Positions 1 through 64,000 of a DNA stretch of 64,000 nucleotides are shown here, piece after piece. The stretch is from positions 1-64,000 of IMG/VR virus record IMGVR_UViG_3300035703_000047; one strand, given 5' to 3'. The notes under the pieces are model-generated. The model was not told the DNA's origin. It searched no databases and saw nothing but the letters and a program-made list of their open reading frames with translations. The translations under genes and the position numbers were made by a program. How positions within the stretch are numbered: position 1 is the stretch's first letter; every line of letters begins with the position of its first letter. This stretch comes from a virus.

Positions 1-914
1 GCGGATCCACCTCGTATGCCATTTTGCGTGCAACATCTGACAGTTGCTTCAAACTTCTTGAGAAATGGTACAACACCCGTGTGTTGAACTTCTCCACCTC
101 TGATTTTGCTGTTGATGCCACGGATTCGACCAGCGTTGATGCCGATTCCCGCCCTCTGTGCAACGTATCTGCCAATAGCCATATCGCTACTAAAGATACT
201 ATCGAGGGTGTCATCAACGTCAACAAGCACACAGCTAGCAAATTGTCTAAGCGGAGTCCGCACTCCCGCCATGATTGGTGTTGGGATGTTGATTCTGTGT
301 TTGGAGATTGCATTATAGTACCTACGAACGTAGTCCAGTCTAGTCTCTTTTGGATATTCTGCAAAAATTGTTGCAGAAATCAACATGTACATATATTGTG
401 GTGTTTCATACAACTCACCACTACTTCTATCTTGCACGAGGTACTTATCAACGACTTGACGTAATCCCGCATAAGTGAATAAGAAGTCACGATCATGATC
501 GATCCAACTATTAATTTTGTCCCATTCTTCTTGAGAGTATCTGGAAGGAAGTTTTTTATCATATATTCCCTTTGAAGATCCCCCGACAAGGTGATTCAAA
601 ATATGAGGAAATCCTTGATTCCAAGAAGGACCAAAAACTTGTTTGTAGAGTCCAAACAAAAGAAGTCTTGCGGCAACAAATTGATAATTAGGAGATTCAA
701 GATCAATAAGATCAGAAGCAGAACGAATCAAAATCTCCTGAATTTCTGCTGTTGTAATTCCATCGTAAAATTGAATACCCGACTGCATTTCAACTTGAGA
801 TGCAGAAACTCCCGCAAGACCTTCAGTGGCACTCTCAACCATTTTATGAATTTTATCTAGGTTAAGATTTTCGGTATTTCCGTTTCTCTTTACAACTTTA
901 GTCCCGTTACTCAT
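1..914 (-). CDS. nrdA: Ribonucleotide reductase class Ia alpha subunit, N-terminal part (cut by window start)
   Basis: The frame runs from an ATG at 914 to the window edge without a stop, giving 304 residues. It begins with an ATP-cone region (KVVKRNGNTENLNLDKI, residues 6-22). Around residue 224 it carries FASCVLVDVDDTLDSI, where Cys228 matches the first active-site redox cysteine of NrdA. QRAGIGINAGRIR and the RGGE and NGIRGG segments follow as in E. coli NrdA. The enzyme reduces ribonucleoside diphosphates to supply dNTPs. Its ATG overlaps the primase stop (ATGA), so the two are translationally coupled. The C-terminal catalytic part, and probably nrdB, lie outside the window. Confidence 0.95.
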   Translation of the reverse strand, partial: MSNGTKVVKRNGNTENLNLDKIHKMVESATEGLAGVSASQVEMQSGIQFYDGITTAEIQEILIRSASDLIDLESPNYQFVAARLLLFGLYKQVFGPSWNQGFPHILNHLVGGSSKGIYDKKLPSRYSQEEWDKINSWIDHDRDFLFTYAGLRQVVDKYLVQDRSSGELYETPQYMYMLISATIFAEYPKETRLDYVRRYYNAISKHRINIPTPIMAGVRTPLRQFASCVLVDVDDTLDSIFSSDMAIGRYVAQRAGIGINAGRIRGINSKIRGGEVQHTGVVPFLKKFEATVRCCTQNGIRGGS

Positions 915-1915
915 GTTTTCTTCCAACTAGTAAGTTTTGTTTTAGCTTGTAATCCACTATAGACATTTGATTCTATCACAGATTGAACATTAAGTCCAGA
1001 TAAAATCATATCATTGATGTCTTTTTGTTGTACTGTATCAGGCCAAATAACGATTGGAAATTTCCAATCTATCGCCTTTTCCATTCTATCAACAATTTGT
1101 TTATTACGTTTTTCGTTATCATAAATCATTACAAATTTTGTTTCAGAGTTTGAGACGAAAAACATTTTGTCTATATCTGCACCGACCATTGCAATAGAAT
1201 TGTCAATAAACATACTATCAAAAGGGCCTTCTACAATATAAACTGTTTTATTCCAGTCAACTTTATCCAAACCGTAGATCTTGGGGTGGTGGTCATCCAA
1301 AATAATTGTAATATACTTAAGTTTTGATTTTGGATTGAGCGATCTCCCCTGAAACCCAAATATTTCTCCGTTATTCTTTAAGGGAATGATGATCCTTGGT
1401 TCATCATTATCTAGATTTTCAAATGTATATTTTTGAATATTGGTCCATTTTTTGAACCTTTCGGCGAAATAAAGTTCGCCCAGATATTTACTCGGGATTC
1501 TTCGATTGTCTAAAAATTTTCTGGCTGGGTGTGTTGTATTTAGTTCTGAAATTTTTGGTAGGTCAAAATCTTTTTTTGAGAAATCTGGCTTTTCAAACTT
1601 AAATTGAACTGGTTCTGGTGTATTGGATCCCCGCCCCGTGGCACCCGTTTTATACCTCTCAAAGACGTACTGATCGTGTAGAGCAGGGTCAGTATCCTTA
1701 AGAAAGTTTGTGAAGGTTCTAGAGACGCCACAATTATGACATTTGAAATTATGGTCATTCTTCAACCGGTAAAGATATCCCCTAGCCTTATTTTTATGTC
1801 TTTCGGAATCCCCACAATATGGGCAACGAAAATTATATAAACCTTCTTTCTTTTTTGCAAACTTTTGAAGTCTTACTGAAACTAGTCCAATATACTTAGA
1901 ATCAATGAGGCTCAT
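911..1915 (-). CDS. 61: DNA primase, T4 gp61-like
   Basis: A 334-residue primase that makes RNA primers at the fork together with gp41 helicase. An N-terminal zinc ribbon is visible (CPYCGD near residue 31 and CHNC near residue 59). A central Toprim domain carries VYIVEGPFDSMFID (the EGPxD motif) followed by MIYDNE. Length fits gp61 (T4 about 342). Its start overlaps the stop of the upstream gene and its stop overlaps the nrdA start, both by ATGA. Confidence 0.93.
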   Translation of the reverse strand: MSLIDSKYIGLVSVRLQKFAKKKEGLYNFRCPYCGDSERHKNKARGYLYRLKNDHNFKCHNCGVSRTFTNFLKDTDPALHDQYVFERYKTGATGRGSNTPEPVQFKFEKPDFSKKDFDLPKISELNTTHPARKFLDNRRIPSKYLGELYFAERFKKWTNIQKYTFENLDNDEPRIIIPLKNNGEIFGFQGRSLNPKSKLKYITIILDDHHPKIYGLDKVDWNKTVYIVEGPFDSMFIDNSIAMVGADIDKMFFVSNSETKFVMIYDNEKRNKQIVDRMEKAIDWKFPIVIWPDTVQQKDINDMILSGLNVQSVIESNVYSGLQAKTKLTSWKKT

Positions 1916-2340
1916 TTAGAAAGTGTTGTATTAGCTCCACCTACTATACCACCACCATTTCCTGTTGTCAACAGGTTTCCAAAAAATCCTGCAGAACTAA
2001 TAATAACTGCAGCAGTTGTAGCAATGCCAACAGTCATCCACCTAAAAGTCGCAAGATCATTAACTCTTGTCTCCACGGTCTCAATTCTTTTGATAACAGC
2101 TTGATGTTCTTTACTATTAGAACTTTTCATTTCTTCCATCATTTTAAGAAGTAGTTCATCAGCACGTTCAGACTGATCTAACTTTTCTTCATGTCTAGCA
2201 AGAACTTGAGCGATCTGGTTATTTCCTTCTGAAATTTTATCTACAGCTCTTTCAAGTTTGTCAAGCATCTCTTTGGAGAGATCTTCATAAATTCCAAGTT
2301 TTGATTCTAAAACTGCTAATTTTTGAAGACCGAAGGCCAT
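1912..2340 (-). CDS. Coiled-coil protein with C-terminal membrane segment (XhlA-like?)
   Basis: 142 residues. Residues 1-95 are charged and heptad-like, typical of a coiled coil. A single hydrophobic segment follows (about residues 99-122, WMTVGIATTAAVIISSAGFF), then a Gly/Asn-rich tail. The layout of coiled coil, conserved Trp and one membrane helix recalls XhlA-type haemolysin/holin accessory proteins, but no diagnostic motif settles it. It sits directly upstream of primase with ATGA overlap. A membrane role such as lysis or membrane tethering is inferred only. Confidence 0.7.
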   Translation of the reverse strand: MAFGLQKLAVLESKLGIYEDLSKEMLDKLERAVDKISEGNNQIAQVLARHEEKLDQSERADELLLKMMEEMKSSNSKEHQAVIKRIETVETRVNDLATFRWMTVGIATTAAVIISSAGFFGNLLTTGNGGGIVGGANTTLSK

Positions 2341-2341
2341 T

Positions 2342-2575
2342 TTACTTGTCCTTTTTCTTTTTCTTTTTATGCTTTCTTAGGAATTTACTATATTCTTTTG
2401 GTAGTCTTTTCATTAATCTAGATCTTCCATCCGGAGTTCCAATGATAGGATCAAATCCAGCAACAGGACCCTTTGGATCTGCAGAACCAGTAAATCCGCC
2501 GGTGCCTACAACCATACCTTCTTCCATTAAGTTACGAATAATATGAATTGCATTTTGAAGAATATGATCTTTCAT
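2342..2575 (-). CDS. Small basic protein with capsid-type GTGGFTGSA signature
   Basis: 77 residues. An amphipathic N-terminus (HILQNAIHIIRNLMEEG) is followed by GTGGFTGSADPKGPVAGFDP and a very basic tail ending HKKKKKKDK. The central segment closely matches residues 62-80 of the major capsid protein in this window (GTGGFSGSAAAGGPVAGFDP). LMEEG just before it resembles a prohead-protease site. This suggests a head-associated or packaged protein, with the Lys tail binding DNA; that is inference. It sits between the membrane coiled-coil gene and a DUF7207-like gene, overlapping the latter by ATGA. Confidence 0.75.
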   Translation of the reverse strand: MKDHILQNAIHIIRNLMEEGMVVGTGGFTGSADPKGPVAGFDPIIGTPDGRSRLMKRLPKEYSKFLRKHKKKKKKDK

Positions 2576-2943
2576 AGTTTACTTAAATCTTGCAAACAAT
2601 TATTATCCATAGGTATATCATGTAGAGCAGACCTTGGATATTCCGGAAGTCTACCCAAATAAACAACGAATGTTTTAACTACTGGCCACAACTCACGATC
2701 AATTTTAAAAAAAAGCAATGGTGTTGCGGCATCTCCAAATACATTATAAAGAATAATAAAATGATTTATGAGTAAATGAGATTTTAAAATTCCAGTACTT
2801 TGATACCTTTTTAAAAGTCTTTTTATCCACTTAAATCTTTTAAGATCCTCATAAAAATCCTCTTGCGTTACAGCATGAGGATTTTCGTAATGTTTGATTG
2901 CAAACATTATATAATTGTCTTCGTTCAATTCATCAAATCTCAT
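2572..2943 (-). CDS. Conserved cyanophage protein (DUF7207-like)
   Basis: 123 residues, soluble, starting MRFDELNEDNYIMFAIKHYENP with FGDAATPLLFFKI in the middle and LGRLPEYPRSALHDIP near the end. These blocks are characteristic of a small protein conserved among T4-like cyanophages and found near virion genes. I know of no established function. It lies between a structural gene and the capsid-signature protein and overlaps the latter's start by ATGA. Confidence 0.8.
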   Translation of the reverse strand: MRFDELNEDNYIMFAIKHYENPHAVTQEDFYEDLKRFKWIKRLLKRYQSTGILKSHLLINHFIILYNVFGDAATPLLFFKIDRELWPVVKTFVVYLGRLPEYPRSALHDIPMDNNCLQDLSKL

Positions 2944-2955
2944 ACCGTATTAAAG

Positions 2956-3519
2956 TCAACCAGTGGTAACGCCAACAGTAGTTGTAATTCCACTACCACC
3001 AGCACCCGTTACTTCAGTAGAAACAAAGATCTTATCAGAAGCAACAGATGTTGAAGTATCAGTAATAATGCCAGCGATTGTTTGTCCAGGAATTACAAGA
3101 GTTTGTGCAGCAGCAGGAGTTGTGAATGCAAATCCAACTGTCTTATTTGCAGTAGTTGTAGTTGCATAAGCAACTAAAGTACCAGCAATAGAAGCGGTTA
3201 CATTAAGAGTAGCAGCAAGATTCTTAACATCTACTTTTTCATTATACTGAACATAAACTGTTCCAGTAGAAGATGTTGAATAACCAGTTGCACCAAAGTA
3301 TACACGAACGATAGTCGCATTACCAAGTCCAGTATCTGTAGTTGCGTATCCTGACAATCCACCAATCGAAACGAGAACCTCTTCGTTACCATCTGCATGT
3401 CTGATTACCCAACCTCTTTCATCAGCAAAACACTCATTAAGATCGTTAGCTGGTTTATCACCCTCGCGTAACCACTTAGGTCTTGATTCGTCTGAAGTAG
3501 AATTTCCCCAAAGAGGCAT
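2956..3519 (-). CDS. Virion structural protein, MPLWGN family
   Basis: 187 residues starting MPLWGNSTSDESRPKW, the usual beginning of an abundant cyanomyovirus virion protein, often suspected to decorate the head. It has a short polar N-terminus (ERGWVIRHADG near residue 35) and then Thr/Ala/Val-rich beta sequence with no membrane segment. A perfect late element TATAAATA lies 35 bases upstream, followed by a leader of about 28 bases, so it is expressed late from its own promoter. The decoration role is inference. Confidence 0.85.
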   Translation of the reverse strand: MPLWGNSTSDESRPKWLREGDKPANDLNECFADERGWVIRHADGNEEVLVSIGGLSGYATTDTGLGNATIVRVYFGATGYSTSSTGTVYVQYNEKVDVKNLAATLNVTASIAGTLVAYATTTTANKTVGFAFTTPAAAQTLVIPGQTIAGIITDTSTSVASDKIFVSTEVTGAGGSGITTTVGVTTG

Positions 3520-3553
3520 TGGTTTTCTCCAAATTATGTTCTTATCTAAATCT

Positions 3554-3561
3554 TATTTATA
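3554..3561 (-). promoter_or_regulatory. Late promoter TATAAATA
   Basis: Perfect T4 late consensus on the minus strand, 35 bases upstream of the MPLWGN protein start. It begins immediately after the T-tract of the preceding terminator, forming a terminator-promoter unit. Confidence 0.75.
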
Positions 3562-3569
3562 AAAAAATA

Positions 3570-3588
3570 GACCCTAGTTTTTAGGGCC
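3570..3588 (-). terminator. Rho-independent terminator
   Basis: On the minus strand CCCTA-AAAAC-TAGGG forms a short hairpin followed by CTATTTTTTT. It lies at the end of the 54-residue membrane gene, whose TAG stop is in the stem. The stem is short, so strength is uncertain. Confidence 0.55.
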
Positions 3589-3738
3589 TTTGTTCAAAAC
3601 GGTCCTCAAAAACAAAGATAAAAAGTCAAGAATACCGTTCGCTTCTGTCCTTTTAGTTTTTGACAACCACTCCGATAGAGAGAGGAGTAATCCTAGAAGA
3701 ATGGTTACTCCCCAGTTGGTTACGAAACAAGTAATCAT
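3574..3738 (-). CDS. Small membrane protein, 54 aa
   Basis: The frame starts with ATG at 3738, overlapping the TGA of the upstream gene (ATGA). It encodes MITCFVTNWGVTILLGLLLS and onward: one hydrophobic helix (residues 10-22), then a basic stretch (KTKR) and a second amphipathic part. The stop lies in the terminator stem. No homologue is recognised. Its position in a run of small membrane proteins beside a nuclease gene fits a lysis or envelope role, but nothing proves it. Confidence 0.65.
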   Translation of the reverse strand: MITCFVTNWGVTILLGLLLSLSEWLSKTKRTEANGILDFLSLFLRTVLNKGPKN

Positions 3739-3917
3739 GCTTTAGGCTCTTCTGGTTTAAAGAGAAGTACTTTAACAGTTTCAAGAATTTGATCATCAAT
3801 ACTATTATCTGTGGACTTCACATACTTCTCAAGAAGAGAAATAACGAGATTCTTGACTGCTGGATGTGTAGCAATCTGAAGAAGAATTGGTTTTACTACA
3901 ACGACAACTGCTCCCAT
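3735..3917 (-). CDS. Small hydrophobic protein, 60 aa
   Basis: 60 residues. The N-terminus MGAVVVVVKPILLQIATHPAV is hydrophobic and the C-terminus is charged (ETVKVLLFKPEEPKA). It may be membrane-associated. A late element CATAAATA is centred about 30 bases upstream and the stop is fused to the next ATG. Function unknown. Confidence 0.7.
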   Translation of the reverse strand: MGAVVVVVKPILLQIATHPAVKNLVISLLEKYVKSTDNSIDDQILETVKVLLFKPEEPKA

Positions 3918-3942
3918 GATAACCTCTGTGTATAGGCAGCCG

Positions 3943-3950
3943 TATTTATG
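3943..3950 (-). promoter_or_regulatory. Late promoter CATAAATA
   Basis: Seven of eight bases match T4 late TATAAATA; 26 bases upstream of the 60-residue gene. It overlaps the end of the thermonuclease gene. Confidence 0.65.
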
Positions 3951-4359
3951 ATTTCCTTCTACTTAAAAGTTCATTAAAATCTTTTTTCTTCGTTCCGCCA
4001 TCATATTCCCAAGCATATCCTTCAGTAACCATTTGGTTATTAATGGATACTTCTTCGCCATTGATAAACAGATGACCGATGATACGACCATATTTTTCGG
4101 TACTATCTGGCAACTCCGTCTTGATTAAAATATCTTTAGCAAATTCTAATCTGTGCTTGAGCCAATCTTTAACTTCAATACCAAGTTTTTTTTCATAAGC
4201 ATCAGTTGTTCTGCTCTCTGGGGTATCGATACCAGCAAGACGAATTCGCTTAGTAAGGGAGATATCAAAACCCAAATCAATGTCAGCGTCAATAGTGTCG
4301 CCATCTACTACCTTGTGTACTGAACGTATTCTATAGACGTAAGGATCTTTGTCAGCCAT
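3946..4359 (-). CDS. Staphylococcal-type thermonuclease (SNase domain)
   Basis: 137 residues spanning one SNase (TNase) fold. VVDGDTIDADIDLGF (residues 17-31) contains the metal-binding aspartates, and RIRLAGIDTPES (38-49) contains the catalytic Arg and Glu. EKYGRIIGHLFI (about 88-99) carries the second Arg, and NNQMVTEGYAWEYDGG closes the fold. The family cleaves DNA or RNA using Ca2+. No signal peptide is visible, so host nucleic acid degradation or DNA repair inside the cell is likely. It overlaps the stop of the membrane gene upstream. Confidence 0.9.
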   Translation of the reverse strand: MADKDPYVYRIRSVHKVVDGDTIDADIDLGFDISLTKRIRLAGIDTPESRTTDAYEKKLGIEVKDWLKHRLEFAKDILIKTELPDSTEKYGRIIGHLFINGEEVSINNQMVTEGYAWEYDGGTKKKDFNELLSRRKS

Positions 4360-4571
4360 TAGAAAGGAAACTTAATACTCCCAGTATTTAGTTTAGGAAT
4401 AGGTAGTTTTTCAAAAGCCTTATTGACTTGATTCTCAACAACCTTTCCAACAAACTCTTCTGGGTTGTCTAGAATCTTCTGTGCTTTTTGATAGGTGATA
4501 TATGCACCTACACCAATCGCAGCACTAATGCTCAGACTTGTGATTGATAGAATCAGACTCAGGTGTTTCAT
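4359..4571 (-). CDS. Small membrane or exported protein, 70 aa
   Basis: 70 residues with a hydrophobic N-terminal helix (residues 4-26, LSLILSITSLSISAAIGVGAY) and then a soluble segment with NPEEFVGKVVENQVNKAFEKLPIP. It could be a signal anchor; no signal-peptidase site is clear. Translation is probably coupled to the 50-residue membrane gene whose 3' end it overlaps. Function unknown. Confidence 0.75.
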   Translation of the reverse strand: MKHLSLILSITSLSISAAIGVGAYITYQKAQKILDNPEEFVGKVVENQVNKAFEKLPIPKLNTGSIKFPF

Positions 4572-4677
4572 CTTTCATTTCCTCAAATGCTAACCTTATT
4601 ATGTAGTAGATTACATAAGCAGTAAAAGCTAAACCGCAACCAAGTATAATTGCAACTCCCCAAGGAAACTCACTCAT
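4525..4677 (-). CDS. Small membrane protein, 50 aa
   Basis: ATG at 4677 overlaps the TGA of the upstream structural gene (ATGA). The product begins MSEFPWGVAIILGCGLAFTA: one membrane helix (residues 7-28) followed by an acidic tail (FEEMKDETPESDS). Its 3' end overlaps the start of the next membrane gene by 47 bases in another frame. The coupling supports real translation; function unknown. Confidence 0.6.
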   Translation of the reverse strand: MSEFPWGVAIILGCGLAFTAYVIYYIIRLAFEEMKDETPESDSINHKSEH

Positions 4678-5408
4678 AACTCGTTCTTAATTAACAACAT
4701 ATCAAAAGCAGCAGTGTATCTACCGTTGTTGCTTCTACTTGTAAGTCTTATATCAATATCCGAATGTTCTGGAATTTGAATTGGAAATGCAAATTTATAA
4801 AAATATTCTCCACCACCTCCACTGACTTCAAAAGTATGCCCGACTCTAAATGCAGTTCCAGTGCTGTTATATCTAACATACATATATCCAGTGGCATCTG
4901 CGGATGCTTGAGCAGTGCAAACTCCCTGATACAAATAACCAGTATAACCATTAGGAACAGTATAAACAGTCATTAGAGTTTGTCCAAGTCCTGCAAGAAT
5001 TCTAAGAACTTCTGTTCCACCTCTAGAAAAATTGAGTTGACCTATATTAGTATCACCAGTTTTTACAAATCCCCTAAAAACTCTTTTGAAAGTTTTGGTT
5101 CCAGTGACTGTTCCTGCACTTGATAATGTAAAGTCTTCTTCAATAATATCCCAATTTGAATCAAGACCAATAATAGTTACTACTTTTCCATTATCATCTG
5201 CACCAACTTGTGCCGCTACAAGAACTCCAGGAGCATTAAAAGCACTCCAAGGATATAAAGTATCTGATTTATCCCAAACAGTTGCCGTAACATTAGTTGA
5301 CTGTGTTGGAGTAGCACCAAACTTATGAAGTGTTGATGCCCCACGAACTTTTCCACGAGCAACATTCAAATCAAATTGTTCATCCCAAATATAATTTTTA
5401 AATGCCAT
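4674..5408 (-). CDS. Virion structural protein, about 244 aa
   Basis: The start is taken at the ATG at 5408 (MAFKNYIWDEQFDLN), because the codon two further upstream is TTG. The protein is beta-rich with Gly/Thr/Asn, no membrane segment, blocks such as YTVPNGYTGYLYQGVC near the centre and TAAFDMLLIKNEL at the C-terminus. The type is common among cyanomyovirus virion proteins of unknown location. It lies in the late cluster and is coupled to the membrane gene that follows. Confidence 0.75.
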   Translation of the reverse strand: MAFKNYIWDEQFDLNVARGKVRGASTLHKFGATPTQSTNVTATVWDKSDTLYPWSAFNAPGVLVAAQVGADDNGKVVTIIGLDSNWDIIEEDFTLSSAGTVTGTKTFKRVFRGFVKTGDTNIGQLNFSRGGTEVLRILAGLGQTLMTVYTVPNGYTGYLYQGVCTAQASADATGYMYVRYNSTGTAFRVGHTFEVSGGGGEYFYKFAFPIQIPEHSDIDIRLTSRSNNGRYTAAFDMLLIKNEL

Positions 5409-5410
5409 AA

Positions 5411-5725
5411 TCAATCAATCCATTCTAACTTTGATGGGTGATATCTCTGTGCGTTTTTAACTTTTACTGAACTTGTTGAGTTTGGATAAACATTATGCAC
5501 AATTGCACCTGGATATTCATCTTGCAGTTGTTCTGCAAGTTCATTTTTATCCATAATTTTACCTTCAACTTCCATACGATAAATCTTACCCTGCCAAACT
5601 ACATCAGCAAGAAAAGATTCTTTGACTGGTTCTGATTGTGTTTCTGAGCCATTGATATAGAGATTTCCGTTGAAATCTCCAGCAATGTTGATGGCTTCTG
5701 ATAAAAATTGATTAAAGGATTTCAT
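5411..5725 (-). CDS. Packaged-protein candidate with capsid-targeting-like leader
   Basis: The start is placed at 5725 so that the product begins MKSFNQFLSEAINIAG; an in-frame ATG two codons upstream (5731) is also possible. The leader resembles the T4 capsid-targeting sequence of internal head proteins, with a probable gp21 cleavage after LSE. Residues about 37-84 (VVWQGKIYRMEVEG to YPGAIVHNVYP) form a small domain that also ends the DUF5872 protein at 50219-51862. It probably enters the head with the DNA; its later action is unknown. Confidence 0.75.
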   Translation of the reverse strand: MKSFNQFLSEAINIAGDFNGNLYINGSETQSEPVKESFLADVVWQGKIYRMEVEGKIMDKNELAEQLQDEYPGAIVHNVYPNSTSSVKVKNAQRYHPSKLEWID

Positions 5726-6144
5726 TAGCATCCGTACCTATAAAGATATTTATGCAATAAGAGTGCATATTCACTACTATCATCCATATTTCCGAGAGCA
5801 AGATTGCATTTATGACACAGTAAACTTCTAACTTTACCCGTTTTGTGATTATGATCTACAACAGGTCTTTCTTTATAGTTTCCCTTATCTTTCAATTCTT
5901 TACCACAACAATCACATTTGGAACATTGTTCATTTAACATTTTTTTATAAAAGTCAGAATTTATTCCATATTTACTTATCAAATTGTATGTTCTCGTGTG
6001 TTCTAACATACAATTTCTACAAGCATAGGATAATCCTGTTGTTTGTTTTTTATTCTTAGTAAAAGATTCTGGAGGCAACCACTCTTTACACTTAGAACAA
6101 CAATATTCACCTTTATTATTTGGTTTTTTAGAATCACGAGCCAT
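5725..6144 (-). CDS. Endonuclease VII-like HNH/His-Me nuclease
   Basis: 139 residues. An N-terminal zinc-ribbon part (CCSKCKEWLPPESF, residues 15-28, and CRNC near 42) precedes a recombination endonuclease VII core: CDCCGKELK, then PVVDHNHKTGKVRSLLCHKCN with the DHNH metal/catalytic motif, and LALGNMD. T4 gp49 endonuclease VII resolves branched DNA. Many short phage members act as free-standing homing nucleases, so either role is possible. A late element lies in the loop of a 13-bp inverted repeat just upstream. Confidence 0.85.
   Translation of the reverse strand: MARDSKKPNNKGEYCCSKCKEWLPPESFTKNKKQTTGLSYACRNCMLEHTRTYNLISKYGINSDFYKKMLNEQCSKCDCCGKELKDKGNYKERPVVDHNHKTGKVRSLLCHKCNLALGNMDDSSEYALLLHKYLYRYGC
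5747..5754 (-). promoter_or_regulatory. Late promoter CATAAATA
   Basis: Located inside the 3' end of the endonuclease gene, 16-22 bases before the start of the packaged-protein candidate, which leaves a very short leader. Confidence 0.5.
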
Positions 6145-6186
6145 AAATTGATTAGCAGTTATTGTTATTTATTTGCTAATCAATTT
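6145..6186. repeat. 13-bp perfect inverted repeat with late element in its loop
   Basis: AAATTGATTAGCA (6145-6157) and its exact complement TGCTAATCAATTT (6174-6186) flank a 16-base loop. It separates the DUF6321 gene from the endonuclease gene. The minus strand lacks a long U-tract after the stem, so it may be a processing or weak termination hairpin. Confidence 0.8.
6166..6173 (-). promoter_or_regulatory. Late promoter AATAAATA in hairpin loop
   Basis: Seven of eight matches to the T4 late element, 22 bases upstream of the endonuclease VII-like gene, lying in the loop of the inverted repeat. Confidence 0.6.
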
Positions 6187-6190
6187 TAAC

Positions 6191-9100
6191 TTAACAATTC
6201 CAGGCTCTCAAACTTTTGTTAATTCTGGAATCAGGATCGTTAGCAGTTTTAGCAGAAGTAAGTTTCTCCTTCATGCCTTTCATTCTTGAACAAAATGATG
6301 CACGACGAGGATTACCAACTTTCTTTGAAGGTGCCTTCAAATCAGAACCAGGATTCTCGCGTTCGTAGGACTTACGGCCTTTTTCGTTTAATCCGCCTGA
6401 CTCAGACTTTCCCTCTTTCTTTGTCCATGCAGCAGACTCACCAAGTTTGGAAGCACGTCGTTTTGCCTTGTTTCCAGAACCTCTATCTCTGTTTTTACCC
6501 ACAACACTTGCCCAGTAATCTTTATTTTTTCTATTTGCTTCACCACCAATACTGCGTTCATCTTCTGGAGCACTTATTCCACCACGCTTTCTCACTGGTG
6601 GTTCTTCCTTTTGACGCCTTCTTTGTTTTTTGAAGTCATCCATGGTCATACCCTCTTCAATTTCAGTTTCTTCTTTAGAAACTACCATCATCATAGGATT
6701 TCTAGATCCCATTAATCTTGCCTTGGTTTTTACAAGATTAACTTTAGTTGGAAGATCTCTCATATCTTTTTTAGGGGTTTCTTCCTTCTCTTTTTCATCG
6801 CATCCACAACCCTCACTCATATTCGGATTAATCTCAATTTTATTTTTCTTTTTTGTCACATCAATAATTTTTTGTTGTGGTTCTTTGATTGATTGATCGT
6901 CAACTTCAAAAATAAATTCTTCTCTCCAATTGGAATACTCTTCCATTCTTGACTTAATAAGTGAAGATTTCAATGCTGGATTTCTTCTAGCTCTTTGACC
7001 TAGACTCATTCCAGTTTCTCTTTTGGGTTTACCAGTTTCACCTGCAGCAGGAAGTCTTTTTGTAGATGGAACTAGTTTCTTTCTCTCTGGACTTACAGGT
7101 AACTTTTTCCTTTCTGGAGTACCAGATAATTTTTTAGGAGTTGTGTCGGTCTTTTTTTCATCACTTTTTATAGAAACTCTCTCTGCAGATGTAGTTTCTG
7201 GTTTAGATTCAGATTTTACTGGTTCCTTCTTTTCGGATTTAGGAGGTTCAGATCCCTTCTCACCTTTTTTTTCTGTTGCTTTTTTATAAGCATACTTACC
7301 AAGAGCAACTCCAGTTTTAGCAACTGCTGAAACCAAATTTCCAACATTACTTACACCTGCAGATACTGCTTCAGTATCTTTTTTATCCCCAGCAACTTTT
7401 ATAGGTTTACTCCAAGCAGACTTAATATCCCCTTTCAGTTCAGATCTTCTTTTTTTCCTAGACTGTTCCCTTTCTTTTATCTGACTAATTTTTTCCTTTT
7501 CCTTTCTCTCCAATTCTTTTTGTCTTTCTTTAGATTTACTTTGTTTTGCCTTTTCTTCCTCTTTTGATTTTCTGGTTTCCTCCTTTTTTCTTTCCTGTTC
7601 GGATTTCTTTTGTTCCCTCTCTTTTTTACTCTTCTCAGTATAACTGAGTCTTTCGCGTTGTCTTTCAGTTCTAGCAGCTTCTTTTTCCTTTTCAGCCTCT
7701 CTTGCAATTCTTGCAGCCTTTACTCTACCAGCAGCAGAAGTTCTTGCAGCTCTTTCAGTTGCAGTGTTTCTGGTCTTTACTTCGTCTTTTGCTTTTTCTT
7801 TTTTTGTCTTCTCTTTATCTTCCTTTGGAGTTTCTTTTTCCTTGACTTCATCTCTCATCATCTTATTAGCTTTAGTAGCTACTTTAGCTTGATGAAGTCT
7901 ATCTTGCTGCTTTTTTGAGCGTTCTTCTCTCCTGGCTTTTGCAGCCATAAGTTGTGCATCAGAAACTTCTAGAAGAATTCTATCTACTAAACACAACTCC
8001 TCTTTAGTATCTTCTTTCTTTTCAGGAAGTCCTTCATGTTTTGTCTTTGCAAAATCTCTTGCAGCTTTCTTAGACATGCCAGATGCAGCCTTTGCAACTT
8101 CGGGAGATGCGGGAGTCCCACCTTTCTTCGCGGCATAAACCATACCCATAAATCTTTGTTGTGCTCTACTTAGAGACTTTTCTTCAAGATATCCTTCACC
8201 CATTGCTTTTTGCTTGCGGAGTTTCTTGGGATTCTTCGTCTTATCTGCTGAGTAGTTACTATCATCACCCTCAGGGTCCATAGAACTGCGATGTCTTGTT
8301 CTTCTTTCTTCATCATCCAGTTTTGCACGGTTGGACTTTGCCTCATCTGGAGAATATGTTCTACCACTGTTGTACCATTCTTTACCTACATGACCTCTCT
8401 TCTTAGCATCGGCAGAGGCTTCTCTACGCTTGAGTTTTCTGCGGTTTGCTTTGAAGTCCTTCATGGACATTCCTTCATCAAGATCGTTTTCCTCTTTCTG
8501 AACACGAAACTTTCCACCAGTTTCCTTATGAGTATCAGAAAGTTCATCAGCTCTATCATGAGCATACTTTCTACTCTTTACTGGTTTGCCAATTTTCTTT
8601 TCTTTCTTACCATCGTGAGAACCATATACCTGATATGGCATTTCCTCAATGTATTCCTCTTTAGTTACAAGTCCAATCGGATTTTTATTTTTCTTTGTAA
8701 TTTTATCATGAGCTTTAATAGAAATCTCTTGATAATCTGCATAAGTTTTACCTGCAGATGGACCTTCTCTACCAGGACTTTTTGCAGCCTTACCACCTTT
8801 TTCTTTTCTTTCCTCAGCTCTTTCTCTTGCAGCAACCTTTCTCATCTCACGACGATACTCTTTATCCTCTTCAACCATTTCACCTTCTGGTTCAAAGTGA
8901 GCAACCTGAGTGGTTTTTACACTTGGTTTAGAAGCTCCCTTAAATGCTGGAAATCCACCCGGATATGATTTGAGAACAGGACTATCAAGTTTTTTTCTAG
9001 TCTTATTCAAAACATCATCATCTCCATGGTATCCTTGTCTTTGATCCCCTACTACTCTTCTCGCTCTATCACCAATATCACTCTCGTCAATCTGTTCGAC

Positions 9101-9523
9101 ATCTTCTTTCATTTTTTCTCTTCTAGCCTTTGACTTCGCAAGAATTCTCTCACGAGCAGCTTCCTGTTCAGACTTGGGGATATTAAACATATCTCTATCA
9201 GTCTTCAGTCTTTCCTGAGGGGGAATGACTTTAGCTCTAACTTTTCTACGATTTAAAAGATACTTATCAGACTTATCGTGATCTCCGTCGTTGTCAATAT
9301 CCTTATCTTCCTGACCTACTGGGTCAAGAGCTTCTTCTACTTTCTTTTTCTTGTCAGCAGCAATCGCAGCACCAACAGTAGCTCTTCTCTTCTTCAAATA
9401 GCTATCGGAAGAATCCGAATCACCATCATTATCCACGTCGTCATCTTCTTGACCGACTGGATCTAATTTTTTAGATGCTTTAGCTTCTGCAACAATACGC
9501 GAAAATTCTTCCCAACTAGCCAT
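6191..9523 (-). CDS. Large charged virion protein with DUF6321 C-terminus
   Basis: 1110 residues, extremely rich in Lys/Glu/Arg. Two copies of a DPVGQED-DxDNDGDxDxSDxYL motif (near residues 21 and 66) look like Ca2+-binding loops. Residues about 530-720 are a long KE-rich helix or coiled coil. Two related helices are seen (EGMSMKDFKANRRKLKRRE and EGMTMDDFKKQRRRQKEE). The C-terminal 90 residues (AAWTKKEGKSESGG, NEKGRKSYERENPGSDLK, SRINKSLRAWNC) are the DUF6321 signature. The N-terminus MASWEEFSRIVAEA may be a cleavable head leader. It has its own late element. A role as an internal head or long structural protein is inferred. Confidence 0.85.
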   Translation of the reverse strand: MASWEEFSRIVAEAKASKKLDPVGQEDDDVDNDGDSDSSDSYLKKRRATVGAAIAADKKKKVEEALDPVGQEDKDIDNDGDHDKSDKYLLNRRKVRAKVIPPQERLKTDRDMFNIPKSEQEAARERILAKSKARREKMKEDVEQIDESDIGDRARRVVGDQRQGYHGDDDVLNKTRKKLDSPVLKSYPGGFPAFKGASKPSVKTTQVAHFEPEGEMVEEDKEYRREMRKVAARERAEERKEKGGKAAKSPGREGPSAGKTYADYQEISIKAHDKITKKNKNPIGLVTKEEYIEEMPYQVYGSHDGKKEKKIGKPVKSRKYAHDRADELSDTHKETGGKFRVQKEENDLDEGMSMKDFKANRRKLKRREASADAKKRGHVGKEWYNSGRTYSPDEAKSNRAKLDDEERRTRHRSSMDPEGDDSNYSADKTKNPKKLRKQKAMGEGYLEEKSLSRAQQRFMGMVYAAKKGGTPASPEVAKAASGMSKKAARDFAKTKHEGLPEKKEDTKEELCLVDRILLEVSDAQLMAAKARREERSKKQQDRLHQAKVATKANKMMRDEVKEKETPKEDKEKTKKEKAKDEVKTRNTATERAARTSAAGRVKAARIAREAEKEKEAARTERQRERLSYTEKSKKEREQKKSEQERKKEETRKSKEEEKAKQSKSKERQKELERKEKEKISQIKEREQSRKKRRSELKGDIKSAWSKPIKVAGDKKDTEAVSAGVSNVGNLVSAVAKTGVALGKYAYKKATEKKGEKGSEPPKSEKKEPVKSESKPETTSAERVSIKSDEKKTDTTPKKLSGTPERKKLPVSPERKKLVPSTKRLPAAGETGKPKRETGMSLGQRARRNPALKSSLIKSRMEEYSNWREEFIFEVDDQSIKEPQQKIIDVTKKKNKIEINPNMSEGCGCDEKEKEETPKKDMRDLPTKVNLVKTKARLMGSRNPMMMVVSKEETEIEEGMTMDDFKKQRRRQKEEPPVRKRGGISAPEDERSIGGEANRKNKDYWASVVGKNRDRGSGNKAKRRASKLGESAAWTKKEGKSESGGLNEKGRKSYERENPGSDLKAPSKKVGNPRRASFCSRMKGMKEKLTSAKTANDPDSRINKSLRAWNC

Positions 9524-9548
9524 TTATTTTGTAGAAATACTGCTAGTT

Positions 9549-10802
9549 TTATTTATTCTTTTTGCCCTTACGGAATTTATCGTAAATGGAAGCAATCTTA
9601 ACACCAGTATAACTCTTAACCTCTTGACCTGGAGTTAATGACTGAACATAGTCTCTATACTCATCTGTACCAATCTCATGGGGATTCTCAACAAGATCTT
9701 TCAACCACGACTTAAACATTATACCGTCTTCAGTAACACAAATAACATAATTTGTTCCCCTACGAATAACTTCTCCAGTCAACCCTGTATTCATATTTTC
9801 GACAAGATTACCAACCCCATAAATGTGATCTACAAGATACGCATCTCTCATACCTTCTTCATCGAGTTTAGGAGCAACCTCCCATACTTCAGTCTCCTCA
9901 CTCACATTCATAGATCTACGAAGGACATTAAAGAGTTCCATTTTTTCCATGTTAGTAAGAGTATCTGGAACACCCTTTGCAAACTTCACAAAATTACCTT
10001 CCGCTGCAGCCAAACGAAGTTTAGATGCAGACATTCCAGTTACATCATCAGAGTCTGGATCTCTATCTCCTGCAGAAACTACTTCTAGTTGATCATAGTT
10101 ATAGAGTTCACCATTATACTTGTGACTTAAACCTTGAAACTCACTAAGTCTATCAGCACCAACCATAATGATCATGTTCTTATGACCTTCTTCATTTGAA
10201 CCAGTCAGTACATTGAAAATTGTCTTAGAACCCTTGTCATCAATAATACTATCCGCATAATCAGGGAACATTTGACGCATGTAAGAAATCTTCATCTGTG
10301 GAGTTAAAGGATTCTTCTTTGCGTCTTGTGAACGAGATGGGTAGATTCTTAGTTCATAACCTCTCTTTTCCGCTTCTTTTGCAGCTCTCTTTAAAAGTTT
10401 TTCGTGTCCAACTGTCGGTGGATTAAATCTACCAAATACTACTACAACTCCAGGTGTTTCTGGAACTGGCATTTCTGCAGGAACTTGTTCTTGAGAAGAT
10501 TGTTGTTCTGGTGGAACTTGTTGTGTAGTTTGTTGAGTAGGTTCTTGTGTAACATCCTGTTGTGTTTGTTGTGCAACTTGTGGTTGTGCTGCAGGTGTTT
10601 GTGGTTGACTTGGAGAGTCCTTTTGACCTGGGGTATTATCACTACCAAAAAATTTCAGTTTACCAGCCACGGTTTTAGCAACAAATTCGCCTTGCTTATC
10701 GTACCATCCTCCATGGCCATCTCCAGTCAAACCAAGTCTTTTGGCTTCGGAAGATGCAGAGGTTTCTCTGGCTTCGATGAGGAAGTTACTAAAATTTTTC
10801 AT
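9549..10802 (-). CDS. Nucleotidyltransferase (cytidylyltransferase-like) with capsid-targeting-like leader
   Basis: 417 residues. The leader MKNFSNFLIEARE matches the T4 internal-protein targeting form, with likely cleavage after LIE. A Gln/Pro-rich linker occupies about residues 60-118. The nucleotidyltransferase core follows: VVVVFGRFNPPTVGHEKLL carries the (H/T)xGH-type nucleotide-binding motif, and TGMSASKLRLAAAEG corresponds to the ISSTxxR motif. The C-terminal 110 residues are not recognised. The family transfers nucleotidyl groups to small phosphates (NMN, phosphopantetheine or sugar alcohol phosphates); the substrate cannot be told. Late element upstream. Confidence 0.85.
   Translation of the reverse strand: MKNFSNFLIEARETSASSEAKRLGLTGDGHGGWYDKQGEFVAKTVAGKLKFFGSDNTPGQKDSPSQPQTPAAQPQVAQQTQQDVTQEPTQQTTQQVPPEQQSSQEQVPAEMPVPETPGVVVVFGRFNPPTVGHEKLLKRAAKEAEKRGYELRIYPSRSQDAKKNPLTPQMKISYMRQMFPDYADSIIDDKGSKTIFNVLTGSNEEGHKNMIIMVGADRLSEFQGLSHKYNGELYNYDQLEVVSAGDRDPDSDDVTGMSASKLRLAAAEGNFVKFAKGVPDTLTNMEKMELFNVLRRSMNVSEETEVWEVAPKLDEEGMRDAYLVDHIYGVGNLVENMNTGLTGEVIRRGTNYVICVTEDGIMFKSWLKDLVENPHEIGTDEYRDYVQSLTPGQEVKSYTGVKIASIYDKFRKGKKNK
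9550..9557 (-). promoter_or_regulatory. Late promoter AATAAATA
   Basis: 27 bases upstream of the 1110-residue DUF6321 gene, overlapping the stop of the nucleotidyltransferase gene. Confidence 0.65.
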
Positions 10803-10835
10803 TATTAACTGAGTAGGATTCCTTAACCATAAAGG

Positions 10836-10843
10836 TATTTATT
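10836..10843 (-). promoter_or_regulatory. Late promoter AATAAATA
   Basis: 34 bases upstream of the nucleotidyltransferase gene, overlapping the 3' end of the preceding gene. Confidence 0.65.
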
Positions 10844-11912
10844 ATTTTTCTTTTGGTGCATAAGCTGCTGGACCAGCTTCCACATAAAATTTTAATTCTT
10901 TAATTTGGAAGTCTTCCCCACTTCCAGCAACTCTTTTTTTAAATCTTAACTGAAACAGTTCTTTATTTCCAGGAACTATTTTAAATTTTAAGTTATCTCC
11001 AGTTTTTTGTACATCTATTGATGTTGTTTTTTGTTGAAGCTCATTTATGTAATCAACAGTAATTTCTTTTATTTTTGTTTTATCAATATCAACTACATTA
11101 GCTAAATCAGATCCAAAAGTCATGGACTTAAATAATTCAAAAGCTTGATCTTTAAAAGTAGAATTTCTAGAAGCATCCTCAAGTGATTCCAAAGTTTCTT
11201 TATATAATTCTTTAATAGTATCTACCTTTAATTTTTTTTCTAATGGAGTTCTTGCTTGTGCAAGTTGTTCTCCCAATATTTTTCTATATTTTGTTTCGTT
11301 TGGAAGTGTAACTCCAAATCTTTTTACAATGTCCATCATTCCATTAAATGGACTTAAGTTAGCTAAGGTTTTACTTCCAGACTTCAAAGAAAAACTCAAT
11401 GTCCTATCAAGTTGTTTAGTTCCATTCATAGTTACACTAACTTCTAAATCACCCTTAATATCCCCACCAGAAGATTCTCCAGCAATCCCATCAGCATTAA
11501 TGAGAATATCAACTTTATCTGACTTATTGTTTTTTAAATAACTGTCTTTTGTTCTCCGAATAAGATCTTGATAATGTGTTTTAGTGAACGTAATCAGATT
11601 ATCAATCTTTCTATCAATGTTTCCTACGTCTGCACTTTTCTCATAAAGTGGTGCATAGTTTGGCCCAAATGCCATGTTTGTAGATTCATACTTTAATCTA
11701 ATAATTAATGTAACCTTAATTTGATCTTGCGGACGACCATCTTTAAATTCTCTAACTACAATTTCAGATCTACCATTTTTAAAAATACCTGGATCGATTT
11801 GTCTTCTCCACTTATTGACATTCGATTTATTAATCGTACCATTTGCAAATAACTCGGCAAGACAGATGGCAAAAACGCCCTCCATCACATCTCCCTCATT
11901 TAACTTTGCCAT
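10842..11912 (-). CDS. Unknown late protein, possibly nuclease-fold, 356 aa
   Basis: The start is the ATG at 11912 (MAKLNEGDVMEGVFAICLAE); an in-frame TTG three codons earlier lies in the terminator hairpin. The protein is soluble and mixed alpha/beta. A segment GGDIKGDLEVSV followed by LSFSLKSGSKTLANLSPFNG looks like the strand-D...(x)xK arrangement of restriction-type PD-(D/E)xK nucleases, but the acidic residue before K is replaced by Ser or Leu. No family is assigned with confidence. A late element sits 24 bases upstream in the loop of the preceding terminator. Confidence 0.7.
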   Translation of the reverse strand: MAKLNEGDVMEGVFAICLAELFANGTINKSNVNKWRRQIDPGIFKNGRSEIVVREFKDGRPQDQIKVTLIIRLKYESTNMAFGPNYAPLYEKSADVGNIDRKIDNLITFTKTHYQDLIRRTKDSYLKNNKSDKVDILINADGIAGESSGGDIKGDLEVSVTMNGTKQLDRTLSFSLKSGSKTLANLSPFNGMMDIVKRFGVTLPNETKYRKILGEQLAQARTPLEKKLKVDTIKELYKETLESLEDASRNSTFKDQAFELFKSMTFGSDLANVVDIDKTKIKEITVDYINELQQKTTSIDVQKTGDNLKFKIVPGNKELFQLRFKKRVAGSGEDFQIKELKFYVEAGPAAYAPKEK

Positions 11913-11922
11913 AAGTACCAAA

Positions 11923-11952
11923 AAACCCTTCCAAATATTTATGGAAGGGTTT
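11923..11952 (-). terminator. Rho-independent terminator (11-bp stem)
   Basis: AAACCCTTCCA and TGGAAGGGTTT pair perfectly around an 8-base loop, followed on the minus strand by TTTT. It ends the replication operon after the 59-residue gene downstream of MazG. Confidence 0.85.
11936..11943 (-). promoter_or_regulatory. Late promoter CATAAATA in terminator loop
   Basis: Located in the loop of the 11923-11952 terminator, 24 bases upstream of the 356-residue late gene, so early transcripts end where late ones start. Confidence 0.65.
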
Positions 11953-11956
11953 CAAA

Positions 11957-12136
11957 TTATTTGTTAGAAATATAGTTTTCCATTGCCTCATCAAGATTCA
12001 AAAGAACTTCACGAATATTAGAGATTCGTTTTGGTTCCGTTGGACCTTCAGCATAACCCTTTTGAGCATCAATCAAAGCCATAAGAACTTCACTCGATTC
12101 TTCAAAAGTCATCTCAAGAACTACTTTCTTTTTCAC
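11957..12136 (-). CDS. Small acidic helical protein, 59 aa
   Basis: The frame starts at GTG 12136, overlapping the mazG stop (GTGA); an in-frame ATG follows eight codons later. Sequence features include LEMTFEESSEVLMALIDAQ and ISNIREVLLNLDEAMENYI: two helices, soluble. It ends just before the operon terminator. No homologue is recognised. Confidence 0.65.
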   Translation of the reverse strand: MKKKVVLEMTFEESSEVLMALIDAQKGYAEGPTEPKRISNIREVLLNLDEAMENYISNK

Positions 12137-12543
12137 AGATCACCTTCCACCCGGTTCTCGGAATAGTACGGATCAAAAGAACCACCAGGATAGCGTTTCT
12201 CAAGTTTAGTTACATTACCTGCGATGACTTCATCAATAGTAACTCCAAGAGCCATACAAGCTTGTGCAACATACCACATAATATCACCAAGTTCAATGAT
12301 AAGATGATGTCGGTTATCTTCATTGAAGGGTTTACCTTGGAAGATCATTTTCTTAATGATCTCAAGAAACTCCCCACCCTCAGCATTGATACCAACGCCT
12401 GCAGTCAAAAGTCGTTCAATATTTGCACCTTTCTCATCCAGTTCTACAAGACGATTAGAAAGAGCAAGAAAATCAGTAGATGCTTCAGAAGTCACTGCAT
12501 CTACAAAATGAGTATATTTTGCAAAGTCAATATTTTTAGTCAT
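12133..12543 (-). CDS. mazG: MazG-type nucleoside triphosphate pyrophosphohydrolase
   Basis: 136 residues, all-alpha NTP-PPase. The family motif is split as EGGEFLEIIKKMIFQGKP (residues 56-73; EExxE-type metal ligands) and HHLIIELGDIMWYVAQA (79-95; ExxD). Cyanophage MazG proteins of this length hydrolyse (d)NTPs and have been suggested to affect host (p)ppGpp or nucleotide pools. Its ATG overlaps the gp41 stop, so it is made with the replisome genes. Confidence 0.93.
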   Translation of the reverse strand: MTKNIDFAKYTHFVDAVTSEASTDFLALSNRLVELDEKGANIERLLTAGVGINAEGGEFLEIIKKMIFQGKPFNEDNRHHLIIELGDIMWYVAQACMALGVTIDEVIAGNVTKLEKRYPGGSFDPYYSENRVEGDL

Positions 12544-13925
12544 CAGAATTTAAATCCCTCGAATGATTTTTTAGGTCCTGTTTTCTTTTCCTCATAAGTA
12601 TACTCCTCTTCTTGTCCAGAGTCAAGTATATCACTTTGAGCACTCTGTTCACAATCATAGAGTCGCATCTTTGCACGATCGATTCCTACAATAAATCTTT
12701 TATTGATTGTAGGATCATTATAACGGTTCTTCAATTGTTTTACCATAATCTGTCCCAACTCTTCAAGCTCTTCTGTTCCAATAAGGGCAAACATAAGATC
12801 AGCAGTAGCAGGGAGACCAAAGGACTCACTAGTATCAGTAAGTTCAACATCGCTATTACCATAACCTGAACGAGTAGTCTGAGTAGCGGAGACAATCGGG
12901 AGGTTAAACTCAACGGCGAGTCCCCTAAGTTCTTCAGCAATAGCCTTGATATACGAATAAGAATTGACAGAAAGATTACCCTTATACCGAGAGGAAGCAC
13001 AAATATTAAGGTAATCAATGAAGATAATATCAGGCTTAAATGACTTCTTAAGTGCAAGTTCATTAAGAAGTGACTTAAAGTGTCCACTATGCGCCGATGC
13101 AGTTGGATACTCTTTAATTATAAGAGTTCCTTGAGTCTTCTTTGCAAGATTACTAACTTTTGTCTCAAACATTTGGCGAGGAAGATTAGCAATTTCTTGA
13201 ATATTAACATTTAAAAGATTTGCGTCAATCCTTTCAGCAATCCTTTCTTCAGCCATCTCCATAGTAATATAAAGTACATTCTTACCGCGAAGAAGAACAG
13301 AAGCAGCAAAATGACACATGAATAGAGACTTACCAACACCAGTGCCTGCAAGAGCAATGTTGAGAGTTTTATTAGGAATTCCACCCTTTGTAATCTTGTT
13401 GAAGAATTCCAAATCAAAAGGAATTTTTTCTTCGGTCTGATGGTAAAATTCGTATCGTTCTCCATAGTCCTGAAGGTAATCGTGACCTACATTCGTATCA
13501 AAACTAACTGCAAGTGCATCTGAAAGAATAGATGGGATTGCATCTTTAGTTTTCTTAGAGTCCTTACCATCGACAATAGAGATAGACTCCATCAATGCAA
13601 GATAGATGGCTTTATCACGACACCACTTCTCAGTAGTATCACATAGCCAAGATGTATCTAGAAGAGATTCATCAAGACCAAAAACGTATTGAGTTACTTC
13701 TGCATAAGTATTCTCATTGAGATCTGTACGGTTCTCAACTTCAACATGAAGAATTTCCTTAGTAGGCAGTTTATTATAATTAAAAATAAACTTACAAATC
13801 TCCTCAAAAACTACTTTCTCAGTGTAGTCAGTAAAGTATTCAGTTCGGATAAAAGGTAGAACCTTTCTAGAATATTCTTCATTAAATGCGAGACTCCTGA
13901 GAATAGTAGTTTCAACCCTTTCCAT
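12543..13925 (-). CDS. 41: Replicative DNA helicase, T4 gp41-like
   Basis: 460 residues with start at ATG 13925 ([18 protein letters not shown]), which overlaps the upstream stop. An earlier TTG is unlikely. RecA-type DnaB-family helicase: Walker A AGTGVGKSLFM near residue 195 and Walker B IIFIDYLNI near residue 300. The Q/TT-type sensor SATQTTRSGYG follows. It unwinds the lagging strand in 5'-3' direction and recruits gp61 primase. Co-transcribed with uvsX and mazG. Confidence 0.94.
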   Translation of the reverse strand: MERVETTILRSLAFNEEYSRKVLPFIRTEYFTDYTEKVVFEEICKFIFNYNKLPTKEILHVEVENRTDLNENTYAEVTQYVFGLDESLLDTSWLCDTTEKWCRDKAIYLALMESISIVDGKDSKKTKDAIPSILSDALAVSFDTNVGHDYLQDYGERYEFYHQTEEKIPFDLEFFNKITKGGIPNKTLNIALAGTGVGKSLFMCHFAASVLLRGKNVLYITMEMAEERIAERIDANLLNVNIQEIANLPRQMFETKVSNLAKKTQGTLIIKEYPTASAHSGHFKSLLNELALKKSFKPDIIFIDYLNICASSRYKGNLSVNSYSYIKAIAEELRGLAVEFNLPIVSATQTTRSGYGNSDVELTDTSESFGLPATADLMFALIGTEELEELGQIMVKQLKNRYNDPTINKRFIVGIDRAKMRLYDCEQSAQSDILDSGQEEEYTYEEKKTGPKKSFEGFKF

Positions 13926-14464
13926 TAGTAATAGTGACAATAAGTGGACATAATATACTTAACTCCTTTGTTGACACGCAATCCTGCATGAGGATACTGC
14001 CAAGTAGGAGGAAACACCATGACTGATCCTGTTTTAGGAACAATCTTTTTGTTATGATGAGGAAATTCTGTTTCCCCACCAGTAAAGTCATCATTCAAAT
14101 AATACAAGAAAGCTAAATACCTTCTTGCGGATGCATAATTTTCTACATCAACATGAATATCAAAACGATCGTGACTACGTGAATGATATTTTTTGATGCG
14201 AAACTCCTCCAAAAAAAGTCTTGTTGGATACCATCTAGTGTAATCGGAAAACTCTTTTTTGTAAAGATCCAATACACTCTTTGTTAATAGAGATAGCTTT
14301 TGAATATTTTCCGGATGTTTTTGATTGATATTCAGTTGAGTAAAGTTGGGAGTACCCTTATTATTAATAATTTCTTTGTACCCACTAACATCAAATAGAT
14401 GGATTAAAGTATCGCATAAATCTTTATCAAGTATATTATCATATACCTTGATAAAATCATCCAT
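13925..14464 (-). CDS. 2-oxoglutarate/Fe(II) oxygenase (prolyl 4-hydroxylase-like)
   Basis: 179 residues from ATG 14464 ([10 protein letters not shown]); an in-frame ATG nine codons upstream lies in uvsX. Double-stranded beta-helix features: [10 protein letters not shown] supplies the HxD iron ligands, [19 protein letters not shown] follows, and [21 protein letters not shown] supplies the distal His and the 2OG-binding basic residue. Such enzymes hydroxylate protein or nucleotide targets and are frequent in cyanomyoviruses. The substrate is unknown. It lies between UvsX and gp41 with overlaps on both sides. Confidence 0.9.
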
Positions 14465-15458
14465 AACAAAACTCTTTCTGTGCGATTTCATCTAAAGCTT
14501 GCATTACTTCTGTCGTAAAATATTCTTCGGGATTTGCAAGAATTTGTTTACCATAAATTTTCTTACCATCAATTTCATAGCGACCCGCAACGTTTTTCCA
14601 AAGTCCTCCAATTTCTCCAAGTTCCAATAACCCATAATATCGGTCCAATCCTCTCTCATCGTAGTAGAGACGTACTTCCACATCTTTATTCTCCTTACTT
14701 AAACGCGATTTAGCAGTCTTAGCCTTGATAATATTGCCGACCACTTCTGTTCCATCCTTTTCTTTCTTTTTGCTGAGATAAATGATACTAGAAGCGGCAT
14801 ACTTAAGACCACTGCCGCCGCCCATTTCTTTCGTTGGTACATACGAACCAATAACATCATAAGTATGATTTGTGACAATCATTGGAATTTTTGCTTGTCC
14901 AAGTTTAAGAGTAAGCATACGGAATGCACCTTTAATAAGTTGTGATTTGGTCATGTCACGAACTTCTTTATCATTCAATGCATCCGTGATTTCTTTACTT
15001 GTAGAAAGCATTCCCAAAGAGTCCAACACAAACATACAAGGATTACGTTCAGACTCAGGTTTTTTCATGTAAAGATCTACTGCTTTGAGTGCCGTTCCGC
15101 GAAACTCTTCAACAGTAACAACATTAACAACCACCAAACGAGTAGTATCAATTCCACGAGATTCTAGTAAAGATTTAGTGATAGCAGCCTCAGTGTCAAA
15201 GTAGAGACAGTAACCATCGGGATTATTATCAAGAAAGTTCTTAACCACGGCGAGAGAGAAAAAAGTCTTTCCAGTAGAAGACTCTCCAGCAATAGCAGTA
15301 ATCTTATTCCCAGATACACCACCAAATATGCTACCTGAAACCAGTGCATTAAAAATGTATGAACCCGTGTCAACATAAGTTTCCGTCTCATCAATATCAG
15401 AAGCAAGTTGTGTATACTCACTACCAATTTCTTTTACAATATCTTTAAGAAAATCCAT
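14457..15458 (-). CDS. uvsX: RecA-like recombinase UvsX
   Basis: 333 residues. Walker [11 protein letters not shown] near residue 58 and Walker [11 protein letters not shown] near residue 142; [23 protein letters not shown] corresponds to the L2 DNA-binding loop region. It drives strand invasion for recombination-dependent replication with UvsY and UvsW, both present in this window. It is coupled to the 54-residue gene upstream (TGATG) and overlaps the oxygenase start. Confidence 0.95.
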
Positions 15459-15622
15459 CAGGCTACCATCCCATATTGTTCACGAAGAATTTTTTTGTAA
15501 GGAAGGCCTTGTTCACGCAATTCCCTTACAAGTTTAAGTTTTTGATATAGTGCCGTATTACCACCCATAGTCATGGCACTAATAATAGTATTCAGTTCAT
15601 CATCATTAATAGGTAAATCCAT
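15458..15622 (-). CDS. Small protein between polymerase and UvsX, 54 aa
   Basis: ATG at 15622 is preceded by a strong GGAGG and its stop overlaps the uvsX ATG. The product begins [20 protein letters not shown] and continues with a basic helix ([20 protein letters not shown]). It is soluble; no function recognised. The tight coupling and good ribosome site support a real gene. Confidence 0.75.
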
Positions 15623-15784
15623 TCATTCCTCCAAATTTTTAGCCTCTGTACATATGACCCAATTATACCTCTTTTTAAGTTCATTTGCAAACCAATATGC
15701 AGCGGAAACTGAATCAAATAGTTTTCTATTTTTAACTGGAGATAACTCCCCAGGTTCAGTCCAAACTACTACATATTTACTCAC
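15623..15784 (-). CDS. Small protein following DNA polymerase, 53 aa
   Basis: A GTG start at 15784 overlaps the polymerase stop (GTGA). The product SKYVVVWTEPGELSPVKNRK and onward is a compact alpha/beta sequence with SVSAAYWFANELKKRYNWVIC; the stop is next to the following ATG. No homologue is recognised. Confidence 0.65.
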   Translation of the reverse strand: MSKYVVVWTEPGELSPVKNRKLFDSVSAAYWFANELKKRYNWVICTEAKNLEE

Positions 15785-18279
15785 GAAAAGAAACTCTCCA
15801 AACTAATGCTCTTTTCAACCGACCAACCAATTGAATCAAGAATAATCTTCATCGGTTCTACAAAAGACTTACTAAACTGCGTGTCATAATCTATATATTT
15901 TTCCAATTCAAGTTCTCTAGGGAAATCTTGGATAAAAGCCATTACATTTTCCTGAATAGGATTGGGAACTTTCAGATAAAGAAATTTTATCTTCTCTCCA
16001 CTTTGTATTGCGGGATACTTTTTATCCAGTCCAGCTTTCTTTGTGTAATGATTGTAAAGAATAGCGCCTCTAACATGAAAAGGAACTCCCTTATTATACA
16101 TTGTACTTTTAGAGATCCATTTATTGATCTCAGAAACACTACGAGGAAATGCAATCTGTTCTGGTGTCAATGATCTAAATTCTTTACGAGAGTTTTCAAT
16201 AAAATCGATTACATCATCTTCACCTTTAGTCATGATCAGGTCAATTGCATCTTTAATCATCTTCCGACAAGGTGCAGGAGTTGAAGTTTTGATTGCCTCG
16301 ATGCCCATCATTTTCAGTTTGGGTTTCTCATAACGAACTCCCTCAGAGTCCCACACACGAAGGATATAACGTTTTTTACCTGTCCAGATTCCACGTTCCG
16401 CAATATTCTCACGTTTCATGTACATCTTTTGATCGTATGCATTCAAGTAGTCGGCCAATTCTTGGTAAGAACCTTCAATATACTTTTCAAGTTCCAACGA
16501 ACAGACCTTATCAAGGAAAGTAACAACTTCATCAGTAGTTTTCTCTCTCCCTTTGAATACAGCGTCAACAAAAGGACCCATATTAAGATAAATGGAGTCA
16601 GTATCCATAGCAATGACATAATCAACCTCCTGAGTTTTGAGAACCTTATTCATATAAGAGTTCATTTTCTCCTCAATCCACTGAATGGCTACTTGACCAG
16701 ATAGAGTGATCGCTTCTGCATTTGCAAGTTTGTAGTAACGGAAATATTCATTACCAATAGCACCATAAGCAGAGTTAAGTGCAATCTTTTTAGCCATCTG
16801 AATGTTATCGCAACGAGAAATCTCTTTTTCCAATTCCTTGGTTTTAGTTTTCTCATAAGCTTTCTTCGCCTCAATCATCTTCTTTTTGAAGATAACTCGT
16901 TCATTGTACATCTTCTCCATAAGTTCTGGAAGGAACCCACGAATATCTTTCCTATACATTGCACCATTTGCACATACTGCATAGTCTTTGTACATCTCAA
17001 ATGTTAGTTCTTTCTTTAAGACTTTCTCCACATTCACATTGGGGTGACGAGTATCAACAAGAGTTTCTGGAGAAATGTTGTACTGCATAATCAAATGCGG
17101 GTACAGGGAGTTAAGGTCAAAGTTCACGACCCATTCATACATTCCTGGAGTCGGTTCTTTAACATAAGCGCCTGCATACTTTTCGCTCTTAGTATTGCGT
17201 TCCTTCTGAGGGATTACAATCTTTTTCTTGAGAAGATAATTGTAGATAATTGCATCCCAAGTCCTTACCTGATATGCAATGTCATTGAAGTTTACCTTTG
17301 CGTCAAACGCACGAGTGAAACATAGGTCAATGAGTTTTAGTTTATCCTCAAGTCGGTCTACAAGTTCTACGTCAACAATATTATATTCCACAAACTTTTG
17401 CCAGTTATTGGAATAGAAGTCACGAAAAGTATCGTATTCCGAGTGATCCAACTTGTTCTGACCCAACTCCATGAAAGCAATATGATCCAGTCGGTAGCTT
17501 TCCTGATTAGGAGTTGCAGGAGATTTCTTATAGAGATCCAGATAATCAATAATAGAAACACCAGCGATATCAACACTAAGTTGTTTACGACCAGAAATAG
17601 TTACCTCATTAACACGAACAATATTCCAAGGAGAAAGTTTCTTTGCAACCTTCTCACCCATCAATCTCGAAATACGACCCACAAGATATGGAAGGTCATA
17701 AAGTTCACAGTTCCAACCAGTAATTACTTCTGGAGTATTGTTCTGCCACCAATCCATAAAGGAACCAATCAGAGCATACTCATCCTTGCAATAAATATAA
17801 TTTACATTTTCTTGCGTGACTTTTGCAGGACGAGAACCAAATGTAGTAATCTGTTTAGTATTATAGTCCTGAACCGTAATCAATAAAAGTTCTTCAGCAC
17901 AATTAAATACATCAGGAAATCCACTTTCAGCAGCAACCTCGATATCAATTGTAACAAGTTTAATTTTGTTAATATCAAACTTAATTTCATCCTCGGGATA
18001 TTTTTCCGCAATATACTGATAAATGAATCTATCATTTCCGTACACACGGAATCCATCCACACCAGAGTATTTCTCAAGGAAATCTTTACAATCCCTAATT
18101 GTACCAGGGCGAATTGGTTCCACATCCTGACCATCTAGGGTTTTATATTCACTCTTCTTTTTCGAAGGAACGTAAAATGTTGGAAAAAACTCTTCTTTTA
18201 CTGTAAAATGTTTTCCGTTTTCATATCCACGAACAAGGATATTATTTCCAAGAAGAAAGACATTTGTATAAAATTTCAT
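15781..18279 (-). CDS. 43: DNA polymerase, T4 gp43-like family B
   Basis: 832 residues (T4 898). The 3'-5' exonuclease carries VTIDIEVAAESGFPD (Exo I DxE) and ITGWNCELYDLPYL (Exo II). Polymerase motifs are NFDLNSLYPHLIMQ (A), KIALNSAYGAIGN (B) and VIAMDTDSIYLN (C, DTDS). It copies the genome with the gp45 clamp. Its start overlaps the stop of the preceding Sm-like gene and its stop the next small gene. Confidence 0.97.
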   Translation of the reverse strand: MKFYTNVFLLGNNILVRGYENGKHFTVKEEFFPTFYVPSKKKSEYKTLDGQDVEPIRPGTIRDCKDFLEKYSGVDGFRVYGNDRFIYQYIAEKYPEDEIKFDINKIKLVTIDIEVAAESGFPDVFNCAEELLLITVQDYNTKQITTFGSRPAKVTQENVNYIYCKDEYALIGSFMDWWQNNTPEVITGWNCELYDLPYLVGRISRLMGEKVAKKLSPWNIVRVNEVTISGRKQLSVDIAGVSIIDYLDLYKKSPATPNQESYRLDHIAFMELGQNKLDHSEYDTFRDFYSNNWQKFVEYNIVDVELVDRLEDKLKLIDLCFTRAFDAKVNFNDIAYQVRTWDAIIYNYLLKKKIVIPQKERNTKSEKYAGAYVKEPTPGMYEWVVNFDLNSLYPHLIMQYNISPETLVDTRHPNVNVEKVLKKELTFEMYKDYAVCANGAMYRKDIRGFLPELMEKMYNERVIFKKKMIEAKKAYEKTKTKELEKEISRCDNIQMAKKIALNSAYGAIGNEYFRYYKLANAEAITLSGQVAIQWIEEKMNSYMNKVLKTQEVDYVIAMDTDSIYLNMGPFVDAVFKGREKTTDEVVTFLDKVCSLELEKYIEGSYQELADYLNAYDQKMYMKRENIAERGIWTGKKRYILRVWDSEGVRYEKPKLKMMGIEAIKTSTPAPCRKMIKDAIDLIMTKGEDDVIDFIENSRKEFRSLTPEQIAFPRSVSEINKWISKSTMYNKGVPFHVRGAILYNHYTKKAGLDKKYPAIQSGEKIKFLYLKVPNPIQENVMAFIQDFPRELELEKYIDYDTQFSKSFVEPMKIILDSIGWSVEKSISLESFFS

Positions 18280-18530
18280 TGAATAAGAGTCAAATAATCA
18301 TTAAGTAGAGTTTCTTTTGGATCAACTAAAGTCAAAATCTTGTCTGAAGAGATCATAATCGCATCCGAAGAATCGGTAAACTCAGATAACCATGGGCTCA
18401 ATTTTTCCTCCATAATTTGATATGGATTTATAAGTTTGCAATCTGGTTCTCCAAGTTCCGATACCATTGCGGCAATTCTAGAAATAATTGTTGTTCCGCC
18501 AACTAAAACAATAACTTGAACATCATCCAT
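18276..18530 (-). CDS. Sm-like fold protein, paralogue 1 (84 aa)
   Basis: Start chosen at ATG 18530 (MDDVQVIVLVGG), with GGAG before it; ATG 18539 is also possible. The sequence follows the Sm-like pattern: VQVIVLVGGTTIISRIAAMV, then KLINPYQIM, SPWLSEF and KILTLVDP. It is clearly related to the adjacent gene (18523-18915) and to 21722-22018 and 36374-36781. The GGTT replaces the usual SGEx. RNA binding is suggested by the fold family only. It directly precedes DNA polymerase. Confidence 0.75.
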   Translation of the reverse strand: MDDVQVIVLVGGTTIISRIAAMVSELGEPDCKLINPYQIMEEKLSPWLSEFTDSSDAIMISSDKILTLVDPKETLLNDYLTLIQ

Positions 18531-18915
18531 TTTCTCCATCTCCGTTGGATTCGATTAATTGTACACTACTTTCTTCAATGATTTCCGTTTTTTGATCCTC
18601 TACACTCAAATTCATTTTTGTTTCGTAAGATGTTTTAATCCATTCGTGAGGATTTACAATAGTAATCACCCAATCGGGATTAATTGCAACAGTTTTATCT
18701 TGAGATAAAACAATCCAAGGATAAAAAGAAACTCTATGTTCTACTTCACTATTAAGTGCGATTCCGGTTTCCATCAATAATTCCGGAGTCAAAAGTTTAA
18801 CAACGTAAGGATTGGAAAAAACCAAAGAAATCACTTCCTCTTTTTCATTAACATACTCTTTAATATCTGCAATAATATTTTCTCCAGATTTTAATAGTAC
18901 CAATTTAACCGACAT
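18523..18915 (-). CDS. Sm-like fold protein, paralogue 2 (130 aa)
   Basis: Start at ATG 18915 (MSVKLVLLKSGENIIADIKE), because upstream codons run into a terminator. Sm1-like strands KLVLLKSGENIIADI, then SLVFSNPYVVKLL, YPWIVLSQDKTVAI and WVITIVNPHEW form the four blocks shared with three other proteins here. An acidic C-terminal tail follows. It is first in the polymerase operon behind a sigma-70-type promoter, so it is made early. Function is not established. Confidence 0.8.
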   Translation of the reverse strand: MSVKLVLLKSGENIIADIKEYVNEKEEVISLVFSNPYVVKLLTPELLMETGIALNSEVEHRVSFYPWIVLSQDKTVAINPDWVITIVNPHEWIKTSYETKMNLSVEDQKTEIIEESSVQLIESNGDGENG

Positions 18916-18936
18916 AATTACTCCATACCTTTTATT

Positions 18937-18965
18937 ACGATACCACAAAAAAAGGGGGGTGTCAA
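18937..18965 (-). promoter_or_regulatory. Sigma-70-type promoter for polymerase operon
   Basis: TTGACA (18960-18965), a 17-base spacer, then TATCGT (18937-18942). The -35 is perfect and lies in the distal arm of the terminator; the -10 is weak. Position fits early expression of the Sm-Sm-polymerase-UvsX-gp41 operon. Confidence 0.5.
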
Positions 18966-18989
18966 CTGGATTTTGCCAGTCCACCCCTT
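18954..18989 (-). terminator. Rho-independent terminator
   Basis: On the minus strand AAGGGGTG...CTGG-loop-CCAG...CACCCC forms a strong two-part stem, followed by CCTTTTTTTG. It ends the Hsp20 transcript. Confidence 0.85.
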
Positions 18990-19014
18990 AGCGCCGACGA
19001 TATTCATAGAATAT

Positions 19015-19197
19015 TTAGTCGCCGTTACCACCATCGGAATCACCACCCCCGCCTGGATTCTTAGGCATAGCTTTTCCTGCAGAGACTGTTTTTGATTTAC
19101 CAGTCAACGGATTGTAGATTTTATGTCTAACGGCAGCAGGGTAAGAAATCTGTTTAATGTTTCCGACTTGTTCTAAGAACTGCTTAAAGGATTTCAT
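19015..19197 (-). CDS. Small protein with capsid-targeting-like leader, 60 aa
   Basis: 60 residues: MKSFKQFLEQVGNIKQISYP, then HKIYNPLTGKSKTVSAGKAM and a Gly/Asp tail (GGGGDSDGGNGD). The first ten residues match the leaders of the 5411 and 9549 proteins and of T4 internal proteins, though the cleavage residue order is FLEQ rather than FLxE. The start overlaps the hsp20 stop by 14 bases. It may be packaged or may be an adaptor; unproven. Confidence 0.7.
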   Translation of the reverse strand: MKSFKQFLEQVGNIKQISYPAAVRHKIYNPLTGKSKTVSAGKAMPKNPGGGGDSDGGNGD

Positions 19198-19621
19198 ACA
19201 CCTTTCGTTTCTGATGTTCAGGAATAATCCTATTTAGTTTGATGTGGAGAAGACCATCCTCAAACTTAACATCAGATACTTTAACATCGTCGGAAAGTGT
19301 CCAAGTCCTCGTAAAGGCCCTCTTTGCAAGACCATTGTGAAGATATTCTCCTAGATCCGAAGTTTCCCCCTTCTTCGCTTCAACGAAGAGTTTATTCCAT
19401 TCAGTGAAAACTTCAATATCTTCTCTTTTATATCCCGCAAGAGCAATCTCTAAACGAAACTCAGTTTCGCTCTCCTTAATCAAATTATATGGTGGATAGT
19501 TCGTTGAAGTTTCATGAACCGTTCCCAAACGGTTGAACCATTCATCCATACCAATACTGTATTTTTCAACATCATTTAAAAATTTGTCAATGTTAGCCGT
19601 GTTGTATTTTGCGAGTAACAT
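19184..19621 (-). CDS. hsp20: Small heat-shock protein Hsp20
   Basis: 145 residues with an alpha-crystallin domain: PYNLIKESETEFRLEIALAGYKREDIEVF (in parts), the conserved AFTRTWTLSDDVKV and FEDGLLHIKLNRIIPE, which is the A-x-x-x-n-GvL signature. It holds unfolded proteins in the cytoplasm; cyanomyoviruses commonly carry it, perhaps for virion assembly. A very strong ribosome site (AAGGAGG at 19628-19634) suggests high expression. The gene has its own leader and terminator. Confidence 0.95.
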   Translation of the reverse strand: MLLAKYNTANIDKFLNDVEKYSIGMDEWFNRLGTVHETSTNYPPYNLIKESETEFRLEIALAGYKREDIEVFTEWNKLFVEAKKGETSDLGEYLHNGLAKRAFTRTWTLSDDVKVSDVKFEDGLLHIKLNRIIPEHQKRKVYEIL

Positions 19622-19627
19622 GATAGA

Positions 19628-19634
19628 CCTCCTT
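19628..19634 (-). promoter_or_regulatory. Strong ribosome binding site of hsp20
   Basis: AAGGAGG, seven bases of near-perfect anti-16S complementarity, with six bases to the ATG. It fixes the hsp20 start. Confidence 0.85.
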
Positions 19635-19656
19635 AAGCGTCTGTTAGGTTGAATTA

Positions 19657-19673
19657 CGGATCCGAAGACTCCG
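19657..19673 (-). other. UUCG-capped hairpin in hsp20 leader
   Basis: On the minus strand CGGA(G)TC-TTCG-GATCCG folds into a short hairpin with a UUCG tetraloop and one bulged base. It could protect or regulate the hsp20 mRNA; no proof. Confidence 0.4.
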
Positions 19674-19732
19674 CTTTAGAGTATGGGCGGTAGAATTACC
19701 CGACCCATCGTTATTATATATCCAGATATTAA

Positions 19733-19765
19733 AAAAGAGGAAGGGTGTAAAACCGATCCTCTTTT
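19733..19765 (-). terminator. Rho-independent terminator after regA
   Basis: AAAAGAGGA (19757-19765 side) and TCCTCTTTT pair over 9 bp around a 15-base loop, with TT following on the minus strand. It separates RegA from Hsp20. Confidence 0.8.
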
Positions 19766-19784
19766 GTTGGGTATACCGAAAATA

Positions 19785-20216
19785 TCAGGGTTCTACCTTT
19801 TTTTTCTTACCGATATTGTACTTACTCTCAAGAACCCAATCTCCCTTATCCTTATAAGAAAGGACTTTGATTTGATTGAGAGGAGCTACATCAGTGATAG
19901 AATCTGGTTTTACAATAGTAACTAAACCCCAATCCGAAATTAGATTGATAATTCTATTGCGTCTCTGAACGTCATTCACAGTAAGATTTGCATGTTTGCC
20001 ATCAAGGGCAAACAATTCTTTGAAGTGAACGATATAATATCTACCTTGCTTATGCAAAATATGACAAGATTGATAAATCTTTTTTTCTTTGCGTGAGGCA
20101 ACACCAATACGGGTGAGCGTTTCACGGACTTTCAGAAAATCGTCTGGTTCATTAAGAACCACTTCAACCATTTGATCTTGTGACCAACTGACTTCAGGTT
20201 CAACAAAGGTACTCAT
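19785..20216 (-). CDS. regA: RegA translational repressor
   Basis: 143 residues. Strong match to T4 RegA blocks: LNEPDDFLKVRETLTRIGVA, IYQSCHILHKQGRYYIVHFKE and WVLESKYNIGKKKK at the end. RegA binds AU-rich ribosome-binding regions of early mRNAs and blocks their translation. An N-terminal extension of about 14 residues relative to T4 is visible. ATGA overlap with gp62 keeps the T4 order 44-62-regA. Confidence 0.95.
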   Translation of the reverse strand: MSTFVEPEVSWSQDQMVEVVLNEPDDFLKVRETLTRIGVASRKEKKIYQSCHILHKQGRYYIVHFKELFALDGKHANLTVNDVQRRNRIINLISDWGLVTIVKPDSITDVAPLNQIKVLSYKDKGDWVLESKYNIGKKKKVEP

Positions 20217-20602
20217 CTTTTGCCTCCAACATCAAGTTTTGATTTGATATAATTAATTTGATCTTTTGTTAGAATTTTCAGTGCTTGTTGGGCCTTTTCA
20301 TTACTATAACCATAGTACGATTTGACTGCATCAAGGTCTTGAATCTTCTCTTTTTTAAGCCACGGAGAAAATCTTTTCCGTTTCCTGACACTATTTAGTA
20401 AAAAATCATATTGCAACTTTGAAGGCAACCCATGATTCATGTTCATTTCATTTGCAAACATGATCGTATCAATGTGACCCGACATACATTTATTAACAAC
20501 GAATGCAGGATATTTTTTTTCCCACTGCGGATCTTCATTCTCCATCAAATATTCTTTTGTAAAATTGATGGAATTTAGATAGTCTTTAAGTTCGTAACTC
20601 AT
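20213..20602 (-). CDS. 62: Clamp loader small subunit, T4 gp62-like
   Basis: 129 residues (T4 187, so shorter, as in cyanophages). LKDYLNSINFTKEYLME at the N-terminus and EKKYPAFVVNKCMSGHIDTI are the recognisable gp62 blocks. It forms the clamp loader with gp44, opening gp45 on DNA. Position between gp44 and RegA supports the call, though a DUF4338-like gene, an Sm-like gene and a GIY-YIG-like gene are inserted between 44 and 62. Confidence 0.85.
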   Translation of the reverse strand: MSYELKDYLNSINFTKEYLMENEDPQWEKKYPAFVVNKCMSGHIDTIMFANEMNMNHGLPSKLQYDFLLNSVRKRKRFSPWLKKEKIQDLDAVKSYYGYSNEKAQQALKILTKDQINYIKSKLDVGGKR

Positions 20603-21720
20603 CGGATAATATCAATAGAATCTGGATTTTTATTCCAAGTCTCAAGTTCAGTACGAAGACGACCTTCGGACTTCAGAGTTTCATAACGATTAGAAGCTTT
20701 TTTCTTCCACCAATTTACGAGATGATCAAAATGAAACTTGTCATAATTTTGACCGGGACGCAATATTTCTTCCTGTCCAAGAATAACCTCACGAGAATTC
20801 TCAAAACCATAATCAGAAATATAAAATCTCTTTTGTTCAGTCAGATTTTTTGCATTTGCAATCGCAGTCTGGAACTCCACAACCTTTTGAGAAGGTAAGC
20901 TCTTTTTGATGATTGAGATCATTCGTTGTTGTGTTTTGAGTTTGCGACTCGATGCGTCCTCCTTTACCAAACCCTGATTGTTGTTCCTCTGAATAAACCA
21001 TTTGTTTAACTCCTGAAAGATTTCATCATGGAGCAGAGGAGTAAAATCACTTTGAGTAAGACCCTTGTACCTCATATAAGGTTTCAAACCATCATACTGA
21101 GATGAGGCTTTGGTAGAACCATAAAGAGAAGTAGTCTCAAATGAACAAATATCTGATCCATACTTCTTATTTAATGTTTCACGAGCAGTATGCGAACAAC
21201 AAAGAAGTGCAAGAAGTTTACCTCCAAGATAATTGAATCCAAAGGGTTGAGTGGGAACAATAATGAATCCCATAATTGCATGACGATTGAACCTAGACAA
21301 CTCTGGGGTTTGTCCAAGCCAATCATTACGAGGTTTAGAATTAATAGTAGGAGAACCAAAACGACAGAATCCAACGATCTTCTGTGTATTAGTTTCTTGC
21401 ACAATCCACTTTAAAGACTTGCCGGGAATACTATCCTCAATCGCGTGAGAAGTAGTGATCTGCAATCTTTCATTAAAATATTCATTTGTAAATCCACCCT
21501 TCTCTCCTGCAGGATAAACTTTGAAGTTCATATCCTGTGGGTGCATGTCAAATGCATCAAACATATCATCCTCGGGACCAATCCCAAGGATAGATGAAGG
21601 CATTTGTTCCATTCTATCCAGTTTCACATTACGCAGATATTCATCAATCCTTCCCATGTTAGAGAAATAATCAATAAATTTATCCGCTGCGTAAATCGCA
21701 TCATCAAGTTCTAGTTGCAT
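20599..21720 (-). CDS. DUF4338 (DruA-like) protein in clamp-loader operon
   Basis: 373 residues. The core at about 140-240 (NRHAIMGFIIVPTQPFG, NYLGGKLLALLCCSHTARE, FETTSLYGSTKASSQYDGLK) reads like DUF4338, whose bacterial members include Druantia protein DruA. LLALL, the TTSLYG box and the spaced YDxLK are the matching features. N-terminal 120 residues and C-terminal 110 residues are not recognised. The biochemical role of DUF4338 is not established, so function in the phage is open. ATGA overlap with gp62. Confidence 0.65.
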   Translation of the reverse strand: MQLELDDAIYAADKFIDYFSNMGRIDEYLRNVKLDRMEQMPSSILGIGPEDDMFDAFDMHPQDMNFKVYPAGEKGGFTNEYFNERLQITTSHAIEDSIPGKSLKWIVQETNTQKIVGFCRFGSPTINSKPRNDWLGQTPELSRFNRHAIMGFIIVPTQPFGFNYLGGKLLALLCCSHTARETLNKKYGSDICSFETTSLYGSTKASSQYDGLKPYMRYKGLTQSDFTPLLHDEIFQELNKWFIQRNNNQGLVKEDASSRKLKTQQRMISIIKKSLPSQKVVEFQTAIANAKNLTEQKRFYISDYGFENSREVILGQEEILRPGQNYDKFHFDHLVNWWKKKASNRYETLKSEGRLRTELETWNKNPDSIDIIR

Positions 21721-21721
21721 A

Positions 21722-22018
21722 TCAGAGAATCAGTTTCTTTTCACCAGGAGTTACGAGTTTACTCCCATAGATTTCATTATACTTGTTTTTAATTTGACTA
21801 TCAACATCTGCAATATAAACCACAAAGTTTTTAGAAACCTGAACTTCGGGATTATCTTTATCAATTACAGGAGTCCACGGAGCAAATCCAACACCACCTT
21901 GAGCTGTTGGAAGAACTACAAGACCATTTTTAAGAGTGACAGAAGTATCTGTTTCGGAAACTAGTTCCGCAACGACTTCTTCACCTGTAGAAATACGAAA
22001 TAGTTTTACATTAATCAT
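21722..22018 (-). CDS. Sm-like fold protein, paralogue 3 (98 aa)
   Basis: 98 residues: VKLFRISTGEEVVAELV, then SVTLKNGLVVLP, FAPWTPVID and NFVVYIADVDSQIKNKY. The order of Sm-type GE box, LxN box, PW box and final strand is the same as in the three other paralogues. It is coupled to the GIY-YIG-like gene by ATGA and separated from the DUF4338 gene by one base. RNA binding is inferred from fold similarity only. Confidence 0.75.
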   Translation of the reverse strand: MINVKLFRISTGEEVVAELVSETDTSVTLKNGLVVLPTAQGGVGFAPWTPVIDKDNPEVQVSKNFVVYIADVDSQIKNKYNEIYGSKLVTPGEKKLIL

Positions 22019-22590
22019 ATGAAATGTTCCTCAAGTACACCATAATTTTGCATAATTTCCGAAGAATATGAATCTGGATTTTTTCCCTTACCATCCACTT
22101 CCATATTCATGAGTGGGGATTTACCAAATTTCCTTTGGTATTGATAAATTTCGTAATGTTCCCTACTGATCATCCAGGATTTAAGACAATGATCCGGATC
22201 TTCTTTTGGTGGACAAATAAATCCAACCCACAATGGGATACCCGTAAGAGTTCCATTCAAAACATCATCACCACACCCATACCGTTCAACAAAAAGTTCA
22301 TACTTCTTTTCGTTGCAAATACCAGTTGTCAAAGGTTTGTGGTGGGAAGTCATTCTTTTATGAAGATGAGTTCTCAACTTACCTTTATGACCATTTTGTT
22401 TATCGTAATAGAATGGAGTTGTTCCACCAGATTCTCCAATGTAAACACATCCCTCAAAATCTGAAGGACATTCTGATGGTTTTGGCATAGTTTCATTCCA
22501 CACAAAACCATAAACTGCACCTCGCATTCCCACGATGTCAGCAAGTTTATGATAATCGGTAAAACGAATCCAGTGAGTATAAGGGATCAT
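22015..22590 (-). CDS. GIY-YIG-like nuclease domain protein
   Basis: 191 residues. GAVYGFVW (residues 24-31) and CVYIGESGG (48-56) supply the GIY and YIG elements, and KLRTHLHKRMTSHH follows with the Arg/His expected after them. The conserved Glu may be in the C-terminal half. The spacing is unusual and no homing-type DNA-binding tail is evident. It sits between gp44 and Sm-like genes with ATGA overlaps on both sides, which fits a fixed operon member rather than a mobile intruder. Confidence 0.6.
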   Translation of the reverse strand: MIPYTHWIRFTDYHKLADIVGMRGAVYGFVWNETMPKPSECPSDFEGCVYIGESGGTTPFYYDKQNGHKGKLRTHLHKRMTSHHKPLTTGICNEKKYELFVERYGCGDDVLNGTLTGIPLWVGFICPPKEDPDHCLKSWMISREHYEIYQYQRKFGKSPLMNMEVDGKGKNPDSYSSEIMQNYGVLEEHFI

Positions 22591-23537
22591 TTGAATTCAC
22601 ACTCCACCATGATTTCAGTCAAAGCTGCAAGAATATTCACTTCCTGGTCAGCCACGAACGCACATTGGTATTGATACTTAGCAATAATAAGAACGGCAGC
22701 AGGAATAGTTTGGGGTGAAAGATGGTCAAAAGCGGCGTCATAAACCCTGCGAAGTAGACTACTAGCATCGTTGTCCAAGTTCCCGACCACCCACTTTCGG
22801 ACTTCAGTAAAGTTTTTAGTTTTGAGATTCTTAACAAGTTCATTGATATTTACATCAGAAAATTCAGCAAGAATTGCAGAGTCAATCTTTCCACCAGCAG
22901 AGTACCGTTGACACTCGTTTAGGACTCGTCTCCAGTCTGGGAAGTGTTTGTTGATGAGTTCTGCAAGGACTTTAGGATCATATTGTACACTTTCCGCATC
23001 CAAGATGTTTTGTATACGCTTGAAGAAGGATCCTGCCAACTGGGCTTTTTCTTTTCCTTTGATACTGAACTCAACGACTGCACAACGGGAGTGGAGTGGT
23101 TCAATGATTTTGTTTTTGTAGTTGCAAGTGAAGATGAACCTACAGTTGTTATAAAACGTCTCAATATTAGCCCGTAGAAGGAGTTGTACATCGTGGGTTG
23201 TGTTATCAGCCTCATCAATGATGATGACTTTGTGTTTTGCATCACCCGCAGAAAGTGAGACGGTCGAAGCAAAGTTCTTTGCTTGGTTCCGTACCGTGTC
23301 CAGAAATCGTCCTTCGTCAGATCCATTGATGACATAGTAATCTACTCCCAGTTCTTCACACAGAGCTTTTGCAACTGTGGTTTTCCCACAACCTGCCGGA
23401 CCAGCAAGCATCAGGTTTGGAATTTCTTTGTTATTTAGAAACTCCAAAAAAGTCTTTTTGTTTGCATCTGGGAGAATGCAATCTTCAATTTTACGTGGGC
23501 GATATTTCTCAACCCACAGAAATTCATCACGACTCAT
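22587..23537 (-). CDS. 44: Clamp loader ATPase, T4 gp44-like
   Basis: 316 residues (T4 319). AAA+ features: Walker A LAGPAGCGKTTVAKAL (residues 42-57), Walker B VIIIDEADNTTHDVQ, the SRC box HSRCAVVEF, and sensor segments. It loads gp45 with gp62. Translation is coupled to the downstream GIY-YIG-like gene. Confidence 0.96.
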   Translation of the reverse strand: MSRDEFLWVEKYRPRKIEDCILPDANKKTFLEFLNNKEIPNLMLAGPAGCGKTTVAKALCEELGVDYYVINGSDEGRFLDTVRNQAKNFASTVSLSAGDAKHKVIIIDEADNTTHDVQLLLRANIETFYNNCRFIFTCNYKNKIIEPLHSRCAVVEFSIKGKEKAQLAGSFFKRIQNILDAESVQYDPKVLAELINKHFPDWRRVLNECQRYSAGGKIDSAILAEFSDVNINELVKNLKTKNFTEVRKWVVGNLDNDASSLLRRVYDAAFDHLSPQTIPAAVLIIAKYQYQCAFVADQEVNILAALTEIMVECEFK

Positions 23538-23540
23538 AAT

Positions 23541-24053
23541 TTAGATCCAATCAGGTTTACGTTCGGGCATACGGAGGTAATTATCCTTCACCCAAGGTTT
23601 GGAAGCAATATACCTTTTATAAGCAGTAAAGGTATCAATAGTATCATCAAATTTCCACTCTTCTGGCATTGCACGAGCAAATGGAGTTACTTCTGTAATC
23701 TTTCCCTTTGGAAAAAGATAGTAAGCATCTACAAGAGTCTTGTAACAAGAGTGCGTTTTATTATAACGCAATGCATATTCATCCGCAAGATTCATTCCCC
23801 ACTTGATCAACCAATAGGCATTGTGGATACTATCCATTGCCCATTTGGTACAGGGATGATTACGAAACGCACCTTTTTCAGTTCGGTAGGGAGTACCATC
23901 AGTCTTAGGGAGAGTGCCGTAGTTATGACCCCATTTTTCAGATGCCACGATGGAGAGCATTTGGCAGCACTCCAGCGGCATCTTGACAATGTGTTTATCG
24001 GGAAGACAGACAGCACTCTCTGCAGGCCAGGGAGAAGTTACAAAGATGTTCAT
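23541..24053 (-). CDS. Conserved viral protein, possible DNA glycosylase relative
   Basis: 170 residues. MNIFVTSPWPAESAVCLPD, DKHIVKMPLECCQMLS, NHPCTKWAMDSIHNAYWL and EYALRYNKTHSCY form the pattern MNIF..DKHVVKM..E..Q.LS..HP..W...S..N of a family seen in phages and large DNA viruses that automatic annotation sometimes links to pyrimidine-dimer glycosylases. I do not see the DenV catalytic N-terminus, so repair is only a possibility. It lies between gp45 and gp44. Confidence 0.7.
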   Translation of the reverse strand: MNIFVTSPWPAESAVCLPDKHIVKMPLECCQMLSIVASEKWGHNYGTLPKTDGTPYRTEKGAFRNHPCTKWAMDSIHNAYWLIKWGMNLADEYALRYNKTHSCYKTLVDAYYLFPKGKITEVTPFARAMPEEWKFDDTIDTFTAYKRYIASKPWVKDNYLRMPERKPDWI

Positions 24054-24070
24054 AATATAGGTGAGTTACC

Positions 24071-24739
24071 TCACTCATCATAGGTGGAGTCGGGTTCCAA
24101 AGCAATGTAATATGTAAGATTCTTATCCTCGGACTGAAAACGAGACAAAAGTTTCTTAGAGATCACAACCTCATAAGAACCAGGAAGGATCTTAATATTC
24201 TCAACCTTAAAGTTCAGAACGAAAGTACCAATAGTCTCTCCAACAATTAGTGAATATTCGTTAGAAGTATCGTTTTTCTTGTCACGAACAACGAGTTTCA
24301 CAACACCCGCTTCACCAACTACAGATAGGTCAGGAACACCATAAACTGATGCAGCCTTAAGAAGTTTATCAAGTTGTTGAGTGTTTAGCTCGAAACAAAC
24401 ATCTTCAGAAGGAAGAGAAATAGATTTATCTGGAGGAGTCACAATCACTGCTGGATCTGCAAAGAAATACTTGGATCGTGCATTACCCTCACTGACAGTC
24501 ACATAACTATCGTTAGCAAACTTAAGTTGGGGATTTTGATAGAGAGACATTGCATTCAGAAACTGATTCAGATCATAAATGCCGAAGTCGCGTTCAAATT
24601 CCTCTTCAACTTCTACTTCTGCAAGAATATTCTTCATCACAGAAATAGTGCGAAGTTTATTACCTTTCTTAAAGAGGATTGACTGGTTAATACCAGAGAA
24701 GTTCTTGAGAAGAGAGAGAGTTTTTTCAGAGAGTTTCAT
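24071..24739 (-). CDS. 45: Sliding clamp, T4 gp45-like
   Basis: 222 residues (T4 228) from ATG 24739 (MKLSEKTLSLLKNFSGINQ); a GTG seven codons upstream is less likely. Features: DFGIYDLNQFLNAMSLYQNP, SKYFFADPAVIVTPPD and the C-terminal ESDEDK-like exposed end. Homotrimeric ring that tethers polymerase and, in T4, activates late transcription with gp55 and gp33. It is second in an operon driven by an early promoter. Confidence 0.95.
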   Translation of the reverse strand: MKLSEKTLSLLKNFSGINQSILFKKGNKLRTISVMKNILAEVEVEEEFERDFGIYDLNQFLNAMSLYQNPQLKFANDSYVTVSEGNARSKYFFADPAVIVTPPDKSISLPSEDVCFELNTQQLDKLLKAASVYGVPDLSVVGEAGVVKLVVRDKKNDTSNEYSLIVGETIGTFVLNFKVENIKILPGSYEVVISKKLLSRFQSEDKNLTYYIALEPDSTYDE

Positions 24740-24756
24740 AGTTTTGTCTTTAAGTT

Positions 24757-25188
24757 TCACTTGTTTTCAATAAGGTTAAGATGATTAATCAACAGAATTG
24801 TGTAGTGAAGAACCTTGAACAAATCTGCACGGGGAGTACCTTTAGTATCATAACGATCAATATACTTAGTCACATTACCAGCACAAAATCCCTCACGGCG
24901 ATTGTGTTTGATTTTATCAAGGGTTTGATCTTTACCACCACCAGTACGATCTACATAATGTTGTCGATAAGTACTTGCAATATACTCTTCAAGTTGCTTG
25001 AGAATTTTATCTTCGTTATATTTCCAAAAACCGTTTTTGTTTGTATCTTCAGTCATGTTCAAATTAAAAGTAATAGTATCGGGAGAAGAATAAGGATTTC
25101 CAGTCAAACTAATCCCATCATAATTCCAGAAGTCTTGAGTTGGAATAGAACTTTCATACGTGCTTTCAAAGTTTTCAGGCATTTTCAA
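24757..25188 (-). CDS. DUF3310 protein
   Basis: 143 residues. EEYIASTYRQHYVD, then REGFCAGNVTKYIDRYDTKG and ADLFKVLHYTILLINHL match the DUF3310 pattern (HY...GN.KY..RY..KG..DL.K..Y). DUF3310 occurs in many phages and is sometimes labelled nucleotide kinase-like, without proof. It is the first gene of the gp45 operon, directly behind a sigma-70-type promoter. Confidence 0.8.
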   Translation of the reverse strand: MKMPENFESTYESSIPTQDFWNYDGISLTGNPYSSPDTITFNLNMTEDTNKNGFWKYNEDKILKQLEEYIASTYRQHYVDRTGGGKDQTLDKIKHNRREGFCAGNVTKYIDRYDTKGTPRADLFKVLHYTILLINHLNLIENK

Positions 25189-25206
25189 TCATAGTAAAAG
25201 AACAAA

Positions 25207-25229
25207 GAGAGGAGGCACATTTACCTCTC
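25207..25229 (-). terminator. Rho-independent terminator after cobS
   Basis: On the minus strand GAGAGG-loop-CCTCTC, followed by TTTGTTCTTTT. The probable start of the next transcript (near 25226) lies inside the upstream arm, so new transcripts would lack the hairpin. Confidence 0.7.
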
Positions 25230-25232
25230 CCA

Positions 25233-25261
25233 ATTATATCAGAAAGGAGCGGGTTGGTCAA
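25233..25261 (-). promoter_or_regulatory. Sigma-70-type promoter for gp45 operon
   Basis: TTGACC (25256-25261), 17-base spacer, TATAAT (25233-25238). Eleven of twelve consensus matches, located in the 3' end of cobS, 45 bases upstream of the DUF3310 gene. Confidence 0.75.
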
Positions 25262-26369
25262 CGTATTCTACGGTCAGTTCAGGACCAGTAGAAGGCATTT
25301 GGAAATCAGCATCCACTTTATCATACAGTTCCAGGAAGGACTGTTTGGTCTCATCGTCGAAACGATTCACACACACTTGGATTGCCTTTGCCTTGTCTTG
25401 GAAGATGCTGTAAGCACGGATGATATGAACCAGACGGCGAGTGCTGATGATTTCCTCAATACCACCATCATAGAAGGTCTTGCGGATGATGTCTGCCCAA
25501 TCAGCAAGACGTTTGCAGAAATCAGTCTCACTAATGTTCAAAGATTCAGTAACCTTTTCAAGAATCTTAACTTCATTGGAAACTGAAGGATATTCCTGTT
25601 CAAGAGTCACCGGAAAACGTTCTAGGAACGCCTCGTTGAGCACGTTGGTGCCGATGAACCTACCGTCATCAGAACCCTTGCCTTTAGTGTTTGCGGTGGC
25701 AATCACGTTGAATCCCGCAGCAGGTTTTACGAACTTACCGATCTTTTTCAGGAAGACACCTTTACCTTCTAACACGGATTGTAGGCAAAGGATTTTGTTG
25801 GAGGCAAGGTCAATCTCGTCAAGGAGCAGGATCGCTCCACGCTGGAGTGCTTCAATCACAGGACCATTATGCCAAACAGTAGCACCATCCACAAGACGGA
25901 AACCACCGATAAGATCGTCTTCATCAGTTTCAATAGTAATGTTTACGCGGATTAGTTCACGCTTAAGTTGAGCACACGCTTGCTCCACAGAGAACGTTTT
26001 ACCATTACCCGAAAGACCCGTAATGAACGTAGGATAAAAGAGACGGGACTGAATAATGCGTTTAATGTCTTTAAAATTACCAAACTGGACGAAGGTATCA
26101 TCTTTATCGGGAATAAGATTTTGTTCAGCAGCAGGAAGAACGGCAGGAGCACTAAAAGAACGTTCAATCTCCTCAACACGTTCTTGAGTCACTTCTAGAT
26201 TCCAACGACCACGAGCAGTCTTGAAGTTTTCCAAACGACGAGTAACAGTAGGATATGAAAGATTATTCATTGCACAATAGGCTTTGATATCACCGGAAGT
26301 GATTTCAATTCCATAAGCAGATTTAAGGCCTTCAAGAACTTGATCGTCAGTCATTTTGGTACGAGACAT
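25239..26369 (-). CDS. cobS: MoxR-type AAA+ ATPase (CobS-like)
   Basis: 376 residues. A short helical N-terminal part is followed by an AAA+ core: Walker A ITGLSGNGKTFSVEQA near residue 117, Walker B GAILLLDEIDLASNK, sensor-1 FNVIATANTKGKG and ERFPVTLEQEYP. Cyanophage homologues are called cobalt chelatase subunit, but the fold is general MoxR. With the HEVGH/VWA protein at 30400-32631 it probably forms a MoxR-VWA remodelling pair. Own transcript end at 25207-25229. Confidence 0.92.
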   Translation of the reverse strand: MSRTKMTDDQVLEGLKSAYGIEITSGDIKAYCAMNNLSYPTVTRRLENFKTARGRWNLEVTQERVEEIERSFSAPAVLPAAEQNLIPDKDDTFVQFGNFKDIKRIIQSRLFYPTFITGLSGNGKTFSVEQACAQLKRELIRVNITIETDEDDLIGGFRLVDGATVWHNGPVIEALQRGAILLLDEIDLASNKILCLQSVLEGKGVFLKKIGKFVKPAAGFNVIATANTKGKGSDDGRFIGTNVLNEAFLERFPVTLEQEYPSVSNEVKILEKVTESLNISETDFCKRLADWADIIRKTFYDGGIEEIISTRRLVHIIRAYSIFQDKAKAIQVCVNRFDDETKQSFLELYDKVDADFQMPSTGPELTVEYVDQPAPF

Positions 26370-26454
26370 TTGGTGGTGTGTTTCTCAACTGAAGCTATAA
26401 TACCACCATACAAGGGGGGTGGACGGAGGGGTGTGCCACTTTTCAAACTGGACA

Positions 26455-28467
26455 CTAGAGTATTTCTTTTACTTTACCAATTAAAGTTCTGCCCCAAAAG
26501 TCAAAAATAGAAATTTCTATTTCAGGATCTACAACATATAAAGACGCTAAACATCTCTGTTGTGAAGTTTGAACTTCAATATGTCCATATAAAAATGTTG
26601 TGGCATCAGTGGAAAAAATATTTGATAGATTAACAAATTTTTTCCCAGTTCCAACAAAAATATTAGCAAACTTTTCCGCATCTTTATATAGATCAGCCAT
26701 AACAAATTTAACCTGAGTTCTTTTAAAAAGTTTCCAATATCTAATAAAATTACCAACCCCACCAAAATGATCCATCAGTTCTTTATATAGATTTGAAAAA
26801 GATTCGTCTTCAGAATACTCGCAATCAATTTTCCCTATCCAAGTAAAATAATCTCTTTCGGAGAAACTTCTAATACAATCAATTAGATCGTCATTCTTCC
26901 AACTGTGTAAATGTTTATACCATCGTAAACTTTTTACATTAAAATCATAGACTATAACTTTTCCATCTTTATTTAATTTTTTATTTTTAAAAATATCAAA
27001 TAATTTAAATCCACTTGCAGTATTAACAACCAAGTCAAAGTTACCCTTATTGGATATATGCATTGTTTCACTATTAAATAACCAAATTTGGTCCTTTATC
27101 AATTTTACATCAGATATAATTTTAGATTGATTCCAATTCTGACCTTCATATGGAGTTAAGGCTTTAATACTATCCTCAAACTTATCTGTTTCATGTTCAG
27201 GATAATAATAAAATTTATTAAACCTCAATTTTTCACTCAAAGTTATTACTGGCCAATTATTCAAAAACATAGCCTTTAAAAGATTCCAACCTCTTCCAGC
27301 CTCAGACTGCATGGCTTGTTTATTTGAGTACTTAACCCACAAAGGAGTATAATCATCATGAAAGTTTTCCACACTTCTTTCCACAACAGGTAAAAGTTGT
27401 TTTCCAGAGTACCACTCTCCAAACTTTGGACAACCCACTTTCTTCCATGCTAAAACATTAACTATAAAAAATTGTGGGTGCAATTCCAACCACTTTCCAG
27501 GCCAAGCCAAAATATGTCCAGCTACTCCAAAATTATTATTCTCTTTTATAAACTCTCTTATTTCTCTATCATACTCAAAACTTTTTAAAGTACAACCTGC
27601 AGATTGAATAACACAATACTGATATCCCTTAGTTAATGATTCATTTAATATTTCATGCACTTCATCTCCACATATTATCTCAGCCCCATTCCTAGGCCTA
27701 TTGAGATAAAATAAAGTTGCACCTTTGGCTCTAAGATACATTGGGAAACTACTAATAGAGTTTCTCTGATTATAAACTCCATAACAAATTTTACTTTCTT
27801 TCATATCAAGTTGTTTGAATGCGGTTTGAATTAAATTATCATTAATATGTCCATGGACAATAAAGTGATATCTTGGTTCATTACTATCGTTATAAACTGC
27901 ATGAATATTACCTATATCTAAAAAGAATCCTGTCCCCTGTTTAAATGGAACTCTACCCCAATCTTTAAAATAAAAATTACATCCTTCAGGATTATTAATT
28001 GCTATATTTAAAGGTCCAAAAATTCTACCTTCTCCGTCAGAATGAGGCATGATATATCCACCAGGAGAGAGTCTCATAATCCGGACTCTATCATAATTTT
28101 TGTACCCCAATCTTCTTAAGAACTTAGTACAAGTAGGAAAATATTTACATACTTCAGTCCATTTGTAATTTGCTTCAGATAATCCATACTGATCAAAATG
28201 TTCAGTGACATCCGGTCTAATTCCGTGAAGAGTTAAAGCTGCCCATCCCTCATGAGAATAACTCAAGTGTTTGTCTTTCTGTCTGTGACCAACAAAAAGA
28301 TGATCATTCTCAATACATTCCTGATGCATTTTTTCAAAATCATCTTTGAAGTCTATTTGTAAAAAAGGCCAGTCAGACTCAAATACATCAAAATGTTTTG
28401 AAACCTCAGTTGGATGCCATTGATTATCTAATGAAGATTTTATAAATTCATCAAGTATTTCAACCAT
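26455..28467 (-). CDS. AspH-like 2OG oxygenase fused to large unknown domain
   Basis: 670 residues from ATG 28467. Residues about 60-215 are an aspartyl/asparaginyl beta-hydroxylase-type domain: GGYIMPHSDGEGR (HxD), GPLNIAINNPEGCNFYF, DIGNIHAVYN (distal His) and EPRYHFIVHGH (Arg). The next 450 residues have a Rossmann-like look (KVIVYDFNVKSLRWYKHL, FVGTGKKFVNLSNIFS) and might be a transferase, but no motif proves it. The gene overlaps the 320-residue gene upstream by 8 bases. It is AT-richer than its neighbours by eye, suggesting transfer. Confidence 0.8.
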   Translation of the reverse strand: MVEILDEFIKSSLDNQWHPTEVSKHFDVFESDWPFLQIDFKDDFEKMHQECIENDHLFVGHRQKDKHLSYSHEGWAALTLHGIRPDVTEHFDQYGLSEANYKWTEVCKYFPTCTKFLRRLGYKNYDRVRIMRLSPGGYIMPHSDGEGRIFGPLNIAINNPEGCNFYFKDWGRVPFKQGTGFFLDIGNIHAVYNDSNEPRYHFIVHGHINDNLIQTAFKQLDMKESKICYGVYNQRNSISSFPMYLRAKGATLFYLNRPRNGAEIICGDEVHEILNESLTKGYQYCVIQSAGCTLKSFEYDREIREFIKENNNFGVAGHILAWPGKWLELHPQFFIVNVLAWKKVGCPKFGEWYSGKQLLPVVERSVENFHDDYTPLWVKYSNKQAMQSEAGRGWNLLKAMFLNNWPVITLSEKLRFNKFYYYPEHETDKFEDSIKALTPYEGQNWNQSKIISDVKLIKDQIWLFNSETMHISNKGNFDLVVNTASGFKLFDIFKNKKLNKDGKVIVYDFNVKSLRWYKHLHSWKNDDLIDCIRSFSERDYFTWIGKIDCEYSEDESFSNLYKELMDHFGGVGNFIRYWKLFKRTQVKFVMADLYKDAEKFANIFVGTGKKFVNLSNIFSTDATTFLYGHIEVQTSQQRCLASLYVVDPEIEISIFDFWGRTLIGKVKEIL

Positions 28468-29422
28468 AAACTTCAATTTTTTTTACATCTTTTACTTTTG
28501 AAAAAACTTCATTATTCCATCTTTTTTGCAAATCTGCATCATTATACCAATCTTTTTCAATTCGATGAAATTTCAAAAGATCATTATTGACAACAATTGA
28601 GCCAAGATAATATCTACCTAATGCTAATTTACTTAAATCATCTAAAGGAATTTTATCTTTCGTATCTTGATTTAAATTTTTATACCAAGTATGGAATTGA
28701 GATTCAAGTTCCTTCAAAAAATGCGGTCTTTGATGAAAACAAAGCCATGCTTCCGAACTATACATGCTTTGTATTTTTACTTGTTCGTTATCAACAACCC
28801 TAACATCATTATCATATGCGGCACTCATAAAATCTTTACCCAAGGTATTATATCCAAGATAAAGATGACCCCAAGAAAACTCTGTGGTTAAAAATATTTT
28901 ATCCTCTTCTTCTAATTTTTTACCTGGATATGGAGGAAAAACCGTGACTAAACAACTATAGTTTGGAAATTCCCCTTTTCTCGTCTGCAATGCATTCTCG
29001 GTTATATGAATATAATCATTAAGATTCAACCAAGCAGTATGAATTTTTTGACCACGAGCCCATGGGCCGTTACCAAAATCAGACTTCTCACCATATTCTT
29101 CAAATTTTTCATGTAGATTATTCAGATTAACTCTAGTCAAATCCCCAAGTCCCTTTAAAGGAATTAGAGGTTTATGTTCATATGCAAAATTAATAATATC
29201 AATTAAAGAATTAAGTTTTTCATACAATTCACGCAGATTTGTATAGTTTTTATTTGATATATCAAGATTAGGATAGGAGTTTTTAGTCTTTGAATAACTC
29301 TTAACTTCTTGTATCCATCTATCAGTTAAACTACTATTTTGAAGATTATAAAGTAATTGAAGTAATTTTCCATTTTCCAATTCAAAGGTATACCTTACAC
29401 TTTTTCTTCCTGATAAAAACAT
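28460..29422 (-). CDS. Unknown partner of the AspH-fusion protein, 320 aa
   Basis: 320 residues, soluble and aromatic-rich, with no family I recognise. Visible blocks are WARGQKIHTAWLNLNDYIHI, EFSWGHLYLGYNTLGKDF and SSEAWLCFHQRPHFLKELE. It is transcribed with the AspH-fusion gene (8-base overlap) from a probable sigma-70-type promoter at 29440-29467. Conserved His and Trp clusters suggest an enzyme or ligand-binding protein rather than a virion component. Confidence 0.7.
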   Translation of the reverse strand: MFLSGRKSVRYTFELENGKLLQLLYNLQNSSLTDRWIQEVKSYSKTKNSYPNLDISNKNYTNLRELYEKLNSLIDIINFAYEHKPLIPLKGLGDLTRVNLNNLHEKFEEYGEKSDFGNGPWARGQKIHTAWLNLNDYIHITENALQTRKGEFPNYSCLVTVFPPYPGKKLEEEDKIFLTTEFSWGHLYLGYNTLGKDFMSAAYDNDVRVVDNEQVKIQSMYSSEAWLCFHQRPHFLKELESQFHTWYKNLNQDTKDKIPLDDLSKLALGRYYLGSIVVNNDLLKFHRIEKDWYNDADLQKRWNNEVFSKVKDVKKIEVYG

Positions 29423-29439
29423 TTTAATAAAAAATCAAA

Positions 29440-29467
29440 ATAATAACGATAATTTATTTAGTTTCAA
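29440..29467 (-). promoter_or_regulatory. Probable sigma-70-type promoter for accessory pair
   Basis: TTGAAA (29462-29467), 16-base spacer, TATTAT (29440-29445). Five of six matches in each box, 18 bases upstream of the 320-residue gene. Confidence 0.45.
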
Positions 29468-29760
29468 TCGAATCGGGAACTCTGCATCTCATCACTACGT
29501 TTTTTGTCCGCACGACGCTTTGCAACCTTCTGTGCTGGAGATGCAGGTGCGCCATATTGACCAGCAGTAGGTGGTTTTTTACCAGGAACTTTTTTACGTT
29601 GTCCAGCAGGAGTTCCCTCCATACCACGAATCATTTTTTTAACATGGGTGTATGCCTTATCAGTCGATCCACCGGACTTGACTTCTTTACCAGTCTTATA
29701 ATCCTTACCAGTTTCTTTTTCGTAGCGATTGAGTTCGCCAATCAGGACTTTCCCAGGCAA
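29464..29760 (-). CDS. -1 frame extension of the 29742-30347 gene (C-terminal part of fusion)
   Basis: An open frame without a good ATG; its only start-like codon is TTG 29760, inside the upstream gene. Product segments: GELNRYEKETGKDYKTGKEV, GMEGTPAGQRKKVPGKKPP, SPAQKVAKRRADKKRSDEM and RFD at the end; basic and probably disordered. A slippery heptamer G GGA AAG in the overlap would join it to the upstream frame, giving about 294 residues. Similar C-terminal blocks form part of longer proteins in other cyanophages from memory. Confidence 0.7.
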   Translation of the reverse strand: MPGKVLIGELNRYEKETGKDYKTGKEVKSGGSTDKAYTHVKKMIRGMEGTPAGQRKKVPGKKPPTAGQYGAPASPAQKVAKRRADKKRSDEMQSSRFD

Positions 29761-30347
29761 ACATCCTCCATGATTGATTCAAACCAGGACTCACTCATGT
29801 TGAGAATAATTTTATCTGCAGCATCTTCGGTTGACGCAAATCCTTCGTCAAGAAGATAGGATAAAACTAATTCATATGTATTGATACTTTCACCAATCTC
29901 ACCCATTGCCTTTTGCTTACGCAGTTTCTTGGGATTCTTGGTTACTGTGCCAGAACCATGTTTGTGTCCGCCAGAAGTATACTCAACGGCACTATCTCTT
30001 GCATAATCTCTAGTATCTTGATCTAGTTTTCCTCTACCAGATTTACCCGCAAAACCAGAGTATCTAGGTTTAGTGGATTTCTTACCACGATCCCCAGCAT
30101 CAGGTCCATTATCAATTCTACGAGTGTGTTTTTCAATTTCTCTTACTTTCTTGGTCTTTTCACCTTTCTGCGAATACTCACTTGCTGGTTTCTCACGTCT
30201 AGCAATAGCAACTTTTCCCATTGCCGCTCTTGCCTTTGGAGTTTTGCCATAAGAACCTTCTGCCTCAAGAATTTCTTCAACTTCTTCTTGAAAGACATTA
30301 ACTTGTCGATAGGCTTCCATTAGGCTTTGCAGATCTTTAATGTCCAT
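29742..30347 (-). CDS. Late virion-associated protein (0 frame), 201 aa
   Basis: 201 residues, basic. DIKDLQSLMEAYRQV at the start, GGHKHGSGTVTKNPKKLRKQ centrally and YELVLSYLLDEGFASTEDAA near the end, a block with SESWFESIME typical of cyanophage structural proteins. It shares TKNPKKLRKQKAMGE exactly with the 1110-residue protein. A perfect late promoter lies 23 bases upstream. The frame ends three codons after the slippery site. Confidence 0.8.
   Translation of the reverse strand: MDIKDLQSLMEAYRQVNVFQEEVEEILEAEGSYGKTPKARAAMGKVAIARREKPASEYSQKGEKTKKVREIEKHTRRIDNGPDAGDRGKKSTKPRYSGFAGKSGRGKLDQDTRDYARDSAVEYTSGGHKHGSGTVTKNPKKLRKQKAMGEIGESINTYELVLSYLLDEGFASTEDAADKIILNMSESWFESIMEDVCLGKS
29748..29768 (-). 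promoter_or_regulatory. Programmed -1 frameshift signal
   Basis: Slippery G GGA AAG at 29748-29754, in the correct 0 frame (CTG GGA AAG), with a TGA at 29742-29744. A Shine-Dalgarno-like GGAGG at 29764-29768 lies ten bases upstream, as in known stimulated bacterial frameshifts. A weak GATTG/CAATC hairpin follows. The same heptamer is used in phage lambda G/GT. Confidence 0.75.
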
Positions 30348-30369
30348 GTTTTTACAAATACTTTTTAGT

Positions 30370-30377
30370 TATTTATA
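30370..30377 (-). promoter_or_regulatory. Late promoter TATAAATA
   Basis: Perfect match, 23 bases upstream of the frameshifted gene; it overlaps the T-tract of the cobT terminator. Confidence 0.75.
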
Positions 30378-30382
30378 AAAAA

Positions 30383-30400
30383 AGAAGGGTTTTCCCTTCT
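30383..30400 (-). terminator. Rho-independent terminator after cobT
   Basis: AGAAGGG-AAAA-CCCTTCT followed by TTTTTTT on the minus strand. The stem begins at the cobT stop codon. Confidence 0.85.
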
Positions 30401-32631
30401 CATGCAACAAAGTCAATAAACTCACCAAGAACTTTCTTATTCATTTTTTTACTCTTCAGGGACTTGACAAACGCAGATCGAATCTGAGTTTTACTTGCAT
30501 CATCAGAAACTTCAAACTCTGCATCATTAGAAAGAGCAGAGCCAGAAAGACCAAAGTATACATGATATCCAGATTTTTTAATTGAAAAGGATTTATGTTT
30601 CTTCCAATCATTCATGATCTCATTGTATTCCTTATTCTCCGAATAATACCCAGAAGAATAATCAGAAGTTTCATAATAACGACGAACAAAACTTCCTGCA
30701 TCACGACCTTCCAGGACCCGAATACCAATAAAATTTACATCTGTAAAACGATCACGAAGATTGCGAAGAAGAACATCAGTAAAACTAGTAAAATCTCCTT
30801 CCAAGTTGTAGGAGAACCCGATTTTACGATCTCGTAGAATAGTATTCACTCCAATAGAATTCAAACCAATATACACTTCTTCGGAGTCATAATTAAAACG
30901 ACCTTTAAATTCTTTGTGAAATTTAAGAGGTGCAGCTTCACCATCAGTCAAAACCACACACTGAACTTTCTGAAGTTTATTTTCCTGTTGAAACTGAGGA
31001 AGAATTTGATGAAGTGCAACCAAGCTTTCATTCAAAGGAGTTCCAGAAAGAGAAAGACGATATGGATGAGTATACTCTGGTGCATCATTATAGGAGTACT
31101 TGAACTCTTTTGCCAACCTAAAGATGTTAATCATTTGTTCTTCAAGAACACGATTATTCACTTTACTGGTAAACAAGTTCATAAGTGAGAAAGATTCATC
31201 AACATGAATCAACCCATGTTTTTTCTCATAATGAGGTTTAATAGGTTGTGGATAATTATTTTCATCCCGATCTGGGCGGCGCCACTCATTAGTAAATGCA
31301 TAAACCTCAAATGGAATAGATACTTTCTTACAGAACCAAATCAAATTATAAAGTTGTTTGATAGTATCCATCATAACATTAGACATTGAGCCGGACCAAT
31401 CAAGAATAAAGACCAAACCATGATTCTTACCATTAGCAAGAGTAGTGACTTTCTTGAACAGGTCTTCGTTGTATTTGTAAGTATGAAGTTTAGAACAGTC
31501 CAGAACACCAGTACGGGCAGTAGTAGCACGAGCGTAAGAATCTGCTGCCTTACGACACTCAAACTCTTTGACCAGATAATTGACTTCCTTCTGTGCAGAA
31601 CGTTTAAATTCAATATATTCTCTATCTACTTTTCCAAAAAGATGATTTTTAGCGAAATTATAATGTTGTTCCTCAAACTTTTGAATTGTTTTTGACCACC
31701 AATCATTAATTTCTCCATGAACATCAGAATTAGATGCAATGACTGTATCAAGATTCAATTTGGGAATCTGCAAGTAAATATTTTCTGAAGAATTTGTATT
31801 CACAAGATCCCGAATTGCTTCTTCAAGATTATCTACAGTTTTAACTTCAGGTTCAGAAGTATCACCCCCAATATTCGAAGTTTTATCTGAAGGAATATCG
31901 GTTTTTTCGTCGGACTGACCATCAGAAGGGGACTGGTTACCTTGACCGGAAGTTTCTAGATCATCCTTATCCGAAGACTCCTGAGACATGTCCTCGGACT
32001 GATTACTGGGAGTAGATTGAAGATTATCAAAAGAATCAATCTTAGTTTTTTCTAGATCTTTTCTCTTACAATACTCATAAAGTTTTACAGCAGCTGCAAT
32101 CGCATCATCAAAAGTTTCTGCATCTGCAACCATATTCAGGATCTCAGTTTCTTCACCCCGTTCAATAGGAACCTGAGTAAATCCACCGATCTTAAACCAC
32201 AGATTTACACGATCAGCTAAATTGTAAGTAGAAATATCATCATCCTTAATCTGGAAAAAATCATCCTCATGCAGTTCCTTATATCCCGCAAAGAAAGATT
32301 TATTGAGACCGGCATAACGACGCTTCATCATCTTTTCGATGCGAGCGTCCTCAGTTACATTCACGAATTGTTGGGGAATGGTAAACTTCTTACTCCAATC
32401 CTCATTAGGAGTATAAAGTGCGTGACCCACTTCATGTCCAACAAGCATATCGTATATAGAGTTAGAAGCCTTCTCCCACATGGGGAGAGTCAACACACGA
32501 GTATCCACATTGAAACATGCAGTAGGAACATGTTTGTGTTCCACCACAAGGTCTTCCGTTGCGAGAAGACGAGCGAGTTGACCTTTGACTTCGTGATTAA
32601 CAGGCATGAACTTTGTTTCGTATGCAGCCAT
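30400..32631 (-). CDS. cobT: HExxH metallopeptidase-VWA protein (CobT-like)
   Basis: 743 residues from ATG 32631 (MAAYETKFMPVNHEVKGQLA), the usual beginning of this cyanophage family; ATG 32652 is an in-frame alternative inside a hairpin. N-terminal gluzincin-like motif GHEVGHALY (HEVGH, residues 66-70) with NVTEDARIEKMMKRRYAG downstream as the third ligand. A central acidic, Ser-rich linker follows. C-terminal VWA domain: VFILDWSGSMSN (MIDAS DxSxS). Likely substrate of the MoxR-type ATPase; the cobalt-chelatase label is doubtful. Ends at its own terminator. Confidence 0.9.
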   Translation of the reverse strand: MAAYETKFMPVNHEVKGQLARLLATEDLVVEHKHVPTACFNVDTRVLTLPMWEKASNSIYDMLVGHEVGHALYTPNEDWSKKFTIPQQFVNVTEDARIEKMMKRRYAGLNKSFFAGYKELHEDDFFQIKDDDISTYNLADRVNLWFKIGGFTQVPIERGEETEILNMVADAETFDDAIAAAVKLYEYCKRKDLEKTKIDSFDNLQSTPSNQSEDMSQESSDKDDLETSGQGNQSPSDGQSDEKTDIPSDKTSNIGGDTSEPEVKTVDNLEEAIRDLVNTNSSENIYLQIPKLNLDTVIASNSDVHGEINDWWSKTIQKFEEQHYNFAKNHLFGKVDREYIEFKRSAQKEVNYLVKEFECRKAADSYARATTARTGVLDCSKLHTYKYNEDLFKKVTTLANGKNHGLVFILDWSGSMSNVMMDTIKQLYNLIWFCKKVSIPFEVYAFTNEWRRPDRDENNYPQPIKPHYEKKHGLIHVDESFSLMNLFTSKVNNRVLEEQMINIFRLAKEFKYSYNDAPEYTHPYRLSLSGTPLNESLVALHQILPQFQQENKLQKVQCVVLTDGEAAPLKFHKEFKGRFNYDSEEVYIGLNSIGVNTILRDRKIGFSYNLEGDFTSFTDVLLRNLRDRFTDVNFIGIRVLEGRDAGSFVRRYYETSDYSSGYYSENKEYNEIMNDWKKHKSFSIKKSGYHVYFGLSGSALSNDAEFEVSDDASKTQIRSAFVKSLKSKKMNKKVLGEFIDFVA

Positions 32632-32776
32632 AATACGACGAAACCGCCCCATTGGAGCGGTTCATGTGACGCTTTTTGAACTGGGCCAGTCGTGCTTTCG
32701 CCTGGCGCAGTGCTTGTGGTTTAAGTTTTCGTTTCTGGGGTTTTCCAGAGTTGTGTTGCCAGTTTGGTGTGGTCAT
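32597..32776 (-). CDS. Small basic protein after gp46, 59 aa
   Basis: ATG 32776 overlaps the gp46 stop (ATGA). Product MTTPNWQHNSGKPQKRKLKP then QALRQAKARLAQFKKRHMNR: 59 residues, strongly basic, helical. Its 3' end overlaps the cobT start in another frame by 35 bases. The coupling argues for translation; a nucleic-acid-binding role is a guess. Confidence 0.6.
   Translation of the reverse strand: MTTPNWQHNSGKPQKRKLKPQALRQAKARLAQFKKRHMNRSNGAVSSYYGCIRNKVHAC
32642..32662 (-). other. Hairpin upstream of cobT start
   Basis: AACCGCTCC-AAT-GGGGCGGTT on the minus strand pairs over 9 bp with one T-G pair. It covers the alternative ATG 32652 and lies 11 bases before ATG 32631. No U-tract follows, so it more likely tunes translation or mRNA processing than terminates. 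Confidence 0.5.
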
Positions 32777-34491
32777 GACACTAGTTTACTGAATCCCTTT
32801 ACTTTATCAAATTTCATCACCCTGTCAAATTTGTCCATGAGATCGTCGGTCTTGTGTGAGATAACGAACACATGAGCGTCCTGGATGACGTAACGAATAA
32901 TATTTGTGAAGAAATCTGTACCTGCACCATCCAAAGAACTATCAAAGATTTCGTCTAGGATAAGAAGATTTGTACTGGCCGAGTTTCTAAGTTTGGCAAT
33001 GTCCCGCCAAGTAAACAAGAGAGAAAGGTCAATACGCATCTTCTCACCTTCACTAAACGACTCATAACTAAAATCTTCATGAACCGGTGACTTTATAACC
33101 TCCTTAAACTCTTCATCCAGTGTGAAATTGATGTAGAAGTCCATCATCTGCAAATATTTGTTTATCTGCTGATTCATAAGAGGCAGATACTTTTTGATGA
33201 TCTTGGACTTTACTCCACCATCTTTCATCAATGAATGAGCGAACTCGTAATAATGAACTTGTTCCTTTTCCTTGGATCTTTCTTTTTCTAATGTTTCGAG
33301 ATCCGATATTAAGTTTTCAAGGGCTTTGCGTTCAGAATTTCTATTTTGAACTTGTTCGGCAATTTCTTGAATTTCGTTTCGTAAATTTTTGATTTGTCGG
33401 TTAAGCCCAGTAATTTTAACATTGTTGTGTGAAATGTCATTGTTGAGTTTGTTGATCTCCGTAGAATAAGATAAAAATTGTTGATCTTTTTCTAGTTCTA
33501 CATTGATTGCATCCTCCAACTCTTGGTATCCTTCATTGAGTTCTTTAGATTTCTCCTCAATATCTACAATCTTATCTAGGCGAAATCTTTCCTCAATGCT
33601 TTGGGTACATGTAGGGCATACCGAATTTTCCTGAAAGAACTTATGTTCCGATACTAGTGTTTGAATTTTTTGTTCTAGTTTTGCCTTAATTTGATTGAGT
33701 TTTTTTAGAGTTGAATTTGTACTAGTTAATTCTTCCAACTTTGGTTGAAGATCTCTTTCAATCATTATCAAAGTAGATTCATTATCAGTAGTCAATTCAT
33801 CAATTTCATTCTCAATTATTTGAATATTTTCTTCCTTCCTCTTGATACGATCTTTTCCACTTTTATCAAGATCTTTGATGAAATTTTCTTGCATCTCAAT
33901 CTTATCTTCAATCATCTCCTTTTTTAGTGAATACTCACGAATGAGTTCATTAGTACGTCTCATTCTTTCTTTAAGAAGATTATTCATTGTAGAGAAAATC
34001 TTAATATCAAGAAGGTCTTCAACAATTTCTCTACGATTTGCAGAGGTTAATTGCATGAATGGGACAAAAGTTGCAGATCCAAGAATAACAGTTTGAGTAA
34101 AAGATTTGTAATTAAGTTTTAAAATACCTTCTTCAAGTTTTTTCTGTTGATCTTGTGCCGCAGAGTCTTGATCTTGGACTTTTCCATCTATCCAAATTTC
34201 AAAAATATTTGGTTTTATTCCTCTAACAACTTTATATTCTTTATTTCCAATTGCAAATTCTATTTCTACAACACAATCTTTTTCATTTACCGAATTGATG
34301 AGTTGTGGTTTATTAATTTTTCTGAATGGTTTGTTATACAAAACAAAAGTAAGAGCATCTAAAATAGTACTCTTTCCGGATCCATTAGTTCCTACAATTA
34401 AGTTTGTTTTGAAGTCTTGAAAATTTACTTCAGTAAATTGATTTCCAGTGGAAAGGAAGTTGCGCCATTTAATCGTTTTGAATAAAATCAT
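32773..34491 (-). CDS. 46: Recombination nuclease ATPase, T4 gp46-like (Rad50-type)
   Basis: 572 residues. N-terminal Walker A LIVGTNGSGKSTILDALTF; long coiled coils on both sides of a zinc hook with CPTC (near residue 294); C-terminal FSEGEKMRIDLSLLF signature and Walker B TNLLILDEIFDSSLDG. With gp47 it resects DNA ends for recombination-dependent replication. Its start lies in the 3' end of the DUF3110-like gene. Confidence 0.95.
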   Translation of the reverse strand: MILFKTIKWRNFLSTGNQFTEVNFQDFKTNLIVGTNGSGKSTILDALTFVLYNKPFRKINKPQLINSVNEKDCVVEIEFAIGNKEYKVVRGIKPNIFEIWIDGKVQDQDSAAQDQQKKLEEGILKLNYKSFTQTVILGSATFVPFMQLTSANRREIVEDLLDIKIFSTMNNLLKERMRRTNELIREYSLKKEMIEDKIEMQENFIKDLDKSGKDRIKRKEENIQIIENEIDELTTDNESTLIMIERDLQPKLEELTSTNSTLKKLNQIKAKLEQKIQTLVSEHKFFQENSVCPTCTQSIEERFRLDKIVDIEEKSKELNEGYQELEDAINVELEKDQQFLSYSTEINKLNNDISHNNVKITGLNRQIKNLRNEIQEIAEQVQNRNSERKALENLISDLETLEKERSKEKEQVHYYEFAHSLMKDGGVKSKIIKKYLPLMNQQINKYLQMMDFYINFTLDEEFKEVIKSPVHEDFSYESFSEGEKMRIDLSLLFTWRDIAKLRNSASTNLLILDEIFDSSLDGAGTDFFTNIIRYVIQDAHVFVISHKTDDLMDKFDRVMKFDKVKGFSKLVS

Positions 34492-34744
34492 ATTTTCTTG
34501 GGGGAATCACAAAATCATCAGGAGATATAATTGCATATCTATAATTATACTCGTGGCAAGTCTTTATTGCAAGTTGTGGATCAACTTCTACAACTTCCAT
34601 TTCAGGATAATCATCAGCCTCTAAAAGACCAGCAAATCTCTCTGCATCATCTTCATCTTGAAAAAAGTATAGTGTCTTTTCACCATTAGAATCAGATACA
34701 GCGTATGCGCCGTCTTCGTCTCCATATGGTGTGATCATGTACAT
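34469..34744 (-). CDS. DUF3110-like small protein
   Basis: 91 residues: TLYFFQDEDDAERFAGLLEA, then DDYPEMEVVEVDPQLAIKTC. The block FxDEDDAxRxAxLLEAxDxP is the DUF3110 signature of cyanobacterial proteins, supporting a cyanobacterial host. It is placed between gp47 and gp46 as in other cyanophages. Function unknown. Confidence 0.75.
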   Translation of the reverse strand: MYMITPYGDEDGAYAVSDSNGEKTLYFFQDEDDAERFAGLLEADDYPEMEVVEVDPQLAIKTCHEYNYRYAIISPDDFVIPPRKYDFIQND

Positions 34745-34745
34745 A

Positions 34746-35792
34746 TTATTCTATTTCGCAGGCTTCTTGATAGACCTCTCTCAATAGTGTTTTGACCTTT
34801 TCTTTGTCTAGGTCAAAATCAGAGTCCTCTACATATTTATTTAAAATAGTAATAGTGTCCTCTATTTTTTCCTGGTCAAAATCTACATTATCATCATTAA
34901 CTTCAAAATTTTCAACAATTTTAATGTCAACAACTCCGGTCTTGTATATCTTATCTACAAACTTTTCAAAAAGAAGTTGATCTGATTTTTTGCGAACAAT
35001 AATCTTAACAATCTTATCTTTACAAGAAGTTGTATTAAATAATTTTGAATTTTGATCCTCGTAATAAATTCTCTCAAACATATTATAAGGATTTTGAACG
35101 AACTCCAATTCAAAAGTTTCGGTATCAAAAAAGTTAAATCCTCTTTTATCATCCACATCATTCCAATAAAGTTGATAAGGATTTCCGAGGTAAAAAATCT
35201 TTCCATTATTAGAACGAGTATGATAGTGTCCAGAACACACAATTCTGAAGTTATCAAAAACATTCACTTCCATTCCATGTTGTTGAACATTTCCTGGATA
35301 CACGCTGAATCCATTTAGTTCAAGATGTCCAAATGCAGCTTTTGATTTAGTTTTAGAAAGCTTTTCCAAGGTTTCTTCACGATTCTCCGGAGAAATCCAA
35401 GGAATCATAAATGTTTTTAATCCAGCAACTTCGTATTCGTCCGGACTAGAAATAGGAACAATGTTGTCATACTCCCTTAACAGAGACTCAATAGAGTTGA
35501 CTTCATTTGTATTTTTATAGTAAGCATCATGATTTCCTACAATTTGATATACTTTGATACCAAGATCTCGAAAACGATCATAAACATTTTCCTTCGCCCA
35601 ATTTAGAGCCCAAAAATCAACACTTTTACGATTATCAAAAGCATCTCCAAGGTGAATACAATGTTTTATTTTTCTTTTTTCTAGTTCTGGAAAAAAGACA
35701 TCATCATAAAACTTTTTAAAATAATCATGAAAGGTTTTACTACCTTTTCTGGCCCCATAATGGGTATCAGTCACACAAGCAATTAATGTCAT
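34746..35792 (-). CDS. 47: Recombination nuclease, T4 gp47-like (Mre11-type)
   Basis: 348 residues. Calcineurin-like phosphoesterase motifs in order: DTHYGA (residues 8-13), HLGDAFDNR, VGNHDAYY, and CSGHYHTRSN. Mre11-type exonuclease partner of gp46. Length matches T4 (339). Its start overlaps the gp55 stop (ATGA). Confidence 0.95.
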   Translation of the reverse strand: MTLIACVTDTHYGARKGSKTFHDYFKKFYDDVFFPELEKRKIKHCIHLGDAFDNRKSVDFWALNWAKENVYDRFRDLGIKVYQIVGNHDAYYKNTNEVNSIESLLREYDNIVPISSPDEYEVAGLKTFMIPWISPENREETLEKLSKTKSKAAFGHLELNGFSVYPGNVQQHGMEVNVFDNFRIVCSGHYHTRSNNGKIFYLGNPYQLYWNDVDDKRGFNFFDTETFELEFVQNPYNMFERIYYEDQNSKLFNTTSCKDKIVKIIVRKKSDQLLFEKFVDKIYKTGVVDIKIVENFEVNDDNVDFDQEKIEDTITILNKYVEDSDFDLDKEKVKTLLREVYQEACEIE

Positions 35793-36268
35793 TGATACAT
35801 TTTTGTTTGAATTGAATCTTTAATACTATTATAGTCAGAAGAATTGCCGTAATCATTATCTACTGTAAATACTTCGTCATATCCAGATCTTTCAATAATT
35901 TTCGATCTAATCTCCATTTGTTTCTTTTCTTTTTGAATTCTCCTCAGAAAAGCATAGTGAATAATCTGAGTAAAATAAGCAAATGGATTGGAAGACTTTT
36001 CTGGATTGAAATTATGAATGTATTGAACACAGTTTTCAATTCCATCGCAGATCATGTCTTCTCGGAACATATAGTTAACAAAGTTTGGTTTGTAAGATAA
36101 ATGAGTAGCTATCTTAAGAAAACACTCTCCCAAGTAATTGGTGATACGAGGTTTTGGTTGGTCATTTTCTGCAGCTACCTTAACTTTTCTTTTATACTCA
36201 ACTATAGCTTCTAAAAATTCTTTATTGTTTACATAATGTTCGGATCTTTTTCTTTTTGGTGCCTGCAT
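35789..36268 (-). CDS. 55: Late sigma factor, T4 gp55-like
   Basis: 159 residues (T4 185). KRKRSEHYVNNKEFLEAIVEYKRK (in parts), CFLKIATHLSYKPNF, then NPFAYFTQIIHYAFLRRIQKEKKQ with sigma region 2-like sequence. It directs host RNA polymerase to TATAAATA late promoters, 17 of which are seen here. Behind a strong sigma-70 promoter, so made early. Confidence 0.93.
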   Translation of the reverse strand: MQAPKRKRSEHYVNNKEFLEAIVEYKRKVKVAAENDQPKPRITNYLGECFLKIATHLSYKPNFVNYMFREDMICDGIENCVQYIHNFNPEKSSNPFAYFTQIIHYAFLRRIQKEKKQMEIRSKIIERSGYDEVFTVDNDYGNSSDYNSIKDSIQTKMYQ

Positions 36269-36300
36269 TTCATGAGTCCCTGTTTATATTAAGTGTTCTT

Positions 36301-36329
36301 ATTATAACAGAATATTTGGCTATTGACAA
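36301..36329 (-). promoter_or_regulatory. Sigma-70 promoter for gp55-47-46
   Basis: TTGTCA (36324-36329), 17-base spacer, TATAAT (36301-36306). Eleven of twelve matches, 33 bases upstream of gp55, in the intergenic space after the Sm-like gene. Confidence 0.8.
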
Positions 36330-36373
36330 TGGCTTGGAAAAGTTGGTACAATTACTCTGTGGAGTTTCAAAGA

Positions 36374-36781
36374 TTAGTTATCTTTAATATCTTGATTTCT
36401 ATAGAGCTTTTCAAGCTTTTTTCTTGCTTCATGAACTGATGAAAGATATCCCATTTCTGGAGTAAGAGGGTTTTTTATATTTTTATCTTCTTTTTGTATT
36501 AAAAACTTATGGTACATTTCAATAATTTCTGTATCACGAACTTCACTAATTGTGAGGACTTTTTCCATATCAAGTAAAAATGTATCATCATCAGCAAATT
36601 TAAGCCATGGATCTATTTTATATCCTTGCATTCCAATTTGTTTCATTACAATAATCTCAATAGTAACCGGATTATGTAATATTAACATGGTTCTACCGTC
36701 TTCTTCAGAAGGGCAAACAATAGAAAATATTTCTTCTCCAGAAATTAATTTAATAACCGCATAGAAATCTTCTTCCATCAT
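36374..36781 (-). CDS. Sm-like fold protein, paralogue 4 (135 aa)
   Basis: 135 residues. VIKLISGEEIFSIVCPSEED, LILHNPVTIEII, IDPWLKFADDDTFLL and KVLTISEVRDTEIIEMYHKF repeat the blocks of the three other Sm-like paralogues. A charged C-terminal extension (about 40 residues) is specific to this copy. It follows uvsW (ATG overlaps the uvsW stop). Function unknown; RNA binding is inferred from fold. Confidence 0.75.
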   Translation of the reverse strand: MMEEDFYAVIKLISGEEIFSIVCPSEEDGRTMLILHNPVTIEIIVMKQIGMQGYKIDPWLKFADDDTFLLDMEKVLTISEVRDTEIIEMYHKFLIQKEDKNIKNPLTPEMGYLSSVHEARKKLEKLYRNQDIKDN

Positions 36782-38241
36782 TCTTTTAAATTTACTTGTA
36801 TAAACTCGTAATTAAAATGTTCTTCATTATAGATTTTAACTCTTTCTATTAAATGATTTAAAGTATAATTTTTTCTAGACTTATAAGTACAATCATCTGC
36901 AATATCATAAAGAACTGCTTGAGTTTTATTATCTCCCTTTCTTAATACTCTCCCAATTGATTGTAAATTACGGATTCTAGATTTCGAAGGTGAAGCAAAA
37001 ATAACATTATGTAAATTTTTAATGTTAATTCCTGTAGAAAACGTTCCATACGAAGCAACAATAATTGCATTTTGTTCTCTCTCAGTAATTTCTCTAACTA
37101 ATTCTCTTTCTTCCGCATCTACACCACCATGAACATAAAAAACTTTACGTCCTTCTTTGACTGAATTATTTATTAATTCGTAAAGAGGTTGTCCATGACT
37201 TTCAACCCTAGAAAAAAGAATAAGAGTATTTCCTTTTAAATCTAAAGCTAAATTTTTAATAAAGTTATTTCTCTTTTGATGTCCAATAATAAACTGAACT
37301 TCATCTTCGAAGGTTTCAAATTGTTGTGGATTATGTTTAAGAATAATAATTTTAATTTGAAGTTTGGAAAGATGTCCTTTATCAATTAACTCTTTAGTTT
37401 GTGTTACTTTATATGATGGACCAAATAGACCTTCTAATACCCATTTGTGTGTTTGAGTTCCATCAAGAGTACCAGTAAAACCAAACCTATATTTGGTATT
37501 ATCCATTTTGGTCATAATATTGACCAATGATTTCGATTTAAATTGATGAGCCTCATCACCAATCACTACGTCAAATGAATCATAAAACGTTCTAGGTAGT
37601 TTATAAATGGACTGCCAAGTAGTAATGACTACAGGAAATTCATTTGTCTTTTCACGACCACTGTAAATGCGATGGCAAAAATCTTCGGCATTCCATCCAT
37701 AATCTTGAAAGTCTTTAAACATTTGTTCAACCAAAGACGTTGTAGGAACAACCAAAAGAATCTTTTGATTTTTCTCTGCAAAATATCTAACAATAGAGTA
37801 AATCATTAATGACTTACCAGATGCAGTTGGAGAAATTAAAAGCTTACGATTATATCTAAGAGCATCATAAACTGCATCTATTTGATAATCTCTTGGTTTA
37901 TGTTTAGAAATACGAGTCATGTAATCTTTGACTCCTTCATGAGAGATCATTTCATTCTCTTCTAAAGGAGTTCCGTAGAATTTATTATTTTTAAATTCTA
38001 CTCTATAGTCCCATTTCTTTGCCCAAGATACTACTTTATCAAGTAGACCGACATAAATTTCGCCAGTATGTGTTGAAAAAAGACGAATTTTTCCGTCCCA
38101 GTATTTACTTCTATATTGAGGCATAAATTTAGCACCAGGAACGTCAAAGGTAAAGTGTTCTGATAGTTCTTGGTAAATATGTGGTTCTGCTTCAATTTTT
38201 AAGAAAACTTCGTTCTTCTTTGCAATTATAATATCAGTCAT
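36778..38241 (-). CDS. uvsW: Recombination helicase UvsW
   Basis: 487 residues from ATG 38241 (MTDIIIAKKNEVFLKIEAEP); an upstream TTG is rejected because UvsW aligns from here. SF2 helicase: Walker A LISPTASGKSLMIYS, II IGDEAHQFKS, III FGFTGTLDG, VI SIGRVLRKGD. It branch-migrates replication forks and dismantles R-loops. Overlaps the uvsY stop. Confidence 0.95.
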   Translation of the reverse strand: MTDIIIAKKNEVFLKIEAEPHIYQELSEHFTFDVPGAKFMPQYRSKYWDGKIRLFSTHTGEIYVGLLDKVVSWAKKWDYRVEFKNNKFYGTPLEENEMISHEGVKDYMTRISKHKPRDYQIDAVYDALRYNRKLLISPTASGKSLMIYSIVRYFAEKNQKILLVVPTTSLVEQMFKDFQDYGWNAEDFCHRIYSGREKTNEFPVVITTWQSIYKLPRTFYDSFDVVIGDEAHQFKSKSLVNIMTKMDNTKYRFGFTGTLDGTQTHKWVLEGLFGPSYKVTQTKELIDKGHLSKLQIKIIILKHNPQQFETFEDEVQFIIGHQKRNNFIKNLALDLKGNTLILFSRVESHGQPLYELINNSVKEGRKVFYVHGGVDAEERELVREITEREQNAIIVASYGTFSTGINIKNLHNVIFASPSKSRIRNLQSIGRVLRKGDNKTQAVLYDIADDCTYKSRKNYTLNHLIERVKIYNEEHFNYEFIQVNLKE

Positions 38242-38662
38242 ATCCTCTAATAAATTTTTGCCATTCAATGGCGTTTTTCAACTGGTATGTTCTATTTAAT
38301 ATAGTTTTAATAATACTTTCTAGATAATTTAACATCATCTGATAGTATTCTATTTTAGTTTGGCATTTAATTATATCTTCATCTGCATCAAGATATTTGT
38401 CCAAATCATTTTTTAAAACTCGGTGATCAAATGGTTTTTCCACATATACGTCTGGCTCTGCTTTACCAGTATAATATTGCCACTTTTCTTTTTTTAAAAT
38501 TTTGTATTTATTTTCTTGAGCTTTTTTTAGAGTTAATACATTGTTAAAAATTTTATAATATTTTGCATGAAGACTGGCAATCTTTACAGATTCTGTATGC
38601 AAGTTATCCTCATCAATTTTTGAGTCTTCTTCCCAAAGTTTTTGAATTTCATCCAGGTTCAT
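38234..38662 (-). CDS. uvsY: Recombination mediator UvsY
   Basis: 142 residues (T4 137). Alignable with T4 UvsY: MNLDEIQKLWEEDSKIDEDN at the start, KEKWQYYTGKAEPD, then DADEDIIKCQTKIEYYQMML. It loads UvsX on gp32-coated ssDNA. It overlaps the tube-like gene by 14 bases upstream and the uvsW start downstream. Confidence 0.92.
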   Translation of the reverse strand: MNLDEIQKLWEEDSKIDEDNLHTESVKIASLHAKYYKIFNNVLTLKKAQENKYKILKKEKWQYYTGKAEPDVYVEKPFDHRVLKNDLDKYLDADEDIIKCQTKIEYYQMMLNYLESIIKTILNRTYQLKNAIEWQKFIRGYD

Positions 38663-39188
38663 ATTTAAAGATTTTATAAAGAGTATACTTAAAGGTTACC
38701 GTAGCCACTGCATACTGAATATCTTGACTAGTGGCGTCAAAATCAATTTCAGAAAGAGATGTTGGAAACATTCCTTGAAATTTTACAAAAGTTGATGGTT
38801 GAAAATTACTGTTATAGACTAATAGGGTTCCATCAGATACATTCGGATCTTGATTGGGATTGTATGGGTCACTTTGTTTCCATTCAGTATATTCGTAAAT
38901 ACTTTCTGGATATCCTAGTCCCCGCATCCAATTTTGAATAATGTTATAGTTTTCTAAATTTTCGTCAATATTAAAAGTTAATTTAAAATCATCAAAAATT
39001 AATTTGTCACCAGGAATTGGGATATCTTTCAAATAAGTTGGTTGGATTGCTACTCCAAGATTAATTCCTGGAATATTTGCCGATTTTGAAAAAAAATCTA
39101 CTTTTGGTGATCTTGTAAGATTAAATTTAAATCCTAGAGAACTTAAAAAATTTCTATTTGAAATTTGATTATCAAAAGCACTTGACAT
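38649..39188 (-). CDS. Second tail-tube-like protein (gp19/gp54 superfamily)
   Basis: 179 residues. FKFNLTRSPKVDFFSKSANI, IPIPGDKLIFDDFKLTFNID, IIQNWMRGLGYPESI match the layout of tail tube gp19 and tube-initiator proteins, with a strand followed by a W-containing helix. It is located after gp23 with its own late promoter, as in cyanophages where it is variously named. A tail-completion or tube-initiation role is inferred. Confidence 0.75.
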   Translation of the reverse strand: MSSAFDNQISNRNFLSSLGFKFNLTRSPKVDFFSKSANIPGINLGVAIQPTYLKDIPIPGDKLIFDDFKLTFNIDENLENYNIIQNWMRGLGYPESIYEYTEWKQSDPYNPNQDPNVSDGTLLVYNSNFQPSTFVKFQGMFPTSLSEIDFDATSQDIQYAVATVTFKYTLYKIFKYEPG

Positions 39189-39200
39189 CGTTTTTACTTT

Positions 39201-39208
39201 TATTTATT
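39201..39208 (-). promoter_or_regulatory. Late promoter AATAAATA
   Basis: 13 bases upstream of the tube-like gene, immediately after the gp23 terminator T-tract. The leader would be only a few bases. Confidence 0.6.
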
Positions 39209-39219
39209 TGCAATAAAAA

Positions 39220-39237
39220 AGGGTCCTTTCGGACCCT
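39220..39237 (-). terminator. Rho-independent terminator after gp23
   Basis: AGGGTCC-GAAA-GGACCCT followed by TTTTTATTG on the minus strand, a classic strong terminator with a GNRA loop. Confidence 0.9.
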
Positions 39238-39261
39238 GAATCTGAAGAGTTGTGAAATGAA

Positions 39262-40671
39262 TCACATAAGGTTGGCAACCTTGACTCTTCTATAGTAACG
39301 GTTTGCATTGAGGCGGAGTCTTCCGAGTCCCTGATCGGTTCCTTCTGCAAATGGGTTGGCAACAATACCATAACGGGTCTTGAAGCCAATTTTTGGTTGG
39401 AAGGTATCCTGACCGACGGCACGAACCATCTGGAGAGGAACATATGGGCAGTAGAAGATACCAGCGTCATATGCGCTAGAACCCTTGTAACCTACAACGT
39501 AGTACTGGTCAGCACCAGTTCCACCGCCATTGTAACCAGCAGCATATGGGTCAATGTAGACTCTATACTTGCCTTGGAGAACACCAGCGAAGGTGTTACC
39601 AGTGTCATCAACGTTAAGATTAGCGTTGAGTGCAGGAGTGTAGTCAAGTACACCAGCCATAGTTAGAGCAGAAGCAACGTCTGCAGAACAGATGATGGTG
39701 TTGCCCTTTCCTCTACGAGTTCTTTGTGCGATTGCGTTAGCATCACGCTCGATTTGGAAGAGTAGACCCTTGAACTTCTCAACGGACCAACGACCGTTTG
39801 AATCAACGTCAAGGTCAAATACACCCTGAGTTGCGGTATTTGCAGTAGCACCTTGCTCGGCAACCTTGTAGATAGTTCTGATGACTTCTCTGTTGATCTC
39901 AGCGAGGATCTCAGTAGAAAGAAGGTTAGCAAGTTCTGCTTCTGCATTTAGACCGTGGATCGCCTTGAGGTCTTGAGCAAGCTCTAGGGAATACTCAGCC
40001 TTGAGGGCGCGTGACTTAGCAGTTACGGTGACTTTCTCGATTGAGAATGCCATCTCGTTGAAGAAGTTACCAGCAGAATCTCCGAGAGCCTCGGAATCGC
40101 CAGTGGTCATACCCTGACCAACGTTATATGGTGATGGGTTGGTGGTAGCGGTTCCAACTGGGTTGAGAAGACCTGGATTGCTTCCATCCTGATTAGTTGT
40201 ACCGAAACCAACTAGACCATCGGAGAAACCGTTGGAAAGGTTACGGCTGTTGTTCTGACCAGAGAAAGTGGTATCTACTTCATTGAAGAAGGTCTCATCT
40301 CCACTCTGACCGTTGTAACGGGAACGCATTGCGAAGATGAGTCCAGTAGGGCCAGACATTGGTTGAACGCCACAGATGTCATAAGCAATGAGGTTAGGCA
40401 TTGCACGACGAATGAGGCTGATTAGAACTGGGTCGAAACCAGCAACTGGACCACCAGCAGCAGCGGAACCAGAGAATCCACCAGTACCAGCAGAGTTGGT
40501 TGGGGAAGCTTCGCCAAGGAACTCAGCAGACTCGCGGAGTTCTCTCTCTTGGTTCTCTAGAAGTTGTGCAGTAACTGCACGTCTGTGGGAATCTTTGATA
40601 TTGCCTAGACCATCAAAGTCTAGAACTGGAGCCCACTTCTCCATTAAATGTTGTGAATTAATTCCGTCCAT
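39262..40671 (-). CDS. 23: Major capsid protein, T4 gp23-like
   Basis: 469 residues. LMEKWAPVLDFDGLGNIKD at the start, RRAMPNLIAYDICGVQPMSG and IDPYAAGYNGG later are T4 gp23 signatures. A prohead-protease site is visible at FLGE|ASPTN (after residue 54), matching (I/L)xE cleavage; GTGGFSGSAAAGGPVAGFDP follows. Forms the hexameric shell. No gp24 is seen, so vertices probably use gp23. Ends at a strong terminator. Confidence 0.97.
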   Translation of the reverse strand: MDGINSQHLMEKWAPVLDFDGLGNIKDSHRRAVTAQLLENQERELRESAEFLGEASPTNSAGTGGFSGSAAAGGPVAGFDPVLISLIRRAMPNLIAYDICGVQPMSGPTGLIFAMRSRYNGQSGDETFFNEVDTTFSGQNNSRNLSNGFSDGLVGFGTTNQDGSNPGLLNPVGTATTNPSPYNVGQGMTTGDSEALGDSAGNFFNEMAFSIEKVTVTAKSRALKAEYSLELAQDLKAIHGLNAEAELANLLSTEILAEINREVIRTIYKVAEQGATANTATQGVFDLDVDSNGRWSVEKFKGLLFQIERDANAIAQRTRRGKGNTIICSADVASALTMAGVLDYTPALNANLNVDDTGNTFAGVLQGKYRVYIDPYAAGYNGGGTGADQYYVVGYKGSSAYDAGIFYCPYVPLQMVRAVGQDTFQPKIGFKTRYGIVANPFAEGTDQGLGRLRLNANRYYRRVKVANLM

Positions 40672-40730
40672 TTTAGTTTGATACCTCGTTTTAAGTGTTG
40701 TTAAACTGCGGTTTGAGTATTATCTAGAAA

Positions 40731-41939
40731 TCACTTTTTAGCAACGTTGGAAAGTGCTCTTAAATAAGCATCCATAGAAGGTGAATGAATCACTTCTTGG
40801 AAATTAGCTTCTTCCTTTAGGTTTTCCGTTTCGTCAGCTGGAGCACTAGCGTGTTCTGGGAAGTAAGACTTCCTTAGAGTTACTAGTTTCTCACGATAGT
40901 TCGCTTCACTCTCAAACTCAACACTTTCTGCAAGGCTTGCAAACTTATCCTTTTGGGATAGTGCGAGACCTTCTGCAACTTCGCCAAAAATTCTGTCAGC
41001 AGAACTTTCGGAGAGCTTTTGATTAAGAGCAATATTGCGCTCAATCTGCTCGTTGAGTTTTGTCTCCATATCATCAAGTTTTTGTACCATGCTCTCTAGT
41101 ACATCATATTTCTCTTCAGGCATTGATACATAATGTTCTTCAAAAAGACCCTTCATTCCAACAATGAAGGATTCCGTGATCTCAGTCTTAAGACCACTTT
41201 CAATGGCAAGAGCATTCTCTTCTAACCACTCGGAAGCAACATACTCTAGGTATGAGTCAACACGTTCGGTTAGTTCTAGTTTGATTTCTTCAACCTCTTC
41301 TGCAAGAGCTTCAGCATAATTTTCTTCCAAAATAGATTGAATTTCCTTTGTTTTCGAGTGTAAAGCAGCTTCGAATACAAGCTTCGCTTTCTCTTTGAAT
41401 TCCTCGGAGAGATCATCTTCACCAGAGAGAAGAGCATTAACGTCTTCATCAATAATAGAATCTACGTCTTCTTCAACGACTTCTTCCTCTTCAGACTCTT
41501 CTACTTCAATTTCCTCGCCTTCAGACTCCTCACCTTCTTCTGCAACGATTTCTTCATACTCTTCTTCTTCAACTTCCTCTTTCATACCACCACCTTGACC
41601 TGGGGTAGAAACAGAAGTTGCTGAAGTCTCAGCACCTTGAGCTGCAGCAGCTTTAGCATTTACAACATCCTTAACTTGCTTAAGAGTTGCACCAGGAGTC
41701 TTTAGCGTATTGCTATTATCATCTGGTCTGCTATTTTCTGGTGTAGGGCCTCCAAGATCTTCCCAACCACCAGTTTGACCTGGAGTTGCAACAGGGGTTG
41801 CACTTTTTTCTGGGGAAGCCGGTGCAGATGCGTTAGCATTTACAGCGGTTTTGGATTGTGAAGTGCCGCTTCCTGCGCCACCGCCCTGGCCGGGGGTAGC
41901 AACAGATTCCATTTCTTGTAAATTGTTACCACGGGACAT
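40731..41939 (-). CDS. 22: Prohead scaffold protein, T4 gp22-like
   Basis: 402 residues (T4 269). Very acidic and helical core (EEEEYEEIVAEEGEESEGEE near residue 125). Three copies of a TPGQ(G/T)GG repeat in the N-terminal third are unusual. Ends with MDAYLRALSNVAKK. It builds the prohead core and is later digested by gp21. Its gene lies between gp21 and gp23, with a late promoter 36 bases upstream. Confidence 0.92.
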   Translation of the reverse strand: MSRGNNLQEMESVATPGQGGGAGSGTSQSKTAVNANASAPASPEKSATPVATPGQTGGWEDLGGPTPENSRPDDNSNTLKTPGATLKQVKDVVNAKAAAAQGAETSATSVSTPGQGGGMKEEVEEEEYEEIVAEEGEESEGEEIEVEESEEEEVVEEDVDSIIDEDVNALLSGEDDLSEEFKEKAKLVFEAALHSKTKEIQSILEENYAEALAEEVEEIKLELTERVDSYLEYVASEWLEENALAIESGLKTEITESFIVGMKGLFEEHYVSMPEEKYDVLESMVQKLDDMETKLNEQIERNIALNQKLSESSADRIFGEVAEGLALSQKDKFASLAESVEFESEANYREKLVTLRKSYFPEHASAPADETENLKEEANFQEVIHSPSMDAYLRALSNVAKK

Positions 41940-41974
41940 TTTTACTCTCCGATTACCTTAGTATAATCTGTATT

Positions 41975-41982
41975 TATTTATA
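41975..41982 (-). promoter_or_regulatory. Late promoter TATAAATA
   Basis: Perfect match, 36 bases upstream of the gp22 gene. Confidence 0.75.
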
Positions 41983-41984
41983 AA

Positions 41985-42635
41985 TTATAGATTTGACAGA
42001 AACTCTTGGAACAGATTTAACTTCTGTTCATCAAGTCTTCTCTGGTCTATAAGTGTATTTATTCTTTTTTGGGTTCTTTCTGCAAGTTGTTCACGAAGGA
42101 TTCCTCCATCCCAAACCCACTCTTTGCCTTCCATAATTCCAGAAACAAAAGCATCTGGAGCGGAAGGATCAGCAACGATATCAGCTGCAGTAGCAAGCAT
42201 GAAATCTTCACCGACAATTTTGTGTCCTTCACTAGTTGTTTGTAGAGAACCTACACCACGAGAAGAAACACCAAGCATTACGCCCTCATCCAAAAGGGAG
42301 GATGCAATCTTACCCATAGGAGTATTAAGAATTTGTGCTTTACCTTTGAAGTTATTACCTTCCTGAACTAGTGAAGTAATCTTATGCGAAACGCGATCAA
42401 GATTTACTGTTGGGCCATCTGGATGGCCAAGTTCTCCAAGAGCACGACCTTTTTGAACAAACTGCTCATTGTAACGATCTACTTCACGGGAAAGAACATT
42501 AATTGGATACATTCTTCCATTGCGATTTTTAATTTCTCCTTGGAGAAATACGCCTTCAATATAGAGTTTTTTATTAACACCTTTTCCTTCGGTGATAATC
42601 TTTACATTCGTTACTTCTTCGGTAATTAGTTTCAT
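41985..42635 (-). CDS. 21: Prohead protease, T4 gp21-like
   Basis: 216 residues (T4 212). ELGHPDGPTVNLDRVSHKIT carries the catalytic His and GVMLGVSSRGVGSL the catalytic Ser. It matures gp23 and core proteins by cutting after (I/L)xE. Adjacent to gp22 and gp20 as in T4. Confidence 0.94.
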   Translation of the reverse strand: MKLITEEVTNVKIITEGKGVNKKLYIEGVFLQGEIKNRNGRMYPINVLSREVDRYNEQFVQKGRALGELGHPDGPTVNLDRVSHKITSLVQEGNNFKGKAQILNTPMGKIASSLLDEGVMLGVSSRGVGSLQTTSEGHKIVGEDFMLATAADIVADPSAPDAFVSGIMEGKEWVWDGGILREQLAERTQKRINTLIDQRRLDEQKLNLFQEFLSNL

Positions 42636-42640
42636 AGTTC

Positions 42641-42910
42641 TTAGTTGGTGAGTCCTACTTTAGCTGCTTTAACTGATGCAGAAGATGCAAAGATTACATC
42701 AGTTGAATATTTTTCAAGAAATTCAACTGATCCAGTAGCCATTGTAAATGTACTAGTAGTTGCGGATCCAACAGAAGGTGAAATACTTACTGTAGCCGCA
42801 GCACCAGATCCATTATACAATCTTACACAGGTAGCTTCACTAATGCTGGAAGCTGTACCTGATGTAGTTGGCATCGCAACTTCTGTTGCAATTATTTTTG
42901 TTCTTTGCAT
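42641..42910 (-). CDS. Small virion protein, 89 aa
   Basis: 89 residues, beta-rich with Ser/Thr/Ala: MQRTKIIATEVAMPTTSGTA, CVRLYNGSGAAATVSISPS and VIFASSASVKAAKVGLTN. In the place of gp68 in T4 but without clear similarity. Late element upstream; a small head or tail component is inferred. Confidence 0.75.
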   Translation of the reverse strand: MQRTKIIATEVAMPTTSGTASSISEATCVRLYNGSGAAATVSISPSVGSATTSTFTMATGSVEFLEKYSTDVIFASSASVKAAKVGLTN

Positions 42911-42935
42911 TGTTATAATAAAGTTCTATAATAAC

Positions 42936-42943
42936 TATTTATT
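42936..42943 (-). promoter_or_regulatory. Late promoter AATAAATA
   Basis: 26 bases upstream of the 89-residue virion gene; overlaps the end of the gp67-like gene. Confidence 0.65.
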
Positions 42944-43157
42944 ATTCTGCGTCTTCTTCGTAGTCTTCAGACTCTTCTGGCGCATCTTCATGTTCGATTT
43001 CACCAGATTCTTCCTCGTCACCAAACATTGAAGCAGCTACAACAGGTCTAATAATTTCAATATTTTCTGCAGATTTTTGCATTAAAATTTCTTTAATTCG
43101 GTCACTAATGTCTGCGGGAGATTCATTAGAAACCATCATATTAATAAGGTCATCCAT
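42942..43157 (-). CDS. 67: Prohead core protein, gp67-like
   Basis: 71 residues. N-terminal helix MDDLINMMVSNESPADISDR resembles T4 gp67 and the C-terminus is acidic (GDEEESGEIEHEDAPEESED). Located directly after gp20 and before gp21 as in T4 (20-67-68-21). It helps form the core; similarity is modest. Confidence 0.75.
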   Translation of the reverse strand: MDDLINMMVSNESPADISDRIKEILMQKSAENIEIIRPVVAASMFGDEEESGEIEHEDAPEESEDYEEDAE

Positions 43158-43184
43158 TTTAAAAATTCAGTGTTTACTTAAGGG

Positions 43185-43192
43185 TATTTATT
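43185..43192 (-). promoter_or_regulatory. Late promoter AATAAATA
   Basis: 28 bases upstream of the gp67-like gene, at the end of gp20. Confidence 0.65.
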
Positions 43193-44906
43193 AAATTCTG
43201 CCACCTTTTGGCATTGTAACTTTTGGAGATTCTGGAGATGGAGGCATTTCTGCAACCGAAGCATTAGTTTCAGGATTCATCGGAACTTCTCCCATCGCAG
43301 GTTGTTCAGTTGATGGTTGTTCTTGTCCAAAAGGCAACCCTGTTGTAGGATCAACATCTGGAGGAATTATACCAGCCTCTTTTTCTACGATAATTTGTTG
43401 ATCGATCTCTACAATTTCCGAATCCGTTTGTTTTAGAACATTTCTTCTGATGTAGTCCACAGAGAAATACTTACCAACATAAGGTTCTGCAACTGCAAGA
43501 ACATTCAATCTATTTTGAATTAGTTCTGCTTCTTTGAGTTCTGCAAAATGATTGTCATAAACATAATCAAACTGAATATGGTCCGAAAGAACCTTCCAAT
43601 CTTCTGGAGTAACGATATTTTTTAAGATAAGTTGAGTCCTCAACATATCCATGAATAAATGAGAAAATCTTTTTCTCATTCTTCCCACGAATTTGGTAAA
43701 CTTAATTTCATCTCTAAGAATTTCGGAAGAACGACCTAGATTGAAACCACCTTCTCCGCCTAAACGAGATTCTGGAACACCAAGAGCTCGGAAAAGTTTC
43801 TTTTGGAAATAATTAACATCTGTAAGTTCACCAAGATTTTGTCCACCAGGAAGAGTTGTGATTTCTGTACCACGACCCCCTTCCCTTCTTGGAAGCCAAA
43901 AATCTTCTAACATTGACATCATTCTCTTATCGTCACGAATCTCACCAGTATTCGCATCATAAACTAACTTATTACGATAACGAGTCATGACATCGCGGAG
44001 ATATTGTTCCGCTTTAATTTTTGGAAGATTGCCTACATCAATGTAGAAAATTCTACGCTCTGGAGCACGGGATAATCTATAGATAACAAGAGAATCCTCA
44101 ATCATACGAAGTTGATTGAGTGCTTTGATTGCTTTATGTAAATAAGAAAGAATTACCTGTTTATTTCTATCTACTAAACCGGAATGTACAAAAGTTATTG
44201 CATCTTTAGAAATTCTTGCTGACCCACCAATAGCGGTTTTAAAGTTACTAGTTGATTGTCCAGCCCCTGTTCCTCTAATATTTGGGTCATATTCATAAAA
44301 CTCCTCTACTTCAGGAGTTGACATATTTCCATTCGGAGATTTTCCAGATGTAACAGAGAATGATGGATTTAAAACATGTTTTCCATCTTTTTTGATCTTT
44401 CTAACAAGTTTGATTTTCATCGGATCAATATATCTGACCTCTTTGATTCCTTCTTGTGGTTTTTCTAAATCAATAACTTTATGGTAGTAAATTCTTCCAT
44501 CTACATACCAATTTCTCATGATCTCATGACATCTTTTATCAAAATCTAAAATTTCTTTGATATATTTAAATTCTTGTCTAATAATATCTTTTAATTTGTC
44601 CGAGGCAGGAACGTTTTGCAAATCAATCTGAACTGGAGAATCATTTTGATCAGAAACAATTGCTTCATTAATAATATCTTCAATGGCTCCATCAACTTCT
44701 GGATGAATTGCCATTTCACGATATCTTTTAATTAAATCATACTCTGATTTATAAACTCCTTCAATATCAACATATTGTCCGTAAAAACCACTAGACACAT
44801 AAAAGTCCGAAGAATCTTCTTGATTCTCCGGAATAGGAGAGACGATAGATTTTTTTGATCTATCGTCTTCCGAGTCTTGGATTTTAAAACCAAATAATTT
44901 AGGCAT
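43191..44906 (-). CDS. 20: Portal protein, T4 gp20-like
   Basis: 571 residues (T4 524). VDGAIEDIINEAIVSD, MRNWYVDGRIYYHKVID, LSYLHKAIKALNQLRMIEDS and ALGVPESRLGGEGGFNLGR are classic portal blocks used as cyanophage markers. It forms the dodecameric portal at the packaging vertex. The extra C-terminal Pro/Gln/Glu-rich tail (from residue 530) exceeds T4. Confidence 0.97.
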   Translation of the reverse strand: MPKLFGFKIQDSEDDRSKKSIVSPIPENQEDSSDFYVSSGFYGQYVDIEGVYKSEYDLIKRYREMAIHPEVDGAIEDIINEAIVSDQNDSPVQIDLQNVPASDKLKDIIRQEFKYIKEILDFDKRCHEIMRNWYVDGRIYYHKVIDLEKPQEGIKEVRYIDPMKIKLVRKIKKDGKHVLNPSFSVTSGKSPNGNMSTPEVEEFYEYDPNIRGTGAGQSTSNFKTAIGGSARISKDAITFVHSGLVDRNKQVILSYLHKAIKALNQLRMIEDSLVIYRLSRAPERRIFYIDVGNLPKIKAEQYLRDVMTRYRNKLVYDANTGEIRDDKRMMSMLEDFWLPRREGGRGTEITTLPGGQNLGELTDVNYFQKKLFRALGVPESRLGGEGGFNLGRSSEILRDEIKFTKFVGRMRKRFSHLFMDMLRTQLILKNIVTPEDWKVLSDHIQFDYVYDNHFAELKEAELIQNRLNVLAVAEPYVGKYFSVDYIRRNVLKQTDSEIVEIDQQIIVEKEAGIIPPDVDPTTGLPFGQEQPSTEQPAMGEVPMNPETNASVAEMPPSPESPKVTMPKGGRI

Positions 44907-44932
44907 TACTCAAATATAAACTCTATTTCTAT

Positions 44933-44940
44933 TATTTATA
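44933..44940 (-). promoter_or_regulatory. Late promoter TATAAATA
   Basis: Perfect match, 27 bases upstream of the portal gene; overlaps the end of gp19. Confidence 0.75.
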
Positions 44941-45628
44941 GGGGGTTTAAAATCTGAGGATCAGTACCTAATTGAGTAGAACCATTTGAGTCAAGAGCAT
45001 CCCACCACTGCACTTGAAGATCTACGGTAAATTCTTCAATAGTATCTGAAGAATCATATGATAAATCGATAGAACTAACGGCAGTTGGAAATATCCCATA
45101 AAACTTATATGCTTTTAAAACTGGAATGGAATCTCCAGCTTTAGTAGTAACAGGAGAAATAATATTAGATTGTGCAGATGCAACCGATGTTCTACCAAAC
45201 TGTTTTACAACAGCGTCTCTTTGATATTGAGCTGGATTGATCAATCCAGTATTATCGTCATGTTTATTGATGGCGTTCATCCATTTTTCAAAAGCGGTTC
45301 TAATTGTAAAATCAATATCATTGATAATTGTAATTGTCCAAACATCAAAAGTTCTATCTCCTGCAATTTTTAGAGTTCTTCCTCTAAAAGGAACTTCAAT
45401 AACACCAACATTTGATGCAGGTAAATTTGCAGCTTTAATCATAAATCTAGAAAGTTCACTTACAGATCTGGCTTGATTATTGGATGAATTTGCAGTTGAA
45501 TCGGTTGCAAATGATGGAAAATTTAATTCAACTTCAAAAAGATTTGGGCGAGCTGCTCCACCTATCAATCTTGATTTAAAATCTTCTAAAGTTCTAGATC
45601 CAAAATTTGGAGTATTTGAAAATGACAT
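44936..45628 (-). CDS. 19: Tail tube protein, T4 gp19-like
   Basis: 230 residues (T4 163). RPNLFEVELNFPSF, FMIKAANLPASNVGVIEVPF and WTITIINDIDFTIRTAFEKW match tail tube. Residues 120-230 are longer than T4 and carry a late beta section. Placed between sheath and portal as in T4. Confidence 0.95.
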   Translation of the reverse strand: MSFSNTPNFGSRTLEDFKSRLIGGAARPNLFEVELNFPSFATDSTANSSNNQARSVSELSRFMIKAANLPASNVGVIEVPFRGRTLKIAGDRTFDVWTITIINDIDFTIRTAFEKWMNAINKHDDNTGLINPAQYQRDAVVKQFGRTSVASAQSNIISPVTTKAGDSIPVLKAYKFYGIFPTAVSSIDLSYDSSDTIEEFTVDLQVQWWDALDSNGSTQLGTDPQILNPL

Positions 45629-45665
45629 TTTTTTACCTCTGTAGGGATTGGTGTTTTAAAAAGAA

Positions 45666-48074
45666 TTAAACGGTTCCAACAACCTCTTCAAAACTAATAC
45701 CAGTTCTGTTAGCAACAAAAGTTAGACCAATGAAATTGATTGATCTTGCAGGTTTTATAAAAATATCAGCCCTAAATTGATTTGAGTCAATTACATCTGG
45801 TGTATTATTTGATTCGTCACAAACAACTAGGAAATCTGTAATTCCTCTCTTTGACTTAACATCACGAAGATATGGTTCAACGATATTATTGAAGTTGGAT
45901 CTTGTAATAACATCATTGAATTCGAAGAGTTGAGCCTTTGCCGCTCTTTGAATTGTATCCTCAATAGTTAAGAATAAACGACGAACATTGATTCTATCAA
46001 ATGCGCTTGCATAAGATAATGCAGTTTTATCACCGAAAAGAAGTATTCCAGATCCTGGTGAGAATATCACAGGATTGATTCTCTTAGGATAAAGTAAATC
46101 TCTTTGAGCTTGAGATGGATTATATGCAAGTTTAACAGCATTATTAATTGTACCTCTCGAAGATCCAGCAGGAGAGAACCACGGATAGTTATTGATAGAT
46201 GTTCTTGCCATCAATCCAGCAATATCTGCATTTAGTGGAATATATCTAAACTGATTATTAAATCTATCATACATGTACTTATATCCAGAATCAAATACTG
46301 CATATGATGAAGAATTTATAGAATCAAAGAACTTAATGACATTATCTGTCTGAACATCACTATTTGCAATATTGACAATTCCAGATTTTGCTGGTGAAAT
46401 ACACGCAATACAATCTTTTCTATTCTCTACAATATCAATCAATCTATTTGCTTTTGCTTGTGATTCGATTAAACTAATACCACCATCAGGACCTGCGATT
46501 AAGAAATTAATTTCATATTCTGTAGGATTTCTAAAAATTTCATAAGAACTAATAATATCACCTAATGTGGCTGCCATTCCTCCATTCGCAGAAGAATAAT
46601 CATAACCATTAGATAGTCTATAAGACTTATTTCCAAAACATCCAAAATTAACTCCAGAAGATTCTTGTGAAGGAGCTATAGTTCCACCACTAGCCTGAAC
46701 ATAACCATTGATATTAGTGAACTTGACTCCAGTAACTGCATCACTACTGCCAGCAAAAATATAAGAAGATGCATTTGACAGATAAGTTTTAACGTAAATA
46801 TTTTCTGATGGAGAAATTCTACCGTCTGTTGCTTTAGATAAGTTTGTAAATTTCTCTAAAATATTACCAGATGTCCCACTTATTGAACCATTTTCATCTA
46901 CAACAACAACATGAACCTCGTCATTTTTTCCACCCCTTTCCGATGCATACTGAGATGTCCCTGGTTTTGGTGCAATCGACTTCCAATAAACAGTTGAATT
47001 TGATAATCCTAAAGTTTGTTGGTCATACCAATCAACTGAAGTGTTTGAAGATTGTGTAAGTAACCCTTCACCAAATCCAGTTGTTCCATCAGTAACATTT
47101 CTACTATAGGTTACAATTAAACTAGTCGATGCATATGATACTGGAGATGCAGAATCTATTACGATTGCACCAGTACTAATAGCAACAATTCTTGCAGATA
47201 AAGCTCCATTTTCACTTCTAATCAAATCACCGACACTAAGAATTGATGTAGTGTCAATTGGAGTTTGGTCTGATGGATATGTAATTGTTGTAGATCCTAT
47301 GCCAATAGTCGCTGTATTTCTAAATCTATACTTTTCTAGTGATGTCGCAGTACCAACACTATTGAAAACTTGATAATAGTTTCCTGCACCATCTGGAATT
47401 TTATTTAATCCAGAAGATGTGTATGATACTTCAGTTGCAACTCCCGTTACTTCATTGTGCAAACTTACAATTTTGACATCAATATTATCCCTGTTTACTT
47501 TAGTAACAATTCCCTTCACATATCCAGAAAATAACTCAACTGTTCCTGAAGGAGTAGCATAAGTAGTTGAAAATCCACAAGTAATAGCAAATCCGGCAGA
47601 AATACCAAAAGTTCCAATCGCTATTCTTTGATCTGCAAGAGCATCGATAACGCAAACTTTTAACCCATTGCCCCATGATCCAGGATTTTTAGCTGCAAAA
47701 ATCCAATCGTTATCAGTGAAGTGATTATTAGAAAAATCTTCTTGACCAGTGATTTTGAGGTCAATAGGCGCGGATACAGGATAATTTGCATTTTTTAAAT
47801 TATCAGAATCCGTTCTAACTACTCTTAAAGTTCCTCCATAGGAAAGATATGAAGAAGCGGATAACCAGTATTCATATTGACTATCTGAATTTGATGGTTT
47901 ACCGAAAGTGTTCAATAAATCCTGTTCAGTTTCTATAAGTACTGGTTCACCTACCGGACCTTTTACAAATGGACCAGCAAAAGCCCCTACTTGATCATTT
48001 ACTGCATCAATTCTACCTACAGTAAGATCAACCTCTCGAACTTTTATTCCAGGTGATACTAAGTTTAGCGACAT
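45666..48074 (-). CDS. 18: Tail sheath protein, T4 gp18-like
   Basis: 802 residues (T4 659). Start MSLNLVSPGIKVREVDLTVG, then GPFVKGPVGEPVLI, LFGDKTALSYASAFDRINVR and the ending FANRTGISFEEVVGTV-type block (FVANRTGISFEEVVG) are the sheath core. Residues about 150-450 form an extra outer domain. Contracts during DNA injection. Late promoter 38 bases upstream. Confidence 0.96.
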   Translation of the reverse strand: MSLNLVSPGIKVREVDLTVGRIDAVNDQVGAFAGPFVKGPVGEPVLIETEQDLLNTFGKPSNSDSQYEYWLSASSYLSYGGTLRVVRTDSDNLKNANYPVSAPIDLKITGQEDFSNNHFTDNDWIFAAKNPGSWGNGLKVCVIDALADQRIAIGTFGISAGFAITCGFSTTYATPSGTVELFSGYVKGIVTKVNRDNIDVKIVSLHNEVTGVATEVSYTSSGLNKIPDGAGNYYQVFNSVGTATSLEKYRFRNTATIGIGSTTITYPSDQTPIDTTSILSVGDLIRSENGALSARIVAISTGAIVIDSASPVSYASTSLIVTYSRNVTDGTTGFGEGLLTQSSNTSVDWYDQQTLGLSNSTVYWKSIAPKPGTSQYASERGGKNDEVHVVVVDENGSISGTSGNILEKFTNLSKATDGRISPSENIYVKTYLSNASSYIFAGSSDAVTGVKFTNINGYVQASGGTIAPSQESSGVNFGCFGNKSYRLSNGYDYSSANGGMAATLGDIISSYEIFRNPTEYEINFLIAGPDGGISLIESQAKANRLIDIVENRKDCIACISPAKSGIVNIANSDVQTDNVIKFFDSINSSSYAVFDSGYKYMYDRFNNQFRYIPLNADIAGLMARTSINNYPWFSPAGSSRGTINNAVKLAYNPSQAQRDLLYPKRINPVIFSPGSGILLFGDKTALSYASAFDRINVRRLFLTIEDTIQRAAKAQLFEFNDVITRSNFNNIVEPYLRDVKSKRGITDFLVVCDESNNTPDVIDSNQFRADIFIKPARSINFIGLTFVANRTGISFEEVVGTV

Positions 48075-48111
48075 GTCTTTCCCCTCTGAAGAAGTTCAAC
48101 TTAACTACAAA

Positions 48112-48119
48112 TATTTATT
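48112..48119 (-). promoter_or_regulatory. Late promoter AATAAATA
   Basis: 38 bases upstream of gp18, in the short intergenic space after the zinc-finger gene. Confidence 0.65.
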
Positions 48120-48157
48120 ATTTGATAACTTTATATTGGGGAAATCGCTAATGAACA

Positions 48158-48388
48158 TTACCAATCTGGATATTGCCAGTACAAATTTGTAGATTTTTGT
48201 TTTCTATTACTAATAATTCTTCTTTTTGTACACTCTTTACATTCGTATGAATATGCTGAAGGTATGTCACCCCTACCTTTGCGTGTCAAATAAAATCCAT
48301 CTATAAGATCTTTAATTTCTGCACAAACTCTACATTTTCGTTCAGTGAGAAATAGATGTTCTAATTCAAACTGATCTTCTATATTCAT
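48158..48388 (-). CDS. Small zinc-ribbon protein next to terminase
   Basis: 76 residues. CRVCAEIKDLIDGFY (CxxC) and CKECTKRRIISNRKQ (CxxC) make a four-Cys ribbon, a layout found in the N-terminal part of endonuclease VII-like and HNH phage nucleases. The nuclease core (DHDH-type) is absent, so it may be a remnant or a DNA-binding protein. Its ATG overlaps the gp17 stop. Confidence 0.75.
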   Translation of the reverse strand: MNIEDQFELEHLFLTERKCRVCAEIKDLIDGFYLTRKGRGDIPSAYSYECKECTKRRIISNRKQKSTNLYWQYPDW

Positions 48389-50037
48389 TATCTATAGTCC
48401 CACATATATTGACTATCTCCATATTCATCAACATGCCATCTATTACCATCTTCATCCACAAAACTCTCACCACCTTCCAGTCCATCAGTAATAAATCCGA
48501 ATGGTGCCATATCTTGTTCAATTTGATTCTTTTGTTCTTCATATAATCTTTTACGAACATCATTATCGGTCATCTCTTTGAAATATGGTTGCATAATCAA
48601 CCATGAAAAAATAACTAAACACATTGCGAGATCATCATTACAACCATCTTCTGCTTCAAAGGAGTTTGACTTTTGAATAAAAGTTGTCAATTCACTTATA
48701 GTGTCATAGTCCTTTATAAGAAGTTTATCGGATTCAATTAATGCCTTAAGATTCATACATCCAATCTTTTTAACATTCTTTGACATTTTAACTCCCATTT
48801 GAGATTTCTTTCCAGAAAATCCCTGCCCAACTAATTGTCCGGCTCGACCTCTCATCGTACACATTAAGACATTATCGTACTCCAAGTCCATGTGGAGGAT
48901 TTGTCCTACTTGTTCTCCAACATCATTTACTTCTACAAGAATATATGCTTTATTATAAGCAACAGCAAGATCTTTTATGATACTTGGAAACAACATCGGT
49001 TTAATTTGATTGTTTCTATATTTTGCTACAAGTCTATATGGAAATGTCGTTGTATCACAAACAGTGAATGCGGAGTAATCTTTTTCTACACCACGAGCTA
49101 CATCTACAGTTAAAACATAATTGTGATCTTTTTGTGGTTCCTCATAAATGTCCAATCCTGCATTAGATTTAATTGGATCTTCATACACTAAAGATCTGAG
49201 TTTTGCTGCAGATACAAGTGTATCCGAAGATCCCAAGAAATCACATTCAAACTCTTGTTGGAATTGTTCTTTTGAAGTGTTGGCTATCGTCTGGGCTTTC
49301 CACTTATCGTCTCTGCCTGGAACTTCAGACCAATGTACATCCGTGGGTATATATTCATTTCTACCCCTTTCGGCGTCATGCCACATGCGGTAAAAGTGAT
49401 TCATACCCTTGGGGGTAGAAACTATGATAACTTTTGTGCTTTGTCCAGACGATATAGTAGGATAAACAGAGGCAAAGAATTCATCAGCAATGTGATTCGG
49501 TATGAAAGCGAACTCGTCCAAAAAGATGATATTATATGATCCGCCTCGGACAGCAGATGCAGAAGTAGATGCGGCGATAATTTTGGAACCATTTTCCAGT
49601 TCTAAAGATCGTTTATTCCATGATACAATACCTTGTTGCATCCACTTCGGCAGTTTCTCGTATGCAAATTGTAACCTACTAAGTAAATCCTGTGCAGTAG
49701 ACGCTTTGTTGGCTAGAATAGCTATATTAACATTATCATTAAATACAGCATAATGTAACAAATATGAAACACAAGTAGTAGATTTACCCGTCTGACGAGG
49801 CATTCTACAAATATTAAATCTATTTTCATGGAAGTTGGTGATCAACTTTTCCTGAAAAGGATACATCTTAAACGGTATTTCACCATAATCAAGGGAAACA
49901 ATTTTAATATAATTTTTAGCAAAATACACAGGATCATTCTTGCACTTGATAAACTCAAGAATTTGTTCCTGTGTAAATTCTACGGCTACATTAGCCTTTT
50001 TGAGATTGGGATTACCAAGATATACCTGATCACTCAT
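48388..50037 (-). CDS. 17: Terminase large subunit, T4 gp17-like
   Basis: 549 residues (T4 610). Walker A CRMPRQTGKSTTCVSYLLHY, Walker B NIIFLDEFAFIPNH, coupling motif VSTPKGMNHFY, nuclease ligands VLTVDVARGVEKDYSAF and later NDDLAMCLVI. It packages DNA and cuts the concatemer. The ATG overlaps no upstream gene; it is close to the 58-residue gene. Confidence 0.97.
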   Translation of the reverse strand: MSDQVYLGNPNLKKANVAVEFTQEQILEFIKCKNDPVYFAKNYIKIVSLDYGEIPFKMYPFQEKLITNFHENRFNICRMPRQTGKSTTCVSYLLHYAVFNDNVNIAILANKASTAQDLLSRLQFAYEKLPKWMQQGIVSWNKRSLELENGSKIIAASTSASAVRGGSYNIIFLDEFAFIPNHIADEFFASVYPTISSGQSTKVIIVSTPKGMNHFYRMWHDAERGRNEYIPTDVHWSEVPGRDDKWKAQTIANTSKEQFQQEFECDFLGSSDTLVSAAKLRSLVYEDPIKSNAGLDIYEEPQKDHNYVLTVDVARGVEKDYSAFTVCDTTTFPYRLVAKYRNNQIKPMLFPSIIKDLAVAYNKAYILVEVNDVGEQVGQILHMDLEYDNVLMCTMRGRAGQLVGQGFSGKKSQMGVKMSKNVKKIGCMNLKALIESDKLLIKDYDTISELTTFIQKSNSFEAEDGCNDDLAMCLVIFSWLIMQPYFKEMTDNDVRKRLYEEQKNQIEQDMAPFGFITDGLEGGESFVDEDGNRWHVDEYGDSQYMWDYR

Positions 50038-50040
50038 AAA

Positions 50041-50217
50041 TTACGACTTCGCTAAATTCGCTACTACTTCCTGTTGTTTGAGATAAAGTTTAAAATAAGC
50101 CTTTGCAAACTCTATTGCTTCTTCTTTATCTAATTTATCTATAACCCTTGATTGTTGTTCATAAATCAACATTTTATTAATATCTTCAAGCACAATTTTA
50201 GAAGGGTCTATATTCAT
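50041..50217 (-). CDS. Small helical protein between gp17 and DUF5872 gene, 58 aa
   Basis: ATG 50217, stop 50041. Product MNIDPSKIVLEDINKMLIYE then EAIEFAKAYFKLYLKQQEVV: 58 residues, two helices, soluble. It fills the 180-base gap between gp17 and the DUF5872 gene. No function known; it could be a small packaging accessory protein. Confidence 0.7.
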   Translation of the reverse strand: MNIDPSKIVLEDINKMLIYEQQSRVIDKLDKEEAIEFAKAYFKLYLKQQEVVANLAKS

Positions 50218-50218
50218 T

Positions 50219-51862
50219 TTATTTACCTTGAATAACTACGATTGGTTTGGATGGATCAGTAGGACTTGGATACCACTGCAGTATAACTGCACCCGGATAG
50301 AACTTCTCAATTTCCGTTTTTACTTCATCTTTAGAAGGTCTCTTCATATTTGGGAAGAAGAGTTGAAGATTCATCATTGGTCTACCTCTCCAAGAGAAGA
50401 GTATAGTATAAACATTACCAGTAGATTGTATCCGTTGATAGTCCTCGTTTGTTAATTGTCCAGGTTGAATTACAGAATCTGCAAGAGGTAAAGAGGGGCC
50501 AGAAAGTTTTTTAAGTGCGGCGTTCTTTTCATTTGGATTAGTATTACCAGTTGCAAGATTTCTGATTTTTGCTTGCCTTTGTGCCTGTCTATGTCCAGAA
50601 CCAATTTCAAAACTCACATTCTCATTTGCTGGATGAATATCATTTGGATCATATGGATCTGGAGCTAGAGAAGCTGGAAGTGAAAACATTCTCCAATAAC
50701 CTTCACCATATCTACACTCTTTCATTGTTTCGTTCTTTTTACACTTAGGGCAATATCTCTGAACTTCCCCCATTTCCTGAAGTTCAAAAGATTCCTTCTT
50801 GGTCTTATTGCCCCAATTCTTTGCGCCCACTTTACGACACTTAACGAGAGCACCAGATGCATATGCAGATGGCCAAACCTTATAACGAGACTTTACCTTT
50901 GAATAACATGCATCTTTTTCTTCAGTCGCAACCATCTTTGCCTTACCCTTTCTATCGGGATTGGGGTCTTCTTGATTCTTACGACGGAATGCACTCTCCT
51001 CTTCCTTATCGGAAAGATCTGCTTTCATTTTACTTGAACCGCACTTTGGTTTGGTTGTTTGTCCTGGTTGTTTTGCACAGGGTTTTCCCGAGTATTTACC
51101 ACCCAATTGAACCCAACCAGGGGTGCCATCAGAAGCGCGACTCTTAGTAAACCAGTCACGCAAAGAATAATCACCACTCTTGTTTTCATTAATAAAATCC
51201 TCCTTCACACAATTAGGAACTACTTTCTTCCCCTTCTTCTTCATTCCAAGTTGTTTATATCCATCCCAACATTTCTCAAATACTGGTTCACTAAAGCTCT
51301 TAAATTTATAATCACTACCCTTAATAATATCAACAACGTGTGCAAAAGTATTGCCATTTGCATCGTGAAGTTCTGTCCACTCTTCCTTTACTTTTTCCAT
51401 CTTTTTGAGTTTGGAGTAGTAATTAGGAATTTCATCTAGATGTTGCAATGCAATATCCATTGCTTCATTATTATCTGTAGTATGTTCATGTTCAACTTTT
51501 ATCCCCATCTCAAGTTGTTTTTGGATGGTTGATGGGGATACTTTATGCTTTTTTGCGATTTCTTCTACTGACTTATGACCTTTGAATCCTTCTTTGACTT
51601 CTTTCTTTCTTTCAGTATCATCTTCTCCGTGAGAAAGATGATCAGCTACCGTATCAAGATACTCTGCAGCCTTTGTAATTTTTGATTGAACCCAAGCTTC
51701 TAAATCGCCTTCACCTTTAAGTTTAGTCATTAATCTGGTGATAGCAGCCTGTGCAGTTTTAAGTTCTCCACGAGCCATGGAAAACTCAAAGTCTTCCCCA
51801 AGAGGTGTAATAACTTCTAGATCTGCAAGAATAGACCACTCTTTAAATGTGAGTTTATCCAT
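50219..51862 (-). CDS. DUF5872-type virion protein
   Basis: 547 residues. A helical N-terminus includes VEEIAKKHKVSPSTIQKQLE (HTH-like). DYSLRDWFTKSRASDGTPGW and CYSKVKSRYKVWPSAYASGA with CRKVGAKNWGNK are the DUF5872 signature. A CPKC/CRYGEGYW Zn-like part follows. The last 70 residues (WRGRPMMNLQLFFPN to YPGAVILQWYP) repeat the small domain of the 5411 protein. Placed between gp16 and gp17; packaged or structural protein inferred. Confidence 0.85.
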   Translation of the reverse strand: MDKLTFKEWSILADLEVITPLGEDFEFSMARGELKTAQAAITRLMTKLKGEGDLEAWVQSKITKAAEYLDTVADHLSHGEDDTERKKEVKEGFKGHKSVEEIAKKHKVSPSTIQKQLEMGIKVEHEHTTDNNEAMDIALQHLDEIPNYYSKLKKMEKVKEEWTELHDANGNTFAHVVDIIKGSDYKFKSFSEPVFEKCWDGYKQLGMKKKGKKVVPNCVKEDFINENKSGDYSLRDWFTKSRASDGTPGWVQLGGKYSGKPCAKQPGQTTKPKCGSSKMKADLSDKEEESAFRRKNQEDPNPDRKGKAKMVATEEKDACYSKVKSRYKVWPSAYASGALVKCRKVGAKNWGNKTKKESFELQEMGEVQRYCPKCKKNETMKECRYGEGYWRMFSLPASLAPDPYDPNDIHPANENVSFEIGSGHRQAQRQAKIRNLATGNTNPNEKNAALKKLSGPSLPLADSVIQPGQLTNEDYQRIQSTGNVYTILFSWRGRPMMNLQLFFPNMKRPSKDEVKTEIEKFYPGAVILQWYPSPTDPSKPIVVIQGK

Positions 51863-51885
51863 TTATTTTTATAAGTTTCCTATTT

Positions 51886-52317
51886 TTATTTAGATTGATT
51901 CTGATTCACTGAACTCTTTAAAAACTTTTGAAGTTCTGCAGTAGATCCTAAGAATACCGCATTATTTGTAACGTTTGTTGGTATGGATCCTTTTTGTTCC
52001 TGATTAATATCTTTCATCTTCTTTTGAAGATCTATGAGTTTATCAGTAACATCTCCAACGTTTTTAATTAATTGTCCAGCAACTTCATATGCTCTTGGAG
52101 AATCAGATTCTTGTGCGAGTTCTAGAATACCATTAATCGCTTCTTGACCTTTTTCAATAATTGAATAGAGTTGACCTCTAGAATACTCATAATCTTTTTG
52201 AAGTTGATCTGAAGAGTCTGTAGGGTTCTTTATTGCAGTGGGTTCAGCCTTAACAATCTCCGATTGAATCAGAGTTGTTTCAATATCTAAAGCCTTATCG
52301 ATATCTTCAAAACTCAT
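51886..52317 (-). CDS. 16: Terminase small subunit, T4 gp16-like
   Basis: 143 residues (T4 164). LQKDYEYSRGQLYSIIEKGQ and IDLQKKMKDINQEQKG form the typical coiled-coil centre. It recognises DNA for gp17. ATGA overlap with gp15 upstream. Confidence 0.9.
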   Translation of the reverse strand: MSFEDIDKALDIETTLIQSEIVKAEPTAIKNPTDSSDQLQKDYEYSRGQLYSIIEKGQEAINGILELAQESDSPRAYEVAGQLIKNVGDVTDKLIDLQKKMKDINQEQKGSIPTNVTNNAVFLGSTAELQKFLKSSVNQNQSK

Positions 52318-53363
52318 ACATCAATTCCTTTGGTGGTACTATAAATTTTTCCATCTGCAAAATCATAACGGGACTCACTAAATCCAAAATCATCATCGAG
52401 ATTGATTAATTCATCATCCGAATCATCAATTACATTGAGTCCTGTTCCAGCAACATGCGTAACAATACTAGTATTATCTTGACCTCTATTTACTAGTAGA
52501 GTATTACCACTAATTTTTCGAATGTACATAGACTCAGAATCAATCATAATATATGATTTTTCTACTAAAACTGATCCATCAACAACATCAAATTCTGTCA
52601 CTTCTGCAGAAATATCCTCTGCAATTTGTGTAATTTCATCATTATTATAATCTTGTAATGCTCTAACTTTTGCCATATACCTTAACTGTCTAGAAGCATT
52701 GACTCTATTTGTATTGGTATAATAATCAACTTGAACTTGTTTGATTAGAGCCTCATTTGGAGTTCCAACTGGACCAAAGAGATAAGTCTTAGCGACAAAA
52801 TCTAAAGTATAAACCAAAACTCTTCTTGTAGTATAATCACCTTCATATTGATCGTCCATCGAAATTCTTTCAAGAATCATTGGAATATCTCTTTTCTCTC
52901 CAATGTCTGATACTAAATCTACAGTCAGATTAAAATGTGGTTGAAAGTAAGGCAATATCTGTTCCACTACTTGCAAAGCATCTTCATTCAATTTAGACAT
53001 TATCGAAAGTCTGAAATTCACATTATATGGGACAGGCATATAAACTTTTGTCAATTCGTTATTTGACTTATCTAACGCTTTAAAAGTTTGCATGGTAGAA
53101 GATTTTCTAGCAGCATCATAAGAAATTCCGGTCATCTCAAAGGACATTCTGGGAAGAGTAATTGCCACTCTCTTTTTTAAGTCTGGAACTTGTTCAATTC
53201 TAGCTAAAAACTTTTGAACAGGACCATATGCAATAGGTACTGTAATAATACTAAAATCATCACCTGCATTATCTTTATGTTTAATTTGAATATTATTAAA
53301 AAGTGTCCCGAAAGCAACTATAGTCTTTCTCAATATTTCATGGTAAAAATAATTTGAGATCAT
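52314..53363 (-). CDS. 15: Tail sheath terminator, T4 gp15-like
   Basis: 349 residues (T4 272). IVAFGTLFNNIQIKHKDNAG, RMSFEMTGISYDAARKSST and VVEQILPYFQPHFNLTVDL align with T4 gp15. The C-terminal 100 residues (VEKSYIMIDSESMYIRKISG, VNRGQDNTSIVTH) add a phage module not found in T4. It joins tail to neck. Confidence 0.94.
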   Translation of the reverse strand: MISNYFYHEILRKTIVAFGTLFNNIQIKHKDNAGDDFSIITVPIAYGPVQKFLARIEQVPDLKKRVAITLPRMSFEMTGISYDAARKSSTMQTFKALDKSNNELTKVYMPVPYNVNFRLSIMSKLNEDALQVVEQILPYFQPHFNLTVDLVSDIGEKRDIPMILERISMDDQYEGDYTTRRVLVYTLDFVAKTYLFGPVGTPNEALIKQVQVDYYTNTNRVNASRQLRYMAKVRALQDYNNDEITQIAEDISAEVTEFDVVDGSVLVEKSYIMIDSESMYIRKISGNTLLVNRGQDNTSIVTHVAGTGLNVIDDSDDELINLDDDFGFSESRYDFADGKIYSTTKGIDV

Positions 53364-53390
53364 TATAACTAACTGTAGAGTAATAATTAT

Positions 53391-54821
53391 TTAGTATTCA
53401 CCAAATGGATTCTTTTGACTAAAATCTAGAATATTGTCGGCAGCAATTTCAATTTCTATATTTTCAGCATACGCATCTAGAAAATCATTTGTTTGGACAG
53501 TTGATATTTTATAACTTGCACCAACACCTATTATAGCTTCACCTTTAGCAAAATTGCCATCAACAATAGAAACTTTAAGAATCCTATTTAAGGAATCCCA
53601 ACTTCTAACATATCCCGTAGTACCGGTTTTGGATCCGGTGACAACTTCATTGTAGTCATAATCTCCAAATGTAATTGCAGTAGGATCCGTAAAAGATATT
53701 GATGGTATAGTTGTATATCCAGCTCCAGCATTAGAGTATCGAACTGAAACCACTTCTCCACGAGAATTAAGAAGTGCCTCAGCTTGTGCATTTCTGATGT
53801 TAGAAGAAATGCCTGTACTTGTAGGAATAAAGGTTCTATCAATTATGACTTGTGGAGTTGTAGTATATCCAACTCCACCAGAAGAAATTCCAATTATTCC
53901 AAGAACTCTCGTGTTTATGACTGCAGTAGCAATTCCACCACTTCCACCACCTCCAGAAATACTTATAATTGGTGGTTCAGTATACCCAAATCCTGGATTT
54001 GTAATGAGAATTCTATCAATTGCAAGTTTTTGATTTGGAGATCTACTTGTCATAATTGCAACTGCGGTTGCAGTCTGTCCACCAGTTGGTGCGGTAGATA
54101 TAGAAACTGTAGGAGCAAAAGTATATCCAAATCCATCATTAATTAGATCAATATACTGAACAGATTTAGAGTTAGGATTAGTTGTTGCAAATCCAACTGT
54201 TGCTACAGCCGTAGTTGCACTGGTTCCCACCATTTGAATGGTGTATATATTTCCAAGATCTTTAATAGACTCATTTATCTCTATTCCTGCAGAATCAATT
54301 TCTGGAACATCGATAATTTCATCCTCATACTCAAATCTTTCACATCTTAATTCATAGACATATAAGTTATTAAGTTGATAAAAAGGTTTTTTGCCTTCAA
54401 CATATTTAATTTCAAATAAAGATTCATCCAATGGAAACCATATCAAATCACCCTCTTGTGGCCTATATGCAATCTTTCTTTCATCTTTTGGCCATAGTTT
54501 TAATAGTGGAGAAATAAAATCATCATATCTTTCTTTTGAAATTATAAGATTTATTTCATCATTACTTCTTACTCCAAATTTACTCAATAAATCTCCATTC
54601 CCACCAAACCCATCAAAATTCATTAGATAAGCCTCAATGCGAAAACTATCATCAAATTTTGATGCTACTACTTCTTTAATAACCGTATTTTCACCAATAA
54701 TTCTTCTGGGCATGTATAGAATATCTTGTCCATACATTTTAAGTTGTTCATTAATTAAATCTTGAATGAGTCTTTGCTCACTCGGAGATCCTTGTAAAAA
54801 GTAAGAATTGAGTGGTGACAT
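53391..54821 (-). CDS. 14: Neck protein, T4 gp14-like with inserted repeats
   Basis: 476 residues (T4 256). N-terminal part LNEQLKMYGQDILYMPRR-type segment (QLKMYGQDILYMPRRII) and RPQEGDLIWFPLDESLFEIK match gp14. Residues about 225-380 hold four copies of GxGYTxxPxxxI(S/D) spaced about 45 residues apart. The C-terminus DILDFSQKNPFGEY-like end is conserved. Forms the neck with gp13. Confidence 0.92.
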   Translation of the reverse strand: MSPLNSYFLQGSPSEQRLIQDLINEQLKMYGQDILYMPRRIIGENTVIKEVVASKFDDSFRIEAYLMNFDGFGGNGDLLSKFGVRSNDEINLIISKERYDDFISPLLKLWPKDERKIAYRPQEGDLIWFPLDESLFEIKYVEGKKPFYQLNNLYVYELRCERFEYEDEIIDVPEIDSAGIEINESIKDLGNIYTIQMVGTSATTAVATVGFATTNPNSKSVQYIDLINDGFGYTFAPTVSISTAPTGGQTATAVAIMTSRSPNQKLAIDRILITNPGFGYTEPPIISISGGGGSGGIATAVINTRVLGIIGISSGGVGYTTTPQVIIDRTFIPTSTGISSNIRNAQAEALLNSRGEVVSVRYSNAGAGYTTIPSISFTDPTAITFGDYDYNEVVTGSKTGTTGYVRSWDSLNRILKVSIVDGNFAKGEAIIGVGASYKISTVQTNDFLDAYAENIEIEIAADNILDFSQKNPFGEY

Positions 54822-54822
54822 A

Positions 54823-55653
54823 TCAACCTATAAGATCGAGTGGTGGTAATTCATATTCATCCTTCAACTGTTGTTCCAATTTTTCTATTTCTGCAACTCC
54901 ATCATCATATATTTGTCTACCATTAAGTTGAACTCCACCTGGGAGAAGAACCCCATTAAATTTAATCATATTTTGACCCCACTGTTTTTTAATTAAAGCT
55001 GTCAAATATTTTTTCAACCACCAATCATTATAAAGTTTTGGTGCGTCTGAAGGATCGACAATTCTATAACAGTCAATGATTACATACTCATTTTCACCAA
55101 CTTCCGACCAATCAATATCAAGATATAGTTTATGATTTTTCTTATTAAAACGGATCTGTGCATGGGGATTTAAAAGAAAATCCAAATCTTCAAGATACCT
55201 TTTAACCATTGCATAATTTAAAAGATCTAATGCACCATAATAATAAACATCGTTCAAAAATAATTGATATTTAATGTTAAAAAGTCCATCAGAGACCGTA
55301 CTTGAGTTTATTTTAAGAATATTATTAACGCCAATAATTGAATCTGGAAGTGGAAGGTAATTCACCCCTTCGACGTAAGTAAGAGAGGTTAATCCGGCTC
55401 CAACAACAGCTCCAGAAGTTGTGGAAGTACCTATAGGACCAGATTGCGAAAGAGTTCCTTTAGTTGCTGGAGTAAGTTTGTGCTTTAAAAACACACGATC
55501 AATACCATCATAGTGACGTTCATGATAGTATTGAATTGCATCATCAATTAAATTATCAATTTGATCATCATCTACATTTATTTCTAAAACCGGTTTTCCT
55601 AATTGTTTGAGACAGTATTCTTTCAACTCCGCTCTACTAGATGGCTGCGCCAT
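54823..55653 (-). CDS. 13: Head completion/neck protein, T4 gp13-like
   Basis: 276 residues (T4 309). SRAELKEYCLKQLGKPVLEI, YHERHYDGIDRVFLKHKLTP, LWIDYE-type core VIIDCYRIVDPSDAPKLYND and ALIKKQWGQNMIKFNGVLLP are conserved gp13 blocks. It joins the portal to gp14. A late promoter is 28 bases upstream. Confidence 0.94.
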   Translation of the reverse strand: MAQPSSRAELKEYCLKQLGKPVLEINVDDDQIDNLIDDAIQYYHERHYDGIDRVFLKHKLTPATKGTLSQSGPIGTSTTSGAVVGAGLTSLTYVEGVNYLPLPDSIIGVNNILKINSSTVSDGLFNIKYQLFLNDVYYYGALDLLNYAMVKRYLEDLDFLLNPHAQIRFNKKNHKLYLDIDWSEVGENEYVIIDCYRIVDPSDAPKLYNDWWLKKYLTALIKKQWGQNMIKFNGVLLPGGVQLNGRQIYDDGVAEIEKLEQQLKDEYELPPLDLIG

Positions 55654-55680
55654 AAAAAAATACCCCTAGTCTTCTAGAGA

Positions 55681-55688
55681 TATTTATT
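55681..55688 (-). promoter_or_regulatory. Late promoter AATAAATA
   Basis: 28 bases upstream of gp13, just before the end of the 565-residue gene. Confidence 0.65.
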
Positions 55689-55690
55689 AA

Positions 55691-57388
55691 TTAAATAATA
55701 GAAACATACGTTCTTGGAATTTGATATGGATTATTAATAGTTGGAGAACTTATTTCCTGAACATAAATTGATCCAATTCCAACATAAGAAGATTTTGAAA
55801 ACGATTCCAAACCAAAACAAATACTAAACAACGTACCAAAAGTTTCTGTATATACTCTAGTAATGGACTCTTCAGAATGTCCAGAAATATTAATAAATCC
55901 TCCTGTAATAGTAGACGGTAAGAATCTGACATTAGGATGATTTAATTCTCCATATAAATTAAAATCTACAAAACCAACATTGGAGTAAACTGATAATTTT
56001 CTAGTGTTTCCATGACCTTCTATATTAATTAATCCATTTTGATTAAACGAATACTCAAATTCAATTTTTGATGGACTATAACCGGATATAGTATATAAAA
56101 TACCAGAAGAAGGTGGTAATTTTGTAATTGATGACTGTGATGAACCTAAAATGTTTAATGTAGCAACCTTTCCAACATAATCTTTGGTATTAACTCCATT
56201 ATAAGATGTTAGAGAAGATAGTGTTCCATTTCCAACACTTGAATAACCGAATTTTAATCCACTATAAGATCCCGATAATTGGTGATTGCCAAATGCATCA
56301 TAAGAATATGTGGAATTAATTTGAGTATTAGATGTACCATCAAACGCAAATAGTGCAACTCTCTGTGAAGGATTAAAACTAACTTTAGATATAGCTGAGT
56401 ATTGATCATCACATTTAATTTCTTCGTTATCGCAAGTGTCATATGTATTATCTACATCATGTCTTGTAAACTTAAATAGAACCGTGGAAACATTGTTACG
56501 TGCATAAGTACTTGTAGACGATCCATTTATTAAAATTTGAGCAAGACTTACATTAACATAACCAACTTCAACTGAAGAATATCCAGAAATACTATAAATT
56601 GATGTATTCGTTACAGTCTGCCTACTAAAATTATTCAGACTGGAATTTGAGAAAGTAAATAACTGTGTATTACTTCTGGAATCTACTGAAGTGGATTCTG
56701 AAGATGTTCCGGATATAGAAATATTTCCATCACCATTATATGCATAAGATTTTTTCGAAACACTAGTTACTACAGAGAATAATATACCCGAACCGGAATA
56801 AGACTTACTTTGACTTTCTTTAGTTGTAAGTGTTTGTTGAGAAATTTCAATTGATCCAGAAGTTGAAAATTCTCCAGAATCACCATAGTAACCATAAACA
56901 GAAATTTTTCTATTTAAAGAATCTCCATAAACATTCAATGATCCAGTGGCAATATATGGAGTAGGTACAAAAGCCGGTCCACCGATTCCTGAAACAACAA
57001 ATGCACCCGATGCGTTATATGGGGATCTAAATCCTTGGGTGTTTGTTAATTTTTTATCATCATTAAGACTAATTAACCCTTTGCCTTTATATTTAAAATC
57101 GTAATTCCTTGAAAAAATATCTATAAATATAGTTCCAATTCCAGGATAACTTCTTGGAACTTCTACATTACTTTGACCAGAAAAACTAAAAAGAGTTGGT
57201 TTGCCAGGATAAGAAGGTGTGTAGTCAGTTAGAGCTTTTGACCTATCTACTAATATCTGTCTACCAAAAGTTATTATATCTTCATCAATATTAAAGGTTA
57301 TAGTTTTTGACGCAAAGGTGTTAGTATTTGGCCCAACAATAACACCAAGTCTTAACTTACCTTTAATACTGTCAAATGTATAGTTCAT
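55691..57388 (-). CDS. Repeat-rich tail or fibre protein, 565 aa
   Basis: 565 residues. Tyr/Ser/Gly-rich with many degenerate repeats of the form YxGxGxIxISG or SGxSxxxxxY (for example YNGDGNISISGTS, SISGYSSVEVGY, NISGHSEESITRVY). This looks like a repetitive beta fibre. No catalytic residues or membrane segments. Cyanophages place structural proteins of this type between gp13 and the baseplate genes. Exact role unknown. Confidence 0.8.
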   Translation of the reverse strand: MNYTFDSIKGKLRLGVIVGPNTNTFASKTITFNIDEDIITFGRQILVDRSKALTDYTPSYPGKPTLFSFSGQSNVEVPRSYPGIGTIFIDIFSRNYDFKYKGKGLISLNDDKKLTNTQGFRSPYNASGAFVVSGIGGPAFVPTPYIATGSLNVYGDSLNRKISVYGYYGDSGEFSTSGSIEISQQTLTTKESQSKSYSGSGILFSVVTSVSKKSYAYNGDGNISISGTSSESTSVDSRSNTQLFTFSNSSLNNFSRQTVTNTSIYSISGYSSVEVGYVNVSLAQILINGSSTSTYARNNVSTVLFKFTRHDVDNTYDTCDNEEIKCDDQYSAISKVSFNPSQRVALFAFDGTSNTQINSTYSYDAFGNHQLSGSYSGLKFGYSSVGNGTLSSLTSYNGVNTKDYVGKVATLNILGSSQSSITKLPPSSGILYTISGYSPSKIEFEYSFNQNGLINIEGHGNTRKLSVYSNVGFVDFNLYGELNHPNVRFLPSTITGGFINISGHSEESITRVYTETFGTLFSICFGLESFSKSSYVGIGSIYVQEISSPTINNPYQIPRTYVSII

Positions 57389-57425
57389 TGATACTAATTT
57401 GTAACAACTATTTTAGAAAAAAATA

Positions 57426-57453
57426 GGAGGATGCCATAAAAAAGCGATCCTCC
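57426..57453 (-). terminator. Rho-independent terminator
   Basis: GGAGGAT and ATCCTCC pair around a loop rich in T; TATTTTTTT follows on the minus strand. It lies after the 335-residue structural gene. Confidence 0.8.
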
Positions 57454-57490
57454 ACCGAAATTATTAATATTTAAATTGTATTTTAATTTA

Positions 57491-58498
57491 TTACTCAAGA
57501 GCAACATTAAGAGTAATTTTAATTTGGTCACCCGGATTACTTACAGTGTATGGTCCATTTGTAAATCTTTCTGCATACATAATGGAACTATAAAGAGTTG
57601 CACTACCCAATCCAACAGGATTATTAAGAGTTGGGTTCAAAGCAGGGGTAGTATAAAATTCATCACCATTAGGAACAGCAAACACCGTATATGTTCCAGA
57701 GGATAAAGTAGTATTACCAGTTCCAGCGGCAACATAAAGAATATCACCAGGTATTAATTGATGATTAACTGCTCGAATTTTTCCAAAATTAAACTCTACA
57801 CTAGGATCAGTAGCAACTTGAATATTTTCTATTAATGCTTTATCTAAATAAACAACTTTTAACGCCCTATCAATACCTATGACTTTAGTTCCCGTTTGAA
57901 TTCCTGCGTTTCCACCAACAACCATTCCTAGAGTCAAATCATCTACAGTTAAATCAGAATCAATTGTAATGTAAAAATTACCGACGATTCCAATCACTGG
58001 ATCGCTATTACTTCCTTTAGTAACTGTAGTACCAATACCAACAGAAGCATAATGATTCACGCCTTGAACTGTAACAGGCATGTTATTTGCCCTGGTTACA
58101 TAATATCCAAAAATATCTCCAGCTTCTGACGAAAAGGTAAAAGTTTGTTCGGGATATGTAGCAGTTGTGCCTGAACCTACTTGATTTATTCTCCAACGAG
58201 ATCCATTTAATAAAATACCGGTCTGTGAAGTATAATTTTGATCTGATCTATTGTTTACGCAAAAAGGATATCCAGTAGAAGGAGTTGATCCATATCCAAC
58301 AGACCCAGAAGCATCATACGGTTCATAGTATGCTAATTGTGAAGGAACATCAGTTTCTGAAGGAGCCGTGTTACTTGAAAAAAGTTTTAAAACTAAATTT
58401 CTTGGAGACTGATCGGCTAAACTTGCAGTAAAATTATTTTGAGCAATCAAATATCGAAGGGACTCAAGTTCTCCAATGTTTGGAACTAATAGTGCCAT
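57491..58498 (-). CDS. Virion structural protein, 335 aa
   Basis: 335 residues. MALLVPNIGELESLRYLIAQ at the start, then an Ig/beta-rich body (TYPEQTFTFSSEAGDIFGYY) and ILYVAAGTGNTTLSSGTYTV. It is a common type in the cyanophage baseplate/fibre area. Followed by a terminator and preceded by a perfect late promoter. Function not assigned. Confidence 0.8.
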   Translation of the reverse strand: MALLVPNIGELESLRYLIAQNNFTASLADQSPRNLVLKLFSSNTAPSETDVPSQLAYYEPYDASGSVGYGSTPSTGYPFCVNNRSDQNYTSQTGILLNGSRWRINQVGSGTTATYPEQTFTFSSEAGDIFGYYVTRANNMPVTVQGVNHYASVGIGTTVTKGSNSDPVIGIVGNFYITIDSDLTVDDLTLGMVVGGNAGIQTGTKVIGIDRALKVVYLDKALIENIQVATDPSVEFNFGKIRAVNHQLIPGDILYVAAGTGNTTLSSGTYTVFAVPNGDEFYTTPALNPTLNNPVGLGSATLYSSIMYAERFTNGPYTVSNPGDQIKITLNVALE

Positions 58499-58539
58499 TT
58501 AAACAACTCCGTACAAACTATAATGTTTCTTGATATCTC

Positions 58540-58547
58540 TATTTATA
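58540..58547 (-). promoter_or_regulatory. Late promoter TATAAATA
   Basis: Perfect match, 42 bases upstream of the 335-residue gene. Confidence 0.75.
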
Positions 58548-59220
58548 ATTTTAATTTTAAAGAGATCAAAAATCTATTGATATTATTCACTGCGATAACA
58601 TCAAACGATAAAATATCGCCGGCTACTATATTTTTTGTCCAATTGGTCAAGTCATCATCACGGACTTTCCTATCATTAGACATTTGTGGATAAACTCCAC
58701 CAACTATTGAAGTAAAAGTTGGAAATGTTGAATAATTTGATTTTTTTATATCTATTGTTAAATCACCTTGTTGATCTGATAAAATTACCAAAGAATCCAA
58801 TATACCACTTACATCTAAAGTTATGGAGCCTTTATTTCCAGGTAACATGTTGATAGAACCACTATCAACAATATAATTAATTGTCCTAGTTAAATCTGCC
58901 GTTGTCGCAAGAGCAATAATAAAAACTTCATCTCCAGGATTAGGAGCTACTGTGAAAATAATATTACTTGTTGATGTGGTATAATCTTCAACTGGAGACA
59001 TTACCAAATGATTTTTAACAACAATTAATTGTTGATCATTAATAGGAACGTATGCAGTTGCGGATGAAGTTAATCCAAAAGTATGTGCTGTTCCTGTAAA
59101 TTGTGAATTTATGTTATCAAGAATAATATTTCCATATTGAATTGATTTGGTTGGGATTTCATAATCAACTCCAATTCTATATGGACCCGGTTCATCCAGT
59201 GTTACTAAGTACTCGGACAT
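58543..59220 (-). CDS. Virion structural protein, 225 aa
   Basis: 225 residues, beta-rich: VTLDEPGPYRIGVDYEIPTK, PINDQQLIVVKNHLVMSPVE and VAPNPGDEVFIIALATTADL. It looks like a small tail fibre or baseplate protein. Coupled to the preceding 110-residue gene (TAATG). Confidence 0.75.
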   Translation of the reverse strand: MSEYLVTLDEPGPYRIGVDYEIPTKSIQYGNIILDNINSQFTGTAHTFGLTSSATAYVPINDQQLIVVKNHLVMSPVEDYTTSTSNIIFTVAPNPGDEVFIIALATTADLTRTINYIVDSGSINMLPGNKGSITLDVSGILDSLVILSDQQGDLTIDIKKSNYSTFPTFTSIVGGVYPQMSNDRKVRDDDLTNWTKNIVAGDILSFDVIAVNNINRFLISLKLKL

Positions 59221-59552
59221 TATGATACTCCTGGAGTTACCAAAACATTTCCTTGAACAGCTCGGGTTCTGTAAGAATTAGGAGAAATAAGAATAACATC
59301 GTAAACATAACGACCACTTTCAATTGAGTCAGTTGCAGTATAACCCATAGAGACCGTAATTTTTCCATTAATTCTATCCGGAAAACTTAAAGTTAGTGGA
59401 TAAGAAACTGAAGACGTTGGGTGTTTTCTAATACAAGAAATACCCGTATATCCAGTTAAATTTAATGGTGAGTTAGTAGTATTCCTGATCGTAAAGGTGG
59501 CTTGAAAGTCAACCCCTTGTTCAAGAACTAAGTTTACGTTCCTTGCCGCCAT
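59220..59552 (-). CDS. Small beta-sandwich virion protein, 110 aa
   Basis: 110 residues: NVNLVLEQGVDFQATFTIRN, LTGYTGISCIRKHP and SGRYVYDVILISPNSYRTRA. The pattern is that of BppU-like N-terminal or Ig-like baseplate domains. Preceded by a late element. Role inferred. Confidence 0.75.
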   Translation of the reverse strand: MAARNVNLVLEQGVDFQATFTIRNTTNSPLNLTGYTGISCIRKHPTSSVSYPLTLSFPDRINGKITVSMGYTATDSIESGRYVYDVILISPNSYRTRAVQGNVLVTPGVS

Positions 59553-59571
59553 TATTAGAATCCGTTTTAAG

Positions 59572-59579
59572 TATTTATG
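59572..59579 (-). promoter_or_regulatory. Late promoter CATAAATA
   Basis: 20 bases upstream of the 110-residue gene, overlapping the end of the 80-residue gene. Confidence 0.6.
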
Positions 59580-59817
59580 ATAAAGAGTCTAATTTAGACA
59601 TAATTAATTTCATCATATCTTTTATTTCATTCACATCGGACTTTAATTGATCTATCTCATCAATTTTTGAATCTATTTTGTTTAGTTTATTAACTTCTTG
59701 TATTTTTGAATTTTTTAATTCCAAATATTTTATATAATCAGAATCGGAACAATTTAAAATTGCTCCAGACTGTTCATCTCTAAACAAACTACGATTTCCT
59801 TCTACTGGTATTAACAT
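59575..59817 (-). CDS. Small coiled-coil virion protein, 80 aa
   Basis: Start at ATG 59817 (MLIPVEGNRSLFRDEQSGAI), just after the stop of the large gene. The C-terminal half (EVNKLNKIDSKIDEIDQLKS) is a coiled coil. The beginning MLIP(V/I)xGxxxLxRDxxSxAI is a known small cyanophage protein type. Probably a structural accessory. Confidence 0.75.
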   Translation of the reverse strand: MLIPVEGNRSLFRDEQSGAILNCSDSDYIKYLELKNSKIQEVNKLNKIDSKIDEIDQLKSDVNEIKDMMKLIMSKLDSLS

Positions 59818-59821
59818 ACTT

Positions 59822-62800
59822 TTAGATGCTTGCAATTGCTCTAAAATCCTTAATCTTTGGTACAAATGATGAATTAGTACCTGACATAATGATTTTTATT
59901 TGGAATCCATTAAATTGGGGCAAATTCGAAGCAGTAAACTCATACTGATTGAAATTATTTTCAGAAGTTGAATTTGCAACCATTTTATCGGGTCTTCCAT
60001 TATTATTGGAAGGATTAATAACTTGTCCATTTGAGTCCAAATTATCATATCCAGGGAATAATTGCCAAAGTTGAGATGATGTTGGGGAATCTGATCTAAA
60101 AATTCGATAACATACTCTAATATCATTTGTCGAATGTTTGAAAGCATCAAAGAATACTTTTAAGTTATCTGAAGGTTTATCCAAAATAACTATATTACTC
60201 AAATAAGTCGCTGCTGAAGGATCATCCGATAAAGAATTAACTCTGAAATCTGTAGCATAATTTGTAATTTTGGAATTAATTCTGTTAGCAATAGTAATTA
60301 CATTTATCCTATCCAAATCAATCATTGGAGAAACATTTTCATCTTTAGTACTTAAAGTTAGTTCCATAGTAAATGATTTTTTACCGGGGAAATTTGATAA
60401 AAATGTCTCTTCATTTATTCCAGAACAAATAATCCTTGGAGTATTGAATTGATTATTTGAATTTAAAGATATCTCAGAAAATCCTTGATCCAAGAATGGT
60501 ATCAAATCACTATCTGGTGTAGATCCACTAAATGTTCTTACTTTTGCCGATATAGATGTTCTTTGTGGCAATAATGTTTCAATATTTGGTCTGATAAAAT
60601 TAAAAGGAATGTTTTGTGATGCTTTTGGTCCTTTTGGAGATGACATCAATGGAACTGTATCATAGGATCCACATGATTTATTATCATTAAAATATAAAGC
60701 AGGAAGTCCTAAAACATTTCCAGGAGTCCTATCAATACCTCTACTACTCATTCCAACTTTAATATAATAATGGTCTAAATCTGTGGGATAATTTTGCAGA
60801 TCAGTATCTGATAAATTGTGAGTTTTATTTATTCTTCTCAGTGAGACTCCATTTAACTCATATTTAAATACAGAAGAGTCAATATTATATGATGATGAAA
60901 CTGTATCATCGATATTTCTAGTTATCCCAGTCAAACTACTAGTTGATGTGACAACTCCAGTATATCTTATGACTTCACTATTGATTAAAATATACCCCGG
61001 ATTTACTGAAGAAACGGGAACATTTTCAAAACTTGTAAATACTCCAACAGAACTTACAACAATATTATCAGTGGAAGTTGAATTGTATGAATTTTTTAAA
61101 CTTTCTGGTTTTTGATCGGATTCTAAACCAGATAACGTTACTTTATCAACTGCAGAATACATTCCATGATTGTTATGACTAACTTTAAAATGTAAGCCAT
61201 CCGATAAATCATTTATAGTGTTTACAAATGCCCCAGAGAGAGGAGAAGTTCCTGCAGAACCAACATAATATAAAGTATCAGTAACGTTTTTGTTGATGGT
61301 TCCTTGTACTTTATTTACAATTAATGAATTGAAAGCAGAGATTATTCCTACGTTGTTTGGAATCGTAAGAATTAAATTATCACCGAGACCATCAGTTTGA
61401 GAATAATTAACTTCTAAAGAGTCCCCATAAGCATATCCTGTTCCACCTACAGAAACTGTAGCCGCAATAGCAACTCCATTTTGTACACTTAAATTAACTT
61501 TTGCACCAAAACCAAAACCAGTTAAAGAAATTAAATCTACATTGGAGTAAGTTTTAAACGAAGATGTAAATCCAATTCCTGTTGAAGTTACTATTAATGT
61601 ACTTCCTATTCCAACTGAACCCACTATTCTATCTAAATTTGATCTAAATGTTATATTATTATTTTGTAGTATTGGTGTTCCTGATGTTAAATTTGTAACT
61701 TCAGTTGAAGTTAAACTTTTTCCTAATCCAATTAAAGTTGATTTAGAGATGCAGTCTAATGGATTTGGTCTCAAAGTTACAATTTGATTATTTCCAATAT
61801 CTAATTTTGGATTGTAGAATCTTACAGTGGATGGAGTAGTAACAAACTTTGCATTATAAAGAACTAACTTTAAATCTTCTAATTGACTTGGATCCCAAGT
61901 TGCTCCATTTTGGGATTTAAATAATGACCCCAATAAAGGTTGTTGTGATACAACAATTTTTTGAGATTCTGGCAACTGTAATGTAGTTATATCTTCCTCA
62001 CCCATTCTTGAAATCCACACCGTATATTCATTTGATGCTGAAAGTAGTACCACGCAATAATCTCTACCACTTTCTAGATAAACTGGAGAGGAAAATGTAA
62101 ACGTTGTTGCACTTTTGGCATCTTCAGATATAGTTACCTGACTTGGATCCAAAACAACTTCACCAAAAGGAACAATAGTTGTTGTTGGAAGACCAGTTTG
62201 CATAGTTCTTATTTGTAAAGTAACTGGCAAATTGTTGGTATCTTTTGTTCTGAAAAATATATCACATTTTGTGATGAAAACACCATTTTCCTCAGGAACT
62301 TCAAAAGACTGTGCAAGAGGATCTGACCATCTTACCTGTGTTACTGTACGAACACTCCTGTCTATGAAAGAAGTTCCTCCTATTAATGTAGTATCTCTAG
62401 TGGTTGAACTTCTAGTTTCCGTTCTACTAACTCTCTCAATAGTAGAATTTCTTGTTCTTAGAGTAACATCTTCAGTATTATTAAGAGTTCCAGAAGATGC
62501 AAATCGTGCATCAGCACTACTGTCACTAGATCCAGCGATTGTTGTATTAGTTTGACTGGTTGTAAGAGTAAAAGTCTTTGTCCCAGTTTCGAATGATGGG
62601 GTTGATTTTAACCTAGAGTCGGGAATAAATAACGATCCAATCAAAGTTCCACTAATATCCGTAATCAATCTCACATTTGTTATATTTGCTATAGCTTTAG
62701 AAGTTTGGCCAACCAATTTCATATCTTTAACAATATGTCCATAAAATCCTGATTCAGATTGCAGTTCTAAAGAAGCTGTATCAACATTTAATATAGTAGA

Positions 62801-64000
62801 AGTTGTTGAATATGAAGAAGGTATAAATTGAGAAGGTATGTATGGATTTTCAACAAACACTTGTTCCGGATTATTGTATGGCCCATACTTATGATTTGGA
62901 GTTGCTAATCTAAATTTAATAGAAGTTGTTCCCAATGTACCAATAACAGTTTCTCCAATAGTAAAACTACCACTTTCTACTTGTACTTCAATAAGTTTTG
63001 GTACAACGTACTTATTCATGTCAACATTATCAAAAAATGCATACATTAATGTTTGTGGTTTCAATCTTCTTGCTACAAATTCAATATTTCTAGATCTCAT
63101 TGTATGAATAATATCTGTAGATATTACAGATGTTCCTAAATTGACAGTATCAAATTTTTCACCAATTTTATACTGAATCCCTTGTCTAGATTCATTTGTA
63201 GTAGTTAAAGTGGTAACGTTTTGGAAAGTTACCGTTGTGTCTCTAAAGCTGGTATCTGTTATTATTGCATTTCCACTCCAGAAACTATTAGATCCGGTTT
63301 GAACAGTTTGTGTATTACTGAATAAATTTTGTCTACCAATTTCTTGTACTCCTGTCCAAGTAGTTTCCCAACCACCCCAATCTATAGGAGTTAATCCAGT
63401 ATTGGTGTCAGCGCCAAATTGTTGTATTGCAGCCGAATAATTTCCCTCTTGTTCTATTGTTCTCGTAGTTCCTCTTGTTTCAACCCATGTATCTGTTGCA
63501 GGGTTCATTTCAATAGTTCCAATCCAATTAACAACATTAAAGGGATTGACATTTTCAGATCTAGTTGCAAAATTGTTTTTGAGGTATACTTGTTCGTCAT
63601 ATTTCAAACAAACAATGTCTCCAACTTTAACAATATTTGGATTGCCCAAATCTTTTACAAATCTTAAATCCGCATCAGGATTTGAAATATTAGATGTTCC
63701 TATTACTGATTCTGAACCTAAAAGAAGATCGAAAGATGTTGTATAATGTTGAGGTCTAAGTAATCCTTCAGTGGTGTCTATACTACATTTATGTTGGGGA
63801 TTACCCAAAGATCCCGAATTTACAGATTTGAAATTATCTACAAGGAAACCACACTTAAATCTATCCAATTGTGTTTGAGAATCTCTAAGGGTTAAATTTT
63901 TAGTATCAGTTTCTAAAAGAGATAAAGATGTATAATACTCAATATTTCGTATTCTATCTTCGAGTTTGGAAATATCTTGCATTCTATAACGTTTATGTGA
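59822..64000 (-). CDS. Large baseplate or tail-fibre structural protein (5' end outside window)
   Basis: At least 1393 residues. The frame stays open to the window end; ATG 63982 is internal, because MQDISKLEDRIRNIEYYTSL is an inner block in similar proteins. Further blocks: SWKYTVWISRMGEEDI-like YTVWISRMGEEDITTLQ, TFRSNLDRIVGSVGIGSTLI and a C-terminal LPQFNGFQIKIIMSGTNSSF. Cyanophages carry such a long baseplate/tail protein near gp13. No enzymatic motif. Confidence 0.85.
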   Translation of the reverse strand, partial: SHKRYRMQDISKLEDRIRNIEYYTSLSLLETDTKNLTLRDSQTQLDRFKCGFLVDNFKSVNSGSLGNPQHKCSIDTTEGLLRPQHYTTSFDLLLGSESVIGTSNISNPDADLRFVKDLGNPNIVKVGDIVCLKYDEQVYLKNNFATRSENVNPFNVVNWIGTIEMNPATDTWVETRGTTRTIEQEGNYSAAIQQFGADTNTGLTPIDWGGWETTWTGVQEIGRQNLFSNTQTVQTGSNSFWSGNAIITDTSFRDTTVTFQNVTTLTTTNESRQGIQYKIGEKFDTVNLGTSVISTDIIHTMRSRNIEFVARRLKPQTLMYAFFDNVDMNKYVVPKLIEVQVESGSFTIGETVIGTLGTTSIKFRLATPNHKYGPYNNPEQVFVENPYIPSQFIPSSYSTTSTILNVDTASLELQSESGFYGHIVKDMKLVGQTSKAIANITNVRLITDISGTLIGSLFIPDSRLKSTPSFETGTKTFTLTTSQTNTTIAGSSDSSADARFASSGTLNNTEDVTLRTRNSTIERVSRTETRSSTTRDTTLIGGTSFIDRSVRTVTQVRWSDPLAQSFEVPEENGVFITKCDIFFRTKDTNNLPVTLQIRTMQTGLPTTTIVPFGEVVLDPSQVTISEDAKSATTFTFSSPVYLESGRDYCVVLLSASNEYTVWISRMGEEDITTLQLPESQKIVVSQQPLLGSLFKSQNGATWDPSQLEDLKLVLYNAKFVTTPSTVRFYNPKLDIGNNQIVTLRPNPLDCISKSTLIGLGKSLTSTEVTNLTSGTPILQNNNITFRSNLDRIVGSVGIGSTLIVTSTGIGFTSSFKTYSNVDLISLTGFGFGAKVNLSVQNGVAIAATVSVGGTGYAYGDSLEVNYSQTDGLGDNLILTIPNNVGIISAFNSLIVNKVQGTINKNVTDTLYYVGSAGTSPLSGAFVNTINDLSDGLHFKVSHNNHGMYSAVDKVTLSGLESDQKPESLKNSYNSTSTDNIVVSSVGVFTSFENVPVSSVNPGYILINSEVIRYTGVVTSTSSLTGITRNIDDTVSSSYNIDSSVFKYELNGVSLRRINKTHNLSDTDLQNYPTDLDHYYIKVGMSSRGIDRTPGNVLGLPALYFNDNKSCGSYDTVPLMSSPKGPKASQNIPFNFIRPNIETLLPQRTSISAKVRTFSGSTPDSDLIPFLDQGFSEISLNSNNQFNTPRIICSGINEETFLSNFPGKKSFTMELTLSTKDENVSPMIDLDRINVITIANRINSKITNYATDFRVNSLSDDPSAATYLSNIVILDKPSDNLKVFFDAFKHSTNDIRVCYRIFRSDSPTSSQLWQLFPGYDNLDSNGQVINPSNNNGRPDKMVANSTSENNFNQYEFTASNLPQFNGFQIKIIMSGTNSSFVPKIKDFRAIASI

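Follow-up and report, generated by a model that had tools for sequence, protein, structure and literature searches.

A T4-type capsid-targeting leader probably packages a nucleotidyltransferase into the head of a T4-like cyanophage

Introduction

Why should a nucleotidyltransferase of a T4-like cyanophage start with a peptide that looks like the capsid-targeting leader of the T4 internal head proteins? An earlier note on this DNA proposed that the enzyme is brought into the phage head by this leader and could act in the host before any phage transcription. The internal proteins (IPs) of T4 are small non-enzymes, of which IPI* inhibits a restriction enzyme. T4 also carries Alt in its head, an injected ADP-ribosyltransferase that acts before transcription. 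The alt gene is absent from cyanomyoviruses (PMC2984593).

The presence of the nucleotidyltransferase family in cyanophage virions is already known and has been published from 2010 on. Proteome studies of cyanophage particles repeatedly report kinases and SAM lyases as well as NMNAT-like and nuclease-like proteins, with the choice between cargo and contaminant undecided. A short conserved N-terminal tag would decide this choice and would explain the entry of the virion enzymes.

Results

The DNA analyzed is an 88,985-base IMG/VR virus contig, bases 1-64000 of which are called the window here. It was assigned to a T4-like cyanophage, as gp23, gp21, portal, sheath, terminase, MazG, cobS, and hsp20-like genes were all found. 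Two genes with a leader, those for the nucleotidyltransferase (P0001) and for a second protein (P0002), lie on the minus strand (Table 1), and the plus strand at these coordinates is not open. The translated products read MKNFSNFLIEARETSASSEAKRLGLTGDGHGGWYD and MKSFNQFLSEAINIAGD at their N-termini, with both leaders as previously described; an alternative in-frame ATG two codons upstream is possible for P0002.

Table 1. Positions of the leader genes and related features in the window (a slash marks a presumed or predicted cut)
Feature	Position	Strand	Remarks
Late promoter of T4/cyanophage type, AATAAATA	10836..10843	-	41 nt upstream of the P0001 start codon
Nucleotidyltransferase gene P0001, 417 aa	9549..10802	-	Leader, mini-domain, disordered linker, adenylyltransferase domain, and small beta domain
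P0001 leader, codons 1-10, MKNFSNFLIE	10773..10802	-	Predicted gp21 cut after Glu10, before Ala11
P0001 mini-domain, residues 14-51, LGLxxDGHGGWxDxxGxxVAKTxxGKLxFF	10650..10763	-	Also present in kinases and in a large nuclease-like protein from virions of other cyanophages
P0001 Q/P/E-rich disordered linker, residues 54-116	10455..10643	-	pLDDT mostly <50; variable among homologues
P0001 adenylyltransferase (NadD/NMNAT-like) domain, residues 118-300	9903..10451	-	Motifs FGRFNPPTVGH, SRSQDxxKNP, GADR, and SASKLR intact
P0001 C-terminal small all-beta domain, residues 328-373	9684..9821	-	From AF2 model; kept in L470, a relative without the catalytic domain
DUF6321 protein	6191..9523	-	Directly downstream of P0001; own late promoter at 9550-9557
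Late promoter, CATAAATA	5747..5754	-	29 nt upstream of P0002
P0002, 104 aa, phrog_1742	5411..5725	-	Leader MKSFNQFLSE/A
Major capsid protein gp23	39262..40671	-	Presumed maturation site SAEFLGE/ASPTN, residues 51-55, codons at about 40507-40521
Prohead protease gp21 homologue	41985..42635	-	72% identical to the S-SCSM1_40 prohead protease; expected to cut the leader

The P0001 leader resembles those of T4 IPI, IPII, and IPIII in its length of 10 residues and in having Lys2, an aromatic residue at position 4, Phe7, an aliphatic residue at position 8, and Glu10, followed by Ala. The T4 start cited for comparison in the earlier note, MKTYQEFIAEA, was read from NC_000866 for ipII and ipIII. The gp23 site FLGE/A was likewise found, in the minus-strand capsid product, and is of the same FLxE/A type as the leader. 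As for the T4 IPs, the phage itself encodes the gp21 protease, together with a capsid protein that has this kind of cut site. Separately, the segment that directly follows the gp23 cut site shares a GFTGSA..GPVAGFDP stretch (73% over 22 aa) with a small protein at 2342-2575 (minus strand), whose homologues S-SCSM1_97 and S-CREM2 gp160 are virion proteins detected by mass spectrometry (MS).

When searched as DNA, MKxFxxFLxEA had just two matches in the 88,985-base contig, at these two starts, and none in the reversed control. A pattern widened to include T4 gave 12 matches in six phage records (this contig 2, Syn9 1, T4 3, S-SZBM1 1, S-CREM2 3, and S-SCSM1 2) and none in the controls; a still looser pattern starts to catch chance matches within genes and was left out of all claims. 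The T4 matches were ipII, ipIII, and gene 61.1, the last of which (NC_000866 18966-19130) encodes a 54-aa protein of unknown function with the capsid-targeting-like start MKTFKEFIKE. With residue-shuffled N-termini, 0.09 leader matches per genome were expected for S-CREM2 and 0.17 for S-SCSM1, compared to 4 and 2 observed ATG-started ORFs. Reversed controls and shuffled N-termini together rule out a chance origin of the motif. An occurrence beyond T4-like phages was also considered and rejected, because terminase, sheath, and tube genes identified three loci from a frequently seen leader family of 185 aa as T4-like. In the open literature, we found no mention of the leader in cyanophages, and the one paper there that mentions both capsid targeting and cyanophage, a T4 review, does the latter only in a reference title.

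A scan of IMG/VR with the leader pattern is biased toward the motif; homologues of P0001 were re-fetched with catalytic-site peptides only. The leader was conserved in 77 of the 79 complete N-termini obtained in this leader-blind manner, so the motif was not seen merely because it was searched for. Among these 77, Lys2 was kept in 75, Phe, Tyr, or Leu at position 4 in 77, Phe7 in 77, Glu10 in 77, and Ala11 in 69, with Leu, Ile, Phe, or Val at position 8; positions 4, 7, 8, and 10 form part of the rule by which leaders were recognized, yet just 2 of the 79 N-termini failed it. Positions 3, 5, 6, and 9 varied freely. In an alignment of 61 full-length proteins, Phe7 and Glu10 were invariant like the active site, and the linker was not. 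Mutagenesis of T4 IPIII assigned residues 4 and 7 to targeting and residues 8 and 10 to processing (PMC9026906). The cyanophage leaders conserve exactly these mapped positions, and all four determinants (aromatic 4, Phe7, aliphatic 8, and Glu10) are present in P0001. Leaderless homologues are known from S-RSM4, S-PM2, and RaK2; packaging is therefore not universal and the leader is a separable module. For P0002, MKSFNQFL was among the probes of the homologue search and, thus, leader conservation in its homologues is not independent.

In PMC2984593, NATAAATA is described as the promoter of cyanophage late genes. Among the genes tabulated for the window, this motif preceded 10 of the 19 of virion type and none of the 16 of replication or early type (hypergeometric P about 5e-4). 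It was found within 60 nt upstream in 32 of the 77 P0001 homologues, compared to a background of 2.8%. Judging by its promoter motif, P0001 is late-expressed, as the T4 IPs are. For a metabolic enzyme synthesized only late, a role as cargo destined for the next host would be the most plausible. Segments homologous to the DUF6321 protein downstream of P0001 occur in the virion proteins S-SCSM1_29, _92, and _93, and its last 85 aa, the DUF6321 part, are 91% identical to the end of the differently built S-SCSM1_29. These matches indicate that DUF6321 is a shuffled domain of virion proteins.

P0001 belongs to the phrog_395/T4-GC190 family of cyanophage citidylyltransferases by both profile match and synteny. 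It matched phrog_395 cytidyltransferase with E 9.5e-96 and Pfam CTP_transf_like with E 1e-6, and its architecture was also derived from an AF2 model. In tblastn, it matched S-SM1 SSM1_190, which is GC190. The virion-associated proteins S-SM1 GC190, S-SCSM1 ORF91, S-SZBM1_140, and S-CREM2 ORF154, described as citidylyltransferase or NMNAT-like, are of the same family, and cyanomyovirus phrog_395 proteins that MS places in virions share with P0001 a similar locus near mazG and primase/nrd genes.

In a fold comparison, NadD/NMNAT proteins were the best matches (E 7e-6, TM about 0.6 by target length) and PPAT came next, so a cytidylyltransferase reading is not favored. The fold and the (T/H)xGH and SxSxxR motifs are those of bacterial NadD/NMNAT, and the catalytic motifs are intact, as an NMN/NaMN adenylyltransferase would have them. 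Unlike the bacterial enzymes, with which identity is about 15%, P0001 adds the leader, mini-domain, linker, and C-terminal domain. Its scores against the NCBIfam NadD/NadR equivalogs were far below the cut-offs (17.7 bits against 112.45 and 19.1 against 341.15), and it is therefore filed merely as NMNAT-like. A profile search of the sequences of solved structures gave no match. The sequence does not fix the substrate, for which NMN or NaMN is the best guess. No nicotinamide phosphoribosyltransferase (PF04095) and no PnuC gene were found in seven related records, which include complete relatives, this contig being incomplete; a NARP2-type NAD reconstitution (Nampt plus NMNAT) does not fit this absence of PF04095.

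Other arrangements of these domains were seen. Distant marine phages have fusions of leader, nucleotidyltransferase, and a P-loop kinase that is Zeta_toxin/AAA_33-like (L059:2500-3809, minus strand; and L015:11230-12507, minus strand). A fusion of this kind also occurs in L049, and the layout resembles that of NadR. DUF6267 ligase-like proteins with a KWDGAP motif carry the leader in some phages (L031, 402 aa; L269, 403 aa). In S-SZBM1, S-RSM4, and S-PM2, leaderless DUF6267 forms lie beside the nucleotidyltransferase or are joined to it in a fusion.

The enzyme could be packaged by its leader and still have its main job in the head, as a core or DNA-binding internal protein built on a reused nucleotidyltransferase fold, with catalysis a side function or dispensable. 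Such a non-catalytic role is still considered because some loci have a dead active site or no catalytic domain. At the same locus in L495 (2643-3539), L501 (3453-4343), and L511 (3414-4346), leader and mini-domain are kept and FDKFDDEE replaces FGRFNPPTVGH; these products are possible packaged pseudoenzymes. A 196-aa form in L470 (1943-2533) and L471 (530-1120) keeps leader, mini-domain, and C-terminal domain without the catalytic domain. Against this role, the motifs GRFNPPxxGH, SxSxDxxKNP, GxDR, and SASxxR, all intact in P0001, were invariant in ten diverse members aligned and invariant or nearly so across 61 full-length members, suggesting that catalysis is under selection in most phages, this one included. 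We consider a main role in the head unlikely for P0001 and prefer that of a packaged, working enzyme.

The mini-domain of P0001 folds confidently in the AF2 model. Its profile, run against every ORF of S-CREM2 and of S-SCSM1, matched gp12, gp14 (twice), and ORF91 and no others; all three are virion proteins. Further matches were S-CRM01 g128 and g130, S-PRM1, and a protein of Xanthomonas phage X1. The X1 protein (L346:2980-3507), from a phage whose host is not a cyanobacterium, joins a leader-like MSFETYLKES to the mini-domain. Altogether, 121 phage records contain the mini-domain, at a total of 169 places, and a fold search against solved structures returned nothing significant. By these searches, it is a new domain of ~40 aa that is common to several cargoes.

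Orthologues of P0001 have been detected by MS in the purified virions of four phages, namely S-SM1 (citidylyltransferase T4-GC190; Sullivan et al. 2010; PMC3037559), S-SCSM1 (ORF91; PMC9602691), S-CREM2 (ORF154, with 3 unique peptides; PMC10665884), and S-SZBM1 (S-SZBM1_140, with 2 peptides; PMC9146016). Their leaders read MKKFSAFLNE/A (SSM1_190), MKSFLQFLKE/A, MKNFSSFLTE/A, and MRFRQFIIE/A, respectively, the last being one residue shorter. No peptide from a cut N-terminus is published in the accessible literature. The mature N-terminal peptides predicted are AAESGASVQAK for S-SCSM1 ORF91 (against tryptic EAAESGASVQAK), ADEKQQQAPK for S-CREM2 ORF154, and AERSFAAK for S-SM1. S-CBWM1 is reportedly also cited in these proteome papers regarding virion presence of the family.

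The leader rule was then applied at the protein level to the 219 CDS of S-CREM2, of which 52 were detected by MS. All five leader CDS (the SAM lyase gp6, the kinase gp14, the cytidylyltransferase gp154, and gp13 and gp136 of unknown function) were in the virion set (P=6.5e-4, or 4e-5 without the classical structural proteins). Virion protein gp12 of S-CREM2, annotated as a Cas9-like nuclease, has a leader-like RFASFMAEA at residue 18; a Pfam search recognized nothing in it and, therefore, "Cas9" is the depositors' word. In S-SCSM1, 2 of 282 CDS have a leader, ORF91, which was detected, and the P0002 homologue ORF30, which is not marked as detected in the virion proteome. The freshwater phage S-CRM01 has consecutive leaders or leader-like starts in g127-g131 (L347:4249-8827), encoding a nucleotidyltransferase, a mini-domain protein, a small protein, a kinase, and a small protein, which is a possible injected-cargo cassette.

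Another possible explanation for the virion data is that P0001 and its relatives are abundant late cytoplasmic enzymes that co-purify with virions, the leader doing an unrelated job. The authors of two of the proteome papers left cargo or contaminant open and noted that CsCl-purified particles can hold contaminants and that the enzyme might co-purify; the few peptides from S-CREM2 and S-SZBM1 would fit this. However, detection came from four separate phages in separate studies, the whole S-CREM2 leader set was in virions, and the leader mirrors the mapped head-targeting signal residue by residue, which together make co-purification very unlikely. A place in the tail or on the outer surface, on which whole-virion MS is silent and which the label "tail fiber protein" of a homologue in the RB11-B record would suit, is the least probable reading of all, since the leader ends in a gp21-type site also present in the capsid protein, in T4 this leader belongs to internal head proteins, and no tail domain was found in P0001 by profile matches or in the AF2 model.

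Discussion

The mapped T4 residues, the near-universal leader, the late promoter, and the orthologues detected by MS in four phages' virions strongly support the proposal that the nucleotidyltransferase is packaged by means of its leader, and we regard this as probable. P0001 would be a late-made internal head protein of a T4-like cyanophage. Phe4 and Phe7 of its leader would dock it into the prohead core, and gp21 would cut after Glu10, freeing an enzyme that remains in the head. A location inside the head is very probable and cutting of the leader is quite probable. The freed enzyme would exit the head together with the DNA, and its injection into the host is likely, if less so. In the host, the catalytic domain may have NMN/NaMN adenylyltransferase activity and would then support NAD(P)+ from the earliest minutes of infection, ahead of phage transcription; we lean only slightly toward this activity, and a role against NAD-depleting defense is rather doubtful.

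Unlike the T4 IPs, the cargo proposed here is an enzyme of 417 aa with several domains, among which is a mini-domain not found in T4. The proposed role is closer to that of T4 Alt, which is also an injected enzyme carried in the head, but the fold and reaction differ. Earlier reports on phrog_395 proteins left the entry route or contaminant status open, and the accessible ones do not mention the leader. Three things appear new within the open literature: the T4-type leader as an explanation of virion presence, the connection of this leader to several further virion enzymes, and the mini-domain.

The tag, frequently accompanied by the mini-domain, would also bring a SAM lyase, a kinase, and a nuclease-like protein into the head in related phages. 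With somewhat better than even odds, T4-like cyanophages have a head-cargo code that is portable, in which a T4-type capsid-targeting sequence is in many cases joined to a "DGHGGW" mini-domain. With it they would load and inject a switchable set of enzymes, including those of NMNAT-like, SAM lyase, and Ser/Thr kinase type and a large nuclease-like protein, from late cassettes such as S-CRM01 g127-g131 and S-CREM2 gp12-gp15, and injected effectors could be predicted from sequence alone. By the leader rule, one could then predict the phage proteins that accompany the DNA into ocean cyanobacteria ahead of transcription, and such proteins could set host metabolism or disarm defenses. The presence of the leader on several virion enzymes suggests that these phages inject a ready-made set of enzymes with their DNA.
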